A program made the position numbers and the translations under genes. Shown here piece by piece: positions 1 through 64,000 of a stretch of DNA of 64,000 nt. The notes under the pieces were generated by a model that had not been told where the DNA came from, searched no databases, and saw only the letters and a program-made list of their open reading frames with translations. Source of the stretch: Spongiibacter marinus (lineage in GTDB: Bacteria; Pseudomonadota; Gammaproteobacteria; Pseudomonadales; Spongiibacteraceae). The stretch is from the NCBI RefSeq assembly GCF_016906995.1, contig NZ_JAFBBD010000004.1, positions 248,001 to 312,000 of the forward strand, read 5' to 3'. Numbering within the stretch: position 1 is the first letter of the stretch; every line of letters begins with the position of its first letter.

Positions 1-72
1 GCCGTCTCCTTCGTACGGCAACTTCAGTAAGCCCGCTAAATCAGCAAGGCGCAAAGACTTTTGCTCAGCCAT
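1..72 (-). CDS. lpxD: LpxD N-terminus (partial)
   Basis: Only the first 24 codons are in the window; the gene runs off the left edge. They read MAEQKSLRLADLAGLLKLP..., which resembles the N-terminal uridine-binding domain of UDP-3-O-acyl-glucosamine N-acyltransferase, the third lipid A enzyme. The ATG overlaps the stop of the skp homologue by one base (TAATG), so the two are probably translationally coupled. The order bamA-skp-lpxD is standard in gammaproteobacteria and carries most of the weight here, because the visible protein is too short for a firm call on its own. Confidence 0.8.
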   Translation of the reverse strand, partial: MAEQKSLRLADLAGLLKLPYEGDG

Positions 73-581
73 TATTTTGCCTGATTGAGCTTGTCGGCAA
101 CTTTAGCAGTAATGTTATATCCCGCATCGGCGTGCATTACCGCCTTAGCTGGCAGCAGTAAACCGATGTTTTCTTCTTTAATAATTTCGGGCAGCAGCTT
201 CTGAAGTTTGGGTCCAACTTCTTTCATGATGGTCTGCACTTCCTGCTGCTGTGCGGCTTCGATCTTACGAGCCAAGTGCTCGCCGTCAGAGCGCTTTGAA
301 TCAATCTGATTCTTGGCCAGTTGGCGCTGCTCCGCACTCATGATCTCAATATCTTTTTGCAGTTTTTGCACGAGCTTTTCGTAGTCCTTGCGCACCGTCT
401 CAAGCTCTGACAAGTTGTTTTTGAACTCTTTCTGATTGCGCAGGGCGTTCAAACGCTGCTTAGCAACATCAGTATTGAGAACCGCCGCTTCCAAATCAAA
501 AACCGCGATGCGTCCCTGAGCCAGGGCAACGGAACCCCACAGCATTGCTACCATTAAAACGGCAAATTTAACTACCTTCAT
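72..581 (-). CDS. skp: OmpH/Skp periplasmic chaperone
   Basis: This 169-residue protein has a clear Sec signal peptide (MKVVKFAVLMVAMLWGSVALAQG, cleavage near residue 21). The motif RIAVFDLEAAVLNT follows, and then a long charged alpha-helical region rich in K/E/Q (about residues 40-120). That is the layout of Skp, a trimeric jellyfish-shaped chaperone that holds unfolded outer-membrane proteins in the periplasm and delivers them to BamA. Length matches the family (about 160 residues). It sits 30 bp downstream of bamA and overlaps lpxD by one base, which is the conserved context. Confidence 0.95.
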   Translation of the reverse strand: MKVVKFAVLMVAMLWGSVALAQGRIAVFDLEAAVLNTDVAKQRLNALRNQKEFKNNLSELETVRKDYEKLVQKLQKDIEIMSAEQRQLAKNQIDSKRSDGEHLARKIEAAQQQEVQTIMKEVGPKLQKLLPEIIKEENIGLLLPAKAVMHADAGYNITAKVADKLNQAK

Positions 582-611
582 GTAACACTCCTAAACATTA
601 TTCTATGTAGG

Positions 612-3194
612 TTAAAAAGTCCGACCGAGAGAGAATTGGAATATTTCGGTCTCGTCAATTTTTTCGTCATTCAGCGCCCGGCCCAAGCTAAAGGTCAGCG
701 GGCCGAAACCTGTGATCCAGGTAACACCAAAGCCAGCAGAGTATCGCAGCTCGTCGACACTGGGAGACGAACAGTTGATCTGAGTAGAGCTACAGCTAGT
801 GCTGAATACATTACCCGCATCGAGGAACAAACCACTGCGAACGGAGCGCTGATCCTTCACGAATGGCAGTGGGAACAGCAATTCAATACTGCCTTCCATC
901 AGCACATTGCCGCCAAAGGGATCGGCTTCATCTCCCAGAGAGGATGCGGTATCTACCACCAACTGCCCGGTTGCCGGATCGAGCACGTAGGCGGCTTGAG
1001 CCGACAGCGCCGTCGCGTTCCCGTTACTGTCTATGGCTGTTGCCGCCTGCGAAATACGATAGACGTCAGCTGGCGAGCTGCGCGGCCCAAGTGTATTACT
1101 GCGGTATCCCCGAACCGAGCTGAAGCCCCCTGCATAAAAATGCTCATAGAAAGGCAATTTATCCAGGTTACCGTAGCCATCACCATATCCGAGCTCAGTC
1201 TTAAAGCGCAGCGTAAAACTATTGCTGATCGGCACGTACAACTGGCCGTTATAAGTGAGTCGGTAGTACTCCAGGTCTGAGCCTGGAATTGACGCTTGCA
1301 GCGACACAGACTGAGAGGCACCGCGCGTTGCCAACAGGCCCCGGTTCAATGTCGACTGGCGCCACGAAATGCCCGCGGTAAAGTTGCCAAACTCATCGCC
1401 GTATTCATCCAAGAAACCCGGCTCGTCACTTTCTGTTAAAGCGCCTGCAGGCAGGTTGGCAATATCCTCGAGCACTTCAGCAACCGTGTAACGACCAGTA
1501 CTGGGGTCGCGCGTGCTCACAAAGTAGTTATCCACGGCATCGAAAATACGAGGGCTGGTTTTAATCTCCTTCACCGCGCGGACGCCGGCTTCGATGGAAG
1601 TTAAGTTATAACCCAGCTCAAACCCTAAGCGCTCGGTTTCAGATATCGGGTAGCCAAAGTTAACGCTGGTGCCGTAAGTGTCGGTGGTATAACGGGCAAC
1701 GTTGACCTCTTCGAAGTCGGTGGCGCGGTAGAACACCGAGAAACCGCGACTAACACCATCTTCGGTAAAGTATGGGTCGAGATAATTAAAGCTGGCACTG
1801 GTCAGGAAGTCACTGCGTGACACGCCAAAGCCCACTTGTTTACCGGTACCCAGGAAGTTGTTCTGCTGGATATTCGCACTCAGCAACAGACCACTGTCTT
1901 GCGAGAAACCAACACTGGCACCCAAGCTACCGGAGCTCTGTTCTTCTACAGAGTAAGTCAGGTCAATCAGGTCATCGCTACCCGGCACTTCAAGGGTTTC
2001 GACTTTCGCCCCCTTAAAGTAGCCCAGGCGCTCCAGGCGAATACGCGACAATTCAATTTTGTCTGCCGATGCAGGGGCTGCTTCCATCTGACGCATTTCC
2101 CGGCGCAGTACTTCGTCGGCGGTGCGCTCATTGCCCTCGAAGCTGATCCGTCGAACGTAGGTGCGCTTACCCGGATCGATAAAGAATTTCAGGGCGACAG
2201 TGCCGGCGTCTTCATCAACCTCAGGAATACCGCGCACCTTTGCGAAGTTATAGCCTTCATTACCTAGGCGTTTGACAAGAAACTCTTCAGTGCTGGTAAC
2301 CAAGGCCTGCGAGAACACCTGGCCTTCCCGTACTAAAATAAAGCGCTTGAGGTCGTCCTCGGGAATGACCAAATCACCCGATAGCTCAGCGCCGCTGACG
2401 GTGTACTTATCACCCTCGGTTACATTGACGGTGATGTACACCGATTTACGGTCAGGGCTGATCGAGACTTGGATTGAGTCGGTGTTGAAGCGCAGATACC
2501 CGCGGTCAAGATAGTAGGAGTTGAGCGTTTCCAGGTCGCCTTTCAACTTTTCCCGCGCGTACTTGTCGCTGCTGCTGAAGAAGGAGAAGAAGCCACTGGG
2601 CTTTAACTCGAATTCGTCGAGCAGGGTTTCATCATCGTAAACACTGTTGCCGACAATATTGATGTGCTTGATCGACGCGGTACTGCCTTCATCGATATTG
2701 ATCGAGATCGACACCCGGTTGCGCGGCTCAGCCACCACATCGGTTTCAATACCGGCATCGTAACGACCCTGTGATACGTACTGACGGGTCAATTCCATTC
2801 GCATATTTTCAAGCGTTGCCCGCTTGAACACCTGGCCCTCGGCCAGACCAGCCCCTTTCAAACCGTCTAACAGGGCATCGGTTGCCAGAGCTTTGTTACC
2901 TTCGATATTAATTTTACTGATGGCGGGTCGCTCTGTTACCCGGACAACCAGAACGTCTTTGTCTACGCCGATCTGGATGTCATCGAAATTACCGGTAGCA
3001 AACAGCGCGCGGGACGACTGGGCAACGGCTTGCTGAGTGATCAGGTCACCAACATTGAGCGGCAACGCCGAAAACACCGTTTCGGCCGCAATACGTTGCA
3101 AACCCTCAACGCGGATATCGTTGATGCGCGTTTGCGCAGACACCAGCGGACTCGCCAAACAAAAAAACAATGCGTACAGGAAAAAGCGTTTCAT
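612..3194 (-). CDS. bamA: Outer-membrane protein assembly factor BamA
   Basis: The start is the ATG at 3194 (MKRFFLYALFFCLASPLVSAQ, a good signal peptide); an in-frame upstream extension to 3230 would bury the signal and is rejected. The 860-residue protein has five N-terminal POTRA domains (about residues 22-420; several begin with I-x-V/F-x-G-N). An Omp85 beta-barrel follows and ends in a C-terminal phenylalanine. The VRGY lid-loop motif is present in YAGGFSSVRGYRSNTLGP. It is the catalytic core of the Bam complex that inserts beta-barrel proteins in the outer membrane. The protein is some 50 residues longer than E. coli BamA, mostly from longer surface loops in the barrel, including one right after VRGY. 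Confidence 0.97.
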   Translation of the reverse strand: MKRFFLYALFFCLASPLVSAQTRINDIRVEGLQRIAAETVFSALPLNVGDLITQQAVAQSSRALFATGNFDDIQIGVDKDVLVVRVTERPAISKINIEGNKALATDALLDGLKGAGLAEGQVFKRATLENMRMELTRQYVSQGRYDAGIETDVVAEPRNRVSISINIDEGSTASIKHINIVGNSVYDDETLLDEFELKPSGFFSFFSSSDKYAREKLKGDLETLNSYYLDRGYLRFNTDSIQVSISPDRKSVYITVNVTEGDKYTVSGAELSGDLVIPEDDLKRFILVREGQVFSQALVTSTEEFLVKRLGNEGYNFAKVRGIPEVDEDAGTVALKFFIDPGKRTYVRRISFEGNERTADEVLRREMRQMEAAPASADKIELSRIRLERLGYFKGAKVETLEVPGSDDLIDLTYSVEEQSSGSLGASVGFSQDSGLLLSANIQQNNFLGTGKQVGFGVSRSDFLTSASFNYLDPYFTEDGVSRGFSVFYRATDFEEVNVARYTTDTYGTSVNFGYPISETERLGFELGYNLTSIEAGVRAVKEIKTSPRIFDAVDNYFVSTRDPSTGRYTVAEVLEDIANLPAGALTESDEPGFLDEYGDEFGNFTAGISWRQSTLNRGLLATRGASQSVSLQASIPGSDLEYYRLTYNGQLYVPISNSFTLRFKTELGYGDGYGNLDKLPFYEHFYAGGFSSVRGYRSNTLGPRSSPADVYRISQAATAIDSNGNATALSAQAAYVLDPATGQLVVDTASSLGDEADPFGGNVLMEGSIELLFPLPFVKDQRSVRSGLFLDAGNVFSTSCSSTQINCSSPSVDELRYSAGFGVTWITGFGPLTFSLGRALNDEKIDETEIFQFSLGRTF

Positions 3195-3278
3195 CAAAAA
3201 CCAGCAACCACGGCTAGGGCTCGGCACCAAAACGAGGGCGCAAGAGCACTGGGTAAAATATATCGCTAAACCCTAAAA

Positions 3279-4637
3279 TCAGAGGCGCAATACGTCGTTA
3301 TATAAAGCAAAAAACATGACACACACCACCAACGCCAAACCCAATTGGTTAGCCCATGCCTGCACTTGTTCCGTTACCGGGCGACCGATAATGCCCTCAA
3401 TCGCGGCATAGACAATATGTCCGCCATCAAGGATCGGAATTGGCAGCAAGTTCAATACTGCCAAACTGATACTCAGCAAGCCCAGAAAACTCAGCCACGA
3501 AAAAAAGCCGTACTGAGCGGAAGAGCCGGCCACTTTAGCAATCGTTATCGGGCCACTCAAGTTTTTCGGCGACAACAAGCCGGTGATCATTTTTTTTATC
3601 GATTCCAGCGTAAACACGCTCATGCGCCACGTCTTTTCGCTGGCAGCAACCAGGGCGGCCACGGGGCCGTAATCCACCTCACGGAGCATGCTCTCGGGCC
3701 ACTGCGGTGGTTTAACCCCTACCCCAGCAAAACCGACAGCCATGCCGTTGTCTTCAAGCTTTCTCTGCGGCGTCATCACAAGATCTAGCAAGCGGTTATC
3801 GCGTTTAACCCGCAGAGACAGCGCCTTATCGGGGCTGGCGCGAACAACTTGCACCCAATCCTGCCAGGTCGACACCGCCTTTCCGTCGGACTCAACGATG
3901 ATGTCGCCCTCCTGCAAACCCGCTCGCTGTGCGGCTCCGCCCGCGACCAGCTCACCAATTTCAGGCACTAATTCAGGCACAAACAGTGTCACGCCCAACT
4001 CGTCCAGAGGGCGCGGCTCTTCCAGGCCTTGCATCCACTTGTCGATCTGAACCCGGTTTTCGTAGCGCAGACTCGAGCCCGCAGTTCTCACGCTGATACT
4101 GAGTTCGCCGCTCTCGCCAATGCGCTCCAGCAACTGCATTTGCAGCGTTTCCCACGTAGGGGTCTCCACGCCATCGACAGCGACAATTTCCTGACCTTCA
4201 ATGAGACCTGCCTGCTCAGCCAGCGAACCGGGGGCAACGTGGTCAATGACCGGCGCAACGCCGCTAACGCCATTGAGAAAAACCAGCCAGTATACAAATA
4301 TGGCCAGTACAAAATTCGCTAAGGGGCCGGCAGCGGCAATCGCAATGCGCTTCATCGGCGTTGCCCGGTTAAAGGCCATGTGGCGCTGGTCTTCGGGAAC
4401 CTCGCCCTCGCGCTCGTCCAACATTTTTACATAGCCACCCAGCGGAATTCCCGCTACGGCGTACTCCGTGCCCAACTTGTCGCGCCAACTGAGCAGCGGC
4501 TTGCCAAAGCCCACAGAAAAACGCAGCACTTTGACACCGCAGCGACGTGCCACCCAGAAATGACCAAACTCGTGAATTGACACCAGGATACCCAGCGTCA
4601 GTACCGTGATGAATATCGTTTGCAGAAGTCCCAGCAC
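3279..4637 (-). CDS. rseP: Site-2 intramembrane metalloprotease RseP
   Basis: This 452-residue S2P protease has the zinc motif HEFGH at residues 22-26 in the first membrane helix. Two PDZ domains lie in the middle (GxxAEQAGLxEGQ and GAAQRAGLQEGD repeats). The second zinc-ligand motif LLPIPILDGGH is near residue 400. In the family it cleaves the anti-sigma factor RseA after DegS, releasing sigma-E, and removes signal-peptide remnants. The start is a GTG at 4637 with GAGGT 8 nt upstream. It lies 11 bp downstream of dxr and upstream of bamA, the usual order. Confidence 0.96.
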   Translation of the reverse strand: MLGLLQTIFITVLTLGILVSIHEFGHFWVARRCGVKVLRFSVGFGKPLLSWRDKLGTEYAVAGIPLGGYVKMLDEREGEVPEDQRHMAFNRATPMKRIAIAAAGPLANFVLAIFVYWLVFLNGVSGVAPVIDHVAPGSLAEQAGLIEGQEIVAVDGVETPTWETLQMQLLERIGESGELSISVRTAGSSLRYENRVQIDKWMQGLEEPRPLDELGVTLFVPELVPEIGELVAGGAAQRAGLQEGDIIVESDGKAVSTWQDWVQVVRASPDKALSLRVKRDNRLLDLVMTPQRKLEDNGMAVGFAGVGVKPPQWPESMLREVDYGPVAALVAASEKTWRMSVFTLESIKKMITGLLSPKNLSGPITIAKVAGSSAQYGFFSWLSFLGLLSISLAVLNLLPIPILDGGHIVYAAIEGIIGRPVTEQVQAWANQLGLALVVCVMFFALYNDVLRL

Positions 4638-4648
4638 GGCCAGCTACC

Positions 4649-5824
4649 TCAAAATCCAAATTCGCGAACGAGAGACCGCGCGCGCTCACGCGCCTGAAGG
4701 TCCGCAGCTTGGACATCGCCCAGCGTCAGCGGTTCAACATTTTCAACGTCAGCCATCACGCGCTCCAGCAGTGTCGGTATCGCGGTGAACGGCAATTGCT
4801 CGGCCAAAAACGCCTCGACAGCAATTTCATTCGCTGCATTCAAACTGGCGCTGGCACTGCCGCCAAGCTCTGCGGCCTCTCTTGCCAGACGCAAACAGGG
4901 GAAACGCTGCTCATCCGGGGCCTCAAAATCCAGCCGCGCCTGCACAATCAAATCCAGAGAGGCAACGCCGGATTCCATGCGCTTAGGCCAAGCAAGGGCA
5001 TGGGCGATCGGCGTGCGCATATCGGGCTGGCCCATTTGCGCCAGCACGGAGCCATCGACATATTCCACCATCGAGTGAATAACGCTTTGCGGATGAACCA
5101 CCACGTCGATGCGCTCCGGGGGGCAGTGGAACAACCAGCACGCCTCGATAAGCTCGAGCCCTTTGTTCATCATAGTGGCAGAGTCGACGGAGATCTTTCG
5201 CCCCATGGACCAATTCGGATGGGCGCAGGCCTCATCGGGCGTCACCGACGCCAAACTCTCTACCGAGCGCTGCCGGAAGGGCCCGCCGGAGCCGGTCAGC
5301 AAAATACGTCGCACCCCCTGCGCATCGAGGCCTTGGCGATGCACGCCGGGCATACATTGAAAGATGGCATTGTGCTCACTGTCGATGGGCAACAGCGTCG
5401 AACCGCTGCGCTCAACCGCATCCATGAACAGCTGGCCCGCCATAACCAATGACTCTTTATTGGCCAGCAGCACTTTAGCCCCCGCCTCAACAGCCGACAA
5501 TGTAGGCAGCAGACCGGCCGCCCCCACTATCGCCGCCATCACCGTATCAGCCTCAGCGGCAACTTTGCAGAGCCCCGCCTCGCCTGCAAGCACCTCAGAT
5601 TCACTGCCGGCCTGGCGCAACTGCGTCTCCAGCTGTTCAGCGCTAGACTCATCGCGCAGCACCACATAGCGAGGCTGGTGAGCCAACGCCTGCTGCAGGA
5701 TTGCTTCTACGCTGCTATTTGCGGTGATGGCATAAAGCTCGAAGGTGTCGTGATGACGCGACAGCACATCCAAGGTGCTGACGCCGATAGAGCCGGTAGA
5801 CCCCAATACCGTCACGCGCTCCAT
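4649..5824 (-). CDS. dxr: 1-deoxy-D-xylulose-5-phosphate reductoisomerase
   Basis: This 391-residue protein is of normal length. It begins [20 protein letters not shown], the NADPH-binding GSTGSIG motif. It contains the metal and substrate motifs [12 protein letters not shown] and [15 protein letters not shown] typical of IspC/Dxr. It converts DXP to 2-C-methyl-D-erythritol 4-phosphate, the first committed step of the MEP isoprenoid pathway, in the cytoplasm. This supplies precursors for the UppS product encoded two genes upstream. The ATG overlaps the cdsA stop by one base (TAATG). Confidence 0.97.
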
Positions 5825-6660
5825 TACTGCCAGCCCACCGACATCAATCCCAGGGCAAATACCGGCGATGCCGCCGTTAAACTGTCAACGCGATCCATTA
5901 CGCCGCCGTGCCCCGGCAACAACTGACTACTATCTTTAATACCGCGGTGCCGCTTAACCATGCTTTCTAACAGGTCGCCCAGCACCGAAGCCAATGAAGT
6001 GATTGCGGCCAACACCAGCATGGCTGGCAAGCTCACGGGCATGCCGCCGGGCCAGAAGTACCAGAGCGCAGCCATGAACGACACGCTACACGCCAAACCG
6101 CCCCAGAACCCGGCCCAGGATTTACCCGGGCTGACCGCCGGCGCCAATTTCGCTTTGCCAAAGCGGCGACCAAAGAAATAGGCCCCAATGTCGGCGATGG
6201 CAACCAAGGCCACCAGCATTAGCAACAGCCAGGCCCCATTGGGAAGGTTACGCAGGTAGCTCAACGCCAGCCACGTTGGCAGCAGTACCGCCACCCCCAT
6301 AACGATGCGAACCGGCCGAGAACCCCACAAGCCAGCACTCACCGGATAACCTTTCACCCAGAGCAACGCGACCGCCCACCATACACAAGCCGCGACAAAC
6401 AGCTCCTGTAACGCTGCCGTCGACCAGGAGGCAACATCGCCCATTAGCGCGTACACACTGGCGATAAGAGCACCGATGGCCAGGACATAGGCCAGTCTTG
6501 CCACCTGGGGCCGCAGGTCGCTGAGGTCAGCCCACTCCCACGCGGCCACCAGCACAATGCCAGCGAACAGTAACGACAGTTGGCCCGCCGACAGAAAGGC
6601 CATGGCAGCAAGTAGCGCAGCCACAATCACGACGGCGGTAATAATCCGCTGCTTAAGCAT
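5824..6660 (-). CDS. cdsA: Phosphatidate cytidylyltransferase
   Basis: This 278-residue polytopic membrane protein has about seven hydrophobic segments. The C-terminal CDP-alcohol cytidylyltransferase signature is present as [25 protein letters not shown], with the KD, PGHGG and DRxD elements intact. It makes CDP-diacylglycerol from phosphatidate and CTP, the branch point for all phospholipids. It is flanked by uppS (20 bp upstream) and dxr (1-bp overlap), as in other gammaproteobacteria. Confidence 0.96.
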
Positions 6661-6680
6661 AAGGGGGTAATCTCCGGTGT

Positions 6681-7439
6681 CTATTCGCCGTTGTCATTAT
6701 CATTATCGCGGCCCCCGAAGCGGCGCTCACGGCTGGCATAGGCATCTAGCGCCCTATGCAATTCCGTTTCATCAAAATCTGGCCACAGGCAATCGCAAAA
6801 ATAAAACTCGCTGTAGGCAAGCTGCCAAAGCATAAAATTACTAATGCGCTGCTCACCGGCGGTGCGTATGCACAAATCCGGCTTGGGCAGGTCAGCCAGG
6901 GCCGTGTGTTGATCAAACAAAGTAATATCGATGTCGTCAACGCGCAACTGCCCGTCTTCAACTTTCTGAGCAAGCTCGCGTGCGGCGCTGACAATATCCC
7001 ACTGGCCGCCGTAATCCACAGCGATCACCAGAGTCGTTTCAGTGTTAAAGCGCGTGAGCTGCTCGCTGTAATCCATCTGCTTGCGCAAGCCAGCGGAGAA
7101 GCGGCCCCGCTCACCGATGAAGCGCATTCGCACACCATCTTCGTGGAGCTTTTTGGTCTCGCTATCCAGATAACTGGCAAACAGCCGCATCAAAGCCTGG
7201 ACTTCCATGCTCGGACGCTGCCAATTTTCGCTGGAGAACGCGAACAGCGTAATCACCTTCACGCCGCGCTCGCGACTGCATTTAAGCAGCCCGCGAATCA
7301 CTTCCACACCGGCGCGATGTCCGCCTGCCGCTTTGAGCCCGCGCTTTTTCGCCCAGCGATTATTGCCATCCATAATGATGGCAACATGCCGAGGCGCCGC
7401 GGAAGGTTCTGAGCCTCGATGGGCCATATCAACTGCCAT
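6681..7439 (-). CDS. uppS: Isoprenyl transferase (undecaprenyl-PP synthase)
   Basis: This 252-residue cis-prenyltransferase has the catalytic motif IIMDGNNRWAKKRG (Asp24), the ITLFAFSSENWQRP segment and the C-terminal LCIRTAGEQRISNFMLWQ motif. It condenses isopentenyl-PP onto farnesyl-PP to give the C55 lipid carrier for peptidoglycan and O-antigen. It lies between cdsA and frr, 20 bp each side. A short basic N-terminal extension precedes the conserved core; the start at 7439 is plausible but not proven. Confidence 0.96.
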   Translation of the reverse strand: MAVDMAHRGSEPSAAPRHVAIIMDGNNRWAKKRGLKAAGGHRAGVEVIRGLLKCSRERGVKVITLFAFSSENWQRPSMEVQALMRLFASYLDSETKKLHEDGVRMRFIGERGRFSAGLRKQMDYSEQLTRFNTETTLVIAVDYGGQWDIVSAARELAQKVEDGQLRVDDIDITLFDQHTALADLPKPDLCIRTAGEQRISNFMLWQLAYSEFYFCDCLWPDFDETELHRALDAYASRERRFGGRDNDNDNGE

Positions 7440-7459
7440 GAAAACTGCTTCTTAGTCGA

Positions 7460-8017
7460 TCAAATTTCCATTAGATCGCTTTCTTTCACCGCGAGCGCTT
7501 TATCAACCTCTGCGACGTATTTATCAGTGATTTTTTGCACGTCATCCTGAGCGCGACGTTCTTCGTCTTCACTGATCTCTTTCTCTTTCAGCAGCTCTTT
7601 AATATCCGCCAACACGTCGCGGCGCGCATTGCGCACAGAAACCCGCGCGCGCTCGGCCTCTTGGCGAGCCTGCTTGATGTAGCCCTTACGGGTCTCCTCC
7701 GTCAGAGCGGGCATTGGAATACGAATAACCGCACCGGCGGTGCTGGGGTTCAAGCCGAGGTCCGACTTCATGATGGCCTTCTCAACATCGGGCACCACGT
7801 TTTTTTCCCAGGGCGTAACCGTGAGCGTTCGGGCATCTTCAACACCGATATTTGCCAGCTGCGAAAGCGGCGTTTCGGCACCGTAGTAAGAGACGCGAAT
7901 ATTATCCAACAGACTTGGGTGCGCGCGCCCAGTACGAATTTTATTAAAATTGCCACCTAGCGCCTCAATGGCCTTTGCCATGCGCTCTTCGGCATCTTGC
8001 TTGAGTTCGTCTATCAC
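7460..8017 (-). CDS. frr: Ribosome-recycling factor
   Basis: The open frame extends far upstream, but the natural start is a GTG at 8017 preceded by a GAGGAG Shine-Dalgarno. This gives exactly 185 residues, the family length, and removes a basic non-conserved stretch that overlaps pyrH. Family motifs include [23 protein letters not shown] and the C-terminal [18 protein letters not shown] with EF-G splits post-termination ribosomes. It follows pyrH, the conserved order in nearly all bacteria. Confidence 0.96.
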
Positions 8018-8046
8018 TTTTTCTCTCCTCAATTGGCACCGCGGCA

Positions 8047-8778
8047 CTAGCCCGCTGATACCAAAGTTCCCTCGTTGCCACCGACCACAATATTTAACAG
8101 CGCACCCTGCTGCTCCATGGCGAAGACGCGCAGCGGCATCTCGTGGTCGCGACACAGACAAATCGCCGTGAGATCCATGACCTCTAACTTCTTGTCCAAT
8201 ACCTCATCGTAACTCAAATGGTCGTATTTCTTAGCATCCGGATCAATCATTGGGTCCGCGCTGTACACGCCATCCACTTTAGTGGCTTTAAGCACCAGAT
8301 CCGCATCGACCTCAATACCCCGCAGGCACGCTGCAGAATCGGTCGTGAAAAAGGGGTTACCTGTACCCGCGGCAAAAATCACCACCTCGCCGCGACTCAG
8401 CGCGCGGATGGCCTTGCGGCGATCATAGTGGTCAACCACGCCGCTCATCGGGATCGCCGACATCACTGACGACTTGATATTACTGCGCTCGAGCGCGTCG
8501 CGCATGGCCAGTGCATTCATTAAGGTGGCCAGCATACCCATGTGGTCGCCGGTTACACGATCCAGGCCTGCCGTTTGTAGTGCTGCACCACGGAATAGAT
8601 TGCCGCCACCGACAACCAGGCCAACTTGTACACCAATACCGACGAGCTGCCCCACTTCCAGTGCCATGCGATCGAGCACCTTGGGGTCAATGCCAAAACC
8701 GAGCTGCCCCATCAGGGCCTCACCACTCAGCTTAAGAAGAATGCGCTTATATTTTTTGTCCCGACTTTGAGTGGACAT
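8047..8778 (-). CDS. pyrH: UMP kinase
   Basis: This 243-residue amino-acid-kinase-fold protein begins at [14 protein letters not shown] and contains [13 protein letters not shown] and [16 protein letters not shown], all diagnostic for bacterial UMP kinase. It phosphorylates UMP to UDP in the cytoplasm and is usually inhibited by UTP and activated by GTP. It lies between tsf and frr, with a strong terminator in the gap on the tsf side, so it may have its own promoter within the roughly 80 bp before its ATG. Confidence 0.97.
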
Positions 8779-8828
8779 ATTTCACCCCTGCAAATCAACT
8801 TACCGCACACACTTTAATCATCGCATAG

Positions 8829-8851
8829 AAAAACGGGGCCTTGAGGCCCCG
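8829..8851 (-). terminator. Rho-independent terminator after tsf
   Basis: On the minus strand a perfect 7-bp GC stem (CGGGGCC/GGCCCCG, TCAA loop) is followed directly by TTTTT, just after the tsf stop codon. It separates rpsB-tsf from pyrH-frr, although some read-through is likely given the conserved gene order. Confidence 0.85.
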
Positions 8852-8861
8852 CTTCCGCGAC

Positions 8862-9725
8862 TCAGCCCTTGAGCTGTGCAGCCACTTCGGCTGCGAAGTC
8901 GACTTCTTCTTTTTCGATGCCCTCACCCACTTCGAAACGAATGTAGGTTTGAATATCGGCACCGGCATTCTTCAGCAACTTGCCCACTGTCTGCTCAGGG
9001 TCTTTAACAAAAGCCTGATCAACCAGAGCATTCTCCGACAGGAACTTGCGGATACGACCTTCAATCATCTTCTCGATGATCTCAGCTGGCTTGCCACTCT
9101 CCTGCGCTTGCGCAGTGAAGATTTCACGCTCTTTGGCAACTTCTTCTTCGGGCATATCGCTTTGCTTGGCAACACGGGGGTTTACTGCAGCCACGTGCAT
9201 GGCAACGTCGCGCGCCAATTCAGCATCACCACCTTTCAGGGCCACCAACACGGCAATGCGGTTGTTAGAGTGAACATAGCTGTCCACAACACCTGCTTCA
9301 GCGCTGAGCACCTGGATGCGGCGAACCGAGATGTTTTCACCAATTTTTTGTACCAGCGCTTCACGAGCAACTTCCAGCTCACCCGCCATCAGCGCAGCCA
9401 CGTCGTCCTGCTTTTCAGCAAAGGCTTTGTTAGCAACCAAGTCAACAAAGCTCAAGAAGCCTTCATCGCGAGCCACAAAGTCGGTCTCACTGTTCACTTC
9501 CACAACCACGGCATAGCTACCGTCTTCGGCTACTTTGGTTGCAACAACACCGTCAGCAGCGGTACGACCGGCCTTCTTAGCCGCCTTCATACCACTTGAC
9601 TTACGCAGCTCTTCAATCGCCAGTTCGATGTCACCATTGGCTTCATTAAGTGCTTTTTTGCACTCCATCATGCCAAGACCAGTGCGCTCGCGAAGCTCTT
9701 TAACCATTGCTGCTGAAACAGCCAT
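8862..9725 (-). CDS. tsf: Translation elongation factor Ts
   Basis: The start is the ATG at 9725 ([26 protein letters not shown]), preceded by an AGAGGA Shine-Dalgarno; an upstream in-frame extension lacks conservation. The 287-residue protein has the UBA-like N-terminus and the [10 protein letters not shown] motif of the core domain that contacts EF-Tu. It is the GDP/GTP exchange factor for EF-Tu. It is downstream of rpsB with a hairpin between them that may set the S2:EF-Ts ratio. Confidence 0.97.
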
Positions 9726-9788
9726 CTTAAAATCCTCTTGTTTGGGCTTGATTTCGGCCCACCCTGCGGGCCTGCTCAATAAATATCC

Positions 9789-9814
9789 AAAAAAAGGGGG
9801 CCTTGCCCCCTTTT
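9789..9814 (-). terminator. Intergenic terminator/attenuator rpsB-tsf
   Basis: On the minus strand a 10-bp stem (AAAAGGGGGC/GCCCCCTTTT, 3-nt loop) is followed by a run of T residues, between the rpsB stop and the tsf start. It has the form of an intrinsic terminator, and partial termination here would reduce tsf relative to rpsB. The structure is seen in the sequence; its efficiency is inferred. Confidence 0.75.
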
Positions 9815-9833
9815 ACGCGATTACACAGGCCAA

Positions 9834-10580
9834 TTACTCGGCCGCTGCGTCGCCTTCTTCCTGCGCTACTTCAACAAATTCGTCGGCAGCAACTGCGGCG
9901 TTAGCGCCAGCATTGATGATCACATCAGCTACAGCAGTAACGTAAAGCTTGATCGCACGGATCGCATCATCGTTACCGGGGATTACGTAATCAACGCCAT
10001 CGGGGTTGCTGTTCGTATCCACGATGCCAAATACCGGAATACCCAGCTTGTTAGCTTCTTGGATAGCGATGCGCTCGTGGTCAACGTCGATAACAAACAG
10101 CGCATCAGGCAGGCCTGACATTTCTTTGATACCACCGATGGAGCGCTCAAGCTTCTCCATGTCGCGGTGACGCATCAGGGCTTCTTTCTTGGTCAGCTTG
10201 TCAAAAGTACCGTCCTGAGCCTGAGTTTCCAGCTCACGCAGACGACGAACAGACTGACGGATAGTTTTGTAGTTTGTCAGCATACCGCCCAACCAGCGGT
10301 GGCTCACATAGGGCATACCGGCACGGCTAGCTTGCTCGGCAATAATTTTACCGGCAGCGCGCTTCGTTCCAACAAACAGCACCTTGTTTTTGTTCGCGCC
10401 CAGCTTAGCCAGCGCGTCCAAGGCATTGTTCATCGCAGGAACAGTGTGCTCGAGGTTGATGATATGAATTTTGTTGCGGGCACCGAAGATGAAGGGTGCC
10501 ATTTTGGGGTTCCAGTAACGCGTCTGGTGACCGAAGTGAACGCCGGCTTGCAGCATTTCACGCATGCTTACATGAGACAT
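9834..10580 (-). CDS. rpsB: 30S ribosomal protein S2
   Basis: This 248-residue protein begins [27 protein letters not shown]. It contains the S2 signatures [28 protein letters not shown] and [25 protein letters not shown]. It binds the head of the 30S subunit and recruits S1. A long leader upstream (see separate entry) probably mediates S2 feedback. Divergent from map. Confidence 0.98.
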
Positions 10581-10731
10581 GATTTTTCCTTGATTTTCAT
10601 CGGGTTAGGAACTTGCACCCGCCCCGCAACCCAACCACAGCCATGCTGCAGCACCCGGGATTACGTGTCGACGAATGCGCGTCGTTTATGCCCTTTCAGC
10701 AGAGGGCCTGCTTTCGGGGCGCGTATTTATA
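10581..10731 (-). promoter_or_regulatory. rpsB promoter and S2-type leader
   Basis: Reading on the minus strand, a TATAAA -10 box lies at 10726-10731 in a GGTATAAATACG context. About 130 nt of leader follows before the rpsB ATG. Its final part is G-rich with a GGTTGGGTTGCGGGGCGGG segment and a following CCTAACCC able to pair with it, resembling the conserved rpsB leader through which S2 represses its own operon in gammaproteobacteria. The promoter and G-rich segment are visible; S2 control is inferred from the family. Confidence 0.55.
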
Positions 10732-10818
10732 CCACAAGCCCCCAGCGACATAAAGCAGAAATCACGCTATCCCAGGCAATGACGCGGCTGAGCAATCGCG
10801 TCTGCTGCGGCGATAGTC

Positions 10819-10824
10819 TACAAT
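10819..10824 (+). promoter_or_regulatory. Possible map -10 element
   Basis: A TACAAT hexamer lies 45 bp upstream of the map ATG. No good -35 hexamer is visible at the right distance, so this is a weak prediction. Confidence 0.3.
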
Positions 10825-10868
10825 GCGCTGTTTTCAGTTTAACGACTATCCGGGCAGATCACCCCACT

Positions 10869-11660
10869 ATGAATGTAACTATCAAAACCCCTGAGGAAAT
10901 CGCCGCCATGCGCGTGGCAGGACGCTTGGCCGCCGAAGTGCTGGACATGATCGCCGAGCACGTTCGCCCCGGCGTTACCACCGCTGAACTCGATAAGATC
11001 TGCCACGACTATATCGTCGATGTACAACAAGCCATTCCGGCGCCCCTTAATTACAACGGCTTCCCGAAATCCATCTGTACCTCGGTAAACGAGGTCATTT
11101 GCCACGGCATCCCCTCGGACAAAAAGGTGTTGAAGGACGGAGACTTGCTCAATATCGATGTCACCGTCATAAAAGATGGCTGGCACGGCGACACCAACCG
11201 CATGTACTACGTTGGCAATGTGCCCGAGCATGCAAAACGCTTGTGCGTCGTGACCCAGGAATGCCTGTATAAAGCCATTGCCTTGGTTAAACCGGGCGCG
11301 CGCCTGAGCGATATTGGCACTGTGATCGCCAAACACGCACGGAGTAACCACTACAGCGTGGTGGAAGAATATTGCGGCCACGGCATCGGCAGAGGTTTCC
11401 ACGAAGACCCTCAGGTTCTCCACTATGGCGAGGGCTACAACCGCGGCAATGATCTGGTATTAAAAGAAGGCATGACCTTCACCATCGAGCCCATGATCAA
11501 TGCCGGTAAGAAACACACCAAGCTCAACCTGAAAGACGGCTGGACCGTTACCACCAAAGATCGCCGACTCTCGGCGCAGTGGGAACACACCATGGCGGTC
11601 ACCGCCGATGGCGTGGAAGTTCTCACCGCCCGCCCCGACGAGCCCTTCTATAAAGGTTAA
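10869..11660 (+). CDS. map: Type I methionine aminopeptidase
   Basis: The start is the ATG at 10869 (MNVTIKTPEEIAAMRVAGRLAAEVLDMI), giving 263 residues. The longer open frame upstream only runs antisense to rpsB. The metal ligands are all present: the two Asp in LLNIDVTVIKDGWHGDTNRM, His in EEYCGHGIGRGFHE, Glu in FTIEPMI and Glu in QWEHTMAV. It removes N-terminal methionine from nascent proteins in the cytoplasm. It heads the plus-strand map-glnD-dapC-nth series, 5 bp before glnD. Confidence 0.97.
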   Translation: MNVTIKTPEEIAAMRVAGRLAAEVLDMIAEHVRPGVTTAELDKICHDYIVDVQQAIPAPLNYNGFPKSICTSVNEVICHGIPSDKKVLKDGDLLNIDVTVIKDGWHGDTNRMYYVGNVPEHAKRLCVVTQECLYKAIALVKPGARLSDIGTVIAKHARSNHYSVVEEYCGHGIGRGFHEDPQVLHYGEGYNRGNDLVLKEGMTFTIEPMINAGKKHTKLNLKDGWTVTTKDRRLSAQWEHTMAVTADGVEVLTARPDEPFYKG

Positions 11661-11665
11661 TTTCT

Positions 11666-14329
11666 ATGAGCAGCACGCTTCTGAATGCAGAGGCCCTGCA
11701 GGATGCCACGGCCCAGTCCGATAATTTAATCGCGACCTATAAACAGTACCTCGGCGAGCTCCAGGATGAGCTCCGGGAACGCTTTGACGCCGACGAGGCT
11801 GTATATACGCTGGTAAAACTGCGCTCAGAAAAAATCGATATTCTGCTGCGCAACCTATGGTCGCAGTATCAGTGGGGGGACGACATCTCCCTAATTGCCG
11901 TTGGAGGCTATGGGCGCGGCGAACTGCACCCCTGCTCGGATATCGATCTGCTGATCCTCAGCCGCGACGATCAACACAACTACCGCGAAAATATCGAAGG
12001 TTTTATCACCCGTCTTTGGGATATCAACCTGGAGATCGGTCACAGCGTGCGCAGCATCGACGAATGCCGCCAAGCCGCCATTGACGACATCACCGTGGTT
12101 ACCAACCTGATGGAGTCGCGCCCGCTTGAGGGTAATGCCGCCCTGCACGAGCTGTTGATGAACGAAGTCGGTCCTGACCAAATTTGGCCCAGCGCCGAGT
12201 TTTTCCGGGCAAAGTGGGACGAGCAAATCAGTCGCCACCGCAAATACGCCAATACCGAATACAACCTCGAGCCCAATATTAAAAGCTCCCCCGGTGGCCT
12301 GCGCGACATTCAAATGATCGGCTGGGTGATCAAACGCCACTTTGGCGCCCAATCCATCGACGAGTTGCGTGAAAAACTCTTTTTAAGCCAGGAAGAGCTC
12401 GACACGCTAAAAGACGGCCAGAATTACCTCTGGCGCCTGCGCTTCGCCCTTCATTTAATCACTGGCCGTGAAGAAGACCGCCTGCTGTTTGATCACCAGC
12501 GAACCCTGGCCGCTCGTTTCGGTTACGAAGACGACGACAGCAAACTCGCCGTAGAACGCTTCATGCAACAGTACTACCGCTGGGCGCAGCACCTGGGTGA
12601 GCTCAATGACGTACTGATGCAGCACTTCGACGAAACCATTCTCCGCGCCTGCGAGGCGGAGACCGTACTTGAGCTCAACCCGCGCTTTCGCATCCGCAAC
12701 GGCCATATCGAAGTTAGCAACGAAAAGGTGTTTGAAAAAACGCCCTCCGCGCTGATGGAAATTTTTGTGCTAATGGCCCATCACGACGCTATCGACGGCG
12801 TGCGTGCCAGCACCATTCGGCTGATTCGCAAATCGCGTCACTTAATCGACGACGAGTTTCGCGCCGACCCGCGCAATAAGCGGTTTTTCATGGAGTTATT
12901 GCGCGCCCCACAGCGCGTCGCACTCAACCTCCGTCGAATGAAACGCTTTGGCGTGCTCGGAAAATTTATCCCGGCATTTGGCAAAATCACCGGTCAAATG
13001 CAGCACGACCTTTTCCATATTTACTCGGTCGACGCCCACACCCTGGAACTCATCAAGAACCTCAGCCGCTTCCGCTACCCGGACATGGTGAAGGTCTACC
13101 CAATGGCCTGCCGCATCATGCAGCGTCTGCCCAAGCCCGAATTACTGTTCCTCGCCGGACTCTTCCACGACATTGCCAAAGGGCGCGGCGGCGACCACTC
13201 CACCCTTGGCGCAGTGGATGCACGCGAATTTTGCCAATACCTCGGGCTAAACCGGCGCGACACCAACCTCGTTGCCTGGCTGGTGGAAAAACACCTAGAG
13301 ATGTCCTCGGTGTCACAGCGCAAAGATATCCAGGACCCCGATGTGATCCGCGATTTCGCCCTGGAAATGGGTGACCAGCAGCACCTGGACTATCTGTTCT
13401 GTTTAACCATTGCCGATATCAATGCGACCAACCCCACGTTGTGGACCTCCTGGCGCGCCTCGCTGATGCGCCAGCTCTATGCAGAAACGCGCCGCGCCCT
13501 GAGACGCGGCCTGGAAAACCCCATCGATAAGCAGGAGTGGATTGCAGAGACCCAGCTAGGTGCTATCGAAAAGCTCGAAGACTACGGCTTCACCGAAGAA
13601 GAAATTCGCGAGCTGTGGAAAAGCACCGGTGAAGACTATTTTATTCGCGAGCAAGTCGACGATATTGTTTGGCACTGCCGCGCTATCGCTCAGCGCACCT
13701 CGCCCGAGGACTCACTGGTATTGGTGAAGGAAGGCGGACTGCTGGATCACGAAGGCGCAACGCAGATTTTTGTGCACACACCTTCGCGTAAAGGCACATT
13801 CGCGGTACTCGCTGGCGCCATGGAACAACTTGACCTCAGCATACAAGATGCGCGGATCTACAATACCGGGACCAACTACACGCTGGATACCTTTTACGTA
13901 CTCGGTGTGGACGGCGAACCCATTGGCGACAACCCCGAACGCATTCGTGAGATCACCGAGTTTTTAACTCAGCAACTTGAGAAACCCGACGACTCCCCTG
14001 ACCTCAGCAGTCGCCGCATGCCCCGACAAATGCGCCTATTCTCCACCCCCACGCGCACCAGTATGGCCACCGACCTCAATAAAGGTCACACCATGCTTGA
14101 AGTCATTACCCCAGACCGCCCAGGTCTATTGGCCAGGCTGGCGCTGATCTTCAATGACTACGGCGTGCACCTGCAAAATGCCAAAATCGCCACCCTCGGC
14201 GAGCGCGTTGAAGATGTGTTCTTTGTCACCGACGAACACAACCGCCCGATCAATGACCCCCAACTGTGTGAACAAATTCAACACGCGATTTGTTCCGAGC
14301 TGGATGAAAAAGCGAGTAAATCAGCCTAA
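11666..14329 (+). CDS. glnD: Bifunctional uridylyltransferase/removing enzyme GlnD
   Basis: This is an 887-residue protein. The nucleotidyltransferase motif GGYGRGELHPCSDIDLLIL is at residues 80-98. The HD hydrolase motif LFHDIAKGRGGDHS has its HD pair at residues 501-502. Two C-terminal ACT domains lie at about 700-780 and 808-885. GlnD uridylylates PII proteins when nitrogen is scarce and deuridylylates them when glutamine is high. It starts 5 bp after map and its stop overlaps the dapC start (TAATG). Confidence 0.97.
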   Translation: MSSTLLNAEALQDATAQSDNLIATYKQYLGELQDELRERFDADEAVYTLVKLRSEKIDILLRNLWSQYQWGDDISLIAVGGYGRGELHPCSDIDLLILSRDDQHNYRENIEGFITRLWDINLEIGHSVRSIDECRQAAIDDITVVTNLMESRPLEGNAALHELLMNEVGPDQIWPSAEFFRAKWDEQISRHRKYANTEYNLEPNIKSSPGGLRDIQMIGWVIKRHFGAQSIDELREKLFLSQEELDTLKDGQNYLWRLRFALHLITGREEDRLLFDHQRTLAARFGYEDDDSKLAVERFMQQYYRWAQHLGELNDVLMQHFDETILRACEAETVLELNPRFRIRNGHIEVSNEKVFEKTPSALMEIFVLMAHHDAIDGVRASTIRLIRKSRHLIDDEFRADPRNKRFFMELLRAPQRVALNLRRMKRFGVLGKFIPAFGKITGQMQHDLFHIYSVDAHTLELIKNLSRFRYPDMVKVYPMACRIMQRLPKPELLFLAGLFHDIAKGRGGDHSTLGAVDAREFCQYLGLNRRDTNLVAWLVEKHLEMSSVSQRKDIQDPDVIRDFALEMGDQQHLDYLFCLTIADINATNPTLWTSWRASLMRQLYAETRRALRRGLENPIDKQEWIAETQLGAIEKLEDYGFTEEEIRELWKSTGEDYFIREQVDDIVWHCRAIAQRTSPEDSLVLVKEGGLLDHEGATQIFVHTPSRKGTFAVLAGAMEQLDLSIQDARIYNTGTNYTLDTFYVLGVDGEPIGDNPERIREITEFLTQQLEKPDDSPDLSSRRMPRQMRLFSTPTRTSMATDLNKGHTMLEVITPDRPGLLARLALIFNDYGVHLQNAKIATLGERVEDVFFVTDEHNRPINDPQLCEQIQHAICSELDEKASKSA

Positions 14330-15519
14330 TGAATCCGCGCCTACAAACGCTACAGGCCTACCCCTTTGAAAAACTGCGTGCCTTGTTAGGCACCAGCAGC
14401 AGCGACTTGCCGCCTATTCCGCTATCCATCGGCGAACCCCGTCACCCTGCGCCGCGCTTTGTTGCCGATACCCTGGCAAGTGAGCTCGGCCGACTCAGCA
14501 ACTACCCCACAACCAAGGGAGTAGCCGAGCTGCGCCAAAGTATTGCGCACTGGGCCGAGCGCCGCTTTGGCCTAAAGACTTTAGATCCTGAAACGCAGGT
14601 ACTACCGGTCAATGGCACCCGCGAGGCCCTGTTCGCCTTTGCCCAAGCCGTCGTCAACCCCAGTGATGACGCTCTGGTATGCAGCCCCAACCCCTTTTAC
14701 CAAATCTATGAAGGCGCTGCGCTATTAGCCGGAGCACAACCCCACTTTCTCGCCTGTAACGCCGGCAATGGTTTTATTCCTGACTATGACGCCGTGCCCG
14801 AGGAAGTTTGGCAACGCTGCCAGTTGTTGTACCTATGCACTCCGGGCAACCCTAGCGGCGCCGTCACCAGCGTCGCCACGCTACAAAAGCTGATTCGTCT
14901 GGCAGATAAGTACGACTTCATCCTGGCCAGCGATGAATGCTACTCCGAACTATATTTTGACGAGCAACACGCGCCCGCAGGCCTGTTGCAGGCCTGTGCG
15001 GAAATGGGGCGCGATAACTACGAGCGCTGCGTCGTGTTCCACAGCTTGTCGAAACGCTCCAACCTGCCCGGCCTGCGCTCAGGCTTTGTCGCGGGGGATG
15101 CCAAAGTGCTGGCCGACTTCCTGCTGTATCGCACCTATCACGGCTGCGCCATGCCCATTCAACACCAACTTGCCAGCATCGCTGCCTGGAACGACGAGGC
15201 CCATGTAAAAGAAAATCGCGATCTCTATCGCGAGAAATTCGCTCGGGTTTTAGAGGAACTGGGCGGCTGCTTAGACGTACAGCAGCCCGAAGCCTCGTTC
15301 TACCTGTGGGCAAAAACGCCCATCGCCGACACGGAATTTGCCAAACAGCTGTTTGATCAACAGCATGTCACTGTATTGCCCGGCTCTTACCTTTCTCGAG
15401 AGGTGAATGGCAGTAACCCCGGCAGTGGTTATGTGCGCATGGCGCTGGTCGCCGAGCTTGAAAACTGTGTCGAGGCCGCCCAGCGTATTCGCCGCTATGT
15501 GGAGACGCTGAACGCATGA
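14329..15519 (+). CDS. dapC: Succinyldiaminopimelate transaminase DapC
   Basis: This 396-residue fold-type I aminotransferase has the PLP lysine in HSLSKRSNLPGLRSGF (Lys242), CTPGNPSGAV and ASDECYSELYF motifs. The SNLPGLRSGF form is typical of DapC rather than general aspartate aminotransferases. It makes N-succinyl-LL-diaminopimelate for lysine and peptidoglycan. dapD is close downstream, and dapE and dapA are elsewhere in this window, so four lysine-pathway genes are present. It overlaps both glnD (1 bp) and nth (ATGA). Confidence 0.93.
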   Translation: MNPRLQTLQAYPFEKLRALLGTSSSDLPPIPLSIGEPRHPAPRFVADTLASELGRLSNYPTTKGVAELRQSIAHWAERRFGLKTLDPETQVLPVNGTREALFAFAQAVVNPSDDALVCSPNPFYQIYEGAALLAGAQPHFLACNAGNGFIPDYDAVPEEVWQRCQLLYLCTPGNPSGAVTSVATLQKLIRLADKYDFILASDECYSELYFDEQHAPAGLLQACAEMGRDNYERCVVFHSLSKRSNLPGLRSGFVAGDAKVLADFLLYRTYHGCAMPIQHQLASIAAWNDEAHVKENRDLYREKFARVLEELGGCLDVQQPEASFYLWAKTPIADTEFAKQLFDQQHVTVLPGSYLSREVNGSNPGSGYVRMALVAELENCVEAAQRIRRYVETLNA

Positions 15520-16196
15520 ACGCAGGCGAACCAGGGCGTAACTTACTGAAGGCTGAGCGCGTCGACTTTATCCTGCGCCGCCTCGACGAACTCTACCCCA
15601 CCCAGCCAATCCCGCTGGATCACAAAGACCCTTACACCCTGCTGGTGGCGGTACTGCTATCGGCCCAATGTACCGATGAGCGCGTCAACCAAGTGACCCC
15701 GGCACTGTTTGCGCTCGCCGACAATCCAGCGGATATGGCCCAGCAAAGTGTCGACGATATTCGCGAGATCATCCGCCCCTGTGGCCTGTCTCCGCAGAAG
15801 TCGAAAGCCATCAAGCGGCTCTCGGAAATTTTGCTTGCCGACTACAATGGCCAGGTGCCAGAAGACATGGAAGCACTGGAGACCCTGCCCGGAGTCGGCC
15901 ACAAAACGGCGAGCGTTGTCATGTCGCAGGCCTTCGGCGTGCCCGCTTTTCCGGTCGATACCCATATTCATCGCCTGGCGCAGCGCTGGGGGCTGACTAA
16001 CGGCAAAAGCGTTGCCCAAACTGAGAAAGACCTGAAAAGGCTATTCCCCAAAGACCGCTGGAATGCCCTGCACCTGCAAATCATCTACTACGGCCGCGAA
16101 TTTTGCAGCGCGCGTGGCTGCGACGGCACCGTCTGTGAGATATGCACCACCTGCTATCCCCAGCGAAAGCACCCCAAGAAAACCCGCAAGGCCTAA
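15516..16196 (+). CDS. nth: Endonuclease III
   Basis: This is a 226-residue helix-hairpin-helix glycosylase. The catalytic Lys130 (LPGVGHKTASVV) and Asp148 (PVDTHIHRL) keep the family's 18-residue spacing. It excises oxidised pyrimidines and nicks abasic sites. The C-terminal cluster region has five cysteines, at 197, 202, 207, 210 and 213. The usual C-x6-C-x2-C-x5-C 4Fe-4S pattern would put them at offsets 0, 7, 10 and 16, and here offset 7 is Gly. It is about 15 residues longer than E. coli Nth with a basic tail. The start overlaps the dapC stop (ATGA). Confidence 0.95.
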   Translation: MNAGEPGRNLLKAERVDFILRRLDELYPTQPIPLDHKDPYTLLVAVLLSAQCTDERVNQVTPALFALADNPADMAQQSVDDIREIIRPCGLSPQKSKAIKRLSEILLADYNGQVPEDMEALETLPGVGHKTASVVMSQAFGVPAFPVDTHIHRLAQRWGLTNGKSVAQTEKDLKRLFPKDRWNALHLQIIYYGREFCSARGCDGTVCEICTTCYPQRKHPKKTRKA

Positions 16197-16292
16197 ATAC
16201 ATCGATGGCGCGGCGGTCGAGCGCGGCCGCGCCGTGAACCCAGCGCGGCTTTTTGCTATGATGCCGAGCCTTTTCAGAACACAGCATTGGCC

Positions 16293-16652
16293 ATGACAAC
16301 GACTTTATACGGAATAAAAAACTGCGACACGGTGCGCAAGGCGCGCCGCTGGCTGGATGATCACAATGTCGACTATCAGTTCCACGACGTCCGCGAACAG
16401 GCCCTTGCCGCCGAGCAACTGCACAACTGGCTGCAAGAGCTGGGCGACAGCCTGATCAATAAACGCAGCACCACGTGGAAACAGCTAAGTGATGAACAGC
16501 GCCGCACAATTGATGACGACGCCTCGGCAGTGCAGCTGCTACTGCAGCATCCAACATTAATGAAACGCCCGCTGCTCGACACCGGCAGCGCGCGTCAGCT
16601 TGGCTTTAAAGCCGAGCACTACGAGCAATTATTTACCCACCACACGCTTTAA
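16293..16652 (+). CDS. ArsC/Spx-family reductase (YffB-like)
   Basis: This 119-residue thioredoxin-fold protein begins MTTTLYGIKNCDTVRKARRWLDDHNVDYQFHDVRE. The single redox cysteine of NCDTVRKA and the INKRSTTWK and HPTLMKRPLL motifs place it with the YffB/ArsC-related family, probably a glutathione-dependent thiol reductase of unknown substrate. An ATG at 16293 was preferred to an upstream TTG. It lies immediately before dapD, a conserved linkage in this group. It is not part of an arsenic operon. Confidence 0.85.
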   Translation: MTTTLYGIKNCDTVRKARRWLDDHNVDYQFHDVREQALAAEQLHNWLQELGDSLINKRSTTWKQLSDEQRRTIDDDASAVQLLLQHPTLMKRPLLDTGSARQLGFKAEHYEQLFTHHTL

Positions 16653-16672
16653 GCCTGTAAGAGAGAACCTTA

Positions 16673-17710
16673 ATGAGTAACGCACTATTTAGCCTGGGCC
16701 TGGGTCTAGGCAGCCAAAACAGCAAAGGCGAATGGCTGGATATTTTCTACCCCCAGCCACTGCTACAACCCGCCGAAGCCCTGTGCGCGGCGATCGCCCC
16801 CATTGTTGAGTACAAAGGCGGCAATGCGGCAATTACCGTAAACAGCGAGCAAATGAGCCGCGTCGCTGAAGCACTGAAGGCCGCAGGCGACAGCGCCCAG
16901 GCCGATATTGCTGCACAGCTGGCAACCGCCAAGCAGGCGCTGGTTGTTACCTTGCTGGCTGAGGACGCTGCTCCCAGCTCGGTACCCGAGGGTTACTTGA
17001 AGCTGCACCTGCTCTCTCATCGCCTGGCCAAGCCGCATTCTCTGGACTTGAGCGGCCTGTTTGGCGTTCTGCCCAATGTTGCCTGGACCAACCAAGGCGC
17101 TATCGACCTTCTTGAGTTGCCCCAGCGCCAATTGGAAGCCCGCTTGAACGGTGAATTGCTTGAGGTCATGTCCGTCGACAAATTCCCCAAAATGACGAAC
17201 TACGTTATGCCCTCCGGTGTTCGTATTGCCCACACCGCGCGCGTGCGCCTGGGCGCCTATCTCGGCGAAGGCACCACCATCATGCACGAAGGCTTTGTAA
17301 ACTTTAATGCCGGTACGGAAGGCCCCGGTATGATTGAAGGGCGCATCTCAGCCGGTGTCATGATTGGTTCCGGTTCCGACTTGGGCGGTGGCTGTTCAAC
17401 CATGGGCACCTTGTCCGGTGGCAACAATATTATTATTTCCATCGGCAAAGAGTGCCTGATTGGCGCCAATGCTGGTGTGGGTATTCCACTGGGCGACCGC
17501 TGCACAGTAGAAGCCGGCCTGTACATCACCGCTGGATCAGTCGTCACCATGATCGATGAAAAAGGTGAGCACGCAGGTACTGCCAAGGCCCGCGACCTGG
17601 CTGGCCAGTCGGATCTGTTGTTCCGCCGCAATTCCAAAAATGGTGCCATTGAGGTGCTGACAAACAAGTCAGCGATCGCCCTCAATGACATGCTGCACGC
17701 CCACAACTAA
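16673..17710 (+). CDS. dapD: Tetrahydrodipicolinate N-succinyltransferase
   Basis: This 345-residue protein matches the long DapD form found in Pseudomonas and relatives. A left-handed beta-helix of hexapeptide repeats spans about residues 185-290 (GTTIMHEGFVNFNAGTEG, GGCSTMGTLSGGNN, CLIGANAGVGIPLGDRC). It transfers succinyl from succinyl-CoA to tetrahydrodipicolinate, the step before DapC. It sits downstream of the ArsC-like gene and is closed by a strong terminator, so it is the last gene of this block. Confidence 0.96.
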   Translation: MSNALFSLGLGLGSQNSKGEWLDIFYPQPLLQPAEALCAAIAPIVEYKGGNAAITVNSEQMSRVAEALKAAGDSAQADIAAQLATAKQALVVTLLAEDAAPSSVPEGYLKLHLLSHRLAKPHSLDLSGLFGVLPNVAWTNQGAIDLLELPQRQLEARLNGELLEVMSVDKFPKMTNYVMPSGVRIAHTARVRLGAYLGEGTTIMHEGFVNFNAGTEGPGMIEGRISAGVMIGSGSDLGGGCSTMGTLSGGNNIIISIGKECLIGANAGVGIPLGDRCTVEAGLYITAGSVVTMIDEKGEHAGTAKARDLAGQSDLLFRRNSKNGAIEVLTNKSAIALNDMLHAHN

Positions 17711-17733
17711 ACCTGGGTAAACAGCAGTTTGAG

Positions 17734-17762
17734 AACGCCGCCCCTTCGGGCGGCGTTTTTGT
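17734..17762 (+). terminator. Terminator after dapD
   Basis: A perfect 10-bp stem (AACGCCGCCC/GGGCGGCGTT) with a CTTC tetraloop is followed by a run of T, 24 bp past the dapD stop. This is a textbook intrinsic terminator ending the map-dapD block. Confidence 0.92.
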
Positions 17763-17842
17763 ATTGGTGAACTCTGCGTCGACAAACTACTCTATTATTC
17801 AGTGGCCGGGCATCGCCGGGCCTAAAAATAACGGGGGCCAAC

Positions 17843-18031
17843 ATGGAGTTACAGATCACCGGTTTTTTCGGCTTATTAATTTTTATCGCCGACATCTGGG
17901 CCATTCTAAACATCGTTCAAAGTCGCAACAGCTCTGCAAATAAGCTGCTGTGGATCGTGCTTATTCTACTGCTACCCCTTCTCGGGCTAATCATCTGGTG
18001 GCTATTCGGCCCGCGAGAGCCGGCAAAGTAA
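17843..18031 (+). CDS. Small PLDc_N-domain membrane protein
   Basis: This 62-residue protein has two hydrophobic helices separated by a short polar turn: GFFGLLIFIADIWAILNIV, then LLWIVLILLLPLLGLIIWWLFGP, with the family's L-P-x-L-G-x-I-x-W-x-x-x-G-P signature. It corresponds to the stand-alone phospholipase D nuclease N-terminal domain (PLDc_N) found as an inner-membrane protein. The exact role is unknown. A GGGGG Shine-Dalgarno-like tract precedes the ATG. It lies 9 bp before the MgtC gene and is probably co-transcribed with it. Confidence 0.8.
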   Translation: MELQITGFFGLLIFIADIWAILNIVQSRNSSANKLLWIVLILLLPLLGLIIWWLFGPREPAK

Positions 18032-18040
18032 CACCGCGCC

Positions 18041-18493
18041 ATGCCCATAATCGCTGATATAAATTGGCCGCTAATCGGCCACCACTTAACGCAGCTGGCT
18101 ATCGCCTACCTACTCGCTATTCCAATCGGCTGGAACCGCGAAGTTGAGTCGCGCGGCGTCGGCTTGAGAACCTTCCCACTGGTGGCCATTGCTTGCTGCG
18201 CCTACCTGCTTATTGGACGAGACATCTTAAGTGGCTCGGAATCTCACGCGCGTTTAATGTATGGTTTGATGAGTGGCATCGGTTTTATCGGTGGCGGCGC
18301 CATTCTTAAGCAAGGTGGTTCTGTTAGTGGCACCGCGACGGCCGCAGCGATCTGGGCAACCGGCGCCATTGGCACGGCGGTGGCTTGGCAGCGCTACGAA
18401 ATCGCGATCGTGGTAAGCCTGATGACCTTTTTAACCCTTCGCGCTCTGCGCCCCCTCAAACACTGGGCAAATACAGACTCAGAAAATGCATAA
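18041..18493 (+). CDS. MgtC/SapB-family membrane protein
   Basis: This 150-residue protein has four or five membrane helices. It carries the MgtC hallmarks: the N-terminal AIPIGWNREVESRGVGLRTFPLVAIACCAYLLIG and the glycine-rich GIGFIGGGAILKQGGSVSGTATAAAIWATGAIGTAV. It lacks the C-terminal ACT-like domain of virulence MgtC, so it is the short form. Family roles include magnesium homeostasis and modulation of ATP synthase; function here is not established. It overlaps the next gene by 8 bp. Confidence 0.88.
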   Translation: MPIIADINWPLIGHHLTQLAIAYLLAIPIGWNREVESRGVGLRTFPLVAIACCAYLLIGRDILSGSESHARLMYGLMSGIGFIGGGAILKQGGSVSGTATAAAIWATGAIGTAVAWQRYEIAIVVSLMTFLTLRALRPLKHWANTDSENA

Positions 18494-19571
18494 CACACAA
18501 TCTTCGAAACACAGCGACTGGGCCCTGCGCCTGCTGGCGGTCTTAGCGGTACTTTATACGCTTAGGCTTGCGCGCGACGTCATGTTGCCAATTACGCTGG
18601 CGCTTATCTTCGCCCTGCTGTTAGCACCTGCTGTGAGTCGCTTGCAGTGCTGGCGGCTGCCCCGCAGTGCAGCCGCGCTACTGATTTTATCGGCCTGCAT
18701 CGGCAGTATTGGCGCTGGCTTCTATGCCTTGGCATCGCCAGCCAGCGAGTGGTTGCAGCGCGCCCCCGAAGCGGCAGAGGTGATCCGCGACCACCTGCGC
18801 GAGGTCAACAGTGAGCGCAGCAATGTCGATGCCGCCACCGCGAGCATCGACAGTTTGGCAGAGGAATTCTCCGGCCCCGCGAACCCCAAGATAAACAAGG
18901 TGGTAATCGCCGACACCGGCTGGCGTGGCGAGATTTGGGAGATCGCGCGCAACTTCGGCGTTTACGGTACGCTCAGTATCATCCTGCTATTTTTCTTGCT
19001 CAGCTCAGGCGATGCCCTAATGCAGCGGTTTATTAATAGCCTGCCCAACAAGCAAGATAAGGCCGCAGCCACCCAACTGACTCGCCACGCCCAGGAGCAA
19101 ATGTCGCGCTACCTGCTGACCATCACTCTGGTCAACGTTGGTGTTGGAGTAATCACCACCGCTTGTCTGTGGTTATTGGATTTCCCCGACCCCGCGCTGT
19201 GGGGCGCCGTTGCCGCGCTGCTGCGCTACATCCCCTATCTCGGGGTGAGCATTACGGTCATGCTGCTGACCATCGTCAGTGCCGTCAGCTTTCAAACACC
19301 GGCTCTGGTACTTGTCGCGCCGCTAGGCTATGCCCTGTTCACCGCGCTGGTGGGGCAGTTTGTCGACCCCTTTATTCACGGCATGCGCTTCAGCCTGAAC
19401 CCGATTATTGTTTTCCTGTGGATCTTTTTTTGGGGCTGGCTGTGGGGTGCCCCTGGTGTCCTGCTGGCCGTCCCCCTGCTTACCCTGTTCCAAGTGGTCT
19501 GCAAGCACGTAGATTCACTGAAGCCTATCGCCAACATTATCGGAGACGCGAATGACATCAAAACCCAATGA
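18486..19571 (+). CDS. AI-2E family transporter (putative permease)
   Basis: This 361-residue polytopic membrane protein has the AI-2E (PerM/YdiK) pattern. There are two hydrophobic helices near the N-terminus and a soluble segment with PxSEWLQRAPEAAEVIRDHLRE. The conserved C-terminal half holds YIPYLG (about residue 250), GQFVDPFIHGMRFSLNPIIVFLWIFFWGWLWGAPGVLLAVPLL. Proteins of the family act as sodium/proton antiporters or solute exporters; the autoinducer link is not general. It overlaps mgtC by 8 bp and the amidoligase by 20 bp, so the three are almost certainly co-translated. Confidence 0.9.
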   Translation: MHNTQSSKHSDWALRLLAVLAVLYTLRLARDVMLPITLALIFALLLAPAVSRLQCWRLPRSAAALLILSACIGSIGAGFYALASPASEWLQRAPEAAEVIRDHLREVNSERSNVDAATASIDSLAEEFSGPANPKINKVVIADTGWRGEIWEIARNFGVYGTLSIILLFFLLSSGDALMQRFINSLPNKQDKAAATQLTRHAQEQMSRYLLTITLVNVGVGVITTACLWLLDFPDPALWGAVAALLRYIPYLGVSITVMLLTIVSAVSFQTPALVLVAPLGYALFTALVGQFVDPFIHGMRFSLNPIIVFLWIFFWGWLWGAPGVLLAVPLLTLFQVVCKHVDSLKPIANIIGDANDIKTQ

Positions 19572-20568
19572 CTACCGCGCCAGTCTGTGGCCATTGCCAT
19601 CCGCCCGCACTGCCGAAAGCGGCAGCGAGCGCAGGCTGGGTGTGGAAATTGAGTTTACCGGAATGGAAATGGATGCCATTGCCGAGACAATCGTCGACTG
19701 CTTTGGCGGCCGTATTGAACGTCAGTCCGACTACGAATACCAAGTGACTGACACGCCCTTTGGCACCTTCGGGGTCGAGCTCGACTCCGCGTATATTAAA
19801 AAGCTCGGGCGAGACAGAGAACAGGCCGGTGCCGGCAATGACTTTGAGGAACTGACCGAGTCGATAGTTGGGCTCGTTGCCAAACAGCTGGTGCCCTTTG
19901 AGATCGTGGCCCCGCCCATTGCGCTGAGTGAGCTTTGGCAGTTGGAAGATCTGTTTCTTCGCTTGCGCCTCGCCGGTGCCAAAGGCACAGAAGCGTCGGC
20001 AAAAAACGCCTTTGGCTTGCACTTAAACCCTGAAATGCCCGATTGCGAGCCCGCGACGGTACTCAACTATTTTCGCGCCTTTATCTGTTTATACGACTGG
20101 CTCAAGCAGCGCAGCAGAGTCGATTTAAGCCGGCGCTTGACCAGCTATATCGACCCATTTAAGCGCGACTATATGCGCAAGGTGCTGGCAGCAGATTACC
20201 AACCCAGCGCGGATGAACTCATCGAGGATTACATCCATTTCAACCCAACACGCAATCGCGCACTGGATATGCTGCCACTGTTTGCCCATATGAACGAAAC
20301 ATTGCTGCGCCAGCATATCGACGACCCGCGGGTGAAGGCGCGCCCCACCCTGCATTACCGTTTGCCGAATAGCCTGATCGACGACCCAAACTGGGGCCTG
20401 ATCCACCCCTGGCGCGACTGGCTGCAAGTCGATGCGCTAGCCTGTGACAAGGCGCGTTTACAAGCGATGTGTCAGGCCTACCGAGCGCACCTGGAAAGCA
20501 CGACCAGCAGTCTATTCAGCGACTGGACACAGCATGTCGATAGCAGATTGATCCCCGAACTCTTGTAA
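19552..20568 (+). CDS. Amidoligase-family enzyme
   Basis: This 338-residue protein matches the glutamine-synthetase-fold amidoligases. The metal/ATP-site strand RRLGVEIEFTGME is near residue 30. FGVELDSAYIKKLGRDRE, NAFGLHLNPEMPDCEP and RPTLHYRLPNSLIDDPNW follow in order. Such enzymes join a carboxylate to an amine using ATP; no substrate is known. The ATG lies inside the end of the permease gene with GGAG 6 nt upstream. A class I glutamine amidotransferase follows 29 bp downstream, and comparative genomics has noted that pairing before. There is no signal peptide, so the enzyme is cytoplasmic. Confidence 0.82.
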   Translation: MTSKPNDYRASLWPLPSARTAESGSERRLGVEIEFTGMEMDAIAETIVDCFGGRIERQSDYEYQVTDTPFGTFGVELDSAYIKKLGRDREQAGAGNDFEELTESIVGLVAKQLVPFEIVAPPIALSELWQLEDLFLRLRLAGAKGTEASAKNAFGLHLNPEMPDCEPATVLNYFRAFICLYDWLKQRSRVDLSRRLTSYIDPFKRDYMRKVLAADYQPSADELIEDYIHFNPTRNRALDMLPLFAHMNETLLRQHIDDPRVKARPTLHYRLPNSLIDDPNWGLIHPWRDWLQVDALACDKARLQAMCQAYRAHLESTTSSLFSDWTQHVDSRLIPELL

Positions 20569-20597
20569 ATTCATAAAGGACGACGGTTATCAGCAAA

Positions 20598-21275
20598 ATG
20601 CGTTCGAGTGACTCACACCCTGTTATCGCCGTTACCGGCGAGGACAGACGCTTCCCCGTGTCGTGGTGGTTTATTCGCTGGGCACTTCGCCGAGCGGGTG
20701 CCGAGGCCATTCACCTCACCCCTGAGCACGGCGACGTGCCGCGCCATATCGACGGCATTATCATCAGTGGCGGCGACGATATCGACCAGGGCCTGTATCT
20801 GCCAGATGCCCCCGAAGTCGCCCCTATGAATCCCCGCCGAGACCGCTTTGAGATCGGCGCGCTTGAGCGACTATTGCCAAGCGGTCTGCCAATCCTGGGG
20901 ATCTGTCGGGGCGCGCAATTGCTCAACGTTGTACTGGGCGGCAGCTTGCATGTCGACCTAACGCCCTTGCGAAAACGCACCAGCAACCGGCGCATGCTGC
21001 TGCCCCATAAAACGCTCCACGTCGATACCGACACGCAGCTTTTCAACGTGCTGGGCGAAGAGCAATGCAGAATTAATAGCCTGCACCACCAGGCGGTTGA
21101 TCGACTGGGCGAAGGCATGCGCGTCAGCGGTCGCGACCTTGATAACATCACCCAAGCCATTGAAGACCCGCAACAACCATTTCGACTGGGGGTACAATGG
21201 CACCCCGAATATCTGCCCCAGCACGCGCGCCAGCGCCGTTTATTTGCGCAACTTTGCCAGGCGGCCGCGCTATGA
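20598..21275 (+). CDS. Class I glutamine amidotransferase-like hydrolase (peptidase C26)
   Basis: This is a 225-residue protein. The nucleophile is Cys103 in PILGICRGAQLLNVVLGGSLHVDL, with His202 and Glu204 in GVQWHPEYLP, the complete triad of the PuuD/gamma-glutamyl hydrolase group. The ISGGDDIDQGLY motif near residue 57 is also typical. It may hydrolyse a gamma-glutamyl amide, or deliver ammonia or edit products for the adjacent amidoligase. That partnership is an inference from position. Its stop overlaps the next start (ATGA). Confidence 0.88.
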   Translation: MRSSDSHPVIAVTGEDRRFPVSWWFIRWALRRAGAEAIHLTPEHGDVPRHIDGIIISGGDDIDQGLYLPDAPEVAPMNPRRDRFEIGALERLLPSGLPILGICRGAQLLNVVLGGSLHVDLTPLRKRTSNRRMLLPHKTLHVDTDTQLFNVLGEEQCRINSLHHQAVDRLGEGMRVSGRDLDNITQAIEDPQQPFRLGVQWHPEYLPQHARQRRLFAQLCQAAAL

Positions 21276-21700
21276 TCAGCGCCTATTTACTCCTGTTTGC
21301 CGCCGCCTTTGGGGCAGCCACATTGCTGCCGTTTTACTCGGAAGTGCTGTTGATCGCCCAGCTCGAAGCCGGGCTACTGCCCTTTTGGCTATGGCTTGCA
21401 GCCAGTAGCGGCAATACCCTCGGCGCAGGCGTCAACTGGTGGATGGGAGCCAAGCTCAGCCACTATGCCGACCGCCGCTGGTTTCCCGCGCGCAAAAAAG
21501 ACTTGGAACGTGCGCAGGGCTGGTTTGCCCGCTACGGCAAATGGACCTTGCTGATGTCCTGGCTGCCAATCGGCGGTGACGCACTCACCGTGGTCGGCGG
21601 CATTATGCGCGTGCCCGCACTGAGCTTTTTTACCTTGGTCGCCATTGGCAAAAGCCTGCGCTACGCATTGCTCATACTCGGGTACAATGCCGCGGTATAA
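21272..21700 (+). CDS. YqaA-family (DedA-like) membrane protein
   Basis: The start is the ATG at 21272, overlapping the previous stop; the longer frame upstream is out of frame with the hydrolase and is rejected. The 142-residue protein has three or four membrane helices and the YqaA/SNARE-associated motifs LLPFYSEVLLIAQL, SGNTLGAGVNWWMG and SWLPIGGDALTVVGGIMRV. Family members are inner-membrane proteins linked to lipid flipping or membrane homeostasis. It ends the overlapped mgtC-amidoligase run. Confidence 0.87.
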   Translation: MISAYLLLFAAAFGAATLLPFYSEVLLIAQLEAGLLPFWLWLAASSGNTLGAGVNWWMGAKLSHYADRRWFPARKKDLERAQGWFARYGKWTLLMSWLPIGGDALTVVGGIMRVPALSFFTLVAIGKSLRYALLILGYNAAV

Positions 21701-21718
21701 ACAACAGAGGTGACCGCA

Positions 21719-22273
21719 ATGGCGTTAACAGCCAGTATTTTCAAAGCCGATATCGAGATTAGTGACCTGCGACGCCACCATTACCAGCCCTACCAACTCA
21801 CGCTGGCACGCCACCCCTCTGAAACAGACGAGCGCATGATGCTGCGACTCCTTAGCTTTGCGCTATTTGCCGACCCCGCGCTGCAGTTTACTCGCGGCCT
21901 CAGCAATGACGATGAGCCAGATCTGTGGCGCCACAGTCTGAGCGGAGAAACCGAGTTGTGGATTGAGCTTGGGCAGCCCAGTGAAAAGCGCTTGCGCCGG
22001 GCGCGCTCCAAAGCCCGGCACGTTATCGTGGTTTGCTACGGCGGCCGCAGCACAGCCCAATGGTGGCAGGAAAACCAAGGCAAACTGAGCCAGCAAAGCT
22101 GGCTGAGTGTCGTCGAAATTCCGGAAGACGAATCGCGAGCCTTGAGCGCGCTCACGCAGCGTTCAATGCAACTACAATTCACGCTGGATGAAGACAGTGT
22201 GTGGGTGTCGAGCAGCAGTGACAGTATTGCCATCCACCCGCAATGGCTGCATGGTGAACAGCGTGCTCAGTAA
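21719..22273 (+). CDS. yaeQ: YaeQ-family protein
   Basis: This 184-residue protein starts at MALTASIFKADIEISDLRRHHYQPYQLTLARHPSETDERMMLRLLSFALF. It continues with LQFTRGLSNDDEPDLW and ELWIELGQPSEKRLRRARSKA. This closely follows E. coli YaeQ, which has a PD-(D/E)xK nuclease-like fold; the E, DDEPD and E-x-G residues of that core are present. Its function is uncertain (a suppressor link with RfaH has been proposed in E. coli). The ATG at 21719 is preferred over a GTG at 21710. Confidence 0.93.
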   Translation: MALTASIFKADIEISDLRRHHYQPYQLTLARHPSETDERMMLRLLSFALFADPALQFTRGLSNDDEPDLWRHSLSGETELWIELGQPSEKRLRRARSKARHVIVVCYGGRSTAQWWQENQGKLSQQSWLSVVEIPEDESRALSALTQRSMQLQFTLDEDSVWVSSSSDSIAIHPQWLHGEQRAQ

Positions 22274-22300
22274 CGAGCCCCTGAAAACGAAGGTGTCACC

Positions 22301-22717
22301 ATGATTCAACTCCAGGGTTTGGACCATGTGGTGCTGCGTACAACGCGCCTCGCCGCGATGATCGACTTTTACCAGCGCCTTGGTTGTCACATCGAGCGCG
22401 AGGAAGCACAGCTGGGCCTCTATCAACTGCGCGCCGGTGCCAGTCTTATCGATATCGTCCCTGTGGAGGCCCCGCTAGGCCAGGAAGGCGGCCCAGCACC
22501 GGGGCAAGATGGCCACAATATGGACCATTTCTGCCTGACCTTGGAAAACTTCGACGGCGACGCTGTGCTGGCCTACCTGGACGGCCAGGGCATTGTCCAT
22601 CAAGGCATTCAGCGGCGCTATGGCGCGCAGGGGTACGGTCCATCCATCTATATTCAAGACCCCGAGGGCAACCGCGTGGAACTGAAGGGCCCGCCTGAAA
22701 CCGCAGCACAAACGTGA
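22301..22717 (+). CDS. VOC-family protein
   Basis: This 138-residue single glyoxalase/bleomycin-resistance domain protein has metal-ligand-like residues in GLDHVVLRT (His9), HNMDHFCLTLE and GNRVELKGP. The two beta-alpha-beta-beta-beta modules are complete. Similar small VOC proteins act as lyases or isomerases, but the substrate cannot be told from sequence. It lies 27 bp after yaeQ. Confidence 0.85.
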   Translation: MIQLQGLDHVVLRTTRLAAMIDFYQRLGCHIEREEAQLGLYQLRAGASLIDIVPVEAPLGQEGGPAPGQDGHNMDHFCLTLENFDGDAVLAYLDGQGIVHQGIQRRYGAQGYGPSIYIQDPEGNRVELKGPPETAAQT

Positions 22718-22783
22718 CACCCACATTTCCTCCAGATCAAAAATTCATGACAAATTCATCTAATATCGCGTTTTGAAATAAAT

Positions 22784-22817
22784 TCGTCATACCCCTGTAA
22801 CAATGCATGGGCATACT
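22784..22817 (+). promoter_or_regulatory. Possible Pho box and -10 element
   Basis: TCGTCATACCCCTGTAAC (22784-22801) resembles the PhoB box pattern of two CTGTCAT-like half-sites separated by 4 bp. It matches 5 of 7 bases in the first half and 6 of 7 (against CTGTCAC) in the second. CATACT follows at 22812-22817, 10 bp downstream, the spacing expected when a Pho box replaces the -35. It lies about 66 bp before the start of the exported microprotein. This is a motif match only. Confidence 0.4.
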
Positions 22818-22882
22818 GCCCACCATTGAAAGACCACCGCAGCACAGTGTCGCTGCTTGCAAACTCGTCAAGGGGATCGAAT

Positions 22883-23083
22883 ATGTCACTCAATAGTTTT
22901 CGCGCAGTTTTGGCCGCCGCAGCACTTTTCGTAGCGGGCGCTGCCAGCGCCGACGAGCCTCAGCTTCTTCTTGAAGAAGTTACCGTTATTGGCGCGGTTC
23001 ACAGCAGCGATGCCGTCACCGTTGCAGACATTGATATGGCCGGCGATGACAGCCTCGTCGACATGCCAGTCGCTTACGAATAA
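22883..23083 (+). CDS. Exported 66-residue protein with TonB-box-like motif
   Basis: The start is the ATG at 22883 with AGGGGATC just upstream. Residues 1-23 form a clean Sec signal peptide ending ASA before DEPQ. The mature part is only 43 residues, acidic, and begins with LLLEEVTVIGA. The LEEVTVIG segment closely resembles the TonB box region of the two large receptors in this window (LEEVLVTA and LEEVIITA). There is no barrel. I do not recognise a family. It could be a periplasmic TonB ligand, a receptor fragment or an unrelated peptide. It is convergent with the transglutaminase gene. Confidence 0.7.
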   Translation: MSLNSFRAVLAAAALFVAGAASADEPQLLLEEVTVIGAVHSSDAVTVADIDMAGDDSLVDMPVAYE

Positions 23084-23090
23084 GCCCTCT

Positions 23091-24611
23091 CTACTCGGTA
23101 TCGGCCACGCGGCTTTTTAGCTGCACGGCCGATACAATGCGTAGTCCATCCAGCAGCGCGTTCATCGCCAAAAAGTCAGCCTGATCACCATGACTGACGG
23201 CCAGGGCAATGTGTCCGGCACTAAATGGCCCCAGCGCACTGTCAAAGTTTTCCCAGCGTTCACCCGTCCAGGCTTCTACCCACATGTGGGGCACAAACAC
23301 AAAACGCCTGCCTAAAAAGCGTTCGTTGTTGTAAGCCACGCCCATAACAACCCGACTGGGAATACCGGCGGCCCGCGCCAGGGCCGCCAACATCAGCGCA
23401 TGTTCTGTGCAATCGCCCTGAGCACTCTCCATTGCCTGCAGCGCTGTCGCGTAGCCGCTGTAGGTGGCTACGTCGTCCATATAGCCACTGACAAAACGCG
23501 TTAGGCGCTGCATTTTTACCGCTGGCGCTATGGGCGCCTGACCTATCAACTCGTCCACCACGGCGGCGAATGCCGAGGCCTTCGCGGGTAACCAATAGCT
23601 CGCGCCAAGGTAATCATCCACGGGCGCCGCCTCAGACGAGGCTAGCTCACAGTGCTTACATACAGTAACCAACCAATCATTACCCTCTTTTTGCACGGAT
23701 TGCTGGCCGGTGCCCGGCGGCTGCCAATGCGAGGGCGCACCGCGAAGCTGGTAGCGAACTTTGCCATTCAACGCCTGGTCGCTTATGCGATAGGGAGAGC
23801 GCAATAACCGTTGGTATACATGACTCATCGCCTCCAATGGCTCAGCGCGGCAGGCTTCATCACAGGGCAACAACCACATCGACTGACCGGCAGATTCGCT
23901 GTACTGCGCCAACACCGTAAAATCGCCATCGGCGTAGTAAATCGCACTGCGCTGCCACGCTCCCTGGCGCTGAACATCTTTACTTATTTTCCAGCGCAGC
24001 ACCGTCAACCAAGGCGTCAATGCTGTAGACAGGGCCTGCGTCAACGGCGCATTCAGCGGTGTAAACCGGTAGCGCACCGCTTCCACCGCCTGTTGCGCAA
24101 AACTCCATTCCTGGGTAAGCAACTCACCGCTCTTGGCATGCTGCGCGAACAAGCGTTGCCGCTGATGAGGAAACTGCGCCACGGCTTGACCAGCAACAGG
24201 CGCGAAGGCCTGCCCCTGAGATAGCCATAGGCGCTGGCCACGGTATTCAATGGCCAACCTGTGACTCGCCGCCCGCGACTGCTGCACCTTAGTTGCCTGA
24301 AGCGGCCTGCCATCGCGCGCCTCTACGTAGCGAAGTCGCGTTTCTGTTTGCCCAGCGGCCTCCCCCGGCTGCTGAATTTGAACACGGAGCGTTTGCTCGG
24401 TCGAGCAGCGCGTGTCGTCGCAAAAACTCACTAACTTCCTCAGCCCCACGGGCACGCCATCGACGCTTAATTTCTGCCAGCGGGTAGTCGCCTGCGACGC
24501 CGCAGGAATAAATGAGTCTTCGCCGGCTGCCTGCGGCGGCACCGCAGCACAAGACGCCACCAGCGCGAGCAATACCAAAACCAATAATCGACTACGCACA
24601 CGCCCTTCCAT
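23091..24611 (-). CDS. Transglutaminase-like lipoprotein
   Basis: This 506-residue protein has a lipoprotein-type N-terminus (LLVLVLLALVASCAAVP, lipobox near Cys21). The C-terminal transglutaminase core has an intact Cys-His-Asp triad: Cys401 in SAQGDCTEHALMLAALARAAGIPSRVV, His in FVPHMWVEAW and Asp in WENFDSALG. The N-terminal 280 residues form a non-conserved domain with several Cys. Bacterial members act as periplasmic cysteine proteases or cross-linking enzymes. Membrane anchoring in the periplasm is inferred. It is transcribed divergently from the DUF1499 gene. Confidence 0.85.
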   Translation of the reverse strand: MEGRVRSRLLVLVLLALVASCAAVPPQAAGEDSFIPAASQATTRWQKLSVDGVPVGLRKLVSFCDDTRCSTEQTLRVQIQQPGEAAGQTETRLRYVEARDGRPLQATKVQQSRAASHRLAIEYRGQRLWLSQGQAFAPVAGQAVAQFPHQRQRLFAQHAKSGELLTQEWSFAQQAVEAVRYRFTPLNAPLTQALSTALTPWLTVLRWKISKDVQRQGAWQRSAIYYADGDFTVLAQYSESAGQSMWLLPCDEACRAEPLEAMSHVYQRLLRSPYRISDQALNGKVRYQLRGAPSHWQPPGTGQQSVQKEGNDWLVTVCKHCELASSEAAPVDDYLGASYWLPAKASAFAAVVDELIGQAPIAPAVKMQRLTRFVSGYMDDVATYSGYATALQAMESAQGDCTEHALMLAALARAAGIPSRVVMGVAYNNERFLGRRFVFVPHMWVEAWTGERWENFDSALGPFSAGHIALAVSHGDQADFLAMNALLDGLRIVSAVQLKSRVADTE

Positions 24612-24733
24612 CGTATTTTTGAAGCCCTTACCCTGCGCCAGCCTACCAGAGTTCGCATAAAACTCGATGACACAACAACCGAATTTTCACTACAGCGTAT
24701 ACAATGCTATTCATCAGCCCGGGGATCCTCAAC

Positions 24734-25180
24734 ATGCGCCGCTTATTCCTTATTACATCGACCCTCGCCCTTCTTTTCGGCTGCGCAGCACCGCAGCAGT
24801 CGCCTGAGCAGGTCGATACCCCCAGTGCACTCTCAAGCTGCCCGTCAGCGCCGCGCTGCGTATCGAGTCTGAGTGAAGAGCTGGATGCTTTCACTTCACC
24901 ATTTAAAGTCACCTCTGCCGAGCAGTGGCAAACCCTGCAATCACTGCTGCGCTCACTGCCGAGAACCCAGGTCATCGCACAATCCCCGCACTACCTCCAC
25001 GTGGAGGTCCGCAGTAAAATAATGCGCTACCGTGACGATGTTGAGCTGCTGTATACAGCGGATAAAAATCGCGTCGATGTGCGCAGTGCATCTAAAATTG
25101 GCTACTATGACTTCGGCGTAAATCGCGAGCGCATCGAAGCACTGCGTTTGCGCTTTCTGGACGCTACAGCGACGCCCTGA
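24734..25180 (+). CDS. DUF1499-family lipoprotein
   Basis: The start is the ATG at 24734 (MRRLFLITSTLALLFGCAAP, lipobox LFGC). The 148-residue protein carries the DUF1499 pattern: CPSAPRCVSSL, then a hydrophobic-polar core (VIAQSPHYLHVEVRSKIMRYRDDVELLY) and VDVRSASKIGYYDFGVNRERIEALRLRF at the end. The function of the family is unknown. It has TACAAT at 24700-24705 upstream as a possible -10. Confidence 0.88.
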   Translation: MRRLFLITSTLALLFGCAAPQQSPEQVDTPSALSSCPSAPRCVSSLSEELDAFTSPFKVTSAEQWQTLQSLLRSLPRTQVIAQSPHYLHVEVRSKIMRYRDDVELLYTADKNRVDVRSASKIGYYDFGVNRERIEALRLRFLDATATP

Positions 25181-25206
25181 CCGCACTCTACGTTTAATAA
25201 GGCGCT

Positions 25207-25530
25207 ATGCGAAAAACCGACAAAAAACGCGAAAAACAACTGGTCTACCGCCTTAACGACGTTTGCGAAACCGCGCTGGCCAAACCCCTGCCGGGCTTTT
25301 GCTGGCTGACACACACCGTTGACTATCAGCGTTTTCCCAACAGCTTACAGGTCTATTGCGTCGTCGAGGAATCGATGGTGCAGGGTGGCGTATGGATCGG
25401 GGAGGAATGGTTAAGAGACGCCATTATTCGCGCGCTGGCTGAAGAAGGCTGGCAAATCCGCAAAACACAAATTCACTGCCTGAGCGAGCCCGCGCTTAAC
25501 AGACGCCAACTCAGCGAGAAATCACGATAA
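25207..25530 (+). CDS. Conserved hypothetical protein
   Basis: This 107-residue soluble protein with a very basic N-terminus (MRKTDKKREKQLVYRL) has no domain I can name. A central CETALAKPLPGFCWLTHTVDYQRFPNSLQVYCVV segment has regular beta-strand character, followed by an amphipathic helix (EEWLRDAIIRALAEEGWQI). It starts 26 bp after the DUF1499 gene and its stop overlaps the CYTH start (TAATG), so it is a real gene, translationally coupled with its neighbour. Confidence 0.72.
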   Translation: MRKTDKKREKQLVYRLNDVCETALAKPLPGFCWLTHTVDYQRFPNSLQVYCVVEESMVQGGVWIGEEWLRDAIIRALAEEGWQIRKTQIHCLSEPALNRRQLSEKSR

Positions 25531-26060
25531 TGACTAGCCCTGCCCCCATGGAGATAGAACGTAAATACCTGGTCAGCAATAACGACTGGCGTTTACAGGC
25601 CGAGGCGCTGGGCGTCAAAGGCTGCCATATGGTGCAGGGCTATCTTAGCCGAGACCCGCACCGCAATGTTCGGGTACGCATTGCCGGTGATGCCGCCTGG
25701 CTGACCATCAAGGGCATCAGCCAAGGCGCGAGCCGCATCGAGTTTGAATACGCCATCCCCCTCGACGACGCCCGCGCAATGCTCGTCCTGTGTGAGGGGC
25801 CGCTGGTTGAAAAAACCCGTTATACCCTGCCTATCGCCAATGACACTCGGTACTGGGAGATTGACGAATTTGCCGGTGACAACCACGGCCTTATCATCGC
25901 CGAAATTGAGCTCGATCACGACAAGCAGCCAGTCCCCTCCGCCAGCTGGCTGGGTAAAGAGGTAACCGGCCAGGTCCATTACTACAACAGTAGCTTGTCG
26001 CAACAGCCGTTTAGCAAATGGCCGCAGGCACTGCGCTCACAGCATTTCGGTGAAGGCTGA
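25530..26060 (+). CDS. CYTH-domain protein
   Basis: This 176-residue protein has the CYTH signature MEIERKYLV (ExExK, residues 7-15), followed by VRVRIAGDAAWLTIKG, EFEYAIPLDDA, VEKTRYTLP and WEIDEFAGDNHGLIIAEIEL. That layout is a complete triphosphate tunnel metalloenzyme. Bacterial short CYTH proteins hydrolyse inorganic tripolyphosphate; the present substrate is not known. It is coupled to the preceding gene and overlaps the convergent small gene by 24 bp at its 3' end. Confidence 0.9.
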   Translation: MTSPAPMEIERKYLVSNNDWRLQAEALGVKGCHMVQGYLSRDPHRNVRVRIAGDAAWLTIKGISQGASRIEFEYAIPLDDARAMLVLCEGPLVEKTRYTLPIANDTRYWEIDEFAGDNHGLIIAEIELDHDKQPVPSASWLGKEVTGQVHYYNSSLSQQPFSKWPQALRSQHFGEG

Positions 26061-26225
26061 ACTGCTGACTCTTACACTGCGATGCGGTTTGAAGTTGGGG
26101 CCATCCAGTTGTTCTATATGCCCACCTTTTTTTAGGAAATCCTCTACTTGGCGAGAAAGCTCAGCGCGAATTTGGCGCTGATGGTGTTCGGATTGTGAGG
26201 CCTGAGCTTTGTAGTAACGGTTCAT
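26037..26225 (-). CDS. Small protein, SutA-like C-terminal motif
   Basis: The start is the ATG at 26225 with GAGGAA upstream, giving 62 residues. The segment RAELSRQVEDFLKKGGHIEQLDGPNFKPHRSV resembles the short FLxxGG-I-x-x-x-x-P motif of SutA-type RNA polymerase-binding regulators, but the acidic N-terminus of SutA is absent. It overlaps the 3' end of the CYTH gene by 24 bp on the opposite strand. The good ribosome-binding site supports a real gene; function is uncertain. Confidence 0.6.
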   Translation of the reverse strand: MNRYYKAQASQSEHHQRQIRAELSRQVEDFLKKGGHIEQLDGPNFKPHRSVRVSSSAFTEML

Positions 26226-26577
26226 CGCAATTCCTCTTATGGACATTGGGCAACGCTCAAGCGCCGCCGACAGCCAGAAGACTACGCCGCCCCCGTGACA
26301 AAATCGGGATGATTTTATGACAACTGTGCAACACCACTGCGTTTATTCAAGGGTTAAAAAACGCATCACCGCGCCCTGTTTGGAGCATTGTGTCATTACG
26401 GCAAGGTGCATAAGCAGCAAAAACTCAGAGAGCTTTTCTGCTAAAGATCGTTGGATAGATTCTGCCGACCATTTAAAAATGGCGCAAAGCTGGAAGCTAT
26501 TGACAGAGTTTATGTCTCTATAGTCGGCGCAGTCTTGCTACGCTCGACACCTGAGAGACTTGCATTTAAGTGATTTA
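26226..26577. other. Gene-poor, AT-rich spacer
   Basis: This stretch is richer in A+T than its flanks. A 68-codon open frame on the plus strand (26317-26523) has no ribosome-binding site or recognisable motif and is not called. No hairpin with a T-tract or tandem repeat was seen. It borders the PIN gene and belongs to the same composition island. Confidence 0.5.
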
Positions 26578-27048
26578 TTATGTTTTTTCACTGTGCATGA
26601 GGACTAGTTGAGCAAAGTCGGTAGGCTTAACAATGTTCAGGCCGTATTTTTCTTTGATGATTGCTGCATGCTTGTATATTCCTGCATCAGAAGTTACGAA
26701 GCAGCCACCATATTTTTGGGCTTCAAAAACATGAAAGCAATCTGCTTTCCTTTTTTCTAATGCACCGTTATCGGTAATAATATTTTCAATATCTCGTAAC
26801 GTTTCTTTTTCTAAACTAGTTAGGCCTAACCTGACAGTTTGGCGAGATCTAGGCTCAATCTCTCGTATCCAGCCCGGCGTTTTTGGATTTCTTATTTCAG
26901 TTACTACGGAATGCATCAGCACGACCTTTTTCTTGTTTTTCTCGAGAAGGTCTCTAGCCCATTGAGAAGCCTTCTGATCCTCTAGGCATCCACCATCAAA
27001 AGCACAAGAGTCAAAGAAAATGAAATCATCATATGGGTTAAAATCCAT
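26578..27048 (-). CDS. PIN-domain protein
   Basis: The start is the ATG at 27048 (MDFNPYDDFIFFDSCAFDGG), giving 156 residues. The four acidic positions of a PIN nuclease are present: Asp in FFDSCAF, Glu in VVTEIRNP, Asp in KADCFHVFEA and Asp in VTSDAGI. PIN proteins are Mg-dependent RNases, often VapC-type toxins. No antitoxin gene is adjacent on either side. Codon use and base composition are clearly more AT-rich than neighbouring genes, which suggests horizontal acquisition. It may be an orphan toxin or a defence nuclease. Confidence 0.8.
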   Translation of the reverse strand: MDFNPYDDFIFFDSCAFDGGCLEDQKASQWARDLLEKNKKKVVLMHSVVTEIRNPKTPGWIREIEPRSRQTVRLGLTSLEKETLRDIENIITDNGALEKRKADCFHVFEAQKYGGCFVTSDAGIYKHAAIIKEKYGLNIVKPTDFAQLVLMHSEKT

Positions 27049-27553
27049 GAGAATCGTCCGAAAAATATCGATTGTATTATGACAACTGAGGCCTAATACC
27101 ACTTTGGCCCCTATCTTAAGGGAGGGCCCCTGAAGGGCATTGAAACCAAATCTCTTCGATGGGGGCTGGTTGTATTTATGGAGGTGATTACTGCTGGTGA
27201 CAAGGCTTCCTACCTCTATCTGTTCTGAGATTCCTTTCGTTTGAGCATAATCCTATTTTCAAAATGTTCAACGACGTAGCGTGCTGCTTATCAAAATGAT
27301 GAGCTTACGTCCGACAAACAATCGACAAAATGAAGTGAACGAAGGGCTGCACCTACAACGTGCGTATGGCGGGTAATGCTGTGCGGCGACACCCGCTTAC
27401 AAACAGCGCAAGTATCAACGCGTTATTAGACCCGCTTCGGCTAGATCACCAAGCATAAAAAAAGCGCACACACTGTTGGCTAGTGTGTGCGCTCAGTAGG
27501 CGCGTCGGCTGCCGGTAAACGGCTGTTGGCGCCCCTATTCCAGCACCTGAAAT
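27049..27553. other. 500-bp gene-free region with attC-like hairpin
   Basis: No protein gene is supported here. Near 27350-27430 an imperfect pseudopalindrome is visible: the inner stem GCGGGT (27369-27374)/ACCCGC (27391-27396), flanked by TGCG/CGCA and AACG/CGTT. It has the general shape of an integron attC site but poor matches to the conserved core boxes. The right end holds the terminator of the acyl-CoA ligase gene. Confidence 0.35.
27456..27493 (-). terminator. Terminator of acyl-CoA ligase gene
   Basis: On the minus strand a perfect 12-bp stem (AGCGCACACACT/AGTGTGTGCGCT, 7-nt loop) is followed by TTTTTTT, 61 bp past the stop of the acyl-CoA ligase gene. Confidence 0.93.
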
Positions 27554-29167
27554 TTAGACGGCAGGCATCTCGTCAGCCATTTCACGGAGTTTGTTCTTGG
27601 CGACCTTCTCTAAGGTCGCACGCGGAAACTCGTCGACAAAGTAGACGGCGCGCGGCACTTTAAAGTCTGCCATGTTGGCTTTGCAGTGATCGATGATGGC
27701 CTGGGCGAACGCGTCGTCGTCCTCCGGCGCGCCCCAACCCTTAATAACGAAGGCAACCGGTACCATGTCCAACATATCGTGAGACTTAGCAACCACCGCC
27801 ACTTCGCCGACGCCGCCGCCCGGAACCTGCATAACAACCTCTTCCACTTGGCGGGCTGAGACGTTTTCGCCACCGACTTTCAGGGCATCTTTATCGCGGT
27901 CGGTAAAGTAGAAGTGGCCTTCATCTCCGACGTGAACCATATCACCGGTTTTGAACCAGCCGTTTTCAGTGAACGACTTGTCCATGGCTTCCTGGTTTTT
28001 GTAATACTCTAGGAAGATGTTTACGCCGCGTACCCCGTGTACCCACAGCTCACCAATTTCGCCTTTTTTGCAGGGCTCGCCGGTTTCGGGGTTAACCACC
28101 GCCAAGTGATAGCCCGGCGTCGGTTTACCGATACTGCCCTGCGGCCACTCTTGCACGAAGTCTGAGCGCGTTGCGTGGGTAACGGTTTCTGTCATGCCCC
28201 AGCTAGCAAAAGGCTTGGCCTTCAGCCAACCTTCAATTTCCTTCCAGATAATGCCCATCGGCATCACTTTCAGGCTGTGCTCTTCAGGCACGGCCTGGGC
28301 ACCAATTGCCTTAAAGACGAAGGGAATCATTGAGCAGTGAGTCACTTGGTGTTTGTCGATAATTTCCCAGAACCGGCTGGCAGAAAACTTGGGTAATAAC
28401 ACTGCGGTGCCGCCCACACCCAATGAGCCCCAGAATGCCCAGCTCTGACAGTTCACGTGAAAGAACGGCAGGAATCCCAGGTAGACGCTGTCGCGGTCCA
28501 TATTCATGCTTTGTGAGCCCATGGTGCCAGACCACAGGGCATTAGCGTGAGTGTGCACTACCGCCTTCGGAAGTGATGTCGTGCCAGAGGTAAACATAAT
28601 CCCCGCTGGCAGCATGGGCTCGGCTGGACGCTCGGGCACGGTGCTGGCATCGCCATACAGGGTTTCGAATAGCTGTTCGTCGTGCTGCTGGTCCGCCTCT
28701 GCGGCTTCGCCGGAGTTGTCTTCAGTGACAATCAGCCACTGGATATTTTTGGCGTTATTCTTAATTTCCTGCACGAACTTGGGCTGGGTGATTACCCCCA
28801 CTGCCTCGGTGTGCGCGGCAAAGTACTCAATTTCGCCGCCCACACAGCGGGTATTGGTGGTGACACCCACCGCACCCAATTTGGCACAGGCATACCATGC
28901 CAATACCATCTCTGGGCAGTTCTCGGCGTGAATCATAACCTTGTCGTGCTTGCGCACGCCCTTGGCGTAGAGACCCGCAGCGATTTTGCCGGTTTCTTCG
29001 TCAAAGGCCTTGTAGCTCCAGCTGCGCTCTTCGCCCGAACGCGGCTCCCAAATCATAAAGGGGTGATCAGGCCGCACTTCGGCCCAGTGCCGCAGGCGCT
29101 GCGGAATATCCTGGTCGGCAAAATCAAACTGCGCGGCGGCGGCCGCCACCTTCAGGTCAACACTCAT
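27554..29167 (-). CDS. Acyl-CoA ligase (AMP-forming)
   Basis: The start is the ATG at 29167 with AAGGAG upstream, giving 537 residues. ANL-family motifs are complete: MFTSGTTSLPKAVVHTH (P-loop), SWGMTETVTH, GWFKTGDMVHV...FTDRDKDALKVGGENVSARQVEE hinge, and the catalytic lysine region EKVAKNKLREM at the C-terminus. It activates a carboxylic acid to its CoA thioester. Sequence style is that of medium-chain or carnitine/crotonobetaine-type ligases. A role in side-chain or fatty acid breakdown is likely; the exact substrate is not predictable. Transcribed alone with its own terminator. Confidence 0.92.
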   Translation of the reverse strand: MSVDLKVAAAAAQFDFADQDIPQRLRHWAEVRPDHPFMIWEPRSGEERSWSYKAFDEETGKIAAGLYAKGVRKHDKVMIHAENCPEMVLAWYACAKLGAVGVTTNTRCVGGEIEYFAAHTEAVGVITQPKFVQEIKNNAKNIQWLIVTEDNSGEAAEADQQHDEQLFETLYGDASTVPERPAEPMLPAGIMFTSGTTSLPKAVVHTHANALWSGTMGSQSMNMDRDSVYLGFLPFFHVNCQSWAFWGSLGVGGTAVLLPKFSASRFWEIIDKHQVTHCSMIPFVFKAIGAQAVPEEHSLKVMPMGIIWKEIEGWLKAKPFASWGMTETVTHATRSDFVQEWPQGSIGKPTPGYHLAVVNPETGEPCKKGEIGELWVHGVRGVNIFLEYYKNQEAMDKSFTENGWFKTGDMVHVGDEGHFYFTDRDKDALKVGGENVSARQVEEVVMQVPGGGVGEVAVVAKSHDMLDMVPVAFVIKGWGAPEDDDAFAQAIIDHCKANMADFKVPRAVYFVDEFPRATLEKVAKNKLREMADEMPAV

Positions 29168-29332
29168 AGCCACTCCTTTATCATCGTTAGGCATTCGATT
29201 GGCGTATAACTGAGCCCGATGTTACCGAGCTGCCAAGACCTTCTCTATGACAAAAACACTCACTCCACTGACATTTTGAGCAGCCGCAGCCAGCGAACTG
29301 CCGCCGCCGATTTTCCCAGCGTTCTCTGTTAA

Positions 29333-31323
<1,991 letters not shown>

Positions 31324-31414
31324 TGTTATGGAGTCTGCCGCTCTGGTCCGCGATTATCTGAGCAGCGATTGTACCGTGGCTCTCGGCCCTGCGCCTAGCG
31401 CGTCACCTCCGGCA

Positions 31415-32188
31415 TTAGCGAATAGTCCAGCCACCGTCGATGACCATTTCCTGGCCGGTCATATTTCGCGCCGCATCACTGAGCAAGAAATTCATCGCGC
31501 CGCATAGTTCATCCATGTCGATGAAGCTCTTTTTGGGCATTGGCTCGAGCATAATTTTATTGATCACCTCATCCTCGGAAATACCGTGCGCCAGGGCCTG
31601 ACTGCTGATTTGCTTTTGCACCAGCGCTGTCTTTACGTAGGACGGGCACAGAGTGTTAATGGTGATATCACAATCTGCGGTTTCCAGCGCGACGGTTTTG
31701 GAAAAGCCCAACAAACCGTGCTTAGCCGCCACGTACGCGCTCTTATGGGGCGACGCCACCAGCGAGTGGATGGAGCCCACATTGACGATACGGCCAAAGT
31801 TTCGCGCTCGCATACTCGGTAATACGGCGCGACTCAGCAGGGCTGGGCCGACCAATAAAATCTCTGTTAACAATTTCCAGCGGTCGACGGGAAAGTCCTC
31901 CAAGGAGGCAACGTGTTGAATGCCCGCATTATTAATGAGTACATCGACGCCGCCCCATTCGTTCTCCAAACGCGATACCGCACCGCTGATGTGCTCTTGG
32001 TTGGTAACATCCAGCGGCAGGGCCAATACCTCAGCCGCCGCCCCGTTCAGTGACTGCGCAGCGCTAGTAACCGCTTGTTCGTCAGCGTCAGTTAGGCAAA
32101 CTCGAAAGCCTTGTTTCGATAAATCAGCCGCAAGGGCCAGCCCAATGCCGCTGGCCGCGCCGGTAACTAACGCTGTTTTGTGTCGCAT
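31415..32188 (-). CDS. 3-hydroxybutyrate dehydrogenase (SDR)
   Basis: This 257-residue short-chain dehydrogenase has TGAASGIG (residues 9-16) and NNAG. The catalytic residues are Ser139, Tyr152 and Lys156. The four residues that bind hydroxybutyrate carboxylate in characterised enzymes are also present: Gln91 (NNAGIQHVASLEDFP), His141, Lys149 and Gln193. This makes D-3-hydroxybutyrate oxidation to acetoacetate a strong prediction. It is 21 bp downstream of the TetR gene on the same strand and very likely co-regulated with it. Confidence 0.92.
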   Translation of the reverse strand: MRHKTALVTGAASGIGLALAADLSKQGFRVCLTDADEQAVTSAAQSLNGAAAEVLALPLDVTNQEHISGAVSRLENEWGGVDVLINNAGIQHVASLEDFPVDRWKLLTEILLVGPALLSRAVLPSMRARNFGRIVNVGSIHSLVASPHKSAYVAAKHGLLGFSKTVALETADCDITINTLCPSYVKTALVQKQISSQALAHGISEDEVINKIMLEPMPKKSFIDMDELCGAMNFLLSDAARNMTGQEMVIDGGWTIR

Positions 32189-32209
32189 GTTTGCCTCATC
32201 GTATTTGAG

Positions 32210-32863
32210 TTATTGGGGAGTTCGCTCTTCACCACATACCGCGCGAAAGCCCGCGGCCATAAAGGGAATCATTCGGTCGTAGGCGGCATCAAAATCCGAC
32301 GACAGACACTTGCCACCCGACAAGCGGTCTATACGACCGGTCTGCGCTAAGGTTAGCGCCAGGGCACCCGATACATAGTGATAACACCAGTGCAGGTCTT
32401 CATCCCGCGCCGTTGGGAAAATCTGCCGCAGCGCGGCAATGAAATCGCCCACGTGTTTGTCAAAGGTGTTTTCCATCATTTCCCGGCTCCACACCGGCGA
32501 TGTCATTACATAGGCGAGCAGCGCCATGTAGTTTTTCCAGCCTGGATCACCGCTCTCCTGAGCCAGCTTTAGCGGCAACAAAAATGCCTCAATTACCTGC
32601 TCTAAGCGCTGCGGTTCTCCATCGGTAAACTGCTCCTGCAATACCTGGCGGCGGGTGCTTCCGAGGTGTTCTGCACGGCGATTAAACACCGCGTAGAAAA
32701 CATCTAACTTCTTGCCGAAGTGGTAATTGGCCAATGCAACATCCACCTTTGCACCAGTGGAAATTTGCCGCATGGTGACGCCATCATAGCCGTGGCGGGC
32801 AAAGAGCTCCTCTGCCACGTCCAGTATTCGCTCGCTCTTCACCGCATTTGTTTTTCTTGTCAT
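32210..32863 (-). CDS. TetR-family regulator
   Basis: The start is the ATG at 32863, giving 217 residues. The N-terminal HTH is complete (ERILDVAEELFARHGYDGVTMRQISTGAKVDVALANYHFGKKLDVFYAVF). The C-terminal ligand domain is divergent. It is co-directional with the hydroxybutyrate dehydrogenase gene and divergent from the symporter gene. A 10+10 bp perfect palindrome lies between the two start codons, and related sites lie in front of the TonB receptor at 34621. These suggest that it represses its own operon and both uptake genes. Confidence 0.93.
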   Translation of the reverse strand: MTRKTNAVKSERILDVAEELFARHGYDGVTMRQISTGAKVDVALANYHFGKKLDVFYAVFNRRAEHLGSTRRQVLQEQFTDGEPQRLEQVIEAFLLPLKLAQESGDPGWKNYMALLAYVMTSPVWSREMMENTFDKHVGDFIAALRQIFPTARDEDLHWCYHYVSGALALTLAQTGRIDRLSGGKCLSSDFDAAYDRMIPFMAAGFRAVCGEERTPQ

Positions 32864-32951
32864 TGTGCCACCCAGTTTTTCTAACACTGCAAATTGCCCG
32901 CTGCAGTGTTCGCGTTTGCTTGTGATGTAGACAGTGTTTTGCCACCGCTTG

Positions 32952-32975
32952 TATATTCAACGCTTGTTGAATATA
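32952..32975. promoter_or_regulatory. Operator palindrome between TetR and symporter genes
   Basis: Perfect inverted repeat: arms TATATTCAAC and GTTGAATATA around GCTT. It lies 88 bp from the TetR start and 38 bp before the symporter start. The core TTCAAC-N4-GTTGAA recurs twice before the TonB receptor (34499 and 34531). Such a site at a divergent tetR promoter is the usual operator arrangement. Confidence 0.8.
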
Positions 32976-33013
32976 GTGGCTCACCAATAAATAAAATACA
33001 AGGCGGATGGTAC

Positions 33014-34450
33014 ATGATATCGACAGAGGTCTTTAAATATGTGCTGACTGGTGGCTATGTTGCACTGGTCTACTGGCTCTCCTGGATAGGCATGCGCCGC
33101 ACGCAGGACATTAGCGGCTTCGCCATCGGCAACAAAGATATGAGCCCCTATATCATCGGCATTACGCTTGCAGCCTCGATCGCCTCCACGGCGACCTTTG
33201 TTATCAATCCCGGCTTTGTTTATGTGCACGGCGTTTCTGCCTATATGCACTACGCCGTCGCGGGGTCGGCCGGTATTCTTAGCGCATTCTTGGTCTTGTC
33301 ACGCGGCTTCTTGCGCCTTGGCGAAGAGAAGCAGGCACTGACGCTTCCAGACTGGATATACCACCGCTACCAACACCGCGGCTTCAGTCTGTTTTTCGCC
33401 TTTATTAATTTATTATCGGTGAGCTTCGTGGTGCTCATTCTGGTCGGTTGCAGTCTGTTAATGACGGGCATCTTCCCTATCGAGCAAAAGCCAGCGTTGG
33501 TCATTGTGTTGCTGTTTGTATTCTCTTATGTGCTGATGGGCGGCACCTATGCCCACGCCTACACCAACACCTTGCAAGGCATAATGATGATCGTGGTCAC
33601 CCTGCTGCTATTCGCCCAGGGCGCGGACTATTTCAACGGCGATTTCTTATCCTCGCTGCGCGATATTGGCGAAGGCTACGCCGCGGTAATGAACACCGAC
33701 AGCAATCTTTACTACGATTTTTTCTCGGTTTTCGGCGCGGGTTTTATCATCACCTTTGCACTGATGTTGCAGCCACATATTCTCACTAAAGTGCTGTATT
33801 TACGCAGTGAAGCGGACATCGGCAAATTCATTGGCACCACGGTTGTGGTCGGCACGCTGTTCACGCTTATTCTCATGGTCGGCCTTTACGCGCGACTCGA
33901 CGGCTTGGAGATCAGCGCGCAAGACACCGTCGTTCGCGAATACCTGTTGCATCAATTTAGTGGCAGTGTGGTCGGCGAGCTGACATTGACGTTTATTTTT
34001 ATCACCCTGCTCGCTGCGGGGATGAGCACCCTCGACGGCATTCTTGTCTCGCTCTCTGCAATGGTGGTCAATGATATTGTTTCCCCGCTGAGCAAAAACC
34101 GCAGCAAGGGCCTGGCCTGGTCCCGCTGGACCCTGATTATGGTGGGAATCATTGGCTTAACCCTCGCCTGGAATCCACCTCCCTTAATCGGTTTATTCGC
34201 CCAGAAAGGTGTTTATGGTTTAGCGGCGGCGTCACTCGTGCCGATGCTATTTGGCGTGTTGTTTCGCGGCAGTTTACCGCTACCGTTGATCGCCAGCGCA
34301 TCGATCAGCGCGCTGCTTATCCACTTTTATCTCAACCTCTTTGGCGGCATTGCCAACCCCGCCGTGTCGGCGAGCTATGCCATTTTAACGTCCATCGCCT
34401 ACGTGCTACTCGGCCTGGCTTACTTACGTATTCGCAACGCGAAAAACTAA
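33014..34450 (+). CDS. Sodium:solute symporter (SSS family)
   Basis: The start is the ATG at 33014 (MISTEVFKYVLTGGYVALVYWLSWIGMRRTQDISGFAIGNKDMSPYIIGITLAASIASTATFV), giving 478 residues. At least 12 hydrophobic helices are visible, with SSS features such as the N-terminal GxxxxxxxSTATF region and LAAGMSTLDGILVSLSAMVVNDI. It imports an organic solute with Na+. Context (hydroxybutyrate dehydrogenase, TonB receptor, hydrolase) suggests a short hydroxy or keto acid. The upstream in-frame extension contains the operator and is not translated in my view. Confidence 0.9.
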   Translation: MISTEVFKYVLTGGYVALVYWLSWIGMRRTQDISGFAIGNKDMSPYIIGITLAASIASTATFVINPGFVYVHGVSAYMHYAVAGSAGILSAFLVLSRGFLRLGEEKQALTLPDWIYHRYQHRGFSLFFAFINLLSVSFVVLILVGCSLLMTGIFPIEQKPALVIVLLFVFSYVLMGGTYAHAYTNTLQGIMMIVVTLLLFAQGADYFNGDFLSSLRDIGEGYAAVMNTDSNLYYDFFSVFGAGFIITFALMLQPHILTKVLYLRSEADIGKFIGTTVVVGTLFTLILMVGLYARLDGLEISAQDTVVREYLLHQFSGSVVGELTLTFIFITLLAAGMSTLDGILVSLSAMVVNDIVSPLSKNRSKGLAWSRWTLIMVGIIGLTLAWNPPPLIGLFAQKGVYGLAAASLVPMLFGVLFRGSLPLPLIASASISALLIHFYLNLFGGIANPAVSASYAILTSIAYVLLGLAYLRIRNAKN

Positions 34451-34498
34451 CTGGCCTCGCGCAGCGCGCCATACATAAGGAGAAAATTCATTTGACTT

Positions 34499-34514
34499 TT
34501 CAACAATCGTTGAA
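34499..34514. promoter_or_regulatory. Operator-like palindrome 1 before TonB receptor
   Basis: TTCAAC-AATC-GTTGAA, sharing both half-sites with the 32952 palindrome. Its centre is 32 bp from the next copy, close to three helical turns, which would place two repressor dimers on one face of the DNA. Confidence 0.7.
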
Positions 34515-34530
34515 TAACGTCGAAACTGAA

Positions 34531-34546
34531 TTCAACAAACGTTGAA
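34531..34546. promoter_or_regulatory. Operator-like palindrome 2 before TonB receptor
   Basis: TTCAAC-AAAC-GTTGAA, 74 bp before the receptor start codon. Same half-sites as the two other copies. Confidence 0.7.
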
Positions 34547-34620
34547 CAACAACGACCTATACAAATCAGTCGGAGCCAAGAAAGCGACTACCCTAAAATA
34601 TTCAAGCCACAGGTGTTTCT

Positions 34621-36918
34621 ATGATAAGTATAAAAAGTGACAAAAAGCCCCTCGCCGCCCTCATCGCCTTGTGCAGTGTCGCCGGCATTCATCAATCGGC
34701 ACTGGCCCAGCAGGCCGTCGCCCTGGAAGAAGTACTGGTTACCGCGCAAAAGCGTGAACAGAACCTCCAAGAGGTACCGGTATCGATCACCTCGCTCAAT
34801 GCACTGGAGCTGGAAAATAAAGGGATTACGTCCGTTACCGAACTGGAGAAAAATGTCCCCAACACGCAAATGCGCGCCAGCCGCGCCACCAACTCTACAC
34901 TCACTGCGTATATTCGCGGCGTGGGCCAACAGGATCCGCTGTGGGGGTTTGAACCCGGTGTCGGCGTGTATGTCGACGATGTTTACTACGCTCGCCCACA
35001 GGCAGCCGTGCTAGATGTCTTCGACGTTGAACGCATAGAAGTGCTGCGCGGCCCGCAAGGGACCCTGTATGGCAAAAACACCGTAGGCGGCGCGATCAAG
35101 TACATCACTCGCAGAATGACGGGCGATGCCGAAGCGAAGATCACCACTGCCGTTGGCGCCTACAACCAACGCGACATGATGCTGTCTGCACAGCTGCCAA
35201 TTCTCGACGAACAGCTCTATGTCGGTGCGGCCATTGCTAAACTCACTCGCGACGGTTTTGGCGACGTTGATACCGGCTATGACATCAACACCGGCACCTA
35301 TAGCAGCAGCCAGGAAAACTACAACAAGGATGTGCTTGTCGCACGCCTGAGCGCGGAATACACGCCAAGTGACCGGCTGTTTATTCGCGTCGCCGGCGAT
35401 CGCACCGATGACAACAGCAACCAGCGCTGCGGTTCACAGTCCAGCCCCACCGCCCTGACGCACCCCGCCAACGGCCAGCCGTTTGAACGCTCAAGCAACC
35501 CCTACGACGGCGCCTGCGGCACCACTCACAAATCCAATGTGGAGAACAGCGGCTTCTCCTTAACCGCCGAGTACGACTTGTCTGACAACGTGGTGGTGAA
35601 GTACATCTACGCCAACCGCGAAGGTGAAACCCAGCAGTTCATCGACTTTGACGGAACCCCGCTGGACGCCTTTGACGTACCCGCCAAGTACAGCGATGAG
35701 CAGGAGTCCCACGAGCTGCAATTTAACTACGGCAGCGGCCGTCTGGCCTTCGTCGGTGGCCTCTATTATTTCACCGGCAACTCAGCCGGTGCCTTCGACG
35801 TGGTACTCAATGGACTCGGCGGCACCCCATACATGGATGGCGACCACTACGATCTGGCGATCGGCGGTGATGTGGATACCACCAGCACCTCGGTCTACGC
35901 CAATGTGAACTATGACCTCAGCGACAGCCTGACCCTAACGGCCGGTATGCGCTGGACCAATGACGAAAAGAACTCAAACATTCAGCGCCTGGCGTATAAC
36001 ACCACTAACTCCTTCCCCTATAGCACGCAGCAGGGCTCCGGCTTCACCCACGGTGACCCGGCCAACGACACCTTGCTGGCAACCTTTACCGACATCAGCG
36101 ATAAAGACGCCGACAAAGACTGGAATGAGATTAGCCCCAGTATCAAGCTCGACTGGCAGATGAACGATGCCGTGATGTTCTATGTGAGCTATGCCGAAGG
36201 CTTTAAGTCCGGCGGCTTTGATATGCGCGGCGACGCCAGCAAAAACCCGGATATCGCCAAAGGCTACGATCCGGAAACCGTTGAGACCTGGGAACTCGGT
36301 GTTAAATCACAGCTGTGGAACGACCGCATTCGCCTTAACGCCACCGTTTTCGATATGGCCTATGACGACATGCAACTCACGGTGCAGACGGCCCAACCCG
36401 CACCGGTATTCTTCTCTTCTGACGTTGTGAACGCCGGTACCGCCGAGATACGCGGTGCAGAACTGGAGTCACTGCTGCAAATTACCGATGGCCTGAGCAG
36501 CTCTCTCGCACTGGGATACATGAATGCCGAGCTCACCGAGGTGCAGTCGGGCGGGCAGGATGTTTCCGACAGCTGGGAAATGCTCAATGCACCCAACTGG
36601 ACGGGCCAGTTTGCGCTGAATTATGAGAAGGACCTTGGCAACGCCGGTCGTATCGCCTTGAACAGCGCCCTGTCTTACCGCGATGCATCGCGCAACTTCA
36701 ACAACGTTGAGTGCAGCTGCGACCAGGACGAGTCCTATACCCTGCTCGACGCCAGTGCCAACTGGTACTCCGCCGACGAGCATTGGACGGTGAGTGTGTT
36801 TGTGAAAAACATCGAAGACAAGGAATACAAAACTGGTGGCTACAACCTCGCCTCAGGCGAGCTGGCATTCTACGGCGCGCCGCGCACCTGGACTGCCAGC
36901 GTCAGCTACGCCTTCTAA
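34621..36918 (+). CDS. TonB-dependent receptor
   Basis: This 765-residue protein has a signal peptide ending near LAQQAV (residue 30). The TonB box LEEVLVTAQKRE is at residues 35-46, then a plug domain (VPVSITSLNALELENKGI, YVDDVYYARPQ, VEVLRGPQGTLYGKNTVGG), and a 22-strand-type barrel ends in VSYAF. It is of the large proteobacterial receptor group used for complex organic compounds, not a classic siderophore receptor. It energises uptake across the outer membrane through TonB. It is downstream of two operator-like sites and upstream of an alpha/beta hydrolase with a terminator between. Confidence 0.95.
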   Translation: MISIKSDKKPLAALIALCSVAGIHQSALAQQAVALEEVLVTAQKREQNLQEVPVSITSLNALELENKGITSVTELEKNVPNTQMRASRATNSTLTAYIRGVGQQDPLWGFEPGVGVYVDDVYYARPQAAVLDVFDVERIEVLRGPQGTLYGKNTVGGAIKYITRRMTGDAEAKITTAVGAYNQRDMMLSAQLPILDEQLYVGAAIAKLTRDGFGDVDTGYDINTGTYSSSQENYNKDVLVARLSAEYTPSDRLFIRVAGDRTDDNSNQRCGSQSSPTALTHPANGQPFERSSNPYDGACGTTHKSNVENSGFSLTAEYDLSDNVVVKYIYANREGETQQFIDFDGTPLDAFDVPAKYSDEQESHELQFNYGSGRLAFVGGLYYFTGNSAGAFDVVLNGLGGTPYMDGDHYDLAIGGDVDTTSTSVYANVNYDLSDSLTLTAGMRWTNDEKNSNIQRLAYNTTNSFPYSTQQGSGFTHGDPANDTLLATFTDISDKDADKDWNEISPSIKLDWQMNDAVMFYVSYAEGFKSGGFDMRGDASKNPDIAKGYDPETVETWELGVKSQLWNDRIRLNATVFDMAYDDMQLTVQTAQPAPVFFSSDVVNAGTAEIRGAELESLLQITDGLSSSLALGYMNAELTEVQSGGQDVSDSWEMLNAPNWTGQFALNYEKDLGNAGRIALNSALSYRDASRNFNNVECSCDQDESYTLLDASANWYSADEHWTVSVFVKNIEDKEYKTGGYNLASGELAFYGAPRTWTASVSYAF

Positions 36919-36931
36919 TACGCGCCCCGTT

Positions 36932-36969
36932 GCCCGGAGCCAGACACCTTGGCTGCCTCCGGGCCTTTT
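36932..36969 (+). terminator. Terminator after TonB receptor gene
   Basis: An 8-bp GC stem (GCCCGGAG/CTCCGGGC), extended inside by CCA/TGG, is followed by C-TTTTT. It lies 13 bp past the receptor stop. It may reduce but not abolish transcription of the hydrolase 20 bp further on. Confidence 0.85.
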
Positions 36970-36989
36970 TACTCTATGAGCTAGCAATT

Positions 36990-37847
36990 ATGTCTAAAAA
37001 CTATAAAGACTATTGGTATACCAGTAGCGACGGACTGAAACTGTATGCAAGGGAATATGGCGATGAAAACGCAGACAGTATCATTTGTATTCCGGGACTA
37101 ACGCGAAGCTCAGCAGACTTTGCCCTGCTGTGCGAGGAGCTCTCGTCACACTACCACCTGCTCGCCGTTGACCTGCGCGGTCGCGGCCGCTCTGACTACG
37201 ACAGCAACCCAGACAACTACCAACCCGCCACCTATGCCGCCGATGTACTGGCGCTGATGGACGCCAAGCAATTGGACAGGGTGAAGCTGATCGGCACGTC
37301 GCTGGGCGGGCTAACCTCGATGATATTGTGCGCAACATCGGGTGCGCGCATCCGTGGCGCGGTGATTAACGACATCGGCCCCGAAGCCAACCCCGAAGGC
37401 ATTGCCCGTATTAAGGCCTATGTCTGTGCAAGTCCACCACCGGTTACCACCTGGCAGGAGGCTGTGCAGCGTACCCGCGATACGCAACAGCGTGAGTACC
37501 CGCTATTTAATGACGAGGACTGGCAAACCTTTACCCGCAACCTTTACGTGGAAAACAGCGACGGCCAGCCGGTATTGAACTACGACCCCAATATTGCTGT
37601 CCCCCTGCAAGCGGACAGCGACGGCATCCCCCCTGACCTGTGGCCCCTGTTTGAGGCCGCCGCCGCTACGCCAATGTTACTGTTGCGCGGCGAGTTGTCA
37701 GACTTGCTCAGCCGCGACTGTGTGGCGCGCATGCAAGCCATTAAACCCGATCTTCACGTCTTGGAGGTCGCCAATACCGGGCACGCACCCCTGCTAACCG
37801 AAACCGAATCGCTCACGGCCATTCGCGCGTTTTTGGCAGAGCAATAG
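36990..37847 (+). CDS. Alpha/beta-fold hydrolase
   Basis: The start is the ATG at 36990 (MSKNYKDYWYTSSDGLKLYAREYG), giving 285 residues; longer in-frame translation runs back into the receptor gene and is rejected. The nucleophile elbow is GTSLGG (about residue 103), with an HG-like oxyanion region CIPGLTRSS. The acid and base are likely Asp near SDLLSRD and His in NTGHAPLLTE. It is probably an esterase or lactonase. Position after the receptor suggests it cleaves the imported ester; that is inferred. Confidence 0.88.
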   Translation: MSKNYKDYWYTSSDGLKLYAREYGDENADSIICIPGLTRSSADFALLCEELSSHYHLLAVDLRGRGRSDYDSNPDNYQPATYAADVLALMDAKQLDRVKLIGTSLGGLTSMILCATSGARIRGAVINDIGPEANPEGIARIKAYVCASPPPVTTWQEAVQRTRDTQQREYPLFNDEDWQTFTRNLYVENSDGQPVLNYDPNIAVPLQADSDGIPPDLWPLFEAAAATPMLLLRGELSDLLSRDCVARMQAIKPDLHVLEVANTGHAPLLTETESLTAIRAFLAEQ

Positions 37848-37870
37848 GCTTAGCCACCCGGCAACCTATA

Positions 37871-38731
37871 CTATCGGTTCGCCGGCCAGGGCATTGCCTG
37901 CGGCAACGCGGACAGCGCCGCGGCCTCGGCGGCGCAATCATTGGCACTCACCGCACCAGCGGATCGCAGGGCGACAAGCTCTTTACGCGCGGCTGCCAGA
38001 GCCTGCGTAAATTCAGGGTTATTGTGAAGCGCGGCGACCGCTGCTGCACCGGCCGCCCGCCCCTCTAGAACATCGCTTTGCCAATGCACATTGCACACCA
38101 CCCGGCTCTGGCCAAAGGCGCGCCCCCTGGCCAAAATCGCGTCCTGTCGCTCGGGCGCTAGCTCGGCGAGAATCAGCGCCCAGGCCCAGCCCAGCGCCGC
38201 GTGCCCCGAGGGAAAAGAACCATCCTTCCTCAGGTAATTCTCTTGTTCAGGGGTGCAGCTGGCCTGGCCATTCACCATAAAGGGGCGCGGGCGCTGATAG
38301 TGATTCTTCGCTGCGTAGGTCGCAAAGCCCGCATCGGTCAGGCTGCGGCGAAGCAAGCGGTAAAGCTGAGGGGTTTGTTCGGTGTTGATGGGTAAATCCA
38401 GGGCGCAGGAAAAGACGTCTGCGGCGGCGGGAAAGCGCAACTCTGCGTCGCGGCGCGCCTGTTGCCAGCGCGGTGATTCGCGCAGCGTCAACACCTGTTC
38501 ATTGATCGCCCGATCCAGGGCTTCTGCCGCGCTGCCCTGGGTGGGCGGCGGCGACACCAAGGCCAGACTATTCGGCACCGCCTGCGGCGATAAATAGCCC
38601 TGCAAAATCCCGGGCCGAAGCTCTGCTACGGGCGCCAGCGAAGGCGCTGTGGTGGCCGGTGAGCAGGCGGCAAAAAAAGGCAGTACAAACACCAGCGCGG
38701 CAGCGCGGCGGAGGCAGCTAAATCGCTTCAT
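37871..38731 (-). CDS. PAP2/class A acid phosphatase lipoprotein
   Basis: This 286-residue protein has a lipoprotein-like signal (ALVFVLPFFAACSPATT). It carries the three PAP2 motifs of class A nonspecific acid phosphatases: KNHYQRPRP, SFPSGHAALGWAWALIL and SRVVCNVHWQSDVLEGR. It dephosphorylates organic phosphoesters in the periplasm. Convergent with the hydrolase gene. Expression control was not visible. Confidence 0.92.
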   Translation of the reverse strand: MKRFSCLRRAAALVFVLPFFAACSPATTAPSLAPVAELRPGILQGYLSPQAVPNSLALVSPPPTQGSAAEALDRAINEQVLTLRESPRWQQARRDAELRFPAAADVFSCALDLPINTEQTPQLYRLLRRSLTDAGFATYAAKNHYQRPRPFMVNGQASCTPEQENYLRKDGSFPSGHAALGWAWALILAELAPERQDAILARGRAFGQSRVVCNVHWQSDVLEGRAAGAAAVAALHNNPEFTQALAAARKELVALRSAGAVSANDCAAEAAALSALPQAMPWPANR

Positions 38732-38822
38732 GGGCAGTTCCTGTTGTTATTATTGGCAGTGGGGCAGACCCCACCACCAACGCTACGCCATCATGCCCAA
38801 TCGCGCCATTGCCATTTTGTCA

Positions 38823-39200
38823 TTAAGCCGCTGAGCGCTCCAACATGTCAGTGATTCGCCGCAAGGCTGGCAACAGCATTTTTTGCAATAATTCGGCGTC
38901 ATCGCGTGGCTGCAGCGCCTGCGCGAAGCAGTCCAGCCATTGCTGACTGTGCCTGGGTGCCAGCCCCAGGCCCCGGTGCGCCGCGGTAATGCACATACTG
39001 CCGTTACGCTCGGCATACACGGGGGGCCCGCCCATCCAGCTGATCAGGTACAGACTCAGCTGCTCGCTTACCGGACCGAGATCCGGCGTGTGCATGGCGC
39101 GAATTTCTTCATAGGCTGGCTCACTGTCCATCAAGCGATAGAACTCGGCAACAACATCGCGAATACCTCGTTCACCCATAATCTCGTATGGCGTTTGCAT
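38823..39200 (-). CDS. Group II truncated hemoglobin
   Basis: The start is the ATG at 39200 with a GAGG 5 nt upstream, giving 125 residues; a TTG at 39215 would overlap the HsaA stop. The 2-on-2 globin pattern is seen in YEIMGERGIRDVVAEFYRLMD, LSLYLISWMGGPPVY and AAHRGLGLAPRHSQQWLDCFAQAL, with the proximal His and the Trp of helix G. It binds O2 or NO. It is the last gene of the KshA-extradiol-HsaA operon, where it may supply O2 to oxygenases or protect them from NO. That role is inferred. Confidence 0.88.
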   Translation of the reverse strand: MQTPYEIMGERGIRDVVAEFYRLMDSEPAYEEIRAMHTPDLGPVSEQLSLYLISWMGGPPVYAERNGSMCITAAHRGLGLAPRHSQQWLDCFAQALQPRDDAELLQKMLLPALRRITDMLERSAA

Positions 39201-39211
39201 GGCAGCCTCAC

Positions 39212-40396
39212 TCAAAGGAAGAAGTCCGTGTTCGGCTGTCCCAGCATGGTAGCGCCCAAATTGCGGCCAAACTTGAAGGGGTTATTCGCAACGTGTTGGC
39301 GACCAGCATTAATATCCAACCACGCGCGATTGAGCGGGTGACCGCAGAAAATTCCCTGCGCGCCACAGGCGATGAAAAGCTCATTCACAGCATCAGCGCA
39401 CTTGCGGGAGATACTGGCAGCGTGGAAACGGCGCTGAATGCGTTGCTCAATGGCGGGCGTGTCACCGGCCTCGGCGGTATTCACAAAATACGCCAGATCA
39501 TCTTTGAGCATTACCCGGCACTCAGTAATTGCCGACACGGCATTGGCCAGTGCCATTTGCACATTGGGGTCTTTGGCTGCGCGTGCACCATCGTTCAAAC
39601 CCACGCGATTGCGATTCACCTCAACGTAGCTGTCCACCACGCCCTGCAAGGCACCAATGGACGAGCAGGCAACCGCGCGAGTGAAAATCTGGCCGAAGGG
39701 CAAACGGAAAATAGCATTGGTGTTTTCCTTACAACCCGGATTGTCGCCGCTAAAACCGTCCGCACTGCGGTGGGTGCGGTACTCAGGTACAAACACCGGT
39801 TCTTTGATCACGATGTCGTTCGAGCCCGTTCCCTGAAGGCCGCTCACATCCCAGTTATCGACGATGTCATAGTCGCCCAACGGCACCAAAAAAGTCCGGT
39901 AATCAGGGGCTTCGCCGTCGGCCGCGGGTGGCACCATGCCCCCCAAAAACGCCCACTTACAGTGTTTGGAACCCGAGGAAAAACCCCAGTGTCCAGAGAG
40001 CATATACCCTCCTTCGACACGTTTTACCTTACCCACTGGCATATATGAGGACGAGATCAACGTGGAATCGTCGTCGCCCCACACATCTTGCTGTGCGCGG
40101 TCGTCAAACATACCCAGCTGCCAATTGTGGATAGCGACTACGCCCAGTACCCACGCGGTCGACATACAGCCCTCGGCAAGGGTTTGCTGCACATCAAAAA
40201 ATTGCTGGGGAGGAAGCTCATAGCCGCCGTAGCGGGCGGGCTGCATAATCTTGAAAAATCCGCTGCGCTGCATCTCGGCAATGGTGGCATCCGGCAGGCG
40301 ACCCAGTGACGCTGCCTCGTCTTGACGCTCAAGCAGGGCGGGAACCATGGCGCGGGCGTCGAGCAACAGCTGTTTACTACGGTTAAAATCACTCAT
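39212..40396 (-). CDS. hsaA: HsaA-like flavin-dependent monooxygenase
   Basis: This 394-residue acyl-CoA-dehydrogenase-fold protein is of the two-component monooxygenase type. Motifs RYGGYELPPQQFFDVQQTLAEGCMSTAWVLGVVAIHNWQLGMFD, SGHWGFSSGSKHCKWAFLGG and WDVSGLQGTGSND fit HsaA/TesA2, the oxygenase that hydroxylates 3-HSA (the opened A-ring phenol of steroids) using reduced flavin from HsaB. No HsaB-like reductase is in the window. The ring-cleavage dioxygenase that would act next is 22 bp upstream. A related phenol hydroxylase is the main alternative. Confidence 0.8.
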   Translation of the reverse strand: MSDFNRSKQLLLDARAMVPALLERQDEAASLGRLPDATIAEMQRSGFFKIMQPARYGGYELPPQQFFDVQQTLAEGCMSTAWVLGVVAIHNWQLGMFDDRAQQDVWGDDDSTLISSSYMPVGKVKRVEGGYMLSGHWGFSSGSKHCKWAFLGGMVPPAADGEAPDYRTFLVPLGDYDIVDNWDVSGLQGTGSNDIVIKEPVFVPEYRTHRSADGFSGDNPGCKENTNAIFRLPFGQIFTRAVACSSIGALQGVVDSYVEVNRNRVGLNDGARAAKDPNVQMALANAVSAITECRVMLKDDLAYFVNTAEAGDTPAIEQRIQRRFHAASISRKCADAVNELFIACGAQGIFCGHPLNRAWLDINAGRQHVANNPFKFGRNLGATMLGQPNTDFFL

Positions 40397-40417
40397 TATT
40401 TTCTACCTCAATTCTTG

Positions 40418-41311
40418 CTAGTTGTCGGCGTGCTGCCAGTGATGGCCCCACTGTGAGGGGCGCGTACTAAAGGTGGGGCGGTAGTGCTGCCAATCCAGCT
40501 GCAATCCGCCGCAGCCAAACTCAATCGCAAAACCGCCTGGGCTATTTACATACACCGATACCATCTGGTCGTTGCAGTGTTTGCCCAGCGACGCGGCCAC
40601 ACCAACGTTGTGGCTGCGGCAACGGTCCATAAACAGTCCCAGTTGATCGAGGTCTGGCACCTCAAACATCAGGTGCACACAGCCACTCGCCGCCGGATTC
40701 GGGTCTTGGTAAATGGCCAGGCTGTGGTGCCGGGGGTTATCGACATGAAGAAAGTGCAGGCCCTGCTCGCCCAGCTGCATGGAATCGGTATACTCAAAAC
40801 CCAGCAGCCTGTGATAAAAATCGATACAGGCGTCGAACTCTCGGGTTGGCAACACATAGTGCCCCAGCCCCATGTCGCCGTTGAAGCCGGTTTCAAACGC
40901 GGGCACGCCGACCTCGCTTTGCAAGGCTAAACAGTCCAGCGCGCAGCTTTTCACCAGTTCAACTCGCTGACCGCTGGGGTCGTTAAGGGCCAGTCCGTCA
41001 CGTATTTTGCGCTGCGCACATGCCGCCTCGCTTAGGCGGCTGACGTGCACGCCCTGCTCGGCCAAACGTGTACTCAGTACCTCCAAGTCCTCATCGGCGG
41101 CAAGCTCCCAACCCGCTGTATGAAAGCGCTCACGCTCGCCGTGCACGACAGCCACTCGCCAGCAGTAAGCGTCCATTTTATAGAGGTCCCAGTCCGCCGA
41201 GCGACCCGCCGCCTGCAGGCCAACAACCTGCGTGAGAAAGTGCGCCCACTGGGCGGTGTCACGGGTCTCGATCAGCACATAACCGAGAGCATTAATGCGT
41301 GTCAGTGACAT
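40418..41311 (-). CDS. hsaC: HsaC/BphC-like extradiol dioxygenase
   Basis: This 297-residue two-domain VOC protein has Fe(II) ligands His151 (GLGHYVLP), His213 (CVHLMFEV) and Glu264 (FAIEFG). The catalytic His196 (RHHSLAIY) and Tyr254 are conserved as in BphC. It should cleave a catechol at the meta position; context points to the A-ring catechol 3,4-DHSA of steroid degradation. Its start overlaps the kshA stop by one base (TAATG). Confidence 0.88.
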   Translation of the reverse strand: MSLTRINALGYVLIETRDTAQWAHFLTQVVGLQAAGRSADWDLYKMDAYCWRVAVVHGERERFHTAGWELAADEDLEVLSTRLAEQGVHVSRLSEAACAQRKIRDGLALNDPSGQRVELVKSCALDCLALQSEVGVPAFETGFNGDMGLGHYVLPTREFDACIDFYHRLLGFEYTDSMQLGEQGLHFLHVDNPRHHSLAIYQDPNPAASGCVHLMFEVPDLDQLGLFMDRCRSHNVGVAASLGKHCNDQMVSVYVNSPGGFAIEFGCGGLQLDWQHYRPTFSTRPSQWGHHWQHADN

Positions 41312-42387
41312 TACTCTGACCCCACCTGAGCGTGGGGATACTTGATTCGCGTTTCGTGCTCTTTCAGCGCGGTGATGTTATCCGGGATGTCCGCAACGTC
41401 CATGTAGAACTGGCTGTACCACTTGCGCAGCATATTAATCGGGCCGTCGCCGTCGCACATTAGTGGGTTATCAATGCGAACTTTGTTGTTCCAAATTTCA
41501 ACGTCCTGCACGAAGGAGTCGACCGACATCTGCGTGTAGGCCTGCACTAAGGCGGTATTTTCCTCTTCACTCAGGCTGGGGTCTTTCTTAACCATGACGC
41601 CTAAGCGAATGATGAACTCCTCCATGTTTACCGGCACGTGGCTCACCAGCAGGTGGGTCGTGACTTCGCGCCCATCCATCGAACCGACCATGGTGGTGGT
41701 CATATACGCGGGCCCTTCGTAGGTCGCAACGGAGGTAAAGCCCTGGCCCTCGTCGGCCAGAATATCGTGACCACCCGACATCACCTGCGTGTAGGTGTGC
41801 CCGTCTTGAATGTTTTTGAAGGTCTGCACTTGGGAGTAGTGAACAGGGCCAAAGTGCGCCATATCGGCCATGTTATCGACCAGCTCACGGCAGTTGGAAT
41901 GAATGGTAAATTCGGCAATATTCCAATCTGACCACTCGCCAGAAAAATAATCACTGTTGCGGCGTGGACGCTGCTCGGGAATGGGTGGGTGCCCCTCCGG
42001 GTCGTGCCAGACAAAGGCGAGGCCGTTTTCTTCCATAACCGGCATCGAGGGAATCACTGCTTTCGGGGGAATACGGTCGGCATAGGGGATATCGTCACAC
42101 ACCCCATCGCCACCCCAGCTCCACTCATGGAAGGGGCAGCGCAGCGAGTTTCCGCACACTTTGCCACGGCTCAAGTCCGCCCCCATATGCGGGCAATACG
42201 AGCCGACGACATATAGCTCGCCGCTCTCCTCTCCCCGAAACGCAACCCATTTACTGCCAAAATAATTTAATGCCGTAGGCTCGCTGCCAAAACTGCTGGC
42301 TTTACCCAGACAATGCCAGCCCCTCGCGTAGCGCTCTGGCAGGGGCTTGGTTTCGATGATGTAGGGTTCGCGCAGGGGCTTGTTCAT
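41311..42387 (-). CDS. kshA: 3-ketosteroid 9-alpha-hydroxylase oxygenase KshA
   Basis: This is a 358-residue Rieske oxygenase. The Rieske ligands are Cys65, His67, Cys84 and His87 (CPHMGADLSRG...RCPFHEWSWGGDG). The catalytic iron site has His178, His183 and Asp295 (DNMADMAHFGPVHY; DSFVQDVEIWNNKVRIDNPL). The N-terminal PERYARGWHCLG and the C-terminal YSQFYMDVADI closely follow actinobacterial KshA. It hydroxylates C9 of 4-androstene-3,17-dione-type steroids, opening ring B. KshB reductase is not in the window. First gene of the operon; an operator-like palindrome lies 25 bp upstream. Confidence 0.9.
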   Translation of the reverse strand: MNKPLREPYIIETKPLPERYARGWHCLGKASSFGSEPTALNYFGSKWVAFRGEESGELYVVGSYCPHMGADLSRGKVCGNSLRCPFHEWSWGGDGVCDDIPYADRIPPKAVIPSMPVMEENGLAFVWHDPEGHPPIPEQRPRRNSDYFSGEWSDWNIAEFTIHSNCRELVDNMADMAHFGPVHYSQVQTFKNIQDGHTYTQVMSGGHDILADEGQGFTSVATYEGPAYMTTTMVGSMDGREVTTHLLVSHVPVNMEEFIIRLGVMVKKDPSLSEEENTALVQAYTQMSVDSFVQDVEIWNNKVRIDNPLMCDGDGPINMLRKWYSQFYMDVADIPDNITALKEHETRIKYPHAQVGSE

Positions 42388-42411
42388 GGCGGCTGTCCTC
42401 TGTGTTCGCTG

Positions 42412-42430
42412 TTGTCACCACTTGTGACAA
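42412..42430. promoter_or_regulatory. Operator-like palindrome before kshA
   Basis: TTGTCAC-CACTT-GTGACAA is a perfect inverted repeat of 7+7 bp with a 5-nt spacer. It ends 25 bp before the kshA ATG, in the leader or promoter of the ring-degradation operon. The cognate regulator is not obvious in the window. Confidence 0.65.
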
Positions 42431-42541
42431 CTCATGGCACACAGAGTAAGGGGCGCCCCGCTACTGGAATTTGATATAGATCAACTGCGCTCAGCTGCCC
42501 ATCCGAATGGACGACCTCCAAAAAGACGAGTCGAACACCGC

Positions 42542-43117
42542 CTATTCCGGGGCGATCAGGCTGATAGCACCGCGGATGTCTCCCACCGCATAGCCCGTCG
42601 CACGGTCTTGGGGATAGCGTTCAGACAAGGCTTTTACTACCGGTGGCGCCAAATTGCTGCCGTGGCAATTCAGGCATAAACCTTCCACGCCTTGCGCCTT
42701 CATAAAGCGATAGCGACCATCCTGCCATTGGCCATCGTTTAGCGCCGCGACCGCCTCTCCCTCAGCCTTACGCCGCTCAAAGTCTTCGAGCACGCCGCGC
42801 TCATAGGCGTCGGGCACCGCATTGGGGTTGCGCGCTTTGAGGCTGACTCGCTTAACTGTCCAACCCGTGTCCTGGCTAATTTGCGCGGCAATGGCCGGTG
42901 CAATATCCGCACATACGTTGATGGCATGGGCAAAGCCTCCCGACTTCACTGCTGCCTGCAACTGCGGCTTCAAGGTGGCACCAAAGCGCTTCACGATAGG
43001 CAGGGCCTGCGCTTGCATTTCAGCAGCACTGGGCTGGGACGGTTGCTGGGGCTCGGCGATGGCCGATACGGCAAGAGAGCCAGCAAGTATGGCGATGAGG
43101 GATGTTTTAACAGACAT
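42542..43117 (-). CDS. DUF3365-type heme-binding protein
   Basis: The start is taken at 43117 (MSVKTSLIAILAGSLAVSAIAE, a good signal peptide); an ATG at 43138 is possible. The 191-residue protein has a heme c motif CLNCH (Cys148, Cys151, His152) in the DUF3365 (Tll0287-like) domain, with the preceding VCADIAPAIAAQISQDTGWTVKRVSLKARNPNAVPDAYERGVLEDF pattern. It is a periplasmic c-type heme protein, a possible sensor or electron carrier. It follows the TonB receptor by 86 bp. Confidence 0.85.
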   Translation of the reverse strand: MSVKTSLIAILAGSLAVSAIAEPQQPSQPSAAEMQAQALPIVKRFGATLKPQLQAAVKSGGFAHAINVCADIAPAIAAQISQDTGWTVKRVSLKARNPNAVPDAYERGVLEDFERRKAEGEAVAALNDGQWQDGRYRFMKAQGVEGLCLNCHGSNLAPPVVKALSERYPQDRATGYAVGDIRGAISLIAPE

Positions 43118-43203
43118 AAACGCGCTCCGAGGTGACATGCCCCACCATTATCGCCGTTTAGGCGAGCAAGTGGGCGGGACATATCGTCGCAGTGGCGCCG
43201 GAG

Positions 43204-45534
43204 CTACCAGTTAAAGCGCAGCGATCCGTATACCTGGCGTCCAGGGTTTTGCTGAGCATAGTAGGTTCCCGGGAACAGCACCGAGTCTATCACCTGATTC
43301 TGAGTGCGCTCATCGCTCGCATTCTTCACACCCACGGTGGCACTCCACCACTCATCTGCGCTGGCAAGCGACAGGCGCAAATTAAGCTTGGTGTTAGCAG
43401 GTACACGGGTGTTGTCGTCGAGGTCGACATCGGTGTATTGCTCACCTTGATGGATGATATCCGCCGCGATATTCACACTGAAGGCATCGCCCAGCGTAAA
43501 GTGCAGGCTGGGGCTCAGTGTCGCGCTCACTTCGGGGGCAAAGGCGATGCGCTCGCCACTGAGGTCCTGGCGCTGATCAATGCCATCCGTGACCGGCGCG
43601 GGCGCGCCTTGATACTCGTCGTAGCGCGCATCAAGCAAACCCAACGACCCCGACATTGACAGCGGCTCCCAAGGCGTCAGCCACTGCCAATCCACCTCCA
43701 GGCCCTGCGAGGTTGCCGTAGCGGCATTACTAACGTCGAAGAACACGCCATTAAATGCCAGGACCTGTAGGTCCTCAAACTCGGTGCGGTACAAGGTGGC
43801 ATTCACGCTGAGACTGCGGTCGAAGAAACGCCCCTTGATTCCCAGCTCCGCCGTGGTTGCATTTTCGTCGTCGAACTCAATGTCTTCGCCGGTGAACGAA
43901 ATAGCATTGAAACCGCCGCTTTTAAAACCGCGACTCACGGTTGCAAAGACATTGGTTTCTTCGCTCAGGTAGTACATAACAGAGAGTTTGGGCGACACGT
44001 CGCGTTCGTTACGCTCGAGCCCACGCTTGTTGTAGTCCTGGGTATCCAGTAACAGCGGCGTGACACAGGCCAACGCGGGCAGCATGGTGGTACTGCTACA
44101 GGCCGACTCTCCCAAACTATCAATGCGCTTGTCTTCGCGATTAAAGCGCAGCCCCGGTGTCACCACCCAGTTATCGCCAAGGCTCAAACTGAATTGACCA
44201 AACAGCGCCAGCGACTCGGTGTTTTGCAAGTAGTGAAAACGGAAATGGTCGTCGGTGGTTGTTTGCGCCAGTAGTCGTAGCGCGGGCAGCAAGATCGCAT
44301 CACTGCCTGCCATTTGTTGGGCGTCGTCGGTTCCCAGCCAGCTGCCGATGTCATCCCCTAATTGGAGCTTGGCATTAAGTTCGTAGTCCGACTCGAAGTA
44401 GAACAATCCAGCGACAAACTGCAGGTCATTCCCCAAGCCAAACAAGCTTTCGGCGTTACCCGTAAAGCGCCATTCCAAGGTGTCCTGACGGTAGTCCTCA
44501 CGGTTAAACAAGGTGAGCAGATCTGCCGGTGAAACATCCATATCCTGGTCTTGCTCAACAAAAAAATCGCTGCGCCCCAATACGGCAACCATATTCAAGT
44601 CGCGCAGTGCGCCAACTTCGCCAAAGCTGTATGACAACTTGGCGCTGTAGGTTGTTGACCCTTTCTCCAGCTCGCCGTCTCGGTTCATGCTAGTGGTGAA
44701 GTCTTCCGGGTCATCTTCAATATTGGCATCAAAGTCGGCCAGATAGTCGCGCGTATCCGCATCCAGTGCTTTTAGCTGCTTGGGCCAATAGGCCATTTCG
44801 GTTTGTGACTCCAGCGCAATGAGCTCGATCTCCATGGCGTCGCTGGGAACAAATAGCAGTTTTAAGCGCTGAGCATCCTGCTCAGAAGCCTCTTGGTCGC
44901 GCCCGCTAAACTGATTATGCAATTGGCCGTCGCGCTGGGTATCCATCGCGGCAAAACGAAGGCCGAACCAATCGTTGACCATGCCCCCTGCTCCCACCTC
45001 TACTCGCTGTTCGCCAAACTCGCCTGCGCGCAGCTCGGCGTTGGCGCTGAACGCCTCGGTGACGGGACGGCTGAATACGTTGAAAACACCTGACACGGTA
45101 TTCTTACCAAACAGCGTGCCCTGTGGGCCGCGTAACACTTCAACGCGACCGACATCAAACATACCTTCGGTAAAATAACCGGCCCGCCCCATAAACAGCT
45201 CGTCTTGCACAAGCCCCACGGAGCTTTCAAAACTCGGATTAAAGGTATTGGTACCGAAACCGCGAATAAAAATCTGCGGAGAACCTGGGTCGTTATCGTC
45301 CATGCGAACATTGGGAACAAAAACTGACAGCTCCTGCAAATCGCCGATTGCGGCATCCTGCATAAACTCGCCGTCGACAGCGGTCACCGAAATAGGCACG
45401 TCCTGCAGACTCTGCTCGGTTTTTTGCGCGGTGATAATCACTTCTTCCAAGACCCGCGACTGAGCCTGCACGACGCCAGCCGAGGCAATACCAACCATGC
45501 ACAGCAGAGGGCGAATAAATGCGGATTTCATCAA
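43204..45534 (-). CDS. TonB-dependent receptor
   Basis: This 776-residue protein has a signal peptide (to about AQSR, residue 27). The TonB box VLEEVIITAQKTEQ starts at residue 28, then a plug (VPISVTAVDGEFMQDAAIGDLQEL, GRVEVLRGPQGTLFGKNTVSG), and the barrel ends in YGSLRFNW. It resembles the first receptor in the window but is clearly a separate gene of the same group. Context (KshA operon on one side, FAD oxidoreductase and cytochrome on the other) suggests a hydrophobic substrate such as a steroid; this is inferred. Confidence 0.95.
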   Translation of the reverse strand: MMKSAFIRPLLCMVGIASAGVVQAQSRVLEEVIITAQKTEQSLQDVPISVTAVDGEFMQDAAIGDLQELSVFVPNVRMDDNDPGSPQIFIRGFGTNTFNPSFESSVGLVQDELFMGRAGYFTEGMFDVGRVEVLRGPQGTLFGKNTVSGVFNVFSRPVTEAFSANAELRAGEFGEQRVEVGAGGMVNDWFGLRFAAMDTQRDGQLHNQFSGRDQEASEQDAQRLKLLFVPSDAMEIELIALESQTEMAYWPKQLKALDADTRDYLADFDANIEDDPEDFTTSMNRDGELEKGSTTYSAKLSYSFGEVGALRDLNMVAVLGRSDFFVEQDQDMDVSPADLLTLFNREDYRQDTLEWRFTGNAESLFGLGNDLQFVAGLFYFESDYELNAKLQLGDDIGSWLGTDDAQQMAGSDAILLPALRLLAQTTTDDHFRFHYLQNTESLALFGQFSLSLGDNWVVTPGLRFNREDKRIDSLGESACSSTTMLPALACVTPLLLDTQDYNKRGLERNERDVSPKLSVMYYLSEETNVFATVSRGFKSGGFNAISFTGEDIEFDDENATTAELGIKGRFFDRSLSVNATLYRTEFEDLQVLAFNGVFFDVSNAATATSQGLEVDWQWLTPWEPLSMSGSLGLLDARYDEYQGAPAPVTDGIDQRQDLSGERIAFAPEVSATLSPSLHFTLGDAFSVNIAADIIHQGEQYTDVDLDDNTRVPANTKLNLRLSLASADEWWSATVGVKNASDERTQNQVIDSVLFPGTYYAQQNPGRQVYGSLRFNW

Positions 45535-45581
45535 TAATTTCCTTATTAGCAGCAGCTAGCTAAGCCGTTTAGCACGCCGTA

Positions 45582-46973
45582 TTAGTCGCGCATGCGCGTC
45601 CCAAAAACAGAGGCCAGATGACCATTCAAAAAGCGCCCATCGGGATCGAGTTCTTCACGCAGCGCCGTAAAGTCCTGCCACTGGGGATATAGCTTGGAAA
45701 GCTGCGCCGCATTCAGACTATGCAGTTTCCCCCAGTGCGGGCGGCCCTCATACTTCCAGAATATGGGCTCAACCGCGGCAAAGAAATTGTGGTAGTCCAG
45801 CTCGTAAGACTGGTGCACAGAGATCGCACAGCCGTCGCGACCGCTGAACATTGACAGCGGTATATCATCGGCCTTGATATAGCGGTACTCCAGCGGCAAA
45901 AAGCTGTTCAAGTTCTTCTTGCGCACCAGCGCCATGATCTCTCGTAAGCAATCCGGGCCAGCCTCGGCGGGCACGGTATACTCCATTTCGTTAAACCGCT
46001 GATCGCGCACATTGGCAAACACCTTGTATGACTGGTCGATCACGTCGGGAAAATCCATCTGCTTAGCCAGCGTATTCACCAGCGATGCCCGAGCATTCGG
46101 AAAGCCCCCTGCGTATTTATGCACATTGCGCAACAAGCTCACTTTGTCGCCATCACCACCGCCCTCTTTGGGCAGCGTGTTCGGATCGTTAGTTTCGTTC
46201 AGTGTCACGCACAGCGAAACATCCGAATGCAGTATGGGAATAAATTCAAAGCGATCATTCTCTTTGCGCAAGCGGTCTACATCTTCGAGCAGTTCGTTGG
46301 TGTCCTGCACCCAGGTTTGCTCATGTACGCGGAACGGTTGCCGGTTTTTCATGCGAATGCGGGTAATTACCCCCAAGGCGCCCAACGAAACGCGAGCGGC
46401 GGAGAAAATCTCAGGATTATTTTCCGCATCGCAATCAAGTACGTCACCACTGGCGGTAATTAAGCGCAGACCGCTGACATACGCCGAATAGGAACCGTAG
46501 TCGATGCCGGTTCCATGGGTAGACGTTGCAATGGCTCCCGCCAGCGTTTGGTAGTCAATATCCGCCATATTGACCAGCGCCTGCCCCGCCTCATGCAGGG
46601 GCTGCCCCATCTGCGACATGGGTGTTCCCGCCCAAAATTCCGCCTCCAGGGTGTCAGGGTTATGGCCGATCATGCCCGTCAGTTGCGCCAGTGACACCAG
46701 CGTGCCATCGGTCGGAACCAACGCAGAGAAGGAGTGTGAGGCCCCAACCGGCCGCACCACACCGCGGCTGTTTTCCAGCAAGTCGGCAATGGCCGCTTCG
46801 CTGGTGGGCGCGACCCGTTGCGCGGGAATACAGCGCTGGCCACCTGACCAGTTCGACCACGGAATCAGTCTTCGACGCCGCGCGGCCGCCGATACGGGGC
46901 TCCAACTTGTCACCGCACCCAGGGCGGCGGCCGTTGAGAGTTGCTTAAGAACGGTTCTGCGAGTAACAGCCAC
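45582..46973 (-). CDS. FAD-binding oxidoreductase (aldonolactone oxidase-like), Tat signal
   Basis: This 463-residue VAO-family enzyme has a twin-arginine signal (VTRRTVLKQLSTAAALGAV). The FAD PCMH domain has VRPVGASHSFSALVPTDG, where His80 is a candidate for covalent flavin attachment. The ALO domain includes PHWGKLHSL near the C-terminus. It should oxidise an alcohol or lactol group of a small molecule in the periplasm. A start GTG 2 bp after the cytochrome stop suggests that cytochrome c is the electron acceptor. The family also contains sterol oxidases, so the substrate is open. Confidence 0.87.
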   Translation of the reverse strand: MAVTRRTVLKQLSTAAALGAVTSWSPVSAAARRRRLIPWSNWSGGQRCIPAQRVAPTSEAAIADLLENSRGVVRPVGASHSFSALVPTDGTLVSLAQLTGMIGHNPDTLEAEFWAGTPMSQMGQPLHEAGQALVNMADIDYQTLAGAIATSTHGTGIDYGSYSAYVSGLRLITASGDVLDCDAENNPEIFSAARVSLGALGVITRIRMKNRQPFRVHEQTWVQDTNELLEDVDRLRKENDRFEFIPILHSDVSLCVTLNETNDPNTLPKEGGGDGDKVSLLRNVHKYAGGFPNARASLVNTLAKQMDFPDVIDQSYKVFANVRDQRFNEMEYTVPAEAGPDCLREIMALVRKKNLNSFLPLEYRYIKADDIPLSMFSGRDGCAISVHQSYELDYHNFFAAVEPIFWKYEGRPHWGKLHSLNAAQLSKLYPQWQDFTALREELDPDGRFLNGHLASVFGTRMRD

Positions 46974-46975
46974 AA

Positions 46976-47341
46976 CTATTCTCCCTGTACACCAGCCATC
47001 AGTTCGATCAGTGCGACGAAGTCATCCTCTGAGCACTGGGGGCACATGCCCATCGGCGGCATGGAATTAAAGCCATCTATGCTGTGATCCAACAGGGTGT
47101 CCATCCCCTTGGCCAATCGCGGCGCCCAGGCCTGGACATCACCACTGATCGGCGCGCCGGTACCGGCAACACCGTGGCAATTCATGCAGGAGCTTTCGTA
47201 GGTACGGCGCAACACCGGGTCGTTAATTTGTAGCGCTGCAATCGGTGCGGCTGCCTCGGCGGCACTTTCACCCGTTTCTGAACTGCAGGCAACCAGGCCG
47301 GAAAAACCGGCAAGCAGCAGCAATGCGATACGTTTTTTCAT
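46976..47341 (-). CDS. Cytochrome c5-like lipoprotein
   Basis: This 121-residue protein has a lipobox (LLAGFSGLVACSS, Cys19). The heme motif is SCMNCHG (Cys52, Cys55, His56). MPPMGMCPQCS supplies the axial Met candidates and the C-terminal Cys pair typical of cytochrome c5. It is anchored facing the periplasm. It is placed 2 bp before the FAD oxidoreductase, probably taking electrons from it to the respiratory chain. Confidence 0.9.
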   Translation of the reverse strand: MKKRIALLLLAGFSGLVACSSETGESAAEAAAPIAALQINDPVLRRTYESSCMNCHGVAGTGAPISGDVQAWAPRLAKGMDTLLDHSIDGFNSMPPMGMCPQCSEDDFVALIELMAGVQGE

Positions 47342-47381
47342 TGTTTTTTCCTCTTAGTCCGCCGGGGTGCTCGCCAGCGCG

Positions 47382-48665
47382 TCAAACGTTTTGCGACATT
47401 ACCGGCCACTGGTCGATGATTTTGCCACCGCGCAGTACCAGTAGATCGCCAAATTCAAGTAGCACACTCTCGCTAATCATCGGCCTTAAGAACACGTGGT
47501 CATCCACCCGCAAATTGGTTGCCGGGGAGCCATTGACGATTTCCTGGTTGGCGCTGTGGCCAAAGTTAGCGTTAAATTGCAGCCCCTGCGGCGCTTCGTA
47601 GTCTGCGCGCCAATAGCCGCCGTAAACGAAATACGTCTGGCGCTGATTGACATCCCACCACGAGAAAATAGCCGACTTATCGTCCAGTGCAGGCAGGCGA
47701 ATTGGCCCTTCTGCCTTGAGCACCGGCGTGGCAATATACGCCGCGGGGCGATGCCCTTCCAGGGTGGCAAGATCATAGTGGCTGGGCTTGAGCAGCGCCG
47801 TTCCCACGCTCACTTCGGTACTCAATGATTCCCGCTCGTGCAGGCGATAACTCGGACTGCCGCCAGTGTTTAAGGTAAGACTGCCCTGCCACATCGCCGG
47901 GTAGCGTTGCCGGGCGAGGTCAACATAGTGCTGATAGCTTGCCATGGCTTTATCGAGCAGCTCCTCGGGGCTCCCCAAAATACCCGGCACCCCCGCGCCA
48001 ACATGGGCGTCGTAACCCATAAAGCCGCTAAAGGTCAGTTGCTCGGGGTAAGCGTGGATCAGGTCGAGAATAGCGATCAGCGCCTCATCACTATCAACAC
48101 CACCGCGGTGAAGGCCAACGTCGATCTCAACGTTTACCAACATGGAGGTGCCCAAACGGTTTGCCAGCTCCAGATATTGTTGCAAACGCTGTGGGGTATC
48201 TATTAACCACTGCAGCTGGCGAGAGGGGTCAAAACTACCGCGATGGCGCGCGTAAAATTCCTCGGCCGACTTAACCGGCAATGGCTTACCCAGCAGTAGA
48301 TCAGCGTCGGGAATATTTCGTGCATCGTGATTTAAAAAGGGTTGGTGGAAACTCATGAATCGCTTACTCCCGGACTTAGCTGACACATAGTCAAGGAGCT
48401 TCATGCTGGGCAGCGACTTTTCTACAATGCGATAGTGCTTGCCGGTTTTGGCCAGACTGTCGGTGACCAAGGCCAAATTATAGTCAACGCGATCCAGGTC
48501 TATCACCATCACCGGGCGCATAGGACCATTGCGCTGTAACTCGTCGTTAAGGCGGCGAAAATAGGCGTTATAAGGCTCGCCGTTGTCACCGGGGCGCAAC
48601 CACAAGCCGCCCAGCCCTGCCGCCATTGTGGCGCCAGCGGCCGCTAATACCCGGCGGCGCTTCAT
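47382..48665 (-). CDS. Exported D-threonine-aldolase/alanine-racemase-fold protein
   Basis: The start is the ATG at 48665 with AGGAAGG upstream, giving 427 residues. It begins MKRRRVLAAAGATMAAGLGGLWL, a Tat-like signal. The fold type III PLP region is recognisable: VMVIDLDRVDYNLALVTDSLAKTGKHYRIVEKSLPSMK, with Lys83 as the PLP candidate, and GFMGYDAHVG. In D-threonine aldolases a PNHxC motif near the C-terminus binds metal. Here that stretch reads LRPMISESVLLEFGD and lacks His and Cys, so the activity may differ. It is first in the operon and divergent from an AraC regulator. Confidence 0.8.
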   Translation of the reverse strand: MKRRRVLAAAGATMAAGLGGLWLRPGDNGEPYNAYFRRLNDELQRNGPMRPVMVIDLDRVDYNLALVTDSLAKTGKHYRIVEKSLPSMKLLDYVSAKSGSKRFMSFHQPFLNHDARNIPDADLLLGKPLPVKSAEEFYARHRGSFDPSRQLQWLIDTPQRLQQYLELANRLGTSMLVNVEIDVGLHRGGVDSDEALIAILDLIHAYPEQLTFSGFMGYDAHVGAGVPGILGSPEELLDKAMASYQHYVDLARQRYPAMWQGSLTLNTGGSPSYRLHERESLSTEVSVGTALLKPSHYDLATLEGHRPAAYIATPVLKAEGPIRLPALDDKSAIFSWWDVNQRQTYFVYGGYWRADYEAPQGLQFNANFGHSANQEIVNGSPATNLRVDDHVFLRPMISESVLLEFGDLLVLRGGKIIDQWPVMSQNV

Positions 48666-48895
48666 AGCCTGCCTTCCTGAAATTGCCCGAACGTCCACAC
48701 TGCGTTCATTATTATCATTGCCTCTCCGTTGCTGGCTGCACAAGGGGTAGTTAGTGCATAGCATAGCTCGCTCTGACAAGGGCATCTTGACCTTAATGCC
48801 TGGAAATTGACCCAACTGTCCACTGTTGGCAGATGATCAGCGCGCCGGACTGTAGTACCTTAAGGCAACGATTCACAGTTCACACACGCCAAACC
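48666..48895. promoter_or_regulatory. Divergent promoter region, AraC / PLP-enzyme genes
   Basis: This 230-bp intergenic region holds three TGAC repeats (48774, 48788, 48808) that might be regulator half-sites. No strong sigma-70 hexamer pair was recognised. Divergent layout suggests the AraC protein controls the exported redox operon. Confidence 0.35.
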
Positions 48896-49945
48896 ATGCA
48901 CAAGGCCAGCCCAGACAACGATGCAATGCAGTACACCGTTGCGGTGCACTTCCTGCGATTGCTCACCGATTACTGCGACGCCAACGGCCTGCCTGCCTCA
49001 CAGCTACTGGAAAGCCACGGTCTGCCTGTTGAACTGCTGGAACAACCCGAAAAACGCATCCCCTACCTCAGTTATGCAAGCATGCTCGACAGTGCCGCAG
49101 CGCAGTTGCGCGACCCGCACCTGGGCTTGCATATGGGCCAGTTCGTGCGACCAGGACATGTGGGGGTGGGCGCGCTGGCGCAGTTCGCCTGCGCCAATGT
49201 AGAACAGCAAGTACAGCGCTTAGTGCGTTACTCGGGTTTAGACTACGACGCTTTCCGGGACGAGGTGGTGCACGAAAACGGCGATGTTGTGCTGCGCTGG
49301 CATTGTCTGTTGCCGCCGGAAATCGCCCTTAGCCACCACCATGCCGAGCTCAACTTCGCCGTTGTCAAAACCCTTGCTCCTCAGTTTACCGGCAGCGATA
49401 TTCGCGCCACGTGGATCCGGTTTCGGCATCCAGCACCGGAAGACAGCGAAGAATTGCAACGCTTCTTCGGCTGCCCGGTATATTTCGATGCCGACGTCGA
49501 CAGCCTCGCCTTCCCGGAGGCGGCACTGGACTTGCCGATACAAATGGCCAATGTTCAGGCGCTGGCCATGCTCGACGACATTTGTGAACAACAACTGAAG
49601 CAGCTAAGCCGGGCGCAGCCGCCGCAATGGCTGAAAGATTGCAAACGCAGCATTGCCGAGCAACTGCATAACGGCACCCCGGACCTAAGCCACGTCGCAC
49701 AGAAACTGGAGGTCAGCCCACGCAAGCTGCGGCGCCTGCTGGCTGAGCAAGAGTTGAGCTTTCGGCAATTGATCGACGAACTGCGTCAAACCCTGGCCGA
49801 GCAGTATATGGCTGACCCGGAACTGAGCCTGGCGGATGTCGCAGCACTGCTGGGGTTCTCAGAACAAAGCGCATTCCAGCGCGCCTATCGCCGCTGGACC
49901 GGCGAGTCACCGGGGAAAAGTCGCCGCTCGGCGCGCAGTGAATAA
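48896..49945 (+). CDS. AraC-family regulator
   Basis: The start is uncertain; ATGs at 48833, 48896 and 48926 all lack a good ribosome-binding site, and 48896 gives 349 residues. The N-terminal ligand domain (FLRLLTDYCDANGLPASQLLESHGLPVELLEQPEKRIPYLSYASML) is the arabinose-binding-like type of the OruR/ArgR-type AraC group. The C-terminal double HTH contains DLSHVAQKLEVSPRKLRRLLAEQELSFRQLIDELRQTLAEQYM and SLADVAALLGFSEQSAFQRAYRRWTGESPGKSR. It probably activates the divergent operon starting at 48665. Confidence 0.93.
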   Translation: MHKASPDNDAMQYTVAVHFLRLLTDYCDANGLPASQLLESHGLPVELLEQPEKRIPYLSYASMLDSAAAQLRDPHLGLHMGQFVRPGHVGVGALAQFACANVEQQVQRLVRYSGLDYDAFRDEVVHENGDVVLRWHCLLPPEIALSHHHAELNFAVVKTLAPQFTGSDIRATWIRFRHPAPEDSEELQRFFGCPVYFDADVDSLAFPEAALDLPIQMANVQALAMLDDICEQQLKQLSRAQPPQWLKDCKRSIAEQLHNGTPDLSHVAQKLEVSPRKLRRLLAEQELSFRQLIDELRQTLAEQYMADPELSLADVAALLGFSEQSAFQRAYRRWTGESPGKSRRSARSE

Positions 49946-49958
49946 GCCCGGGCGTGTG

Positions 49959-50230
49959 CTAGGGCCTGTTCACACTAATCCAATTGTCACTGCTGGAGGT
50001 CATTTTTGCCTCCAGCTAGGCGCCAGACGCGCCGTTTAGTCACTCTAAACAAGTGGCTGGCAACAACGCTGGGGGCAAAAATGGCCCCAGCCCTATGGGT
50101 TGCGGCTAAAAAAGCACCACTCGTCGTTGCTCATCGCTTATTTGGAATAACCAAACTACGCTCTTCGCGCCTAGATTGGTGCTTTTTTAGCCACAACAGT
50201 AATAATCGGATTAGTGTGAACAGGCCCTAG
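49959..50230. repeat. MITE-like inverted-repeat element (272 bp)
   Basis: The ends are perfect terminal inverted repeats of 23 bp beginning CTAGGGCCTGTTCACAC, and pairing continues imperfectly for over 10 more bp. Inside are hairpins: 49992-50016 (8-bp stem), 50068-50091 (7-bp stem) and long arms GGCTAAAAAAGCACCA (50104-50119) with TGGTGCTTTTTTAGCC (50177-50192). No gene is present. It sits between two convergent gene ends. The terminal CTAG would fit a 4-bp YTAR target of IS5-type transposases, but no transposase is in the window. Confidence 0.8.
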
Positions 50231-50235
50231 GCAAT

Positions 50236-51552
50236 TCAGTCGCTGACCTTGTCATCGAGAAACCTTTCCATCACCACACAGGCCGTCAGGTCACCACTTA
50301 CATTCACTGCCGTGCGACTCATATCTAAAATGCGATCCACGCCCAGAATAAGTGCCAGCCCCTCGGCCGGTACCCCCATTCCCTGAACGATTGTCGCCAA
50401 TATCACAATACCGACGCCCGGCGTACTCGGCGAACCGATAGACGCACCCACAGTGGTCACCGACAACAACAGCAACTGGGCAATGCTCAGTTCAATGCCA
50501 TATACCTGAGTAAGGAAAACCGCTGCTATGACTTGGTAAAGCGCTGTGCCGTCCATGTTCACCGTAGCGCCTAGGGGCACCACAAACTGTGACACCGCCG
50601 GTTTTACCCCCAGGGATTCTTCCGCTGTTTTCATCGACAGGGGCATTACCGCTGCCGAACTGGATGTGGAAAACGCCAACAGCTGAACATTGGAAATTGA
50701 CCGCAGGAACGCCAGGGGTGAGCGGCGCGCTAGCACGGTGACAATCAGCAGATAGAAGCCCAGCAATATCACCAAGCCCAACAGCACCGTTGCCACGTAG
50801 GTCGCCACGCCAATAATGGCATCGAAACCCACCTGCACACTGATTTGCGCCAGCAAGCCGAATACCGCAATCGGCGCCAACGCCATCGCCCAACTGACGA
50901 TTTTCATCGACACATCCTGCACCGACACACATAAGTCCAGCAGGGGTTTTGCACGCCGCTCGCTGATCGACACCATCGCCACCGCGATAAAAATAGCCAG
51001 TACAACAATCTGGAACATTGATCGCGACAACAGCGCACTGGTCGGGTTAGCGGGGATAATTTCAATCAGTCGGTCTGGCAACGAGGCCACGGCAACGGCG
51101 GATTCAGGCGCTGTTGCCGTGGCCAGCTCTGCGCCGACATCGATGTACTGACCAGGCTGTAACCACAGCGCCACAAGACAGCCAATGAAAACCGCCACGC
51201 TGGTCGTAAGAATAAAATACGGCGCAATGCGCAGGCCTATCTGCTTCAGAAATTTGGGGTCGCCACTACTGGTAATCCCCAAAATAATGGAGGACAGCAC
51301 CAGTGGCACCACCACCATTTGAATCATGGCGAGGAAAAGCCGCCCCGGCAGGGCCAGCCATGCAGCGAGTAAGCTGGCCGTATCGCTGGCTACCAGCGCG
51401 CCACCGCTGGGTGACAGACACAAGCCGAGCGCCACGCCGAGCACCATTGCCAGCAGAATCTGCGCCCACAGTCGCCCCCGCAGCAAGTAGTCGAGCCGCG
51501 AAGCCAGGCGGCGCGGGCTGCTGGGTGTTAGTGCCGCAGGAAACAGACTCAT
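50236..51552 (-). CDS. Dicarboxylate/amino acid:cation symporter (DAACS/SLC1)
   Basis: This 438-residue transporter has the SLC1 signatures: a serine-rich hairpin FSTSSSAAVMPLSMK, the sodium-site NMDGTALYQVIAAVFL, and STPGVGIVILATIVQGMGVP followed by RILDMSRTAVNVSGDLTACVVM. It imports glutamate, aspartate, serine or C4-dicarboxylates with Na+ or H+. Unusually, its ATG overlaps the stop of an RND efflux permease (ATGA), so it is the third gene of an efflux operon. Its stop is 6 bp from the MITE-like repeat. Confidence 0.93.
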   Translation of the reverse strand: MSLFPAALTPSSPRRLASRLDYLLRGRLWAQILLAMVLGVALGLCLSPSGGALVASDTASLLAAWLALPGRLFLAMIQMVVVPLVLSSIILGITSSGDPKFLKQIGLRIAPYFILTTSVAVFIGCLVALWLQPGQYIDVGAELATATAPESAVAVASLPDRLIEIIPANPTSALLSRSMFQIVVLAIFIAVAMVSISERRAKPLLDLCVSVQDVSMKIVSWAMALAPIAVFGLLAQISVQVGFDAIIGVATYVATVLLGLVILLGFYLLIVTVLARRSPLAFLRSISNVQLLAFSTSSSAAVMPLSMKTAEESLGVKPAVSQFVVPLGATVNMDGTALYQVIAAVFLTQVYGIELSIAQLLLLSVTTVGASIGSPSTPGVGIVILATIVQGMGVPAEGLALILGVDRILDMSRTAVNVSGDLTACVVMERFLDDKVSD

Positions 51553-54500
51553 GACAACGCTCCGTCGTTACCAGAGGGCGCGCTGACTGGCGGCTTAAGC
51601 AAGTAATATGACGCAGGCACAAATACCAAACTGAGCACCGACGACAACGACAGCCCGCCAATAATCACTGCCGCCAGCGGCGTCCACAGCGGCCCGCCAA
51701 AAAAGAACAATGGCAACAAACCCACAACGGTGGTGACCGAGGTTAACAAAATCGGCCGAAAACGCTGCTGCGCCGCCTCGATAATCGCCGTTTTCAGGTC
51801 GCTGTTCGCCCGCTCAATATCAATCTGATCGATCAGCACGATCGCATTATTAATGATGATACCGGCCAAACTTATTAAGCCTAGTGTGCCCATAAAAGAC
51901 AGCGGCTGCCCGCTGGCCATAAGGCCCAGAGGGGCACCAATAATCACCAGTGGCACTGTGGTGAATACAATTGCCGCGCGGCGGAAGGAGTTAAACTGAA
52001 ATACCACCAACAGCACCATTAAGGCAAAGGCCGCGGGCAAACCGGCAGCCAACTTTCCATAGATTTCATGGCTATCGGCAATTTCCCCGGCGATTGACAG
52101 GCTGTAGCCCTCGGGCAGGACGATGCTGTCCAAGTCATTTTGCACACGCTCCAGCAGCGCTTCGGCGGTGAAGGCCTCGCTCTTCGCTGTGATCGTAATC
52201 ATGCGCTGTTGATCTTTTCGGCGCAGCTGTGAAAACTCGAGTTCGGGCCGGATAACCGCGAGCTGCCCCAACGGCACCACAGCTCCGCTGTCAGAGAGTA
52301 CAGAGATATCGCGCAGATCGTCGATGCTATCGCGGTCTTTCTCGCTGGCACGCAGGACGATGGGCAGTGAACGGTCGTGGTCGTGAAACACAGAGATCGC
52401 ACTGCCATCAAAGTAGGCGCTGAGTACCCGGCTCAACGACGCCGAGCTAACGCCTAAGCGCCGCGCTTTATTTTGGTCGACATCGATCATCACCTTGACG
52501 ATTTTTTCGCCCCAGTCATTGCGGTTGTCCACCATTGCGCGCACCGGGTAAAACACCGCTTCAACATCGCGCGCCAATTCCAATAGCCGGTCGGCGTCTG
52601 GGCCGGTCAACTCAAGCTGCAAAACCCCCGATTCCTTGGCCCCCATCGCCAGGCGTTTTACCGTAAAACGCGCCTCCGGAAAGTACTGATGAGCATGGCG
52701 GCGAACACGCTCCTGCACCGTCAGCGAACTCTGCATATCAGCGGTATTCAGCAAAAAGAAGGCGCTGGTTGGCGAGCGCTCGGCAGGGTTGAGCGTAAGA
52801 AAAAAACGCGGGCCGCCGTCGGCGATGTAAGCGGTATAGTTGCGCAACTCGGGGTTGGCCTCGTCGTCAGCGAGCCAGTCGCCAAACGCTTTGGACAGCC
52901 GCAGTGTCTCGTTGATATTGCTACCCATTGGCAGCTCCATATATACCAGCACCTCACCGCGATCAGAGGGCGGAAACAACTGGCTGGGCAAACGAGAGAA
53001 CAGTACGGCTCCAGCAACGACAAGAAGTGCAGTAGACGCCAATACCCAGGGCGCACGCGGCAGGCAGAATGCTAAAAGGCGCCGATAGTAATTCGCCCCC
53101 GCCGCGGGTTTATCCACGCGCGAGGTTTTAGGCTGCACGAAGCGCGCCGCAATCAACGGTAGAAAATACATCGCGCTCAGCCACGAGCCAAGCAAACTCA
53201 GGGCAACCACGCTGGCCAGTGAATAGGCGTACTCGCCCTCCGGCCCCTCCAGCAAAAAGAACGGCAGAAACGCCGCCGCGGTTGTACCCGAGGCGATCGC
53301 CAGTGGAATGGCAAACTGCTTGGCTGCGGCGCGCGCCGCCAGCGTCCGCGCCTGCCCTTGCTCGACCCGGCGCAACACATCCTCGACGACGACCACGCCA
53401 TTGTCGACAAGTAAGCCCAGCGAGATAATCACCGCCGCTATCGACACCTGCTCTAGCGCAATCCCCAGTACGCGCATCCCCATCAACGCAAACAACACCG
53501 CAAAGGGGACAATCGCGGCAATAACCACCCCGGTTCTTAGCCCGAGAAAGACCATCACCACCAGCAAGACCACCACAAAGGTCTCGGCGACATTGAGCAA
53601 GGCACCGCGCACGGAACGGCGCACCTCATCGGGCTGAAAGCTGACAAAGTCAAAGGCGTAGCCTATCGGCTGCTGTTGCTCAAAGGCGGCAACCTCGTCG
53701 CGAATACGCTTACCCACCTCGAGGATATCTTCGCCGCTTTGCATTTCGACAGAGATAGCGATCGCCGGCTCGCCATTGGCGTATACCGGTCGCGTCAATG
53801 GGTCGGCAAAGCCTCGCCTCACGTGAACAATGTCGGCCAAACGCACGAAGTTGTCACCAATGCGCGTTTTGCTCAGTAACGCGGCAATATCCTGCTCACT
53901 GCGAAAATCGCCGCTGGTTTCCAGCAAAAGGCGTTTACCGCCGGCATTGAGCTGCCCTGAGGGCAGGATAATGTTTTGCTCTCGCAACTCATCTATAACC
54001 ACAGCCAACTGCATGCCGACGGCAGCGAGGCGGTTGGCATCGAACTCCAGCCATATCTTTTCTGCCTGCTGCCCGTAAAAGTTCACTTTAGAAATGCCGG
54101 CAATGGTGTACAAACGGCGCTGCAAATCCTCTGCCGTATCGAGCATTTCAGCGTAGTCAAAGCCCTCGGCAGTCATCGCGATCGTCGCAATGCTGACATC
54201 GCCGTAATCGGTGTTCACGAACGGGCCCAGGGTATCCGGCGGCAGCTCGCGGGTGACTTCGCTCATTTTATCGCGCAGCGCCTGCCAAATATCTTCGAGG
54301 TCATCGTAGCGGTCGTAGAGCGTCACGCGAAAACTCACCTGGCCAGTAACCAGCAGCGTCTCTATTTCTTCCACCTCGGGGATAAGACGGATTTTGCGTT
54401 CGACTGGCTCAGCAATAAGCGTTTCCATTCTTGCTGGCGGCATACCGGGAAACAAAGCGGTGACCATGGCGGTGCGAATGGTAATTTCAGGTTCTTCCCG

Positions 54501-54605
54501 TTTGGCCAGATCGGTGTAGGTCAAACCACCGCTTAATAACAGTGCGAGCATCACAAATACGGTTAGGCGATTTCGCTCAAGCCCAAGGCGAATCAGCGAC
54601 ATCAT
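51549..54605 (-). CDS. RND efflux permease
   Basis: This 1018-residue inner-membrane RND pump has two sets of large periplasmic loops and 12 membrane helices. The proton-relay segment reads ISLGLLVDNGVVVVEDVLRR; the second Asp of the AcrB-type VDDA motif is Asn, as in the TriC/MexK-like subgroup. It exports hydrophobic compounds in complex with an adaptor and an outer-membrane channel. The adaptor gene overlaps its start by 4 bp. No outer-membrane channel gene is adjacent, so a TolC elsewhere is needed. Confidence 0.95.
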   Translation of the reverse strand: MMSLIRLGLERNRLTVFVMLALLLSGGLTYTDLAKREEPEITIRTAMVTALFPGMPPARMETLIAEPVERKIRLIPEVEEIETLLVTGQVSFRVTLYDRYDDLEDIWQALRDKMSEVTRELPPDTLGPFVNTDYGDVSIATIAMTAEGFDYAEMLDTAEDLQRRLYTIAGISKVNFYGQQAEKIWLEFDANRLAAVGMQLAVVIDELREQNIILPSGQLNAGGKRLLLETSGDFRSEQDIAALLSKTRIGDNFVRLADIVHVRRGFADPLTRPVYANGEPAIAISVEMQSGEDILEVGKRIRDEVAAFEQQQPIGYAFDFVSFQPDEVRRSVRGALLNVAETFVVVLLVVMVFLGLRTGVVIAAIVPFAVLFALMGMRVLGIALEQVSIAAVIISLGLLVDNGVVVVEDVLRRVEQGQARTLAARAAAKQFAIPLAIASGTTAAAFLPFFLLEGPEGEYAYSLASVVALSLLGSWLSAMYFLPLIAARFVQPKTSRVDKPAAGANYYRRLLAFCLPRAPWVLASTALLVVAGAVLFSRLPSQLFPPSDRGEVLVYMELPMGSNINETLRLSKAFGDWLADDEANPELRNYTAYIADGGPRFFLTLNPAERSPTSAFFLLNTADMQSSLTVQERVRRHAHQYFPEARFTVKRLAMGAKESGVLQLELTGPDADRLLELARDVEAVFYPVRAMVDNRNDWGEKIVKVMIDVDQNKARRLGVSSASLSRVLSAYFDGSAISVFHDHDRSLPIVLRASEKDRDSIDDLRDISVLSDSGAVVPLGQLAVIRPELEFSQLRRKDQQRMITITAKSEAFTAEALLERVQNDLDSIVLPEGYSLSIAGEIADSHEIYGKLAAGLPAAFALMVLLVVFQFNSFRRAAIVFTTVPLVIIGAPLGLMASGQPLSFMGTLGLISLAGIIINNAIVLIDQIDIERANSDLKTAIIEAAQQRFRPILLTSVTTVVGLLPLFFFGGPLWTPLAAVIIGGLSLSSVLSLVFVPASYYLLKPPVSAPSGNDGALS

Positions 54606-55702
54606 AACTGCGGCTCCAGCAGTTTCACTTTCATACCATCGCGCAGATACGACACGCCCGCCGCGGCCACTCGATCACCCGCCGACAAACCTTTGCTGAC
54701 TATCACTTCGTTACCGCGTACCTCGGATACCGTTACCGGGCGAGCGACAACGGACTGGCTGGCGGCGTCGTAAACATACACCAGCGCTTCGAAGTGCTTG
54801 GCGGTCAGTCGACTGGCATTGTCAAATACCAAACAATTCAATGGCAGCAGGAAACCGCGGTAATCGGCGGGCAAGGCGATATCGGCAATCACCTCAGCCG
54901 ACATACCTACTCGGAGTGTTTGCGGGACAGCGTCCAGCACAGCAACGACCGGAAAGGCCGAGACACTCGCTGCACGGCTGCCCACTTCACTAATTTGCCC
55001 CTCGAACTGTACGTCGCCAAGCTCTGCCATTTGCACGGCAACCGCCTGCCCCACCGACATACCGTTAATCACTGACGATGGCACACTGAAGGCCACCTCA
55101 AAGGCATTTTCGGAGTACAAGGTCAGCAGTGTCTGTCCAGCCGCTACCGTTGCAAACGCCTTGGCACGTACGTTGGCAACAATGCCGTCAAACGGGGCGC
55201 GCAGTGCCGACTTGCGCAAGTTTTCCTCAGCCAAGGCCAGGCCCTGTTCGGCGCGCTCAAGCTGCGCCGCGGCGGTCGCCAGCGCGGCCTCTGCATCGTC
55301 GTAACGCGCACGCGGTATCACGCGTTGTTGCCACATGGCCTCGTGGCGAGTGAAATTACTGCGGGCATTCTGATAGCCTGCCTGCGCCTGGGCGAGCGCG
55401 GCTTTTGCATCCTGACGGTGCAATGCAATACGCGCTGTATCAAGCTGCAATAGCAACTCTCCACGCGCGACTCGCTGCCCTTCCTGAAGCTCGACCTGCC
55501 CCAGCTGACCGCCGATATCAAACGACAACTGCGTTTCATCGTGGGCCGCAAGAACACTGGGAAAGCGCCGCTGAACCATCTTCGCTGAATCCATAACCTG
55601 ATATACCTTCAATCCCCGCGGCGGCATTTCGCGATTATCGGCAGGTTTCGCACAGCCAATCAGCAGCGCACTTATCACAACAGCAAAGAATAATTTAGGC
55701 AT
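54602..55702 (-). CDS. RND periplasmic adaptor lipoprotein
   Basis: This 366-residue membrane-fusion protein has a lipobox (ALLIGCAKPAD, Cys17). The lipoyl half-motifs are split by an alpha-hairpin (LGQVELQEGQRVARGELLLQLDTAR ... LRKSALRAPFDGIVANVRAKAFATVAAGQTLLTL), followed by a beta-barrel domain. It links the RND permease to an outer-membrane channel. It is the first gene of the three-gene operon. Confidence 0.94.
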   Translation of the reverse strand: MPKLFFAVVISALLIGCAKPADNREMPPRGLKVYQVMDSAKMVQRRFPSVLAAHDETQLSFDIGGQLGQVELQEGQRVARGELLLQLDTARIALHRQDAKAALAQAQAGYQNARSNFTRHEAMWQQRVIPRARYDDAEAALATAAAQLERAEQGLALAEENLRKSALRAPFDGIVANVRAKAFATVAAGQTLLTLYSENAFEVAFSVPSSVINGMSVGQAVAVQMAELGDVQFEGQISEVGSRAASVSAFPVVAVLDAVPQTLRVGMSAEVIADIALPADYRGFLLPLNCLVFDNASRLTAKHFEALVYVYDAASQSVVARPVTVSEVRGNEVIVSKGLSAGDRVAAAGVSYLRDGMKVKLLEPQL

Positions 55703-55769
55703 GAGTTAATATCTTAATCAGCGCGCTACAGAAGCGCAGGAGAGAATAAACAGCACGGCAAAAAGGCCG

Positions 55770-56468
55770 CTACAGCACCGTGCCAACGGCGCTGCCAACC
55801 GCAGCGGTTAGCAGCATGGCCAGCGCCCCCCAGAAGGTAACGCGCAAGGCCGCAGCACGAATTGGTGCGCCGCCCACATAGGCCGCACTGCCACCGAGCA
55901 GGGCCAGGAATAATAAAATTGCCACAGGCATCACGGTGAGCAACAGGGGCGGAGACAGCGCAATCGCCAAACCCAGCGGCAACGCGCCCCCCAAGGCAAA
56001 ACTGGCTGCAGACGATACCGCCGCGAGCAGTGGTTTCGCCCGATGGTAAGGTGACAAGCCGAGCTCGTCGCGACTGTGCGCAGCCAGGGCATCGTGATCC
56101 ATCATCTGCGAGGCAACCTGCTCAGCCAGTGCATCATCAAGGCCGCGCTGGATATATATCTGCGCCAACTCTTCATGCTCCTGCACTGGATTTTCCGCCA
56201 ACTCGCGCCGCTCAATCTCGATGTCGGCGCGTTCTATATCGGCCTGAGAACTCACCGACACATACTCGCCAGCGGCCATCGACATCGCGCCGGAAACCAC
56301 GCCAGCCAAGCCGGTAAGCAACAGGGTATGACTGCTCGCTCCAGCGGCGGCGACACCCAACAGTAAACTGGCGGTGGAGACTATGCCGTCGTTTGCACCG
56401 AGCACCGCCGCGCGCAGCCATGCGATACGGCCCATTCGATGCTGCTCGTAGTGGTGTCGATGCTCCAT
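55770..56468 (-). CDS. VIT1/CCC1-family transporter
   Basis: The start is the ATG at 56468 with AAGGG upstream, giving 232 residues. The family N-terminus GRIAWLRAAVLGANDGIVSTASLLLGVAAAG and SMAAGEYVSVSSQADIERADIEIERRELAENPVQEHEELAQIYIQRGLD are exact hallmarks, followed by three C-terminal helices. Members transport Fe2+ or Mn2+ out of the cytoplasm. It is probably monocistronic. Confidence 0.94.
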   Translation of the reverse strand: MEHRHHYEQHRMGRIAWLRAAVLGANDGIVSTASLLLGVAAAGASSHTLLLTGLAGVVSGAMSMAAGEYVSVSSQADIERADIEIERRELAENPVQEHEELAQIYIQRGLDDALAEQVASQMMDHDALAAHSRDELGLSPYHRAKPLLAAVSSAASFALGGALPLGLAIALSPPLLLTVMPVAILLFLALLGGSAAYVGGAPIRAAALRVTFWGALAMLLTAAVGSAVGTVL

Positions 56469-56564
56469 ATCTACCCTTAGCAAAGCGTGCACAAGACTAT
56501 CGTTAACCAGTCAGAGCGGCGTTGACCTAACGCAAAAGCTCTGTCTCAAATTCTACCGCATTAC

Positions 56565-56957
56565 TCAGCTCGCTTGTTCATAACCACAGCGGCCACAGCG
56601 CAATATTTTTCGCGTGGGGAACAGGGGGAAATCAATGCCCAGGAACACGAGAAAGGCCCAGCGACGACCTCGCCGCTCAGATTGCATTTCAGCACAACAC
56701 ACTGGGCACAGCGGCACATCACTGCCCTGTGACGTTTCCAGATCTGCACTTCGATCTTCGCTTAGTAACTCTCGCGCACGTTCTTCGCAGGCGGACGGCA
56801 CCTGCAAGCGCACGCCCCCCAAGGCATCGGAGTAGAGCCACTGCATATTGATGGTCTGTTCATCGGCGACAAAAGCGGGAATGCCCTCAGCTTCCAGCCG
56901 AGCGCGATTTATCTGCGCTTCCCAGGGAAAGGAATAGCGGGCAACTGTGACCAACAC
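56565..56957 (-). CDS. DUF2007 protein with zinc ribbon
   Basis: A GTG at 56957 is preferred because GAGGAG lies 8 nt upstream; this gives 130 residues. The N-terminal DUF2007 domain (VTVARYSFPWEAQINRARLEAEGIPAFVADEQTINMQWLYSDALGGVRLQVP) is followed by a treble-clef-like pair of CPVC and CGRCGYE. A hydrophobic stretch (WAFLVFLGIDFPLF) sits between the two Cys pairs. Function is unknown; such proteins are described as putative signal-transducing modules. Confidence 0.82.
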   Translation of the reverse strand: MLVTVARYSFPWEAQINRARLEAEGIPAFVADEQTINMQWLYSDALGGVRLQVPSACEERARELLSEDRSADLETSQGSDVPLCPVCCAEMQSERRGRRWAFLVFLGIDFPLFPTRKILRCGRCGYEQAS

Positions 56958-57080
56958 AGGCAACACTCCTCAATTTACTGGTTGCATCGCTTCAGAGTGA
57001 AACTCAACCGCCGGTATAGGGGAACGACGTTGTCGCTAACAGTCTAGCGCGCCTGTGCTGAATGCCAAAATCGGGGGCTT

Positions 57081-57099
57081 GGCCTGCCCGAGGCAGGCC
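57081..57099 (-). terminator. Possible terminator after purC
   Basis: A perfect 8-bp stem (GGCCTGCC/GGCAGGCC, 3-nt loop) lies shortly past the purC stop, but no T-tract follows it on the minus strand. It may be a Rho-dependent or mRNA-stabilising hairpin instead. Confidence 0.35.
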
Positions 57100-57117
57100 A
57101 GAAAGGTGGGGGGGTAA

Positions 57118-57837
57118 TTAATCGTCGAAATTCATGCCCAAACGGCGGCCTACCAGCTCGTATGACTCTACGACATTACCAAGGTCTTGACGGAAGCGGT
57201 CCTTGTCGAGCTTTTCGCGGGTGTCTTTGTCCCAGATACGGCAGCCATCGGGTGAAAACTCATCACCCAGGTAAATCTCACCGTCGCTAAACACGCCGAA
57301 CTCAAGCTTGTAATCGACCAGTAGCATACCGGCATCCAGGAACAATGCCTTGAGAATATCGTTTACCTGATAGGTCAACTCACGCATCCGCGCCATCTGC
57401 TCGTCGGTCGCCCAGCCAAAACTGCGGATATGTGACTCATTGATCATCGGGTCGTGCAGGGCGTCGTCTTTCAAAAACGTTTCAAAGGTCGGTGGCGTCA
57501 GTTCCAAGCCTTCCTTAACGCCCAGACGTTTAACGATTGAACCCGCAGCGATATTGCGCACCACGCACTCAATGGGGAACATATCAAGGCGCTTTACTAA
57601 CGCCTCACTGTCATTGAGAAGACCTTCAAAATGCGTCGGCACGCCCGCCTGCTGCAGCTTTTCCATGATGAACGCATTGAACTTGTTATTGACCATGCCC
57701 TTGCGGTCAAGCTGCTCAACCTTCACGCCATCGAACGCCGAGGTGTCATTTCTGAAGGTGAGAATGAAGCGATCCGGATCGTCGGTTTTATATACCGACT
57801 TTGCTTTACCCGAATACAATTCCTCGCGTTTTTCCAT
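57118..57837 (-). CDS. purC: SAICAR synthetase
   Basis: This 239-residue protein begins [39 protein letters not shown]. It continues through [21 protein letters not shown] and [31 protein letters not shown], all diagnostic. It joins CAIR and aspartate with ATP in purine synthesis. It is downstream of the MBL-fold gene by 18 bp, matching the dapA-bamC-MBL-purC order of Pseudomonas. Confidence 0.97.
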
Positions 57838-57855
57838 GGTTTGCCTCTTTCGCTA

Positions 57856-58614
57856 TTATGCGATTTCTAACCAGTCGAAACCGGCTTGTTGATCTGCAGA
57901 CAGCAATGCTTCGCTGTTCACTAAAATAGGTTCCACCGCTGACCTCGCCAGGTCAGGAGTGTTGTTCTGTTCACTCAGGTGCGCCATCACTACGTGCTGC
58001 AAGCGCGCAACATCAACTCGGCTTAACAGCTGCGCCGCCTGTACGTTGTTGAGATGCCCCCAATCGCCGCCCACTCGCCGCTTTAGTGATGGCGGATACG
58101 GCCCCTGCTGTAGCATCGGCATGTCGTGGTTGCACTCTAACAACAGGGCATCGCACAGCGCGTACTGCTCCTGCACGACGGGCGTAATACTACCCAAGTC
58201 CGTGAGTAAGCCGAAGGTCTTTTTTTGGTAACGAAACACAAATTGACAGGGTTCACGGGCGTCGTGCGGCACCGCGACCGGGGAAACATCAATGCCAGCA
58301 ATGTCCGCTGGCTTGCCCAGGGACAATTGCTGCCAGCGTTTATAAGCTCTCATTTGCTTGTATTCTGCGGTGCCAAAACTGCTGTACACCGGCAGGTCGT
58401 ACTTTCGCGCCAGGGGCAGCACGCCCTTGATATGATCACTGTGCTCGTGAGTGACCAATATAGCGCTCAACTCGCTGGGCGAACGCCCGAGACGGGCCAT
58501 GCGCTTTTCAGTCTCTGCAATGGTGAAGCCGCAATCCACCAGCAAGCAGGCCCCGTCAGACTCGATCAGTGTGGCGTTGCCCTTACTGCCACTACCGAGC
58601 GAGGCAAAGCGCAT
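57856..58614 (-). CDS. MBL-fold metallohydrolase (YycJ/VicX-like)
   Basis: This 252-residue metallo-beta-lactamase-fold protein has the metal motif VTHEHSDHIKG (HxHxDH) and further ligands in ALLLECNHD and VVMAHLSEQNN. It is close to YycJ/VicX-type hydrolases, which are suggested to be nucleases in other bacteria. Its start overlaps the bamC stop by one base (TAATG). Confidence 0.9.
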   Translation of the reverse strand: MRFASLGSGSKGNATLIESDGACLLVDCGFTIAETEKRMARLGRSPSELSAILVTHEHSDHIKGVLPLARKYDLPVYSSFGTAEYKQMRAYKRWQQLSLGKPADIAGIDVSPVAVPHDAREPCQFVFRYQKKTFGLLTDLGSITPVVQEQYALCDALLLECNHDMPMLQQGPYPPSLKRRVGGDWGHLNNVQAAQLLSRVDVARLQHVVMAHLSEQNNTPDLARSAVEPILVNSEALLSADQQAGFDWLEIA

Positions 58615-59633
58615 TAGTGCAGGTATCCCATAATCCGATTGAGCAGGATCTCCCGTTCTTCACTGCGCAAACGACGTCCCTTTTGATAATTCAAAATGAT
58701 GACAGACTGTCCTTCAGCGACTGGCTTCAACTCCACCACGTAACGACTGCGCTTGGCACGATTGGCACCGAAGAAGCCGCTCAGCCAACCGTCGTCTTTG
58801 TCTTCGGGGTCGATATAACTGAGCCAGTATTTGTTGACCGCCGGCGCTTCGTCTTCAATTTCAAAACCCGCTTTGTTCAGCGCCAGTCCCAACGCTGCCC
58901 ACGCCCGATCATAGGGCAGGAAAAGCCGCAGGTAGCGATTGTTACCCTCGCCTTCAATAAAGATCTTTCCTTTGCTCTTGCTGCCGCGTTTGGCAAGGAT
59001 AGAAACAGATCCCTGATTTTCACTATCCGCCAAAAACTGCGCGAGTACCCGCGCCAATTGCCGCTCGCGCTGAGGGTCGGTGGACTGTGCAGGCCAGGGC
59101 TGGCTGGCAATCCCCTGTTGCACCAATAAATGAATTTCGCTGGTCCCTACTTGAACGCCGTGCTCCAAACGCAGGCGAAAACGCTCCTGGGGCGCACCCT
59201 GTTCAATGTCGCGCCACTGCGTTTCGAGTATGCCCTGCTCGTTATCGATTGTGGCCAATTGCACGCCCGCGCGATCCAGGAAAACGCGCACTCGCGGCCA
59301 CACCTGGCCGGGCTCACCGTCTAACAGAATCCAGTGGTCATCATCCAGGCGCTGAATTTTGACCTCAGCTGTACCAACGTTCTTGGTGAGCTGTTCGGGG
59401 CGCGGCGCTTCGAACTCGCCCGGCAGGGGTTGGTGGTCGCGGATACCGGGAACCACATAGAGGTCGTCGAGCGCTTCATCGCTCACCCCGGTGGGCAGAA
59501 CCAGCGCTTCACTGAGTTGAGCGCGACGATAGTCGTGGGAGCGGTCGCGGAAGGCACTGCAGGCGCTGACCGCAACAAGACTCAAAATAACAACGGCATA
59601 ACGGACGGAGCTAAAACGCATTCGTTTCTTCAC
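58614..59633 (-). CDS. bamC: Outer-membrane assembly lipoprotein BamC
   Basis: This 339-residue lipoprotein has lipobox AVSACSAF (Cys25). The conserved unstructured N-terminal segment is visible as DRSHDYRRAQLSEALVLPTGVSDEALDDLYVVPGI. Two helix-grip domains follow. BamC binds BamD in the barrel-assembly complex whose core BamA is at the other end of the window. The GTG at 59633 or an ATG at 59621 could be the start. It sits downstream of dapA by 28 bp. Confidence 0.93.
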   Translation of the reverse strand: MKKRMRFSSVRYAVVILSLVAVSACSAFRDRSHDYRRAQLSEALVLPTGVSDEALDDLYVVPGIRDHQPLPGEFEAPRPEQLTKNVGTAEVKIQRLDDDHWILLDGEPGQVWPRVRVFLDRAGVQLATIDNEQGILETQWRDIEQGAPQERFRLRLEHGVQVGTSEIHLLVQQGIASQPWPAQSTDPQRERQLARVLAQFLADSENQGSVSILAKRGSKSKGKIFIEGEGNNRYLRLFLPYDRAWAALGLALNKAGFEIEDEAPAVNKYWLSYIDPEDKDDGWLSGFFGANRAKRSRYVVELKPVAEGQSVIILNYQKGRRLRSEEREILLNRIMGYLH

Positions 59634-59661
59634 TTATTAGTTAGCGCCCTTGTGGGGCGGA

Positions 59662-60537
59662 TTACAGTAGCCCGGCGTGTTCCAAGGCCTCGCGGACCTG
59701 AGGCTGAGCCCCCTCGCTTAACGGGGTCAACGGCAGGCGAATGCCCTCTTCCATTTTGCCCATGGCATACAAGGCCCATTTAACGGGAATAGGGTTGGAT
59801 TCAACAAACAGTCGCTCGTGCAATGCCAGCAGTGGCGCATTCGCGGCCTCAGCCGCTGCGCGATCCCCGGCCATCGCGGCGTCACACACCGCCTTCATGG
59901 CCGCTGGCGCAACATTCGCGGTAACTGAAATATTGCCTTTACCCCCTTGCAGCATCAGCTCCATAGCGGTGGCATCATCTCCGGACAACACGTCTATTTT
60001 GTCGCCCACAGCGTCAATCAGTTCCCGGCCGCGTGCAATATCGCCGGTCGCATCTTTAATGGCAATAATATTCGGGTGGTCTGCCAGTCGAACAGTGGTC
60101 GCATTTTGCATATCGCAGGCGGTGCGGCCCGGCACGTTGTATAAAATCTGCGGGATATCAACAGCATCGGCGATCGCCATATAGTGACGATACAGCCCTT
60201 CCTGAGTGGGCTTATTGTAGTAAGGCGTTACCAACAGGCAGGCATCGGCCCCGACTTCACGCGCCACTTCCGTAAGCTCAATCGCCTCGCTGGTGGAGTT
60301 CGCGCCCGTGCCAGCAACCACTTTGACACGTCCGGCAACTTGATCGACACAGGCTTTGATGAACATTTTGTGCTCATCCATACCCAGGGTCGCTGACTCA
60401 CCGCTGGTCCCCACAGCCACAATGCCATCGGTACCCTGATCAATGTGCCATTCAATCAAGCGAGACAGCGCCTGCCAGTCGATGCTGCCATCGCTGTGCA
60501 TTGGGGTAACTAGGGCGACAATGCTGCCGGTAATCAT
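59662..60537 (-). CDS. dapA: 4-hydroxy-tetrahydrodipicolinate synthase
   Basis: The start is the ATG at 60537 (MITGSIVALVTPMHSDGSIDW), giving 291 residues; the longer upstream frame is not conserved. DapA features are GIVAVGTSGESATL, VTPYYNKPTQEGLYRHY, ILYNVPGRTACDM and the Schiff-base lysine in IIAIKDATGDI. It condenses pyruvate with aspartate semialdehyde in the lysine/DAP pathway. First gene of dapA-bamC-MBL-purC. Confidence 0.97.
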   Translation of the reverse strand: MITGSIVALVTPMHSDGSIDWQALSRLIEWHIDQGTDGIVAVGTSGESATLGMDEHKMFIKACVDQVAGRVKVVAGTGANSTSEAIELTEVAREVGADACLLVTPYYNKPTQEGLYRHYMAIADAVDIPQILYNVPGRTACDMQNATTVRLADHPNIIAIKDATGDIARGRELIDAVGDKIDVLSGDDATAMELMLQGGKGNISVTANVAPAAMKAVCDAAMAGDRAAAEAANAPLLALHERLFVESNPIPVKWALYAMGKMEEGIRLPLTPLSEGAQPQVREALEHAGLL

Positions 60538-60672
60538 GCCTGAATCTCCAGAATTTTCTGCAAGCCGCCAATGGTACTGGCCAGAGAGGCCCAGCTCAAG
60601 GGAGATTTCGCGGCCTCGGCACATTCTCTACCCGCGACAGAAACATTGCCGCAATCGGTCGGTCCAAAGCCG

Positions 60673-60678
60673 TATAAT
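60673..60678 (+). promoter_or_regulatory. -10 element of DUF3806 gene
   Basis: A perfect TATAAT lies 44 bp before the start of the DUF3806 gene, in a GC-rich setting. No clear -35 hexamer is visible at standard spacing. Confidence 0.5.
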
Positions 60679-60721
60679 GCCGACAAGCCATCACTGATTA
60701 ACAAAGTCAGGAGAACCGACA

Positions 60722-61207
60722 ATGAAAATGCTCATGCCCATTCTGCTGGCGCTTGTCACCACCGTTGCCAGCGCCGCGCAGTGGCGCACCGACCCACTGA
60801 CACCACTGGACCAGCGCTATATGGAAGAGCGCCGCCAAGAGCTCAACAGCTTGGTGCAAATTTCCATGGGACGTAGCTTTGGCCACGGCCGCGACAGCGA
60901 CCTCCGTCTGATTCAAGACATTCTCGACCGCAAGCTGGTGAAACCCGATGAAACTGCACAACTGCAGGCAATGGGTATTATTATGGGTGAGCACCTGCGC
61001 CGGGAAAATGGCCTGAGGTGGGTAATCTACAGCGATGCCAAAGGTCGCAGCCGCGCGTTAGAGGTGCCCGCGAAAGATGAGTTTTTGTTTCCTGTCACGC
61101 AAATTTCCAGTCGCGTACGGGTGGGTGCCGAGGTTGATGTTCAAGCGATCTACCAGCGCTTAGAACAGGAAATTAAGCGCATTAAGAAGAAAATTATCGT
61201 CCGCTAA
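60722..61207 (+). CDS. DUF3806-family exported protein
   Basis: This 161-residue protein has a signal peptide (MKMLMPILLALVTTVASAAQW). The mature part carries DLRLIQDILDRKLVKPDETAQLQAMGIIMGEHLRRENGLRWVIYSDAKGRSRALEV, typical of DUF3806, and ends in a very basic helix (LEQEIKRIKKKIIVR). The family is uncharacterised. A TATAAT box precedes it and dapA is divergent. Confidence 0.82.
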   Translation: MKMLMPILLALVTTVASAAQWRTDPLTPLDQRYMEERRQELNSLVQISMGRSFGHGRDSDLRLIQDILDRKLVKPDETAQLQAMGIIMGEHLRRENGLRWVIYSDAKGRSRALEVPAKDEFLFPVTQISSRVRVGAEVDVQAIYQRLEQEIKRIKKKIIVR

Positions 61208-61325
61208 GGGCTGAGCCGGTGCCCGACCACCGGCCTCCTCCACACGGGTAACCAAGCGCTATCTTGGCCCTTTGCCGGCAGTACACTTAGCTCAACGGAA
61301 CAACATAAATAATAAGGATCAGCCC

Positions 61326-62111
61326 ATGAGCGATACAGTATTACTCGAGCGCCATGACAGCGGCGTTGCCGTTGTCACACTCAACCGCCCCGATGCGATG
61401 AATGCGCTCAGCGCCGAGCTGCGCAGCGCCCTATGTAAGCAGATGCAGTGCATCCGAGACGACGATACAGTGCGCGCGGTGGTGCTCACTGGCGCGGGCA
61501 ACAAGGCCTTCACTGCTGGTCTAGACCTGAAAGAACTCGGCGCCGGAGACGACCTCAGTGCGGCAAACGACCAAGACCCGATGTCCAACCCGGTAACCGC
61601 CATTGCCGAATGCGGCAAGCCCGTTATCGGCGCGATTAATGGCGTTGCCATTACTGGCGGTTTCGAGCTCGCCCTGGCCTGCGATATTTTGCTCGCCTCC
61701 GAGCAGGCACGCTTTGCCGACACCCACGCGCTGGTGGGCATCATGCCGGGCTGGGGGCTGTCGCAGAAATTACCGAGGATTATCGGCCTGTCCCGCGCAA
61801 AAGAGATGTCGCTGAGCGGTCGCTTTATCAGTGCTGACACCGCCGCCGAATGGGGCCTTGTGAACCGAGTGTATCCCGAGGACACGCTGCTTAGCGAAGC
61901 GATCGCCCTGGCCGAAGATATTGCCTTTGTAGAGCCCGGCATGCTTAGCCGCTATCGCAACTTGATCGACGACGGTGCGAAGCAAACACTGGCATCGGCA
62001 TTAACGCTGGAGCATCGCGTATCCAGTGAGTGGAATCGACAGGTAAGTAGCGAGCATGTCGAAGCCCGGCGCTTGCAGGTTATGGCCCGCGGCCGCGCCC
62101 AACAGCGCTAG
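61326..62111 (+). CDS. Enoyl-CoA hydratase/isomerase family protein
   Basis: The start is the ATG at 61326 (MSDTVLLERHDSGVAVVTLNRPDAMNAL), giving 261 residues. Crotonase features are AGNKAFTAGLDLKELG, AINGVAITGGFELALACDILLASEQARFADTHALVGIMPGWGLSQKL. The first catalytic Glu (FELAL) is present. The second, found in hydratases as PEILLG, is replaced (THALVG), so the activity may be that of another crotonase-type enzyme. A role in fatty acid or steroid side-chain degradation is plausible. Confidence 0.88.
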   Translation: MSDTVLLERHDSGVAVVTLNRPDAMNALSAELRSALCKQMQCIRDDDTVRAVVLTGAGNKAFTAGLDLKELGAGDDLSAANDQDPMSNPVTAIAECGKPVIGAINGVAITGGFELALACDILLASEQARFADTHALVGIMPGWGLSQKLPRIIGLSRAKEMSLSGRFISADTAAEWGLVNRVYPEDTLLSEAIALAEDIAFVEPGMLSRYRNLIDDGAKQTLASALTLEHRVSSEWNRQVSSEHVEARRLQVMARGRAQQR

Positions 62112-62145
62112 CGTGCTTTCCCGCTGCCCCAGCAGATCACTGACC

Positions 62146-63033
62146 TCAAACGTTTAAGTAAAGCAGCAGCACCGGAATACTGATAAAACTTATCAGCGTT
62201 GAGCTAACCACCATGCCCGCCACCGTGGCTGGCTCACGCTGATATTGCACCGCCAGCAGGTAGTTAAACACCGCCGCAGGCATGGCCGACTGTAACAACA
62301 CAACCTCGCGTACCAGCCCATCCAGCTCCAGCGACCACACTGTAAGAAAACCCGCACTTAAGCCCAGCGCCAAGCGAGCAACGCCGAGAATCACCGCGCG
62401 CCCGGCCACAGCAACCCGCAATGAGCCTAAGGAAACACCCAGTGTTATCAGCATTAAGGGAATCGACATGCCACCGAGAATGCTCAGAGTATTGCTCGCC
62501 GTCGCTGGCAGCGTCCAATCACAAAATACCAGTAACGCCGCCAGGGCACCGGCGTAAATGATTGGGGAGCGCAGCACCGCGCGCACTGCATTTGAGCCAT
62601 TTAGCACCGCAACGCCAAGTGAAAAATGGCAAACCATCGTGGCTAAAAATACCCCCAGGGCCAACGCCAGGCCCTGCTGACCAAAGGCGAACAGGCATAT
62701 CGGCAAGCCCATATTCCCGAAATTACCAAAGGTCAGCGGCACCAGGAAGTTGCGTATGGAAAGCCCCGCAAGGGCGCAAAATGCCGAACCGAGCAGCGCC
62801 GTCCAGACCAGCATTAAAAGACTTGCGGCCAGCACTTCAGACAGCACAGCCGGCGCAATCTCCACGCTGCCGAGCGTTGACACAATCAACGCGGGCGCAC
62901 CGACCCACATCACCATGCGACGCACAAATTCCTGGTCGAAGGGCTGTTTGCAGCGCACCCAAACAACGCCCAAGGCGGCGCATAGCAGCACCGGCAACAT
63001 TATCGGCAGTAAGGGAGATACAACAGAAAGCAT
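62146..63033 (-). CDS. AEC-family transporter (auxin efflux carrier-like)
   Basis: This 295-residue membrane protein has about ten helices in two five-helix repeats. AEC/MleP features include LLPIMLPVLLCAALGVVWVRC at the N-terminus, LTFGNFGNMGLPICLFAFGQQGLALAL and LLQSAMPAAVFNYLLAVQYQREPATVAGMVVSSTLISFISIPVLL at the C-terminus. It exports or exchanges organic acids. Convergent with the crotonase gene. Confidence 0.9.
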   Translation of the reverse strand: MLSVVSPLLPIMLPVLLCAALGVVWVRCKQPFDQEFVRRMVMWVGAPALIVSTLGSVEIAPAVLSEVLAASLLMLVWTALLGSAFCALAGLSIRNFLVPLTFGNFGNMGLPICLFAFGQQGLALALGVFLATMVCHFSLGVAVLNGSNAVRAVLRSPIIYAGALAALLVFCDWTLPATASNTLSILGGMSIPLMLITLGVSLGSLRVAVAGRAVILGVARLALGLSAGFLTVWSLELDGLVREVVLLQSAMPAAVFNYLLAVQYQREPATVAGMVVSSTLISFISIPVLLLYLNV

Positions 63034-63116
63034 GGCGGCCCTAGCAGCAGGTATGGCGGTTCAGTAAAAGTGCTCGGGCCGCATTATGCGCGCTGCCAAG
63101 GGTAAATGGCAAAAAG

Positions 63117-63878
63117 CTAGAAGCCGTCGGGGCGCAGCATGGCGTCGTGTCCGCCATCGACAAAAATAATAGCGCCAGTCATGTAGTCGGCACCCGGCCC
63201 AAGTAAAAAACTCACCACATCGGCAATTTGCTTAGGCTGACCAATACAGCCCAGGGGCACACTGTCACCGAAATCTCGCATTGCCTGACCAAGCTCGGCA
63301 TCGGCCAGTACCTTTTCGCTCAGAGGCGTTTGCACGATACCCGGCGCAACCGCATTGATGCGAATACCGCGTCGCGCCAACTCGCCACTGCGGCGACGCA
63401 GCCAACAGCAGATGGCGTGCTTGGAACCGGCATAGGCGGAATGGGTATCGCGACTATCGGCCAGTTCGCAAGCCGCTTCCTCCTCGCCGTCGAGCAGCAA
63501 TTCCACGTAATCGTTCAGAGGCACCATCGGCGCGGAGTTCGAGGCAATCATCAACACGCGGCCGCCACGTGGTTCCAGCAAGTCCAGCACGCCTTCGGTC
63601 ACGGCGACCGCCGCAAAATAATTGATGCGCGCAATCAGCGACGGCGGCTTCACCGATGGCCCGACACCCGCGCAAGGGATAAAACCATCTATGCCTTCCG
63701 GGCAAAGCTGGCGAATACCGTCGATCGCTCTCTGACGGCCATTGTAGTCGCTCAGGTCCGCACAGATATCGGCATCGCGTAAATCCACCGACACAACGCG
63801 ATGCCCCGCGTCGCAGAGCTGCTCGCGAATCGCTGCCCCGATGCCAGTGGCACCGCCTGTCATTGCATAGACTGCCAT
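63117..63878 (-). CDS. hsdA: 3-alpha-hydroxysteroid dehydrogenase-like SDR
   Basis: This 253-residue SDR has the NAD motif TGGATGIGAA (residues 7-16), Tyr149 and Lys153 (YAGSKHA) and a Ser at 113 or 115. The RDADICADLSDYNGRQRAI, CAGVGP, INYFAA and C-terminal VDGGHDAMLRPDGF segments closely follow the 3-alpha-HSD/carbonyl reductase HsdA of Comamonas testosteroni. It should interconvert 3-alpha-hydroxy and 3-oxo steroids, the entry step to the ring degradation encoded at 38.8-42.4 kb. Confidence 0.82.
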   Translation of the reverse strand: MAVYAMTGGATGIGAAIREQLCDAGHRVVSVDLRDADICADLSDYNGRQRAIDGIRQLCPEGIDGFIPCAGVGPSVKPPSLIARINYFAAVAVTEGVLDLLEPRGGRVLMIASNSAPMVPLNDYVELLLDGEEEAACELADSRDTHSAYAGSKHAICCWLRRRSGELARRGIRINAVAPGIVQTPLSEKVLADAELGQAMRDFGDSVPLGCIGQPKQIADVVSFLLGPGADYMTGAIIFVDGGHDAMLRPDGF

Positions 63879-63901
63879 GATGTTATTCCTGTTATTTATT
63901 A

Positions 63902-64000
63902 TTAGCCGCTGGCAATTAATTGACGCTTACTGCGTTCATACTTGCTCGCCGGCGTATTGACCGCAACCGCCAAACGCTCGGCATGCCGGGCCCGTTCCAT
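63902..64000 (-). CDS. C-terminus of an unidentified gene (partial)
   Basis: A 32-codon minus-strand frame ends with TAA at 63902, 24 bp upstream of hsdA. It reads ...HAERLAVAVNTPASKYERSKRQLIASG. The first codon at the window edge is ATG but need not be the true start. I do not recognise the protein. Its closeness to hsdA suggests a shared operon. Confidence 0.5.
   Translation of the reverse strand: MERARHAERLAVAVNTPASKYERSKRQLIASG

Follow-up and report, generated by a model that had tools for sequence, protein, structure and literature searches.

Three exact copies of the palindrome TTCAAC-N4-GTTGAA, one in the divergent promoter of a TetR-family gene and two before a TonB-dependent receptor gene, lie in the 64,000-nucleotide stretch of DNA analysed here (the window). 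Judged from sequence, they are almost certainly operators of the TetR protein encoded beside them. In relatives the motif accompanies this TetR and precedes the same genes, and the regulon so defined is very probably common to several bacterial families. Its role is probably to let marine bacteria scavenge breakdown products of polyhydroxybutyrate (PHB), a natural bioplastic, a prediction drawn from the genes that it would control and from their company in related genomes.

The palindrome and its TetR gene across genomes

A motif scan of the 3.57 Mb genome containing the window returned three exact copies, all three at the TetR locus (Table 1), where about 0.12 would be expected by chance per genome from the base composition of the window; the many unrelated genomic copies that would have refuted the first-pass annotation did not materialize. 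A control pattern with the motif read backwards occurs twice in the same genome, so that the number three is by itself modest, and the weight of the observation rests on the clustering of the copies and on their conservation. On the genome count, the control patterns and the low expectation, a chance origin of the three copies was ruled out. Allowing one mismatch adds seven copies in this genome, which look like background because the purine-N-N-pyrimidine spacer described below is absent from all seven. With two mismatches allowed, the window yields four matches against a shuffle mean of 2.03, a count that is not significant, as 19 of 100 shuffles reached at least four. The relaxed pattern TTCAWCRNNYGWTGAA, searched with one mismatch, hit five additional places in the genome.

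The first-pass annotation had located the copies correctly and had given the right centre-to-centre distance of 32 bp for operators 2 and 3; its perfect 10+10 bp palindrome applies to operator 1 only, the other two being 6+6. Operator 1 is kept in seven aligned genomes, and in this alignment the arms and the promoter-like hexamers form the main invariant blocks, with varying flanks and N4.

Table 1. Features of the TetR locus, in coordinates of the window
Feature	Position	Strand	Remarks
SDR, 3-hydroxybutyrate dehydrogenase family	31415..32188	-	same strand as tetR, 22 bp behind it
tetR, predicted TetR-family repressor, 217 aa	32210..32863	-	PF00440 and PF17939 TetR_C_30; likely start 32863
Symporter -35-like TTGTAT (3/6)	32949..32954	+	17 bp before the -10
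Operator 1	32952..32975, core 32956-32971	no strand	perfect 10+10 palindrome TATATTCAAC-GCTT-GTTGAATATA, tetR/symporter divergent promoter
Symporter -10-like TATAGT (5/6)	32972..32977	+	overlaps operator 1 flank
Sodium:solute symporter (SSS)	33014..34450	+	PF00474
Receptor -35-like TTGACT (5/6)	34492..34497	+	from the seven-genome alignment and offset counts
Operator 2	34499..34514	no strand	6+6, TTCAACAATCGTTGAA, within the presumed receptor promoter
Receptor -10-like TAACGT (3/6), weak	34515..34520	+	17 bp behind the -35
Operator 3	34531..34546	no strand	6+6, TTCAACAAACGTTGAA, 32 bp behind operator 2
TonB-dependent receptor	34621..36918	+	PF00593 and PF07715
Alpha/beta hydrolase, presumed esterase	36990..37847	+	PF00561

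Within the family, a TetR orthologue at 80-100% identity is present in 6 of 21 genomes; exact copies occur in those six only, with 16 of 16 copies at the TetR locus, and a seventh family genome has only a 42% TetR relative and no copies. Across the order, TetR was matched at a threshold of 1e-30 in 36 of 390 genomes, and 27 of these 36 contain exact copies; for the 30 tetR-bearing genomes other than those six, the figures are 21 genomes and 53 of 56 copies at the tetR locus. The nine tetR-bearing genomes without copies comprise seven that share a genus label (f43 g44), G019, whose TetR has 42% identity, and G307. TetR was matched in G307 only over residues 113-212 (G307:C1:869321-869620), possibly a decayed locus, and the genome has no exact operator. 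Of the 354 genomes of the order in which TetR was not matched, 94 contain exact copies too, as expected for a 12-base motif across hundreds of genomes, though the number reaches three or four in at least six of them.

The same picture emerges from named loci, for which we took the best 80 of 142 relatives from a genome-collection scan. Of these best 80 of 142, 68 hold a total of 149 exact copies, and six control patterns (reversed arms, N3, N5 and others) gave none. The 12 loci without an exact copy are L094, which ends at a contig edge, L133, L134 and L139, which have one-mismatch copies, and eight loci of Alcanivoracaceae (L140, L143-L149). In the best 80 of 142, the spacer reads R-N-N-Y in 146 of the 149 copies, and the two bases flanking each side are mostly A/T; neither feature was part of the search pattern, and the extended motif, WWTTCAACRNNYGTTGAAWW, is longer than first noted. 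The nearest named record, Neomelitea salexigens DSM 19753 (L075), has an identical TetR, and Zhongshania antarctica is another named species in which the locus is present.

Positions relative to genes are equally regular. In the best 80 of 142 loci, a relaxed TTCAWCRNNYGWTGAA site is found close to the start of 53 of 57 receptor, 53 of 57 symporter, 59 of 70 tetR and 5 of 10 depolymerase genes, as against 0 of 41 hydrolase genes and 17 of 775 other ORFs. Gene classes were assigned at hand-set identity thresholds (tetR 50, SSS 45, TBDR 32 and ABH 40%), and the count left out ORFs starting at most 300 bp from a locus end; ORFs followed a longest-ORF rule, by which the depolymerases of L140 and L143 were mis-called, to be recovered by tblastn. 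The typical layout has one site between tetR and the symporter and a pair before the TonB receptor, most often 32 bp apart: among 59 pairs of neighbouring sites with a spacing below 70 bp (best 80 of 142), 20 are spaced by exactly 32 bp and 46 by 28-34 bp, about three helical turns. Where the receptor gene has been relocated or inverted (L061, L066, L067, L072), the paired sites accompany it. At L127 (5379-5692), where the receptor is likewise inverted, a lone third operator stands before CoA-ligase/hydrolase genes in addition to the pair at the receptor. The tetR of L154 (10001-10640) lies in two overlapping pieces of differing identity, which suggests a frameshift in the record.

Operator and regulator vary together. 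The palindrome is TTCATC-RNNY-GATGAA in seven Alcanivoracaceae loci, and hybrid operators occur in Microbulbifer, Aestuariicella, Pseudomaricurvus and a few others. Residue 51 of TetR is K or R in all 56 loci with only TTCAAC arms (best 80 of 142) and P in all eight that have a TTCATC/GATGAA site but lack a fully TTCAAC site; the 14 mixed loci have P in seven, V in four, K in two and N in one. Residue 33 varies with the operator in much the same way. This co-variation follows clades, and relatedness alone may explain it.

Genes and promoters of the predicted regulon

The regulator has the helix-turn-helix of its family (PF00440, 44.0 bits, cut-off 24) and a TetR_C_30 domain (PF17939, 120.5 bits, cut-off 26.3), its start is backed by orthologues, and operator 1 provides the palindrome expected of the family in the gene's own divergent promoter. 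The SDR encoded behind it passes two 3-hydroxybutyrate dehydrogenase models (TIGR01963, 343.6 bits, cut-off 307.05; NF009093, 312.3, cut-off 258) and stays below a third (NF009931, 263.5 vs 340), and hydroxybutyrate dehydrogenases fill the top 13 rows of its PDB search; the SDR belongs to this family, and its activity is predicted. The transported substrates are less readily named: the best named NCBIfam model for the symporter, panF, scores 93.6 bits and does not reach its cut-off of 328, leaving no substrate-specific match, and the TonB receptor matches no NCBIfam receptor model at its cut-off.

The alpha/beta hydrolase has as its top PDB relative 3bwx (225 bits), of unnamed function, followed by the poly(3-hydroxybutyrate) depolymerase 8ynv, at 50.5 bits over residues 12-121. 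It fails the model for intracellular short-chain PHA depolymerases (NF050089, 67.1 bits vs 300) and reaches no substrate-specific one. The gene lies behind that of the receptor and is part of the regulated unit, probably co-transcribed with the receptor gene; in none of 41 orthologues (best 80 of 142 loci) does it have a separate operator.

That a TetR regulon spans dehydrogenase, symporter and receptor, as the first-pass annotation proposed, agrees with the comparative evidence, motif and TetR travelling together. For the dehydrogenase this needs refinement: with a threshold of 40% identity, only 11 of the best 80 of 142 loci have a linked 3-hydroxybutyrate dehydrogenase. Most Halieaceae loci have neither dehydrogenase nor depolymerase, and carry a CoA-ligase-like gene in their place.

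HsaA-, HsaC- and KshA-like genes of steroid ring degradation adjoin the regulon (39212-42387) and have no exact operator copies; the HsaA-like match in the window scores 378.5 bits, and the KshA C-terminal domain is also matched. Near them is a second TonB-receptor-like ORF of 776 aa (43204-45534, minus strand), likewise lacking an exact operator.

Both intergenic regions have recurrent promoter-like hexamers at fixed offsets from the operators. At symporter sites, at least four of the six bases of TTGACA are found at the proposed offset in 30 of 63 cases, against 0-4 of 63 for the other nine offsets tried, and 29 of the 63 related sites have TAnnnT at the -10 offset. For receptor promoters the TTGACA count is 29 of 38 loci at the exact offset and 0 of 38 at nine other offsets tried, and both hexamers, TTGACA-like and TAnnnT 17 bp on, stand at the exact offsets in 26 of 38. 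According to oriented logos and these counts, the upstream member of the receptor's operator pair fills the spacer of a TTGACA-17-TAnnnT promoter. A generic promoter scan, which found two promoters vs a shuffle mean of 2.1, misses both proposed promoters, the receptor -10 TAACGT being too weak for it, and offers instead TAGACA-18-TATATT at 32928-32957, whose -10 likewise overlaps operator 1. Because the upstream site of a receptor pair usually sits within the 17-bp spacer, occlusion of RNA polymerase is the natural reading of repression, and its position makes this the likely mechanism; operator 3 would, by its position, cover the presumed transcription start.

Association with PHB depolymerases

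Secreted-type PHB depolymerases scoring above the cut-off of NF050058 are encoded in 48 of the 390 genomes of the order, and 12 of the 48 also have tetR; the co-occurrence (12 of 36 vs 36 of 354, p = 4e-4) is swayed by one genus, which supplies seven of the 12. The depolymerase lies at most 12 kb from tetR in eight of these 12 (G062, G098, G116, G196, G216, G241, G342 and G374). In the other four it is split from tetR by contig ends (G325), located elsewhere (G150) or placed on another contig (G007, G019). The distant depolymerase of G150 is preceded by an exact operator pair of its own, 37 bp apart. This pair (L158, 8707-10703) stands between the depolymerase gene and a divergent gene that by eye resembles a flavoprotein monooxygenase.

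Among the best 80 of 142 loci, 13 have a secreted-type PHB depolymerase at most 10 kb from tetR; those of L085, L119, L135, L147 and L061, and that of L158 (beyond the 80), pass NF050058. A single cluster in L061 unites depolymerase, symporter, receptor, hydrolase, 3-hydroxybutyrate dehydrogenase and tetR, and in Microbulbifer L135 the receptor, hydrolase, thiolase-like, CoA-ligase-like and depolymerase genes are co-directional. In Alcanivoracaceae the depolymerase gene comes first, with tetR just behind on the same strand, and TTCATC-RNNY-GATGAA is found about 50-110 bp before the depolymerase in all seven loci that have both. Upstream of that palindrome by 22 bp, L140 and L143-L148 have a second, poorer half-site, TTCAACGGTTGTAGAG or a variant of it. 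In five of the 13 loci no relaxed operator directly precedes the depolymerase: L124 is truncated by the locus edge, and in L085, L087, L135 and L137 the depolymerase gene follows the receptor gene in the same orientation. For the depolymerase of L119 there are just two copies, one with a single mismatch and the other exact but with a spacer that breaks the R-N-N-Y rule.

The genome containing the window shows no match to the PHB depolymerase models NF050058, PF10503 and PF06850 at the thresholds used, and the PHB link therefore rests on relatives. For one of these lineages, expression has been described: in the available text of a 2020 report on Alcanivorax sp. 24, the depolymerase ALC24_4107 is up by 6.8-7.4 log2 on PHB, PHBV and PES, is said also to degrade PES, PBS and PCL, and has immediately downstream a transcriptional regulator that, in the authors' view, could drive its induction (PMC7187450).

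Candidate mechanism, rival readings and known systems

Taken jointly, the operators, repression by the TetR and a role in scavenging PHB products seem quite likely, an estimate placed at this level because the operator and role claims are not independent. Binding, repression, ligand, transport and hydrolysis enter the following model as proposals. The TetR would be a local repressor, sitting as a dimer on the palindrome WWTTCAACRNNYGTTGAAWW. Operator 1 would govern the divergent promoter, serving tetR and the dehydrogenase in one direction and the sodium symporter in the other, and operators 2 and 3, 32 bp apart on one face of the helix, would control the receptor and the hydrolase. With the first site of each promoter filling the -35/-10 spacer, bound repressor would exclude RNA polymerase until a breakdown product of PHB (3-hydroxybutyrate, an oligomer or a CoA ester) bound the C-terminal domain and released it. 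The first-pass annotation had listed 3-hydroxybutyrate and related compounds as candidate ligands, a suggestion that the PHB depolymerases linked to tetR support indirectly. The receptor could then import 3-hydroxybutyrate oligomers for the hydrolase to split, and the symporter could bring in monomer or short oligomers, the dehydrogenase yielding acetoacetate.

More broadly, and tentatively, we suggest that the locus may be one for polyester utilisation, in which a TonB receptor for 3-hydroxybutyrate oligomers, a symporter, an esterase and a dehydrogenase stand under one repressor. Some lineages would have kept a secreted depolymerase on the same operator; others, that of the window among them, would have lost it and would live on fragments made by their neighbours, and operator and regulator would have drifted jointly from TTCAAC to TTCATC arms. 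This full scenario is possible rather than probable.

The operators and the repressor could be real and the substrate another ester, a lactone or a hydroxy acid, the depolymerases then reflecting a wider use of aliphatic esters. Such a substrate would suit the sparse linkage of dehydrogenase (11) and depolymerase (13 of the best 80 of 142 loci), the missing substrate-specific matches for symporter, receptor and hydrolase, and the activity of the Alcanivorax depolymerase on PES, PBS and PCL, as given in the available text of PMC7187450. It seems rather unlikely, however, as PHB depolymerase and 3-hydroxybutyrate dehydrogenase are the only recurrent catabolic enzymes beside the regulon whose substrate family is clear, and a variant of the operator stands just before the depolymerase in seven loci. 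The close neighbourhood of HsaA-, HsaC- and KshA-like genes in the window raises the thought that the locus is part of steroid degradation, with the TetR as a KstR-like regulator. Yet the window has no exact operator besides the three, relatives of KshA, HsaA and HsaC occur in 2 of the best 80 of 142 tetR loci, namely the two nearest, and the KstR model NF033703 gives 21.5 bits vs a cut-off of 280; a steroid reading is hardly credible, and on the operator's absence from the steroid genes, the KstR score and this linkage we set a steroid regulon aside.

Some TetR-family proteins act as activators, and two sites spaced by 32 bp could be bound cooperatively, as would befit an activator or dual regulator. 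In 26 of 38 receptor promoters, however, the operator lies between the two hexamers, where a bound protein normally blocks polymerase, which makes activation distinctly improbable here.

The analysis puts names to the operator, the regulator and the targets of a gene cluster found across several families of marine Gammaproteobacteria, and it offers a candidate regulator for the depolymerase that is reported to be strongly induced on PHB in Alcanivorax. Should the PHB reading be true, uptake of polyester oligomers across the outer membrane becomes testable, and scavengers can be distinguished from degraders, which bears on what becomes of PHA bioplastics in the sea. Together with its natural TTCATC variants, the operator is, moreover, a ready test of change in TetR DNA specificity.

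Consistent with the first-pass annotation, which was aware of no published TetR regulon with this sequence, the open-access literature, with subscription papers mostly outside it, yielded no report of one, no TetR regulon combining a TonB receptor with PHB use, and no mention of a TonB receptor that takes 3-hydroxybutyrate oligomers as its substrate. The nearest named NCBIfam model is that of PsrA, a TetR-family regulator of fatty acid degradation in Pseudomonas and relatives (100.2 bits, residues 17-216), with which the window TetR shares the TetR_C_30 C-terminal domain class, by domain name only. The PsrA palindrome C/GAAACN2-4GTTTG/C, as it appears in the available text of PMC11233452, is of similar build, whereas the arms here are TTCAAC/GTTGAA in 149 copies. 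The window TetR also falls short of the NF053516 cut-off of 300, and there are no fatty acid beta-oxidation genes among the annotated recurrent neighbours of window-type tetR genes. Both the model cut-off and the operator motif led us to reject an identification with PsrA.

The regulator beside ALC24_4107 in Alcanivorax sp. 24 has the gene order of the Alcanivoracaceae orthologues studied here, and we infer that it is orthologous to the window TetR; the available text of the source gives no family for it and describes neither an operator nor a receptor/symporter regulon, and the main text does not mention TetR (PMC7187450).

The PHB-binding regulators PhaR/AniA are likewise reported to couple transcription to PHB, theirs being the PHB stored in granules inside the cell. 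Polysaccharide utilisation loci combine a secreted depolymerase, a TonB receptor, a hydrolase and an inner-membrane transporter under one local regulator. A local TetR regulon is a known kind of system, and the logic of the locus analysed here is that of polysaccharide utilisation loci, with no sugar enzymes seen and with a polymer that would be a polyester.
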